Below are positions 1 through 21,181 of a stretch of 21,181 nt of DNA, piece after piece. A program made the translations under genes and the position numbers. Source of the DNA: a bacterium (GTDB taxonomy: Bacteria; SM23-81; DAOVCL01); NCBI GenBank assembly GCA_029932675.1, contig JAOZPP010000058.1, positions 1-21,181 on the forward strand. The letters run 5' to 3'. Positions within the stretch are counted from its first letter, which is position 1; each line of letters begins with the position of its first letter. The notes beneath the pieces were generated by a model. That model did no database searches. It was not told the DNA's origin and was given only the letters and a program-made list of their open reading frames with translations.

Positions 1-400
1 TAAATATCTCTCTGGCCTGAGGATTGTCCGTCTCCTCCGCAACCCTATTAAAGAAATCAATGGCCTTCCTCTCGTTTTCCATGGCTATCCGCAAGGCCTC
101 TATCTCGCTGGGAGCCACTTCCCCCTTTCGCCCCACCTCCCCCTGAAACACAGGAACCTCCCCCACCTTGGATGGCCTTTTGACCAATTCCTCCCACTCT
201 GTAGGGGTGATGATGGAGTCGAACATCTTCTGGAAGGTGTGCAGATGGTTGATCTCATCCTTTGCCAAGGTCTTAAACATCTTCTTTGCCAGGGGGCGTT
301 GGGCCTTATTGGCTGCCTCCTCGAAAAAGGCCCGTCCATCCTTCTCCAGTTGTATGGCCATCTTTATGGCCTCCACCACTTGGGGATTTACTTCACTCAT
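1..400 (-). CDS. Ferritin-like / rubrerythrin-like diiron protein (partial, 3' end off the left edge)
   Basis: The ATG at 400 follows a strong AAGGAGG Shine-Dalgarno site, and 133 codons are open to the window edge. The first helix pair has E19 and the E49-x-x-H52 motif of rubrerythrin-type diiron sites (LEKDGRAFF, then LAKDEINHLHTF). A linker of about 40 residues leads to a second helix pair that begins with E110 (AMENERKAIDFF). The last ExxH would lie beyond the edge. No rubredoxin domain is seen in the visible part. Members of this superfamily in anaerobes act as cytosolic peroxidases, oxidases or iron-handling proteins; which one applies cannot be read here. It is the last visible gene of the oxidative-stress cluster, 189 bases after another ferritin-like gene. 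Confidence 0.88.
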   Translation of the reverse strand, partial: MSEVNPQVVEAIKMAIQLEKDGRAFFEEAANKAQRPLAKKMFKTLAKDEINHLHTFQKMFDSIITPTEWEELVKRPSKVGEVPVFQGEVGRKGEVAPSEIEALRIAMENERKAIDFFNRVAEETDNPQAREIF

Positions 401-589
401 CCTTCCTCCTTTTTAGAACCGCCTAAAGGCGGGGGTTTCCGAGGGAACAGGCCTCTATCTGATACACCGCCCCCCAGGGGAATCACCCTGAGGTCAGCCG
501 GGCATCAACCCAAGGAAGGGAGGGAGGGATACCCTCAAGGGGCTTAGGGCCTCCTCCCCTCTCCCTTGGGTTTAAAATAGAGGACAAGG
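401..589 (-). other. Spacer between two ferritin-like genes with a short hairpin
   Basis: No open reading frame with a ribosome site fits here. A compact inverted repeat, CCGCC-TAAA-GGCGG, sits at 419-432 just upstream of the ribosome site of the leftmost gene. A looser CAAGGG/CCCTTG pairing lies near 536-570. Neither is followed by a U-run on the minus strand, so processing or translation control is as likely as termination. Confidence 0.35.
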
Positions 590-1093
590 CTATCCCCTCT
601 GCCGTCTAAGGGAGGTTAGCTCCCCGCTGAGCAGGGTGAGATGGCCCATCTCCTCCTTGATGATGGCCTCCACCTTCTCTCTGTTCAACCCTGGCGCAAC
701 CAAATCCCTAATCCCTTGGTAGAGGACTATGGAATCCCTCTCCAAGCCAATAGCCATCTGCAGGACATCCTCAACCGATTCCTTTCCCTTCAACCGTTCA
801 CTGGGGTCCCGACGCAGATCAAATACCTGCCCATCAGCTATGGCTTGCAGATACATGGCTGCCTCACCAGTAGGGTCAAACCCACCCACCACCCCTTCCC
901 CCCCAGAGAGGTCCTCCCTCAGGGAATGGAAGGTCCTCTCATGCTTCTCCTCCATAGCAGCAAGCCTATGCAGTTTCTCCTGCACGCCAACATCTGAAAA
1001 GCCCTGGGCCGCTTGGCGATAGAACTTGGCCCCGTTTCTCTCGATCTGCTCGGCTATCCCCAGGATCTCATCGGCGTTGAAATGGATGGCCAT
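590..1093 (-). CDS. Ferritin-like (rubrerythrin-type) diiron protein, 167 aa
   Basis: This is a four-helix ferritin-like protein with two complete half-sites: E18 with E48-x-x-H51 (AMEEKHERTF), and E118 with E148-x-x-H151 (KEEMGHLTLL). A linker of about 45 residues separates the helix pairs. There are no cysteines, so there is no rubredoxin domain and any reducing partner must be separate. The start at 1093 has GGAGG spaced normally. That Shine-Dalgarno lies inside the last codons of the ferritin gene just upstream, and only two bases separate the two reading frames, so translation is probably coupled. Peroxidase, oxidase or iron-storage activity are all possible; the fold assignment is secure, the exact activity is not. 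Confidence 0.87.
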   Translation of the reverse strand: MAIHFNADEILGIAEQIERNGAKFYRQAAQGFSDVGVQEKLHRLAAMEEKHERTFHSLREDLSGGEGVVGGFDPTGEAAMYLQAIADGQVFDLRRDPSERLKGKESVEDVLQMAIGLERDSIVLYQGIRDLVAPGLNREKVEAIIKEEMGHLTLLSGELTSLRRQRG

Positions 1094-1095
1094 CT

Positions 1096-1611
1096 TTATT
1101 CCTCCGCCGCCGGAGGCGGATTGAAGGTGCGTGCCCCCAACTCTCGATCGAGCATAATCAAACCGTGGCCGGAATCACCTATCCTCTCCAACATCTGGAC
1201 CACCTGGGAGGTAGAGGACTCCTCCTCCACCTGTTCGCTGACGAACCATTGCAGGAGGATGCCCGCGGGATGGTCTTCCTCCTGGGCAGCAAGCCTCACC
1301 AGATCATCTATCTTGGAGGTGATGAACTGCTCGTGCTGGTAGGCCTCCTGGAAGGCCTCCAGAGGTGAGGTCCAATCCCTTTTCGGCTGTGCCAGGGGGA
1401 GAAGCTCTACCCTTCCCCCTCTCTCCTTGATATGATCGAAAAACTTCATCGCATGGACGATCTCCTCCTGGGTCTGGGCTCTCATCCATTGGGCCATTCC
1501 ATCCAACCCCTGGGAATGGAAGTAGGCGACCATGGAGAGGTAGAGGTATGCCGACTCCAGCTCGTGCTTGATCTGCTGGTTCATCGCCTCCTCCATCTTC
1601 TTGCCAATCAT
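1096..1611 (-). CDS. ftn: Bacterial non-heme ferritin
   Basis: At 171 residues this has the usual length of FtnA-type ferritin, which assembles as a 24-subunit shell in the cytosol, oxidises Fe(II) and stores it as mineral. Ferroxidase residues E17, Y24, E50, H53, E94 and Q127 fall at the same numbers as in E. coli FtnA (family knowledge). I chose the ATG at 1611 over the longer frame from 1632 because it follows AAAGGAGGGG at good spacing and restores the normal N-terminus ([11 protein letters not shown]). Its ATG overlaps the TGA of desulfoferrodoxin as ATGA, so the two are translationally coupled. Storing iron next to superoxide and peroxide removal limits Fenton chemistry. Confidence 0.95.
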
Positions 1612-1994
1612 TGGTTCTCCCCTCCTTTCCATAGCCCGTGCAGGTTACAGTAGGCACGGGCAGCCGTCTTTTTAGCCGGCACATCAAAACTTGCCTCTGG
1701 GGGGTCTCCGGGGGCAAGGAACTGGCGATAGACTCCCCCCCCGGTGATGAGCTCAATCCATTCGATGTGGTGGGCATCCTCCATAGGATGAGGCACCTCC
1801 CCCACCTTTACCTTCATCCCCCTCTCCATCCTCTCCACCACTGGGATGTGTTTCTCCTGGGCAGCGTCCACCGAATTTTCCCTCAGGAGAATCATCGGCT
1901 CTCCACAGCAGACGAGTTCTCCTTTCCCAGAATGTAGCACCTCCACTATATTCCCGCATATCCGGCACTTGTATATCTGTCTTTGCTCAGTCAT
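1608..1994 (-). CDS. dfx: Desulfoferrodoxin (2Fe superoxide reductase)
   Basis: Superoxide reductase reduces superoxide to peroxide without making oxygen, which suits an anaerobe. The N-terminal desulforedoxin-like centre I has C10, C13, C29 and C30. The catalytic centre II has E47-K48-H49, H69, H75, C116 and H119, numbers identical to those known for the Desulfoarculus baarsii enzyme. The full length of 128 aa is normal. The start at 1994 follows GGGAGG. It overlaps ferritin by four bases downstream and lies 63 bases after hcp. Electrons would come from rubredoxin, and a rubredoxin gene lies in the same cluster at 5106-5264. The peroxide formed is a substrate for the nearby rubrerythrin and peroxiredoxin. 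Confidence 0.97.
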
Positions 1995-2057
1995 CTTTCT
2001 ACCTCCCTATCTTGTCGTTCCCCCTTAAAAACCCACTTAATTCAATTATCCCATCAG

Positions 2058-3371
2058 CTATCCGCCAAGGATTGCCTTGATGTCCTCCTCGGGTTCACCG
2101 ATTAGCCGCAGATCGTAGTTCTTCTGCAGCACCTGGAGGATTTCCTCGTTCACCCAAGCCGGAAGGATAGGGCCGAGGTAGATCCCCTTCACTCCCAGGG
2201 AGAGGAGGCTCCAGAGGATGGCCACCGCCTTCTGCTCCATCCAACTGAGGATGAGGGTCAAGGGGAGATCGTTTATTCCCACGCCGAAGAGATCAGCCAG
2301 AGCCTCAGCGATCTCTATGGCCACAATCGAATCGTTGCACTGGCCCAGGTCGATGAGCCTGGGGATTCCCTCTATCTCACCCAGTGCAAGGTCATTGATG
2401 CGAAACTTGCCACAGGCCAAGGTGAGGACAACCGTATCCTGGGACAGCTTTTGGACGAACTCCCGGTAGTAGTTGGCCCTTTTCAGCGGTGAATCACATC
2501 CCCCTACCAAGAAGAAGTGACGGATCTTCCCCCTCTCCACCAGTTGCTTGATCTTCTCCGCTAAGGAGAGGATCACTGATTTAGAGAAACCTGTAGTAAG
2601 CACTATATCCCCCGCACTTTCATCGAGCGAGGGCAAGGTCTTTGCCTTCTCGATCACTGGGGTGTAGTCATATCCCTCGATGTGTTGCACTCCGGGAAGT
2701 CGCGCCGGGCCAGTGGTAAACATCCTCTCCTTATATTCCTCCCGGGGAAGAAGGACACAGTTCGAGGTGCCCAAGATGGCCACCGGGTATTGGGAGAAGA
2801 GCTGCTTCTGGTCGAACCAAGCCCTCCCTAAGTTGCCTACTAAATGCTCATATTTCTTCAAACCCGGGTAGCCATGAGCAGGGAGGAGTTCGGAGTGGGT
2901 GTAGACATTGATCCCTGTTCCCGCAGTTTGTTCCAAGAGCGCCGCCAGAGCCTTGAGCCCATGGCCGGTGGCGATGATCCCCTTCCCCTTAACGGTCCCC
3001 GTCAGCACCTGGGTGGGTTCAGGCTCCCCGAATGCCTCGATGTGGGCCTTCTTCAAAAGCCTCATCGTCCTCAGGTTCATCTCCCCGGCCTCCACCGCCA
3101 AGCGGACGAAATCCTCTGGGTCGAAATTGACATTGGTGAAGGTGGAGTAAAAAGCCCGCTCCACAAAGGCATCTATCTCTGGGTCAGTGTAACCTAACTC
3201 CCGGGCGTGGTAGAGGTAAGCAGACATCCCCTTGGTGGCTAATAACAGGTTGTCCTGCAACCTGGCCACGGTGGCCTCCTTGCCACATACCCCTTTTACC
3301 GTGCATCCGGTTCCCCTTGCTGTCTGGGAGCACTGGTAGCAGAACATATCCAATCTCTCCTCTTTAACCAT
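2058..3371 (-). CDS. hcp: Hybrid-cluster protein (Hcp), short class III form
   Basis: Hcp carries an N-terminal [4Fe-4S] cluster and a hybrid Fe-S-O cluster. It has been linked to hydroxylamine reduction, NO reduction and peroxide tolerance. Here the N-terminal motif is C11-x2-C14-x8-C23-x5-C29. The expected hybrid-cluster ligands are all present: H137, E161, C205, C292, C320, C345 and E379, plus K381. They match Desulfovibrio Hcp H244, E268, C312, C406, C434, C459, E494 and K496 with a near-constant offset. At 437 aa it lacks about 110 residues after the N-terminal motif, the hallmark of class III (archaeal/Thermotoga-type) Hcp. The ATG at 3371 has AAGGAGG; an internal ATG at 3347 (MFCYQC) also has a GAGGAG and is a possible start. 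Confidence 0.93.
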
Positions 3372-3408
3372 CGTTCCTCCTTAGGTAATTATTAGACAGA
3401 TGCCCGGC

Positions 3409-3912
3409 TTAGAATTTCACCAACTTCTCTCCCGGGAGGTTACACACTGGACATCTCTCCGGTGGCTTGCCCATATGGGTGTATCCACAAACAGGGCATA
3501 TATATATCTCCTGGCCTCCAATGTCCTCACCCCTCTCCACCTGGTCTTTGGCCAACTCATATAGTCCCCGGTGGATCTTCTCTGCCTCCAGGGCATAATG
3601 GATCGCCCTCTCCGCCCCCTTTTCGCCCTGAAGCTTGGCCACGGCATCATAGGCTGGGTACATCTCCTCTATCTCAAATGCTTCCCCTTCCAGGCCAGCT
3701 TGCAGGTTTTCCCCAGTCCCCTTTATTATACCTAAGTTGCGGGCGTGATTTGTGGCATGAACCTGCTCCGCATAGGCGATGGCCCTGAACAGCCTGGCCA
3801 CATTGGGAAACCCCTCCTTTTCCGCTATCTCGCTGAAGGCGAGGTACTTCATATGGGCCATAGACTCCCCGGCGAAGGCCTCTTGGAGGGCCTTTTCGGT
3901 CATCTTCTTCAT
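3409..3912 (-). CDS. rbr: Rubrerythrin (diiron domain plus rubredoxin-like domain)
   Basis: This NAD(P)H-peroxidase component reduces hydrogen peroxide at a diiron site using electrons passed through its own FeS4 centre. With the start at 3912 it has 167 aa. The four-helix domain has E16, E49-x-x-H52 and E111-x-x-H114. The C-terminal domain has C139-x2-C142 and C154-x2-C157. Three in-frame ATGs lie close together (3921, 3912, 3903). The one at 3921 touches the AAGGAGG, so 3912 (MKKMTEKAL) has the best spacing and the usual family N-terminus. The 180-residue version from 3951 would overlap the peroxiredoxin and is unlikely. It sits between prx6 and hcp. Confidence 0.96.
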   Translation of the reverse strand: MKKMTEKALQEAFAGESMAHMKYLAFSEIAEKEGFPNVARLFRAIAYAEQVHATNHARNLGIIKGTGENLQAGLEGEAFEIEEMYPAYDAVAKLQGEKGAERAIHYALEAEKIHRGLYELAKDQVERGEDIGGQEIYICPVCGYTHMGKPPERCPVCNLPGEKLVKF

Positions 3913-3926
3913 CTTTTTCATCCTCC

Positions 3927-4568
3927 TTAAAGCTTGCGGTGGCAGAACCACCAGTCAAAGCACTTATACTCCTCACCCCGGCGTCTGGCTGTCTCCTCAT
4001 CCATAGCCGGGGGGATGATTACCTCATCATTGATCAACTCATTGTCTGGCCAGTTGGCCGGGATGGCCACCCTCTCCCTATCCGATATCTGCAGCCCCTT
4101 GATCATCCTTACTATCTCGTCCATATTCCTCCCCAGTTCCTGGGGATAGTAGAGGATAGCCCTAATTACCCCTTGGGGGTCAACTATAAAGACTGCCCTC
4201 ACCGTATTCGTCCCCTTGCCCGGATGGATGAGACCAAGTAGGCCGGCAACCCTCCCAGTGTCATCGGCGATCACGGGAAACTGGATCTCTGTCTTCAGGT
4301 TGTCCCTAATCCACTCCACCCATTTGATGTGCGAAAAGACCTGGTCGATGCTCAACCCGATGAGCTCACACCCCAGCCCCTTTAGCTCCTCATACCGCCT
4401 CTGAAAGCCGACGAATTCGGTGGTGCATACAGGCGTAAAGTCAGCCGGATGGCTGAAGAGGATGAACCACTTTCCTGCATAGTGGCCAGGCAGCTTGAGT
4501 CTGCCTTGGGTCGTCTGCACCTCGATCTCCGGAAAATCCTCTCCAATTAGAGGTATCCTCACTTCCAT
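3927..4568 (-). CDS. Peroxiredoxin, Prx6 / archaeal type
   Basis: A thioredoxin-fold peroxidase of 213 aa. The peroxidatic cysteine is C48 in PVCTTE, with T45 and R124 completing the active-site triad. The long C-terminal domain ends with C203 and C209 ([13 protein letters not shown]), the arrangement seen in Aeropyrum and related Prx6-subfamily enzymes, where one of these cysteines resolves the oxidised C48. It should reduce hydrogen peroxide and organic peroxides in the cytosol using thiol donors; the protein disulfide oxidoreductase at 7361-8008 is a plausible reductase (inference). The start at 4568 follows AAGGAGGAG. The neighbouring rubrerythrin starts 14 bases after its stop. Confidence 0.94.
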
Positions 4569-4589
4569 TTTAGATCTCCTCCTTTTTTC

Positions 4590-5093
4590 TCAATAAATTG
4601 GCCAGAACTTGTTATCATACCAGATGCTCTCCCTGAGCTCCTCGTCCAGCTCAGAGAGGAAGACCAAGTGGCTCTTCTCCCAGTCAGCCAGCCAGCGGTA
4701 GAGCCTCTTAGCCACTGGGTCATCTGTGGAAGCAGCGCTTTCCGCGTAGAACTTTACCGCCTTCTCCTCCATAGCCATCGCCGCGGATATGGCTGCTGCC
4801 TCATATCCCGCTGCGGAGATCTCCTTACGGACTTCTTTTGTAAGCACTGCTTTGGTTACAACAGAGGATCCTTTATCCATCTTCGGGGGGGTGAACTTGC
4901 CCTCCCGCTGGAGGTTACTATACTCCTTCTCCAAGATGGCGATGTGGCTCTCCTCCTCTATGGCAAGGGTGCGGAATATCTCCCCCACTACCTTGCTCTC
5001 CGTATGGTGAGAGGCAAATTCATAAAAGGATTTCCCCTGGCGCTCCAGGAGGATAGCCCCTTTGAGTATCCCCAAGGGTTCCACTTGCAGCAT
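4590..5093 (-). CDS. Ferritin-like diiron protein, 167 aa, aromatic C-terminus
   Basis: A rubrerythrin-type four-helix protein without a rubredoxin domain. The half-sites are E17 with E47-x-x-H50 (IEEESHIAIL) and E109/E110 with E139-x-x-H142 (DWEKSHLVFL). An insert of about 40 residues joins the helix pairs. The C-terminus, ending IWYDNKFWPIY, is rich in aromatic residues. The ATG at 5093 has GGAGGGAG in front and follows the rubredoxin stop by 12 bases, which suggests that rubredoxin supplies electrons to it. It is distinct in length and linker from the other ferritin-like proteins here, so it is not a recent duplicate. Function is likely peroxide or oxygen reduction. Confidence 0.87.
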   Translation of the reverse strand: MLQVEPLGILKGAILLERQGKSFYEFASHHTESKVVGEIFRTLAIEEESHIAILEKEYSNLQREGKFTPPKMDKGSSVVTKAVLTKEVRKEISAAGYEAAAISAAMAMEEKAVKFYAESAASTDDPVAKRLYRWLADWEKSHLVFLSELDEELRESIWYDNKFWPIY

Positions 5094-5105
5094 TCTCCCT
5101 CCTCA

Positions 5106-5264
5106 TTAGACAGGCTCAAAATCTCCCTTTCCCGCTCCACATATGGGGCAAACCCAACCCTCAGGGAGGTCTTCAAAGGATGTCCCTGGTTCTATTCCGG
5201 AGTTTGGATCCCCTTTCTCTGGGTCATAAACATACCCACAGATTTTGCATCTAAACTTGGTCAT
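5106..5264 (-). CDS. rd: Rubredoxin (52 aa)
   Basis: A small electron carrier with one FeS4 centre: C6-x2-C9 (FRCKICG) and C39-x2-C42 (WVCPICG), with the usual Y11-x-Y and the DPxxGD stretch. Length and spacing are canonical. Two ATGs are in frame. The one at 5270 is only two bases from the GGAGG, whereas 5264 is eight bases away and gives the normal 52-residue product, so 5264 is preferred. It starts 15 bases after the flavin reductase stop. The pair together matches the two domains of high-molecular-weight rubredoxin (Hrb), so the likely path is NAD(P)H to flavin to rubredoxin to superoxide reductase and rubrerythrins. Confidence 0.97.
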
Positions 5265-5279
5265 CTCCATCACCTCCTT

Positions 5280-5792
5280 TCAGCTTTCCTCCTTGATGTA
5301 GGTGGGGGCCTTCTTAGGAGATCTCCCCCCCTTCACCTGATGATAATAGGCGTAGGTCATCGGCGGGCGGTCAGCGATAATCTCTGCCTCCACTACCTGA
5401 CCAAAGAAGACAGTGTGAGTGCCCATCTCCGTGCTCTCTATCAGTTTAGCCTCGATGTAGCCTATGGAATTATCGAGAACAATTGGAGCACCAGTTATCC
5501 CTGATTTATAGCGGACGTCTTTGAACTTGTCAAGCTCCCTTCCCGATCGAAAGCCGAACTTGCCGATGAACTCCATCGGTGTATCCTCGGTGAGGATGGA
5601 GACCGTAAACGCTTTACCATTCCGGATGAACTCGTTGGTGAGGTTCTCCTTGTTGATGCAAACGGCGATCACTGGAGGTTCGGCACAGACCTGGAAGACG
5701 CTATTGGCGATTTGCCCATTGAACTTCTCCCCCGCCTTTGCGCTGACCACATACATCCCATAACCGATCTTATGAAGGGTCCTTAGGTTCAT
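5280..5792 (-). CDS. Flavin reductase domain protein (flavoredoxin / Hrb N-domain type)
   Basis: 170 aa of the flavin-reductase-like FMN-binding fold. Recognisable parts are the N-terminal NLRTLHKIGYGMYVVSA, the NGQIANSVFQV strand that packs on FMN, and the central ISKEN-like VCINKENLTNEFI. The C-terminal GGRSPKKAPTY resembles the linker found before the rubredoxin domain in Hrb proteins. It should bind FMN and move electrons from NAD(P)H to rubredoxin or another acceptor. The start at 5792 has GGAGGAGGAG. The order flavin reductase, rubredoxin, ferritin-like protein supports a reductase role for the cluster. Flavoredoxin is the alternative name for the same fold; the natural donor is not readable from sequence. 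Confidence 0.9.
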   Translation of the reverse strand: MNLRTLHKIGYGMYVVSAKAGEKFNGQIANSVFQVCAEPPVIAVCINKENLTNEFIRNGKAFTVSILTEDTPMEFIGKFGFRSGRELDKFKDVRYKSGITGAPIVLDNSIGYIEAKLIESTEMGTHTVFFGQVVEAEIIADRPPMTYAYYHQVKGGRSPKKAPTYIKEES

Positions 5793-5833
5793 CTCCTCCT
5801 CCTTATAAATGGATCCCAGGGTTTAGTGACCGA

Positions 5834-6331
5834 CTACCTGCTAAACCTTCCATCGTCTTTAGTTCTCCCCAGCTTGTTTAGCTCCTTAGCAAGCCAGCCA
5901 ATCTGAGCCTCCCGGAGGTCAAAATCCGGAACATAAGGCTTGATATCTAAGAGGGGGGTGGAGTCAACGATATCCACATCGCGAACGTAAAGCATCACCC
6001 CTTGCACTTTGAGAAGCTTTACTATCGATATGCCAATGGGGTTTGGGCGAGCCGGCGCCCGGGTGGCAAACAACCCATGCAACCTGTTATCCATATATGG
6101 CACCACTTCTAAGGAAACCTTCCCGGAGAGGTGGAAGTGGTAGATGAGGATGATATGCGAGAACCCCTCAATATCCTTTAGACCCTTGGCATATTCTGGG
6201 AAAAGCTCGACCCTTCCCTCCACGCCTGACGCACCTGCCGATTGGATCGGCGTCCCTGATGGTTCCTTGAATGGGGAATGGATAATCCCTATTGGCTTAT
6301 ATCTTATCTCATCAATTTGCTGAGTTTTCAT
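5834..6331 (-). CDS. trmO: tRNA N6-threonylcarbamoyladenosine methyltransferase TrmO
   Basis: TrmO (TsaA/YaeB family) adds a methyl group to t6A37 of certain tRNAs using S-adenosylmethionine. The family core is clear: YKPIGIIHSPF near the N-terminus, ATRAPARPNPIGIS around 90-102, and DSTPLLDIKPYVP around 123-136. With the ATG at 6331 it is 165 aa, without the C-terminal extension of E. coli TrmO. The start is uncertain. ATG 6331 has only a weak GAAAGAAG, while TTG codons at 6358 and 6355 follow a better AAGGAG inside the end of the phosphatase gene and would add 8-9 residues. It lies inside the redox operon with no obvious biochemical reason. Confidence 0.93.
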   Translation of the reverse strand: MKTQQIDEIRYKPIGIIHSPFKEPSGTPIQSAGASGVEGRVELFPEYAKGLKDIEGFSHIILIYHFHLSGKVSLEVVPYMDNRLHGLFATRAPARPNPIGISIVKLLKVQGVMLYVRDVDIVDSTPLLDIKPYVPDFDLREAQIGWLAKELNKLGRTKDDGRFSR

Positions 6332-6359
6332 ACTTCTTTCGGTATCAGGAACCAACAAC

Positions 6360-7364
6360 CTACTCCTTATTCCCCAAGGGGGCCTTAACCTTCCGGCGGG
6401 TAAGCCTAATCGCCGCTAAGGTGAGCTCGTCGCTTAACGGCCGCCCGCCCAAAAACTCGCCTAAGGAATCGATCACCTTTTCAATGAGGGCATCAGGGCG
6501 TAGCCTCTTACATCTTTGTAGGATTTTCCCTAACCTTTCCCGTCCATAGGCTTGACCTTTCCCGTCCTCTGCCTCGATCAGCCCATCGGAGAAGAGGAGA
6601 AGGGTCTCCCCTGGATGGAGCTTGATATTCCTCTCCCTATAAGTAGTCGCCCCCTCTATGCCTAAAGGAAACTGGGTCTCAGTGAGGGAACGCACTTCCC
6701 CTCTGGGGGTGAGGAGGAAGGGAGGCTCATGGCCTGCCGATCCATACCAGAGGATATCCCGGTGCAAAAGCCCAGCGAAGAGGGTAACAAAGGTGAGCTC
6801 TTCTTTGCCCTGCTCGCTGAGCACCTTGTTCAGCCTACCCAAGAGGTTAGCCGGAGAGAAGTTTTCCACCCAGTCCTCTGGCGTGGAATCTTCCAATAAA
6901 CCACCAATCTCTTCCGTGAGGATAGCCTTGAGTTTAGTGGCCTTCAACCCATGGCCCATAACATCAAAGAGCATAATCAACAAGGCGCTATCCCCCTCTT
7001 TCCCCCTCCAAGGGAAGCTATGGAAGTAATCACCGCCCATAAATACCCCAGGGAGGGAAAGGGAGACCACCTCTACTTGGGGGTAGTGGAACCGTTGAAT
7101 AGGTAAAACTTTGGGCAGGGGATAAATTACTTCTGTACTCCCGAAAAGCTCTTTTCCCTCAGACTGAGCAAACCTATGTAAAGTGGTGATCTCCTGAAGG
7201 AGCGCCAACCTGTGCTTTCTCTCCTCCTCAGCGAGCTGGATAAGCAATGCCTTTGTTTCCTCAAAAGGGGAGGATCTGCTTGCCGTTCGATAGTAATTGA
7301 AGGCCTCCACCTCCTTCTTTACCGCGCCACGGAGGATATTCACCAAGGGGAGGAGGCCCTTCAT
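6360..7364 (-). CDS. Ferritin-like helical segment fused to SpoIIE/RsbU-type PP2C phosphatase
   Basis: 334 aa. Residues 1-64 align by eye with the first half of the rubrerythrin-like neighbours: AVKKEVEAFNYYRTAS carries E18, and LAEEERKHRLAL carries E48-x-x-H51. Only one helix pair is present, so a diiron site would need a dimer. Residues about 95-320 are a SpoIIE-type serine/threonine phosphatase: GGDYF (D112), FDVMGHG (D134), GSAGHEPP (about 208-215), LFSDGLIEA (D260) and SDELTL (D312, where DD is usual in the family). It should dephosphorylate a protein, classically a STAS anti-sigma antagonist, under control of the N-domain. No anti-sigma or STAS gene is in the window. It overlaps the upstream gene as ATGA. 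Confidence 0.9.
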   Translation of the reverse strand: MKGLLPLVNILRGAVKKEVEAFNYYRTASRSSPFEETKALLIQLAEEERKHRLALLQEITTLHRFAQSEGKELFGSTEVIYPLPKVLPIQRFHYPQVEVVSLSLPGVFMGGDYFHSFPWRGKEGDSALLIMLFDVMGHGLKATKLKAILTEEIGGLLEDSTPEDWVENFSPANLLGRLNKVLSEQGKEELTFVTLFAGLLHRDILWYGSAGHEPPFLLTPRGEVRSLTETQFPLGIEGATTYRERNIKLHPGETLLLFSDGLIEAEDGKGQAYGRERLGKILQRCKRLRPDALIEKVIDSLGEFLGGRPLSDELTLAAIRLTRRKVKAPLGNKE

Positions 7365-8008
7365 TCGACCTCCGCAGCGGCTAAGACCTGATCTACAAAG
7401 GCTGGCTCCGGCAGAGCCCCCTCAAACTGCACCCTATCATTTATGTCGACCTTGGGGACAGCCTGCACCTGATAGCGGTTGGAGAGGTAAGGGAACTCGA
7501 TGGCCTCAACCATATCGGCGACGATGTAGTCATTCTCCATGGCCAATCGATGGGCAAGCTGCACTGCCCGTGGGCAGTAGGGACAGGTGGGAGTAATAAA
7601 CACCTGGATATGCACGGGTTTATTCACTGTTCTTATCCTCTTCCGGCTATCAGCGGAGAGCCCAGAATCTCGGGCTGAAACCATAGAAATGGCCTCTAAC
7701 AGGGAGGTAAACTCATAACCAGAAGGTATTCCATAGAACCTGATCCCGTAGTCCTTAGGTCCTTCGATGATAGTGGCAGGGATCTTGTCCACCCCATATG
7801 CTTGGGCCTTCTCCTTATCCGTGGTGAAATTGAAGACCTGGAGGCTCAATTTGTCGGAAAGGTTGGTCAATTCCTCTAAGAGTTTGTGGGTTTGATCACA
7901 ATACTGACACTCTAACTTTTGGGTGAAGAGGGTAATCTTCACCTCCTCCTGCAGTTTCTTAAATTCATCGCTGATGAACTTCTTGTCCTCATCCTTAAGC
8001 AGGTTCAT
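7361..8008 (-). CDS. Protein disulfide oxidoreductase (two thioredoxin folds, glutaredoxin-like)
   Basis: 215 aa with two tandem thioredoxin folds, each with an active CxxC: C34-QY-C37 in the N-unit and C142-PY-C145 in the C-unit, with cis-prolines near P77 (KIPAT) and P185 (AVPKV). This is the architecture of the protein disulfide oxidoreductases known from Pyrococcus and other thermophiles and found in many anaerobes. It can reduce or form disulfides in the cytosol and, with a thioredoxin reductase, can recycle peroxiredoxins. The start at 8008 has AAAGGAGG and lies inside the end of the rseC-like gene (14-base overlap); the stop overlaps the phosphatase start. This is tight coupling with both neighbours. 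Confidence 0.94.
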   Translation of the reverse strand: MNLLKDEDKKFISDEFKKLQEEVKITLFTQKLECQYCDQTHKLLEELTNLSDKLSLQVFNFTTDKEKAQAYGVDKIPATIIEGPKDYGIRFYGIPSGYEFTSLLEAISMVSARDSGLSADSRKRIRTVNKPVHIQVFITPTCPYCPRAVQLAHRLAMENDYIVADMVEAIEFPYLSNRYQVQAVPKVDINDRVQFEGALPEPAFVDQVLAAAEVE

Positions 8009-8444
8009 TGTTCCTCCTTTCTCCTTTGTTTACCAGCCCTTTTATAATGGGTTTGGGTAGGTTAAGGGCCCTTCTCCTCTCCATCCTCCCCAAGAGGAAA
8101 AGCCAACCGCCGGCAAAGAGGAGGCCGGTGAGGATAGAAAGGCCCTGGGAGAAACCCACCTTCTGGCCAATTACAAAGCCCAAGGCCAGGCCGATCAGGG
8201 GCATAAAGAAGATAAGAAATGTGCTTTGATAGATCCTCTTGGCGGGCATCTCCACCTTAACCAAATCCCCCACTTGTGCCCCCCAGGGATTTAATGCCTC
8301 CGTATATACCTTTTCCCCGCTCTGAAGGCAGAGCGCTCGTGCCGCACAATGGGCACAGCTATACTGGGGAGTAATGGCCACCTTGGCCAATTCCCCTTTT
8401 AGTTCTACGATTACTCCTTGTTCTTCCAACTTCTCACCTCTCAT
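7995..8444 (-). CDS. rseC: RseC/SoxR-reducing-system family membrane protein
   Basis: A 149-aa protein of the RseC_MucC family. An N-terminal cytosolic domain carries C30-x2-C33-x5-C39 (SCAHCAARALC), the cysteine pattern of the family. Two membrane helices follow at about 75-93 and 100-118, then a basic tail. In enterobacteria RseC is tied to the Rsx/Rnf membrane electron pathway that reduces SoxR, and to sigma-E signalling; Rnf partnership in other bacteria is inferred. The ATG at 8444 has no clear ribosome site. A TTG at 8429 follows GAGAGGTGAG and is an alternative start. Its overlap with the disulfide oxidoreductase suggests a membrane-linked thiol redox role here. Confidence 0.85.
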   Translation of the reverse strand: MRGEKLEEQGVIVELKGELAKVAITPQYSCAHCAARALCLQSGEKVYTEALNPWGAQVGDLVKVEMPAKRIYQSTFLIFFMPLIGLALGFVIGQKVGFSQGLSILTGLLFAGGWLFLLGRMERRRALNLPKPIIKGLVNKGERRNNEPA

Positions 8445-8446
8445 AG

Positions 8447-8475
8447 AGTTTACAAAAATGGGGATGAATTTGCAA
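8447..8475 (-). promoter_or_regulatory. Possible internal promoter before the rseC-like gene
   Basis: Reading the minus strand, TTGCAA is followed after 17 bases by TAAACT at 8447-8452. Each box matches four of six consensus bases. The start of transcription would fall almost on the ATG at 8444, which would favour the TTG start at 8429 or a leaderless message. It is weak evidence, given only because the mutM-rseC gap of about 76 bases is the largest in the upstream part of the cluster. Confidence 0.2.
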
Positions 8476-8520
8476 GGGGAAAATCTTCAAATAATTTCTG
8501 ATCCAGAGAAAAGGCCCTCC

Positions 8521-9339
8521 CTAAGAAAGAACACTGAGGTCAATTTCCGATGCCTGCTGACAATGGGGACAGAAGTAGGTGCTCCGACCGGACTGCCTGA
8601 CCTTCTCTATGGGATGACCGCAATTGGGGCAAGGCTCCCCCGCCTTTCCATATACCAGCAGAAGCTCTTGATAACCTCCTCTGTCCCCCTTGGTATCAAG
8701 GTAGTTGTCTACCGTGGTCCCCTTCTCCTGAACAGCCTTGCTTAAGATGGACTTTGTCCTGGCCACCAGGATGGCGATTTCCCCTCGGCTCAAGGTATTT
8801 GCTCTCCTCTGGGGATGAATGCCTGCGGAGAAGAGGATTTCTGCAGCATATATGTTTCCTATCCCCGCAATCCTTCGTTGATCCATTAGAAATTCCTTTA
8901 TCCTCCGCAAGCTCCCCTTGGTAATCTGATAGAGATAACCTTCGCTGAATTCAGGGCTTAAGGGCTCAACCCCCAAACTGGAGAGCAGATGGAGATCCTC
9001 ACTCACCATCAAGGTGCCAAACCTACGTTGGTCTATCCAGTAAAGATCCCCTCCGCTCAACTGGAGGATGGCCCGGAGGTGTTGAAGAGGGTAGTGATCC
9101 GGATGCCAGAGGAACCTCCCGGTCATTCGGGGATGGGCTATCAGGTAAAGGTCCTCCCTAAAGCCAAAGATAATGTTCTTCCCGCGCCGCTGGAGGGAGG
9201 AGATCACTTCCCCTCTTATCCTCCTTATTCCTTTACCCTGCAGCTTGGGGTCTAAGACCTCCACCCCCTTCACCCTCTGGCCTAAAACCTTCCCCCGCAA
9301 TTGGCGGGTAATCGTCTCCACCTCAGGCAGTTCAGGCAT
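8521..9339 (-). CDS. mutM: Formamidopyrimidine-DNA glycosylase (Fpg/MutM)
   Basis: A bifunctional glycosylase/AP lyase that removes 8-oxoguanine and ring-opened purines. The N-terminus MPELPEVETI gives the catalytic Pro2 and Glu3, and the catalytic lysine of the RRGKNIIF strand is K54. The helix-two-turn-helix is in the GIGNIYAAEILF region, and the C-terminal zinc finger has C237-x2-C240 and C257-x2-C260. At 272 aa it is full length. The ATG at 9339 was chosen over 9372 because it opens with the invariant family N-terminus and follows GGAGGAAGGGG. It overlaps the perR stop by 8 bases, so oxidative DNA repair is probably made with the peroxide regulator. Confidence 0.97.
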   Translation of the reverse strand: MPELPEVETITRQLRGKVLGQRVKGVEVLDPKLQGKGIRRIRGEVISSLQRRGKNIIFGFREDLYLIAHPRMTGRFLWHPDHYPLQHLRAILQLSGGDLYWIDQRRFGTLMVSEDLHLLSSLGVEPLSPEFSEGYLYQITKGSLRRIKEFLMDQRRIAGIGNIYAAEILFSAGIHPQRRANTLSRGEIAILVARTKSILSKAVQEKGTTVDNYLDTKGDRGGYQELLLVYGKAGEPCPNCGHPIEKVRQSGRSTYFCPHCQQASEIDLSVLS

Positions 9340-9748
9340 CCCCTTCCTCCCGACATCTGGCACAAAGACCATAGAAATAGGCCTGCACCATCTCTATTTT
9401 ATGCCCCTCTACCATCCCCCTCTTCACCACGGAGCAGTCTATCTCCACATCATATATACGATGACACCGGCGACAGAAAAAATGGTGGTGAATATCAGGC
9501 CGAGGGTCGTAGTGAGCCTTCTCCTTTTCTATGGTTAGCTCCTGGATCAGCCCTGCCTGGGTAAGCACTTGGAGCGTATTATAGACCGTGGCCTTAGAGA
9601 AAGTGGGATATTGACCCTTGAGGGCCTCATAGATTTCTTCTACAGTGGGATGGGTAGTGCTCTCCTCCAGGTATTGCAGGACCACCAACCTCTGGATAGT
9701 GGGGGCTATCCCCTTTTCCCTTAATTTTTCTATCCTCTCTTCATCCAC
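9332..9748 (-). CDS. perR: PerR-type peroxide-sensing Fur-family repressor
   Basis: 138 aa with an N-terminal winged helix (TPTIQR... FSKATVYNTLQVL) and a C-terminal metal domain. All five regulatory ligands of Bacillus PerR have counterparts: H33, D81, H87, H89 and D100. D100 matters, because PerR needs Asp there to be peroxide-sensitive whereas Fur-like sensors often carry Glu. The structural zinc site is C92-x2-C95 and C129-x2-C132. Metal-catalysed oxidation of the His ligands releases DNA in known PerR (established for the family). The start is a GTG at 9748 with only a weak GGAA upstream. It is first in the oxidative-stress cluster, with a matching operator in its own promoter. Confidence 0.92.
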   Translation of the reverse strand: MDEERIEKLREKGIAPTIQRLVVLQYLEESTTHPTVEEIYEALKGQYPTFSKATVYNTLQVLTQAGLIQELTIEKEKAHYDPRPDIHHHFFCRRCHRIYDVEIDCSVVKRGMVEGHKIEMVQAYFYGLCARCREEGDA

Positions 9749-9769
9749 TTGTTAGGTTCCATTTCAGAT

Positions 9770-9784
9770 TTAGAACAAATATAA
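9770..9784. promoter_or_regulatory. PerR-box-like operator overlapping the perR -10 element
   Basis: The 15-mer TTAGAACAAATATAA matches the Bacillus PerR box TTATAATnATTATAA at 11 of 14 defined positions. It lies inside a wider imperfect palindrome at 9767-9787 (GATTTA on the left arm, TAAATC on the right). It covers the -10 box of the perR promoter, so binding would block RNA polymerase. This is what an autoregulated PerR operon should look like; binding itself is inferred. Confidence 0.6.
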
Positions 9785-9806
9785 ATCAAGAAATTTTCTA
9801 TGTCAA
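9778..9806 (-). promoter_or_regulatory. Sigma70-type promoter of the perR operon
   Basis: On the minus strand a perfect TTGACA (9801-9806) is separated by exactly 17 bases from TATATT (9778-9783). Transcription would begin near 9771 and give a leader of about 22 bases before the GTG at 9748. A small AGAAA-A-TTTCT palindrome lies between the two boxes. It is the best promoter in the window and may serve the run of genes down to the left edge. Confidence 0.75.
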
Positions 9807-9994
9807 GAACTTTTTTTAAAAAAATTTGCCTTTCAGGTTACCTCGGTTTCAAGTTCTCCGTTGTCTCTCTTCTCATTTCCCCTGATGATATTGGAGGAAG
9901 ATACTTTCATTTCTGTTTTTAACAACAGTCCAAACCCTTAGTCAGTCGATATGATAACCCTTCAATTTATGAACAACCCTGGGGTGATCACAGC

Positions 9995-10023
9995 TTGACA
10001 CCAGAGAAGGGATGTGCTATTTT
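9995..10023 (+). promoter_or_regulatory. Plus-strand promoter-like element
   Basis: TTGACA at 9995-10000 and TATTTT at 10018-10023 are separated by 17 bases, in the plus direction. The nearest plus-strand gene is the acetyltransferase about 300 bases downstream, so it would make a long leader, a small RNA, or nothing. AT-rich DNA yields such matches by chance. Confidence 0.3.
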
Positions 10024-10172
10024 CCCATAGATGAGAAGGGCCTATACCGAATGAGAGCACCGCAGTAGTAGTTTATAAACAATGGCTTAGATCGTGCTTA
10101 CGCCTTGCTTTTCTGAGCGTTTTATGGTGCAAACTGTGTAGAACGAGGTGTTATATGATGGTTAGGCAAAAA

Positions 10173-10190
10173 GTTAAAATTTGTTTTAAC
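10173..10190. repeat. Short inverted repeat
   Basis: GTTAAAA and TTTTAAC form a perfect 7-bp stem around a 4-base loop, just after the first GTTAGGCAA copy. There is no U-run after it, so it is not a good terminator. Role unknown. Confidence 0.5.
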
Positions 10191-10219
10191 ACGTTCCAGG
10201 TGCGAAATGCAACTTATTG

Positions 10220-10240
10220 AAATATAAATATGTTATATTT
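10220..10240. repeat. Short AT-only inverted repeat
   Basis: AAATATAA and TTATATTT form a perfect 8-bp palindrome around ATATG. It may be an operator or simply AT-rich structure. It lies about 90 bases upstream of the acetyltransferase start. Confidence 0.5.
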
Positions 10241-10332
10241 TGGAGTCTAGCCAGTTATAGCTCTCAATCGGACTTTTTGCCGTACCATCTTATATGGGTT
10301 CATATAATCATTGTTAGGCAACGGCAAGGACA

Positions 10333-10860
10333 GTGGTAATTACTGAGACTGACAGACTCGTGCTCAGACCCTTCGAGCTCTCAGACCTTGATGCCCTTAC
10401 GCCTATCCTGGCTGACCCAGAGGTTATGCGGTTTTCGGTTAGTGGACCATGGAGCCGCGAGCGGACGTTGCGCTTCCTCCAGGGTTGCGTGGCGGACTAC
10501 GCGGAGGAACGCTGGGGTTTCGGGCTTTGGGCTGTTGTGCACAAGCGGGATGCTCAGCTCATCGGTTACTGTGGTCTGTCGCGGTTCGCCGATGTTGACG
10601 GCGTGGCGGAGGTCGAAATTGGCTTTCGGCTGGCACCTGAGTACTGGGGTAGGGGGCTGGCCACCGAGGCGGTGAGAGCAGTGCGTGACTATGCGTTTGA
10701 GCATCTGGGGATGAGGCGGCTGATCTCCATGATAGAACCGGAGAACAGCCGATCGATTCGGGTGGCGGAGAAAGCCGGCATGGTGCGTGAGAAGGAGATC
10801 TGGAAGTGGGGTCGACCTGTGCTGGTGTATGCCGTCTTCGCAGGGCCGTCGCCTATGTAG
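10333..10860 (+). CDS. GNAT-family N-acetyltransferase (RimJ/RimL type)
   Basis: 175 aa. The N-terminal TDRLVLRPFELSDLDAL is typical of the RimJ/RimL branch. The acetyl-CoA loop is EYWGRGLATEAVRAV (about 103-117), and the PENSRSIRVAEKAGM block (about 136-150) is the conserved C-terminal motif. Members acetylate ribosomal-protein N-termini, other amines or small molecules; the substrate is not predictable. The start is a GTG at 10333 only two bases after an AAGGA, so it is uncertain, but upstream in-frame sequence offers no better one. It is on the opposite strand to all native genes and visibly GC-richer than its surroundings, which suggests acquisition by transfer. A GTTAGGC motif lies 14 bases before the start. 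Confidence 0.85.
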   Translation: MVITETDRLVLRPFELSDLDALTPILADPEVMRFSVSGPWSRERTLRFLQGCVADYAEERWGFGLWAVVHKRDAQLIGYCGLSRFADVDGVAEVEIGFRLAPEYWGRGLATEAVRAVRDYAFEHLGMRRLISMIEPENSRSIRVAEKAGMVREKEIWKWGRPVLVYAVFAGPSPM

Positions 10861-11169
10861 CCGACGTGCTCGGTTGTCAGGGGGTCTGTAAGGGGGGCAC
10901 TCCAATGATAAGATAATCAAGACGTTACAATGTGATGGATGGGTAATAGCCCCTCAACGAGGTTCATATATTAGATTGCAAAAGCATGTAGAAAATGAAG
11001 TTCTGAAAATAATAGTGCCAGCATATAAACCCATTAAGCGGTCCACGCACCTGAGCGCCAATCTGCAGGCGGTCTTTTTCTACTGAGGAAACCAATATAA
11101 CCTGTGATTTTTTGGCTAGTCCCCTCGGATGGAAGTTATTAAGGGTGGGGATGACCCTAAAAAGGGTGC
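10861..11169. other. Intergenic stretch holding the hicA remnant and a terminator
   Basis: Apart from the hicA remnant (10892-11086) this stretch shows only a short non-coding segment (11087-11139) and the hairpins that end the minus-strand transporter operon. I looked for an attC-like or insertion-sequence end after the acetyltransferase stop and saw none. Confidence 0.45.
10892..11086 (+). pseudogene. hicA: Decayed hicA toxin gene
   Basis: The open stretch between stops encodes a HicA-like core: DKIIKTLQCDGWVIAP, then QRGSYIRLQKHVENEVL, then KIIVPAYKPIKRST. This is the double-stranded-RNA-binding-like fold of HicA mRNA-cleaving toxins. The frame has no ATG, GTG or TTG before the core and is blocked by a TAA at 10889. 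The family's catalytic GSH motif reads GSY, and the usual VPAH reads VPAY. After KRST the expected RILKQA... helix is replaced by an unrelated tail ending at TGA 11084-11086. No hicB antitoxin is seen nearby. It should be inactive. It begins 32 bases after the acetyltransferase and shares its strand. Confidence 0.72.
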
Positions 11170-11191
11170 TTACTTCGAATTGCCCCTTTTT
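11159..11191 (-). terminator. Rho-independent terminator of the LolA-OMP-MMPL operon
   Basis: On the minus strand AAAAAGGG pairs with CCCTTTTT (8 bp), with the stop codon of the transporter gene in the loop region. The T-run is at the base of the stem. A second small hairpin (AGGGT/ACCCT, about 11143-11159) follows at once. Together they would stop transcription out of the transporter operon before the inserted region. Confidence 0.55.
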
Positions 11192-13896
11192 CTTTCCAGC
11201 AAACCGATAATACCAGATAGGATGATGACTGTGGAGAGAAAGCAGGTACCAACGCCAATGAACATAGCGCCACCGAGGCTGGCAAACCCACGCCAGACGG
11301 AGAAGATCAAGGAGCCAAATGCCAACATTGTGGTGATGCTGGTGAGCAAAATGGCCTTTCCTGTGCTGGCGAATATCTTCTTCACCATCCCCCTTCCCTC
11401 AATGCGCCAGCGATGGATAATATGAACTCCATCGTCTATCCCGATACCGATGATCATTGGAAGTCCCATTATATTCATCACAGTAAGTTGCATTCCAACG
11501 AGCTTCATTACACCCACCATCCAAAAAGCACCGGCCGTCAAAGGTATCATCGCTAATAGAGCATAACCAAGTTTCCTAAAATCCAGCCAAAGGAGCATAA
11601 AGATCACGGCGATGGAAAGCATTACAGCTTTCTTCCCGTCCTTGGCCACGACATCAAAGAGTGCCTTCATCACTGGGGCCATTCCCGTCGCTTTTCTGCT
11701 TACTTTCTCTAAATCACTAACGAAACGTTCTAAGTAACCTTTATCTTGCCAGATATTTCCTGCAGGAAAAACGGCTACTAAAAATTGAGACCGGGCTTGG
11801 TTCGCATACCGGTCTAAGATGGAAGTGGGCAGATCACGCAAGGAGATCATTTGGGCAGATGACATTCTGAGCACGGATTCCTTAAAATAGGGGGCAAACT
11901 CTTTCTGAAACCTCTTTAGCCCAACCGTTGCTATTTTCCTGTTTCCTTCCAAGAGGTGAATGAGTTCGCTTATTGTGCTCTTAGGTTCCGGCTCATCTGG
12001 TTTTCCGACGAGTTCACTGCATTTGCTCTCCACCTTATCCTGCCCTCCTAAAAACGCCATATCCTGTAGTTCCATAATGTTCATCTGTAACCGCTTGAGT
12101 TCCTTAACTAACTCATTCAAATCGTTTGGTCCAAAATCATTGTTCAAATTAGAGGCTAAGATTGCCTTCCTTATCTCATTCAAATAAGGGGTTCGCCTCC
12201 TTTGTTGCTCCTCTGATGGAAGATAGAGCGATATATCATCAACCATGGCTACTGAACTTAGATTTTTAGCCTTTTGAGCCAAACTCCTTGACTCACCAAC
12301 CCGATCTGCCAAGATCAATGCATAGTCCATACTGAGGTCAAATTTGTTTAGAACAGTATCCTGAAGCGCTATAGAGGTTAGCCCCTTTGCTTCCATATTC
12401 ATCATATTTTGGTCAAAGGATATTTGGAGAGCGGAGACAACCAATAGAACGGTAACAACGATTGAGCTGATGATAGTGGCAATGTATCGTCTGGATAAAA
12501 AGCTGGTAACTGCTCCAAAGGATTTGAAGGAGATGTCCTTCATCACCTTCTGCAATCCCTTCTTTTGACGCCTCCTCTCCAGTCGACGCTCCCTCAAGCA
12601 GAGCAAAGAGGGCAAAGAGAGGAAGGTAACGATTAACACGGCCAGAAGACCTGAACCGGTCACCAAACCCATCTCCTTCATACCTCGAGAACTGCTGATC
12701 AGCATAGTGAAGAAGACGGCACAGGTGGTCAATCCCCCAATCAAGATGCCCATACCGCTTTTCAAGAAGGTCTCTTCCATGGCTATCTCTATCGGCTTCC
12801 CCAAAGATCTACCCTCAGCAAAGATGGAGATGATGTGAATGGAAAAGTCAATGCCCAGCCCAATCAGTATCGCTGCCATTCCCGAGGTCATCAGGTTTAG
12901 TTCACCGACCAAGAGGGTGGTCAACCCCATCGCCCAAATTATCCCCATTAGGAGGTTCAACAAGGCCAAAAGGGGGGCAACCCACATCCTGAAGGAGAAG
13001 ACCAAGAGGATGAATATGGCCACAAAGGCGATTATAGTGGTATGGCCCATACTCTTTAGCGCATAGATCTCTTCGTCATGAGCCAGAGGGATCATTCCGG
13101 TAAGTCCGGCCTGGACATCTGGATAACCCTTCAAAGTGGAGTCGATTACCTTTTGGATTGCTTCTGTGCTGGAAACCACTTTCTCCATCTCGGTCATATT
13201 GAAGTTGGGAATAAGGTTCAAGATGAGTGCTTTCTTGTCATAGGAGAGCATATAGGGGCCGCCAAAGAGCAATCTATCCACGGCCTCCTGGGCCTTGGCT
13301 TTAGTAATGGGGGCCTCCGCAACAGATCCCCGCATCGTCTTTACCAGGTTCTCCAGGCCATCCAAGAACCTCACCGCATTATCTTCCTTCTCCCTGGTGG
13401 AGATGGATTCCCCTCGGCCAACATATTCCTTTTCCAAACCCTTGTTTATATTTTCCAGTAGAGGAACGAGATTGGGATTTTCAAAAACATCCTTCATATT
13501 TTTGAGGTCGTCGGCCTTGGTGAGCATCAGCCCATGATCCTTGAGGAAACCTGTCTCTAATTTGTAGTCAATCCGTTTTATATAAAGTTCGCCCTCTTTT
13601 GGATCGGCCGCCGCCTCAATCAGGGGAACAACCTCCTCTGCGAAGGCCTTTATCCGTTCTTCCTCCCCCTGAACGACTACAACGATGCTGGTGGCAGAGA
13701 CGAAGTCATCGATTACTTTGTTGTATTCAATGGTTCTCCTATCCTTTGCCGGAAGCAAATCCGACCAGCGGACCGTTTGCTTAAGTTGGCTGGCAAAAAC
13801 CCCTAAGATTATTGTGACAAAAAGGCCAATGCCCAACATCTTCCAGGGATGATCGGCGTGGAGCCGGGCTAATGATTGAAGAATCTTTGTGCGCAT
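11170..13896 (-). CDS. RND-superfamily MMPL-type transporter, 908 aa
   Basis: An inner-membrane proton-driven exporter of the MMPL/HpnN-like group. The layout is the RND pattern doubled: TM1 (about 18-37), a periplasmic domain (about 40-280), TM2-6 (about 285-432), TM7 (about 470-490), a second periplasmic domain (about 495-750), and TM8-12 (about 755-900). The proton-relay acids sit in matching places: D350 in GLGIDFSIH and D821 in GIGIDDGVHIIHR. Relatives export lipids such as hopanoids or mycolate precursors; the cargo here is unknown. The start at 13896 follows AGAGGGAG. It lies 19 bases after the outer-membrane barrel gene and is last in its operon, overlapping a terminator. Confidence 0.93.
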   Translation of the reverse strand: MRTKILQSLARLHADHPWKMLGIGLFVTIILGVFASQLKQTVRWSDLLPAKDRRTIEYNKVIDDFVSATSIVVVVQGEEERIKAFAEEVVPLIEAAADPKEGELYIKRIDYKLETGFLKDHGLMLTKADDLKNMKDVFENPNLVPLLENINKGLEKEYVGRGESISTREKEDNAVRFLDGLENLVKTMRGSVAEAPITKAKAQEAVDRLLFGGPYMLSYDKKALILNLIPNFNMTEMEKVVSSTEAIQKVIDSTLKGYPDVQAGLTGMIPLAHDEEIYALKSMGHTTIIAFVAIFILLVFSFRMWVAPLLALLNLLMGIIWAMGLTTLLVGELNLMTSGMAAILIGLGIDFSIHIISIFAEGRSLGKPIEIAMEETFLKSGMGILIGGLTTCAVFFTMLISSSRGMKEMGLVTGSGLLAVLIVTFLSLPSLLCLRERRLERRRQKKGLQKVMKDISFKSFGAVTSFLSRRYIATIISSIVVTVLLVVSALQISFDQNMMNMEAKGLTSIALQDTVLNKFDLSMDYALILADRVGESRSLAQKAKNLSSVAMVDDISLYLPSEEQQRRRTPYLNEIRKAILASNLNNDFGPNDLNELVKELKRLQMNIMELQDMAFLGGQDKVESKCSELVGKPDEPEPKSTISELIHLLEGNRKIATVGLKRFQKEFAPYFKESVLRMSSAQMISLRDLPTSILDRYANQARSQFLVAVFPAGNIWQDKGYLERFVSDLEKVSRKATGMAPVMKALFDVVAKDGKKAVMLSIAVIFMLLWLDFRKLGYALLAMIPLTAGAFWMVGVMKLVGMQLTVMNIMGLPMIIGIGIDDGVHIIHRWRIEGRGMVKKIFASTGKAILLTSITTMLAFGSLIFSVWRGFASLGGAMFIGVGTCFLSTVIILSGIIGLLERKRGNSK

Positions 13897-13915
13897 AGCT
13901 CCCTCTTAGCGGGGG

Positions 13916-15109
13916 TCAAAAATATACCCGCAGCCTGAGCATCCCCCCGTTCCCCCAGCTCTTGCCAAAGCTCTTCCCCTCTCTACCTAAATTGAAATTC
14001 AAGTAGGTAAACAGGTCTACATTCTCAAAGAGGTTATAGCTTAAGGTGGGAACTACCCCTACGCTGCCATCATTGATACTGGCCATAACCGAACAGCCGA
14101 TATTGATTAGGTCAGTCGCCTGATGTCTGATAAGCACATATGCTTGATCTCGGGATATGGCCTTCTTCTCCCCGGTAATCAACTGCATCCAATCGTTCAA
14201 ATTATATTCCCTATAATCGGTCTTCCCTAAGCTATGGCGATAGTATTCACCCATTAGGTAAGTTCCCGATCGAATAGTGTAATCTAAGCCGATGAGCGAT
14301 TCCCAAAAATCGTTCGTTTTCCCCATATCATTATGGGCAACTTCTCCCCAAACTCCCAGGCCAAATAGTTCACCGGAGAAAGCGCCGCCGAGCAACTTCC
14401 TCTTCTGGATAAGCGAGGTAGATGTGAGATAGTCGGTAAAAGTCCATTCTTTCTCGATGCCGATCACGGACCAGTCGAGGTGCTCCATCCCCCCTTTCAG
14501 GTGGATCAGCTTCCCAGAATTCCCCCATCTCCCCTCTGGAGTATAGATGGTTACCACCTCCCATCTGTTTCCAATAGGTATATCCACCCGTATAGCGTTA
14601 TGCCCCGGTTGTTCATAGGTCGGATCCAGCAGATCTTTAAAATTAAATAGATCGGTTGGGTTCCAGGCGTAGCCGGTGCCCAAGGAGATCTGCTGCTTTC
14701 CCAAAGTTAAATCTACAAATCTAAAGGAGAGTTTAAGATAGGCATTATCCAGGAAAATGGTATCGTTATAGGAAAGGTTAAAAAACCGCCTCTGTTTTTG
14801 GGGGATGACCTTAGTTACTGAGCCTGGTAAATAGTCTAAGATGTTCCATTCTTTCCTGCCGAAATAGCTGATAAAATCGAAGTTGGCCCCAAAAGTAACT
14901 TGGCCGGCGGGGGATGATTCCAAATCAACGCGAAGTTTGTTAGTAGTTAATTGATAGAATTCATCTTTCAAAACAGAAGGCATAAACTGGGATTCGAAAT
15001 AGCCATAGATGTCAACTTTTTGAGCAAAGGACCCAACCGGTTTGCCTATGGAAAGTGACAAAACCAAACAAAGCTTCCAGATCCAAATAGGTCCCTTACC
15101 ATTGTTCAT
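13916..15109 (-). CDS. Outer-membrane beta-barrel protein
   Basis: 397 aa. A signal peptide with a hydrophobic core (IWKLCLVLSLSI) probably ends after SFA, near residue 29. The rest alternates polar and hydrophobic residues in strand-sized blocks and ends in LRLRVYF, a C-terminal Phe typical of barrel proteins folded by BAM. The strand QQISLGTGYAWNPTDLFN is reminiscent of porin-like exporter partners, but I recognise no specific family. Its ATG overlaps the stop of the LolA-like gene as ATGA, and the MMPL transporter follows 19 bases later. It may be the outer-membrane exit or acceptor for the transporter's cargo (inference). Confidence 0.8.
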   Translation of the reverse strand: MNNGKGPIWIWKLCLVLSLSIGKPVGSFAQKVDIYGYFESQFMPSVLKDEFYQLTTNKLRVDLESSPAGQVTFGANFDFISYFGRKEWNILDYLPGSVTKVIPQKQRRFFNLSYNDTIFLDNAYLKLSFRFVDLTLGKQQISLGTGYAWNPTDLFNFKDLLDPTYEQPGHNAIRVDIPIGNRWEVVTIYTPEGRWGNSGKLIHLKGGMEHLDWSVIGIEKEWTFTDYLTSTSLIQKRKLLGGAFSGELFGLGVWGEVAHNDMGKTNDFWESLIGLDYTIRSGTYLMGEYYRHSLGKTDYREYNLNDWMQLITGEKKAISRDQAYVLIRHQATDLINIGCSVMASINDGSVGVVPTLSYNLFENVDLFTYLNFNLGREGKSFGKSWGNGGMLRLRVYF

Positions 15110-15891
15110 TTGCGTAGTCCCCTCTCAGTAAATAGCCCATCGTCTAACTTCACATTGTATTTTACATCCAGTATCTCCATACTTGTCTCGGTATTGTCCT
15201 GCTTGTTATACATTACCATCTTCATCCCTGTAGGGATACCGTCGATCTCCTTGATGTTGGATTGAACCAAGACTTTTTCCAAGGTCCCAGGATCATTCCG
15301 ATCATAGTAATTTATGACCACCGGGAAGAAGTTTTCCTTAATTACCCAGAGGATCAGACGGGAATAGCCCACATCGCTCCCCCTCTTTCTGTTTAGCTCT
15401 ATCTTGTAACAGTCATAACCTTCCTTCTTTTCTGAACCGAGCTTCTTACTGTTAAAGTCTTTGAGGAAGGTCTCACCCGTTCCCATATCTTCGTAGGAAA
15501 AATCGCTGCCTTCCCACTTTTGTCTCTTTGTATGGGTGGCTAGTTTACGGACCCTCTTGGTCCGCGGGAAATAGATCCAGATATCCTCCGCATTGTTGAG
15601 CATCAAGATGGCTTCCCCTTTGACCCGGCTGGGTTCTATATAGCGAATCAGATTCTTCTCCCCCCTATCCTTGCTGAAGGAATCATAGAGGAAGGTTCGC
15701 CTTTTCCCGGAAGATGTAACAATGACCATCCTTATTCTTGCCTTAACCGTCTCCGGGCTGACCAGCTTGTTGACCCTATTCATGATTTGTTCGCTGGTAA
15801 GCTCTTGTCCAGAGACGGCGGCAGGCAGGAGAATCCAAATCAAGGCGGCAAATGCGCCAAGAACTTTTATCGGTATCATCTTTGCATTCAT
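15106..15891 (-). CDS. LolA-like outer-membrane lipoprotein-sorting protein
   Basis: 261 aa with a signal peptide (VLGAFAALIWILLPAAVSG, cleavage near 28), then a LolA-like half-barrel: SEQIMNRVNKLVSPETVKAR, FLYDSFSKDRGEKNLIRYIEPSRVKGEAIL, and IWIYFPRTKRVRKLATHTKR. It belongs to the group often annotated as outer membrane lipoprotein-sorting protein and commonly found beside MMPL exporters, where it probably carries a hydrophobic cargo across the periplasm. No lipobox is seen. The start at 15891 has AAAAAGGG upstream. It is the first gene of the three-gene operon with the barrel and the transporter; no regulator gene is attached. Confidence 0.9.
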   Translation of the reverse strand: MNAKMIPIKVLGAFAALIWILLPAAVSGQELTSEQIMNRVNKLVSPETVKARIRMVIVTSSGKRRTFLYDSFSKDRGEKNLIRYIEPSRVKGEAILMLNNAEDIWIYFPRTKRVRKLATHTKRQKWEGSDFSYEDMGTGETFLKDFNSKKLGSEKKEGYDCYKIELNRKRGSDVGYSRLILWVIKENFFPVVINYYDRNDPGTLEKVLVQSNIKEIDGIPTGMKMVMYNKQDNTETSMEILDVKYNVKLDDGLFTERGLRK

Positions 15892-15972
15892 AGTTTACCC
15901 TTTTTCAGACTAAAACTTACCTCTTCTTATCCCTCTGTGTGAATTGGTTTGATTGGAGTTAGGAAGCTTAGG

Positions 15973-17151
15973 TTACAATCTGCAATCTTCCCAGAGGTAT
16001 TCAATCAGATTGGCCAGGGAGCAGCTCAAGAGGATGATATACTTGTCCCCCGCCCCACAGTAAAGGAGCAGCTTCCCCTGCCAAACGATTGCCCCCATGG
16101 GAAAGACGACCGCGGGCACATCGACCGGGTATTGGTCGTTCCCCCTCAACTCATAAGGGGCAGAGGGGATGTAAATTGGCCTTTTGCTTCGGCAGAGCAC
16201 CTTTCCGGGATCGTGCAAATCCAACAGAGCAGCGCATATGGAGTAACCCCTTTCGATTTTCCCCTCCAACCCATAGATCCGACAGATCTCCTCCCCGATC
16301 TCGCCCACCGCATGGTAGATGAGCAGCCAACCTTTGTTCGTTTTGATGATCTGCGGGCCTGGGCCGACCTTTTCCCCTTCATGGGGTAGATGCCCGGCCC
16401 CTAAGAGAAGGTTTTCGCGGCGGCGCCTATAGATTTCCTCCCATTCAGTAGGGTATTGGGAGGGGTTAAGTAGTTGGTCGAGGCCTCCCCTAAGAAGGTC
16501 CAGATGGATGTGGGGATGAAAACGGAAGAGCATATAATACCGTCCACCAATTGGTCCGGAGAAGGGAACAGCATTGCGGGAATCGAAGGCTCCAACCATT
16601 CCGCGATAGGTAATCTTCAGAAAGTCTTCAGTGGAGTAGATGGCGATCCTATCTGCATTCCCACCTTTAAATGGGGGTTTGATCTTCCCACACCCGATGA
16701 GAAGATACCTTTGCTTGGATCTTATGATCCTGATGTCCTCTATTCCATAGAGGAAATCCTTATGGTCTGTGCCATCGCCTCGGATCACTGTATTACCGAG
16801 CCGGGAGAAGTGGAGGCCATCCGTGCTCACCAGGGGCCAGATCTCGGAGATGTAGTTTTCCATACAACTCCTCTCCCTCCCCATCCTCTCATCAAAAAAG
16901 GTCCCCTTTTTGTAACGCTGATGGCATCGGGGCATAAGGATGACCTTGTCCTGGAATATCTCCGCTCCGCCATTGAAGACAGCCCCTATTTTCGCCAGGC
17001 CTTTCTCCTTCCAGGTTAGGCCGATCTCCTGGGGCTTGACCACTGGATTCCTCTGGTAAGAGGAGAGCTTGAAGATAACCTCCCCAGACCCTCTCCACAT
17101 AAACTCCCCATCCCCCAACTGTTTAACGGTGAGATCCAATGGAGCTTCCAT
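15973..17151 (-). CDS. GH130-family glycoside phosphorylase-like protein
   Basis: 392 aa with a five-bladed propeller pattern. Key signatures: YQRNPVVKP near the N-terminus, FNGGAEIFQDKVILMPRC, YGIEDIRII with the general-acid Asp at 139, FRFHPHIHL, GPGPQIIKTNKGWLLIYHA, and the C-terminal YPVDVPAVVFPMGAIV with LLYCGAGDK. GH130 enzymes phosphorolyse or hydrolyse beta-mannosides (mannosyl-glucose, mannobiose and related). Substrate choice cannot be read here. The start at 17151 follows AAAGGGGG. It lies 25 bases after a GT4 glycosyltransferase, a pairing that suggests making or recycling of a mannose-containing oligosaccharide rather than plant-polymer use, since no transporter or other glycosidase is near. 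Confidence 0.92.
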   Translation of the reverse strand: MEAPLDLTVKQLGDGEFMWRGSGEVIFKLSSYQRNPVVKPQEIGLTWKEKGLAKIGAVFNGGAEIFQDKVILMPRCHQRYKKGTFFDERMGRERSCMENYISEIWPLVSTDGLHFSRLGNTVIRGDGTDHKDFLYGIEDIRIIRSKQRYLLIGCGKIKPPFKGGNADRIAIYSTEDFLKITYRGMVGAFDSRNAVPFSGPIGGRYYMLFRFHPHIHLDLLRGGLDQLLNPSQYPTEWEEIYRRRRENLLLGAGHLPHEGEKVGPGPQIIKTNKGWLLIYHAVGEIGEEICRIYGLEGKIERGYSICAALLDLHDPGKVLCRSKRPIYIPSAPYELRGNDQYPVDVPAVVFPMGAIVWQGKLLLYCGAGDKYIILLSCSLANLIEYLWEDCRL

Positions 17152-17176
17152 CCTACCCCCTTTGAAGAACTCGGCT

Positions 17177-18307
17177 TTACTGTTTCATCCCCCTGTAGAT
17201 TGCCAAATGCTGACCTGCCACCGCCCGCCAGGAGGTGAGTTTCCTGTATTCATCTGTCCGCTGGACAACCCATTGCCAAAAGTTCCGATCCTCAAAGAGC
17301 CGAATGACTAACCTGGCGATCCCGGAAGAGTTGTAGGGGAGGATGAGGAGTTCATCACATATGTTTTTTAACTCCTCAAACTTCGGTATCCGCGAGGCAA
17401 TTATGGGCTTTTTTGTCCCTATGGCCAGATGAAATGAGCCTGATGCAGAGCGGTCTTCCTCATAGTAGGGGAAGAGGACGAGGTCAGAGGCACCAAAAAG
17501 ATAGGGAACATCCTCGTTAGGGAAGAAGCTATTTGGATAGATGACGTTCTCCTCAAGGCCAAGCTCGACTATCTTCTTGCCCACAAGTTCTGCGTACTCT
17601 TTATCCTTTTCCGAGGCGGATGGAGCAAGGCCACCGGCTACAAAGAGGTATGTATCCTTGAACCTTTCCAGTATCTCCCCCAGGGCCTCAAGGGCGATGT
17701 GCAAACACTTGTGCTTCTTTACAAATCCGAACATAAGGAGTATTCTCCCCTCTAAGGGCAGCCCCAGCCTCTGGCGGGAAGGCCCCTTCTCCTCATCGCT
17801 GAGCTCAGTTCCATGGGGAATGATCTGCACTTTATCAGGGGATATCCCCAACCGGGTCAAAATCGCTTTCTGCGACTCCAGGTGGACGATGACCCTATCG
17901 GCAAGCCCAGCGATCCGGGCAGCGAAGTTCTCATCTATTGCTCCCCTCTCTGAGAATTGCGCTGGCCTCACACAGTGGATGGTTATCACCCTCTTAGTAG
18001 TGGGATGAAGTCCCTGGAGTACCTTGGGCAACCGGTCATCGAACCTGTATATGCTGTATTCGTGTTCGATATGGACTATATCCATACCTTTTGTCTCTTG
18101 GATTATGGGCTCCACATAATCCCGGTTCCTATCCCAACAGGGGATTACCTCGAACCTCTCTTCCTTTGTTGGGGAGGCCCCCCTCTCAGCAACGACCTTG
18201 ACCTCTAAATCTGGAGCCTCCTCCCTCAGGGCGCGAATGAGATAGTCTGTATAGGTGGCAATTCCACATTGTTTAGGAAGGTAGGTGGATATATAGGCGA
18301 TCTTCAC
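17177..18307 (-). CDS. GT4-family glycosyltransferase
   Basis: 376 aa from a GTG at 18307. The GT-B fold is visible: an N-terminal VKIAYISTYLPKQCGIATYT nucleotide-fold strand and glycine loop, a GRILLMFGFVKKHKCLHI motif opening the second domain, and a donor-binding stretch around VLFPYYEEDRSASGSFHLAI. It should transfer a sugar from a nucleotide donor in the cytosol. The start was chosen at GTG 18307 because AAGGAG lies seven bases upstream and the family begins at this strand; the longer frame starts with TTG at 18334 before that ribosome site. It is followed by GH130 and probably forms a two-gene unit with it. Confidence 0.9.
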   Translation of the reverse strand: MKIAYISTYLPKQCGIATYTDYLIRALREEAPDLEVKVVAERGASPTKEERFEVIPCWDRNRDYVEPIIQETKGMDIVHIEHEYSIYRFDDRLPKVLQGLHPTTKRVITIHCVRPAQFSERGAIDENFAARIAGLADRVIVHLESQKAILTRLGISPDKVQIIPHGTELSDEEKGPSRQRLGLPLEGRILLMFGFVKKHKCLHIALEALGEILERFKDTYLFVAGGLAPSASEKDKEYAELVGKKIVELGLEENVIYPNSFFPNEDVPYLFGASDLVLFPYYEEDRSASGSFHLAIGTKKPIIASRIPKFEELKNICDELLILPYNSSGIARLVIRLFEDRNFWQWVVQRTDEYRKLTSWRAVAGQHLAIYRGMKQ

Positions 18308-18406
18308 TCCTCTACTCCTTCTATAGTTTCCCAAAGTGCCCCCATTTCTCTAACGCACGGCCATAAAAATTGTGGGAGGGTGGGTGGTTTTAAATCTACA
18401 GGAAGT

Positions 18407-19327
18407 TTATTTGTGCACCGGTACTTCCCATTCCATCAGATCTTTGGCGATCGTTGTAGGGGGAAAGACGGCCCTAGCCTGAGCGAGCAGTCCCCGCACG
18501 TCCCTGTATCTGGGGCTAATGTGGGTGAGGATAAGCCTCCCTACTCCGGCCTCTTTGGCCACCTCAGCCGCTTGGGCTGCTGTCGAATGGCCCCTTAGGT
18601 TGGCCTCTTTTCGCAACTCTTCTCCAAACACCCCCTCGTGGACAAGCAGATCTGCTCCCTGAGCGAGGTTTACTACCCCTTTACATGGCCTTGTATCCAC
18701 TGCATAGACTACCTTCCTCCCCTTTCTGGGAGGCCCGAGGACATCGGAAGGCTTAACGAGTATGCCTCCGGGCAGGGCAATTTCCTCACCCCTCTGGAGC
18801 CTTCCAAAGAGAGGACCTGCGGGAACTCCTAACCTCTCGGCCTTAGCTTTATCGAATTTCCCCGGCCTCTTGGCTTCGATCAGGGCATAGGCCAGACAGA
18901 AAGTGGTGTGATCTACAGGGGTCGCACTAATCCGATAACCGCCCCGGTCTATCTGATAGTCCCCCTCTATCTCCTCAATGACTACCTCGTAGCCAGTTTT
19001 GAAGCCTAATGTTCTCCCCAGGGCCTTCCAAAATCCCTTTATTCCTGGTGGGCCGAAGATATAAAGGGGCTTCAGGCGGTTGGTTTGGCTTAAGGTCATC
19101 AAAAAGCCGGGAAGCCCGGTTATGTGATCTCCGTGGAGATGGGAGATGAGTACGCTACTTATCCCTCCGAAACCGATCCCTGCCCTCATTACCTGGACCT
19201 GTGTCCCTTCTCCACAGTCGAAAAGGATTACTTCGCTATCCCTCTTCAGGGCAGTGGAGGGTAGGCTTCTTTCCAGGGAGGGTATCATTCCCCCTGTTCC
19301 TAAGGTAACTAGCCTCAGATGTGACAT
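18407..19327 (-). CDS. rnz: Ribonuclease Z (tRNA 3' processing endonuclease)
   Basis: 306 aa metallo-beta-lactamase-fold nuclease that trims tRNA 3' trailers. Zinc motif II is H63-x-H65-x-D67-H68 (SHLHGDH). Other family blocks: PSLERSLPSTAL, FDCGEGTQVQ, the PAGPLFGRLQRGE segment, the metal-bridging Asp in VVYAVDTRPC, RGHSTAAQAA, and the final HISPRY. Full length. The ATG at 19327 begins three bases after the EndoQ stop. Its ribosome site is weak and close (AAGGG), so translation probably relies on coupling to the upstream gene. Confidence 0.96.
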   Translation of the reverse strand: MSHLRLVTLGTGGMIPSLERSLPSTALKRDSEVILFDCGEGTQVQVMRAGIGFGGISSVLISHLHGDHITGLPGFLMTLSQTNRLKPLYIFGPPGIKGFWKALGRTLGFKTGYEVVIEEIEGDYQIDRGGYRISATPVDHTTFCLAYALIEAKRPGKFDKAKAERLGVPAGPLFGRLQRGEEIALPGGILVKPSDVLGPPRKGRKVVYAVDTRPCKGVVNLAQGADLLVHEGVFGEELRKEANLRGHSTAAQAAEVAKEAGVGRLILTHISPRYRDVRGLLAQARAVFPPTTIAKDLMEWEVPVHK

Positions 19328-19330
19328 CCC

Positions 19331-20560
19331 TTAAAAGAGCTCCATCTGTGAGGGGGGTTCCTCTTTCGCCTTTATCCTCACCTGACCATAGACACCATCA
19401 TATCCTGGGGTTATCTCCACCTCTCCCTGTCTTACTTTGATGATTGCCGCGGCTACTTGGGGAGGGGCAACTTGGGCTATTTCATCCTCCTCTTTTTCCA
19501 GGAGGATCTCAAACTCTGGCCCAATAGAGTGGGTTAACCTCTCATAAAGGGTTTCTACGGCAACTGTATCCCTCCCCTTTCCTAAGACTTGGGAGATTAT
19601 CTCCACTAAAGGGACGAGATGTTTGCAGGGGATGGCTCCAGGAGGGCGGAAGCCATCTGGTCTATCCGCTAAATCTTCCACCCTATGCATTACCCCTATG
19701 GTCAACTTCCTCTGGCATATGGGACAGAGGTTATAGTTGGCCTTGGCCTCCTTTGGGGCAAGAGATGTCCCACATTTCCGGTGACCATCCCAGTGATATT
19801 TTCCTTCCTGAGGAAAGAACTCGATGGTATAAAGTAGCTGGGTTGGGTCCCCTTCCTTTATGGTTTTGATCAACCCTGAGTAGTCAAGGGGTTGGGAGAA
19901 GACATTGGCCTCCCTCCCTATGCGGGTGGGGGAATGGGCATCAGAGTTGGAGATAAGGGTGAACCTATCCAAGCTTTTCAGCCTCCAATTCATCGGGGGA
20001 TCCGAGGAGAGACCTGTCTCCAAGGCATAGATATTTGCGGTCTGTTTGCCGAAACACTCTTCCACCGAATCAAATCCGGAGTTGGCTCCAAATAGAGAGA
20101 ACCAAGGGGTCCAGATATGAGCTGGAACGATAAGCGACTGTGGGGAGATCTCCAGCACAAGTTCCACCATCTCCTCTGCGGGAAGGTTAAGGCTGGGACG
20201 ACCGTCCTTCTCTAAGCTGCCGAACTTGGCCAGGATTCGGTTTATCCTTTCCACAGCCTCAAAGCTTGGGGCAAAGATGAGATTGTGAATCCTCTTAGAT
20301 TTTCCCCCTTGATGGAAATCGTTGCTTACCTCAACGGTAAGGATGAAGAGGGTTCCCTGATGCTCAAAGAGGCCATCCCCGCGTGGGGAAAGCTCCTCTT
20401 TAAGCTCAGCCAACCATCCGGGGTGGGTAAAATCCCCAGTTCCTAAAAGGCTGATCCCCTTCCTCTTAGCCTCCCGGCTGAGGCTCTCTATGTTCATTGA
20501 GGAACTCGTTGCTCGGCTAAACCGGGAGTGTATATGAAAGTCTGCAATAAAGGCCCCCAT
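19331..20560 (-). CDS. Endonuclease Q (PHP-domain nuclease for deaminated DNA bases)
   Basis: 409 aa of the EndoQ/TIGR00375 family, known from Thermococcales and some Bacillus, which nicks 5' of uracil, hypoxanthine, xanthine and abasic sites. The PHP core has H9-x-H11, D43, E77, H148 (VPAHIWTPW) and D207-x-H209 (SNSDAHS). A zinc-binding segment follows with C263, C279 and C282 (CPIC). The tail has DGVYGQVRI, then the last six residues SQMELF, which fit the QL(S/D)LF type of sliding-clamp-binding peptide. The start at 20560 has AAAGGAAGGG. It is coupled to rnz. Many databases mislabel this family as a helicase; no helicase motifs are present. Confidence 0.9.
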   Translation of the reverse strand: MGAFIADFHIHSRFSRATSSSMNIESLSREAKRKGISLLGTGDFTHPGWLAELKEELSPRGDGLFEHQGTLFILTVEVSNDFHQGGKSKRIHNLIFAPSFEAVERINRILAKFGSLEKDGRPSLNLPAEEMVELVLEISPQSLIVPAHIWTPWFSLFGANSGFDSVEECFGKQTANIYALETGLSSDPPMNWRLKSLDRFTLISNSDAHSPTRIGREANVFSQPLDYSGLIKTIKEGDPTQLLYTIEFFPQEGKYHWDGHRKCGTSLAPKEAKANYNLCPICQRKLTIGVMHRVEDLADRPDGFRPPGAIPCKHLVPLVEIISQVLGKGRDTVAVETLYERLTHSIGPEFEILLEKEEDEIAQVAPPQVAAAIIKVRQGEVEITPGYDGVYGQVRIKAKEEPPSQMELF

Positions 20561-20819
20561 TTTCCCTTCCTTTCCGAAAATCAGGTTGATACCCTTCTAA
20601 AATATCATTCCTTTTAAAAAAAGCAACTCAAAAAGCGGTTGGGGGTGGCTGGTGACTCCACATGGTAGCGTCCCTGGGCTGATTATTTCCCACAGCCACA
20701 CAAACAAAGACAAATCGACAATTATGATAGGCGGATCTAAACCACTTAGGGATTATTCTCCCCCAAACCGGACGTTATATCCAAGGGTTAACTTCGCTTA
20801 ATCCGATTTCACTTAGACC

Positions 20820-20848
20820 TTGACAAAACGAATAGCTCATCTTATGTT
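20820..20848 (+). promoter_or_regulatory. Plus-strand promoter-like element
   Basis: A perfect TTGACA at 20820-20825 is followed after 17 bases by TATGTT at 20843-20848. No plus-strand protein gene follows, only two hairpins. If real, it would make a short RNA from about 20855. Confidence 0.35.
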
Positions 20849-20854
20849 TGTAAC

Positions 20855-20924
20855 AAGTTCACCTGTAAGTAGTGTCTACAGGATAAAAAGGGGAGGAGCC
20901 TCACTGACAATGGTTTCCCCTTTT
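20855..20924 (+). ncRNA. Candidate small RNA (about 70 nt)
   Basis: Downstream of the promoter-like pair comes a 6-bp hairpin CCTGTA/TACAGG (20862-20882), then a 9-bp hairpin AAAAGGGGA/TCCCCTTTT (20886-20924) with T residues at its 3' side. Promoter, stem and terminator in this order resemble a small RNA gene. A 10-codon frame starts at ATG 20910 but has poor ribosome spacing. There is no family match I recognise. Confidence 0.25.
20886..20924 (-). terminator. Second (possibly bidirectional) terminator hairpin
   Basis: AAAAGGGGA and TCCCCTTTT form a perfect 9-bp stem. On the minus strand it ends in TTTTT, which is better for termination than the plus side. It lies about 25 bases after the first terminator of the right-edge gene and may act as a backup. 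Confidence 0.5.
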
Positions 20925-20945
20925 GAGGTAGGGTGTTCCTAAAGG

Positions 20946-20978
20946 AAAAGGCCGCCGAGGGGGGAAACCCCGGCGGCC
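20946..20978 (-). terminator. Rho-independent terminator of the right-edge gene
   Basis: An 8-bp perfect GC stem, GGCCGCCG with CGGCGGCC, is extended by G-C pairs inside and followed on the minus strand by TTTTCC. It sits 14 bases after the stop of the right-edge gene. It is the strongest hairpin in the window. Confidence 0.85.
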
Positions 20979-20991
20979 CTGGTTGAGAGGT

Positions 20992-21181
20992 CTATTTGCT
21001 TACCTCTTGTGCGGTGTAGTAGACCTCTACCTTTGCCTTCACCCCTGGGGGAAACTCTGGGTCCTGCACCACGGTGAGGTTCCTCCCCTTCTCTATCAGG
21101 GACTTTATGATCAGGCCATAGTTTGACCTCCCCTTGGCCCAGGCGGAGAGTATCCCAGTCAGGTCTAAACTAATCCTTTGG
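20992..21181 (-). CDS. C-terminus of a DNRLRE-like / beta-sandwich protein (partial)
   Basis: Sixty-two codons enter from the right edge and end at TAG 20992-20994. The pattern SLDLTGILSAWAKGRSNYGL, then a polar loop, then PPGVKAKVEVYYT is that of the last strands of DNRLRE-type domains, in which a Leu-Thr-x-hydrophobic-x-x-Trp helix is followed by NxGL and a closing LxVxY strand. Such domains occur in secreted or surface proteins. Only the C-terminus is visible, so the rest of the protein is unknown. The assignment is by motif, moderate confidence; that it is a real coding end is well supported by the terminator right after it. Confidence 0.65.
   Translation of the reverse strand, partial: QRISLDLTGILSAWAKGRSNYGLIIKSLIEKGRNLTVVQDPEFPPGVKAKVEVYYTAQEVSK

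Follow-up and report, generated by a model that had tools for sequence, protein, structure and literature searches.

We identified in the window (the whole stretch of 21,181 nucleotides that was analysed) a gene for a 334-residue protein that joins an N-terminal half-ferritin hairpin to a SpoIIE/RsbU-type PPM phosphatase (Table 1). Conservation among relatives confirmed that the fusion, the half-site and the metal ligands of the phosphatase are real. Our analysis favors, with a probability of roughly 0.5, a function for the hairpin as a half-ferritin sensor whose metal-dependent pairing would gate the phosphatase, with a STAS protein as the likely substrate. A sequence-only reading of the same DNA had given the exact coordinates of the gene without stating that it lies on the minus strand, and had described the product as a ferritin-like helix pair fused to a complete SpoIIE-type phosphatase. 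Both Pfam domains are indeed present and above the curated cut-offs. The Rubrerythrin profile matched residues 9-60 (E 3e-5) with its first half only (positions 1-54 of 137), and the nearly full SpoIIE profile (PF07228, positions 2-191 of 192) matched residues 125-321 (E 8.7e-39, 133.9 bits). The SpoIIE match above cut-off and the conserved metal aspartates, all four of which are invariant in 12 of 12 family members, identify the second domain as a SpoIIE/RsbU-type PPM phosphatase. Its fold matched the RsbU domain of Rv1364c, SpoIIE, RssB and SiaA, phosphatases with which the fusion shares both the fold and the metal aspartates.

Table 1. Coordinates in the window of the fusion gene, its domains and ligand codons, and selected neighboring genes.
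Feature	Position	Strand	Basis
Fusion gene, half-ferritin hairpin + SpoIIE/PPM phosphatase, 334 aa	6360..7364	-	ORF and Pfam; common to 12 full-length family members
N-terminal helical hairpin, residues 5-69 (helices 5-31 and 35-69)	7158..7352	-	AlphaFold, invariant ligands, PDB profile matches, Foldseek
Hairpin ligand codons	E18 7311-7313; Y25 7290-7292; E48 7221-7223; H51 7212-7214	-	
Variable linker, residues 70-89, confidence low in part	7098..7157	-	Length varies among relatives; identity ~36%; pLDDT <50 at residues 69-77
SpoIIE/RsbU-type PPM phosphatase domain, residues 90-321; metal aspartates D112, D134, D260, D312	6402..7097	-	Pfam, invariant Asp, fold matches
Thioredoxin/glutaredoxin-domain gene upstream of fusion	7361..8008	-	Pfam; 4-base overlap with fusion start
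Fur-family regulator	9332..9748	-	Pfam FUR, 4.5e-25
Full-length rubrerythrin-like protein, first half aligns with fusion hairpin	4590..5093	-	Pfam; ungapped alignment
Peroxiredoxin-like gene	3927..4568	-	Named from sequence; clusters with peroxiredoxin-like genes of L048 and L052
Rubrerythrin with C-terminal rubredoxin-like domain	3409..3951	-	Pfam

The hairpin is the most conserved part of the protein: mean pairwise identity is 61% over residues 9-61 but falls to 44% in the phosphatase and 36% in the stretch that follows the hairpin. All 13 N-termini share six of its residues (E18, Y25, E47, E48, H51 and E58), and on each helix the invariant positions group along a single face. The sequence-only reading had made its case depend on the conservation of E18, E48 and H51 among homologs; these residues sit where it had placed them, and no N-terminus departs from the three. 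Y25 is present as well. Searches of the PDB with a profile of the hairpin retrieved a ferritin-like protein of P. furiosus (2fzf, 3e-9), the encapsulated-ferritin domain of the same organism (9e-6 and 7e-5), a designed diiron bundle (5e-4) and EncB (0.004). The encapsulated ferritin (EncFtn) of R. rubrum scored an E of only 0.67, yet it aligned in register (positions 14-54 of the hairpin against 28-68), and a constant offset of +14 carries E18, Y25, E48 and H51 onto the EncFtn diiron ligands E32, Y39, E62 and H65. The same E/Y/E/H register on a two-helix hairpin relates the fusion to R. rubrum EncFtn (5da5) and P. furiosus PFC_05175 (5n5e, 2e0z), and in 2e0z the hairpin likewise is not free-standing but belongs to a larger chain of 345 residues. 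The two-helix hairpin of the fusion, with Glu, Glu-x-x-His and Tyr in diiron register, has the half-site of the EncFtn class. In contrast to EncFtn, which is a decameric ferroxidase cargo of encapsulins, the fusion carries its hairpin on a phosphatase, and the acids of the EncFtn entry site (E31 and E34) are not conserved in the fusion family, where K/R17 and E/D/S20 are the equivalents. None of the genes named around the fusion, in the stretches read, was an encapsulin.

Rubrerythrin and COG1633 ferritin-like proteins, represented by 2fzf, provide the best sequence match of the hairpin profile and have relatives encoded next door, but each of their four-helix chains holds both half-sites, whereas the fusion has a single hairpin followed by the phosphatase. 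The half-site is best restated as encapsulated-ferritin-like rather than rubrerythrin; structurally it comes closest to the encapsulated-ferritin class, with its two-helix subunits and a diiron site across the dimer. The position-by-position match that had been claimed between the hairpin and its rubrerythrin-like neighbors stands for the protein encoded at 4590-5093, with 17 identities in 57 ungapped residues and a score of 63 (shuffle mean, 27) that none of 500 shuffles reached. For the remaining ferritin-like neighbors (590-1093, 3409-3951, 1096-1632 and 2-400), pairwise comparison gives little or no match: they score 22-37, and between 8 and 448 of the 500 shuffles did as well or better. 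Chance similarity between coiled coils was also considered as a source of the hairpin match and was ruled out because the hairpins of fused genes scored 112-130 bits and every other listed match about 52 or less, a gap that is biased toward the fused genes by a profile built from the fused set.

Structure prediction with AlphaFold gave for the hairpin alone two helices (residues 5-31 and 35-69) with a pLDDT of 92.5 and, for the full-length protein, the same hairpin at lower confidence followed by a linker of partly low confidence and the PPM domain. The two-helix hairpin agrees with the sequence-only reading, which had hinged on the N-terminal helices pairing in a ferritin-like manner. Encapsulated ferritins and related half-ferritins ranked first in a Foldseek search with the hairpin (73 residues), though with modest E-values (0.013 and up), and many unrelated helical hairpins appeared among the top rows of VIA-align. 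Because unrelated hairpins were also returned, the fold alone was not counted as proof and the case was built on the sequence and the ligands.

Each chain carries one half-site; completing a diiron site therefore takes a second chain or a partner. The assembly of EncFtn is metal-dependent and takes place at the dimer interface (PMC5012862), and RsbU becomes active once a coiled coil formed by its linkers brings the phosphatase domains together as a dimer (PMC12143880). Given one half-site per chain and control of RsbU by dimerization, we propose that metal-dependent pairing of the hairpins controls pairing of the phosphatases. Two hairpins would pair as in encapsulated ferritin, and the interface would bind two metal ions through E18, Y25, E48 and H51 of both chains. 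The dimer would then form, come apart or change shape according to whether the metal is bound and whether it has reacted with peroxide or oxygen, and its state would in turn determine how the two tethered phosphatase domains pair and how active they are. The signal may be iron, peroxide, oxygen or NO, among which the sequence does not discriminate. The variability and low confidence of the linker leave no rigid coiled coil in evidence, and its variable nature argues for tethering rather than for a rigid rod. The invariant E18, Y25, E48 and H51 in EncFtn register, the half-ferritins at the head of the Foldseek ranking, the match to only half of the Rubrerythrin profile, the higher conservation of the hairpin over the phosphatase, the invariant PPM aspartates, the single clade of fused phosphatases and the Fur-family, peroxiredoxin and rubrerythrin neighbors in two phyla favor the sensor model, and the genome does encode STAS and HATPase_c_2 proteins. 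Against it weigh the variable linker, three loci with no peroxide or ferritin-like neighbor, the lack of a target gene linked to the fusion, and hairpin Foldseek E-values that are modest in a fold to which other helical hairpins align too.

A TrmO-type gene lies downstream of the fusion, one base apart, and the genes on the same strand of the window include a Fur-family regulator, a thioredoxin-like protein, a flavin reductase, rubrerythrins and a ferritin, as well as a peroxiredoxin, a desulfoferrodoxin and a hybrid-cluster protein named from sequence. The operon runs on to the contig edge (2-400 and 590-1994) with a ferritin, a desulfoferrodoxin-like gene and two further ferritin-like genes, the last of which is cut by the edge. 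The peroxide-defense context proposed from the window extends to the relatives, as Fur-family, peroxiredoxin and rubrerythrin neighbors occur in both phyla; names in the relatives' loci come mostly from clustering and sequence, with a sample assigned by Pfam. In two loci (L048 and L052) a Fur-family gene is directly upstream of the fusion, and rubredoxin-type, rubrerythrin-like and peroxiredoxin-like genes come after it. The Fur proteins of the window and of these two loci have an aspartate pattern that may be PerR-like. Placement immediately behind a Fur-family gene would also suit a hairpin that serves as a constitutive dimerization or structural module, perhaps with a metal for stability but without sensing, in a protein controlled by its expression in a Fur-family regulon. 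The invariant stripes on both helices are what a packing interface would look like; packing alone, however, needs no invariant buried Glu and His in exact diiron register, and we regard such a module as unlikely.

Rubrerythrin-like genes flank the fusion in five further loci (L032, L033, L049, L050 and L053) and one adjoins it in L051. This recurrence raises the alternative that the hairpin is one half of a mixed four-helix bundle whose other half comes from a neighboring ferritin-like protein, in which case the signal would be carried by that partner instead of by another phosphatase chain. A second half-ferritin gene near the fusion in the SM23_81 genome would fit such a partnership, but most of the rubrerythrin-like neighbors match both halves of the profile and should fold alone, and three loci (L031, L034 and L035) have no peroxide or ferritin-like neighbor in the stretch read, all of which makes a mixed bundle improbable. 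The SM23_81 gene (L024:1745-2260, minus strand), one gene past the HD-domain gene that comes after the fusion, encodes a 171-residue protein with a Rubrerythrin half-profile (residues 10-75) and a weak DUF4177 match below cut-off, and is possibly a second half-ferritin fusion.

The fusion is carried by a small group of uncultured bacteria, and each of the 12 full-length family members that were scanned matched both Pfam families. The same fusion was found in candidate division Zixibacteria SM23_81, which belongs to the same small phylum as the window, and in other Zixibacteria; the phylum of the window is sampled by four genomes, one of which the SM23_81 contig matches. A profile search of 132 Zixibacteriota genomes retrieved the fusion in 11, ten with both domains readable and the eleventh interrupted by masked bases. 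In a tree with 26 unfused SpoIIE domains, the fused phosphatase domains formed one clade (support 99/100), within which long branches make the branching order unsure; this topology is consistent with a single origin of the fusion. Two genomes of the same genus and phylum (G001 and G002) gave no match to the hairpin profile at E 0.01 and, because both drafts are about 90% complete, loss and incompleteness are inseparable. No match at E 1e-40 covered the hairpin in 395 genomes of the phylum of G009. Relatives were absent from a first scan of genome contigs and from a scan of viral contigs, and a second genome-contig scan ran narrow patterns that may have missed fusions in further phyla. A tblastn search of plasmids with the full protein retrieved 46 records in which at least 80% of the query was aligned, whereas the first 119 residues alone had no match in plasmids; the two records inspected had no sign of a fusion, one (Rhizobium Pop5) being a much longer SpoIIE protein and the other unannotated.

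The sensors named for the PPM family (PMC12143880) are PAS, response receiver, GAF and HAMP domains, none of them ferritin-like, in contrast to the fusion. Hemerythrin-domain sensors such as DcrH use a diiron helical domain as an oxygen or redox sensor for a signaling output (PMC9388753) but differ from the fusion in fold and ligand set, and such a phosphatase is unmentioned in that source. Literature searches found no paper that pairs a ferritin-like domain with SpoIIE and nothing relevant on rubrerythrins fused to PP2C or acting as sensors. We tentatively suggest a new signaling input, one in which a half-ferritin, through its inter-chain metal site, places phosphatase dimerization under the control of iron and of iron oxidation by peroxide or oxygen, tying iron and redox state directly to Ser/Thr dephosphorylation. 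If true, partner-switch phosphatases would gain a metal-based sensor with a fold not described for them in the literature examined, and a storage and peroxidase fold would turn out to have been adapted into a switch that functions solely in dimeric form, in agreement with the current model in which phosphatase dimerization is the controlling step.

The most likely substrate of the phosphatase is a STAS anti-anti-sigma protein whose gene lies elsewhere in the genome; its dephosphorylation would link iron or redox state to a stress regulon. As the sequence-only reading had noted, the target is absent from the window, where no STAS or anti-sigma partner gene was seen beside the fusion, nor was one seen, by eye and by clustering, in the other neighborhoods read. 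Such neighborhoods would suit a sensor of the proposed kind with an output other than partner switching, acting on a different phosphoprotein such as one from the stress operon. We consider this output rather unlikely, as studied bacterial relatives of the phosphatase act on STAS proteins (PMC11418112), and the genome encodes several STAS candidates. It contains six SpoIIE genes, six STAS proteins and two HATPase_c_2 proteins. The STAS proteins on contigs C4 and C111, where no SpoIIE gene was found, keep the Ser/Thr pair at the usual loop and are candidate targets of the phosphatase. On another contig of the same genome (C77; L027:6304-9081, minus strand), a 925-residue protein carries a HATPase_c_2 domain at its N-terminus and, on the same chain, a SpoIIE phosphatase, and a STAS protein is encoded two genes away.
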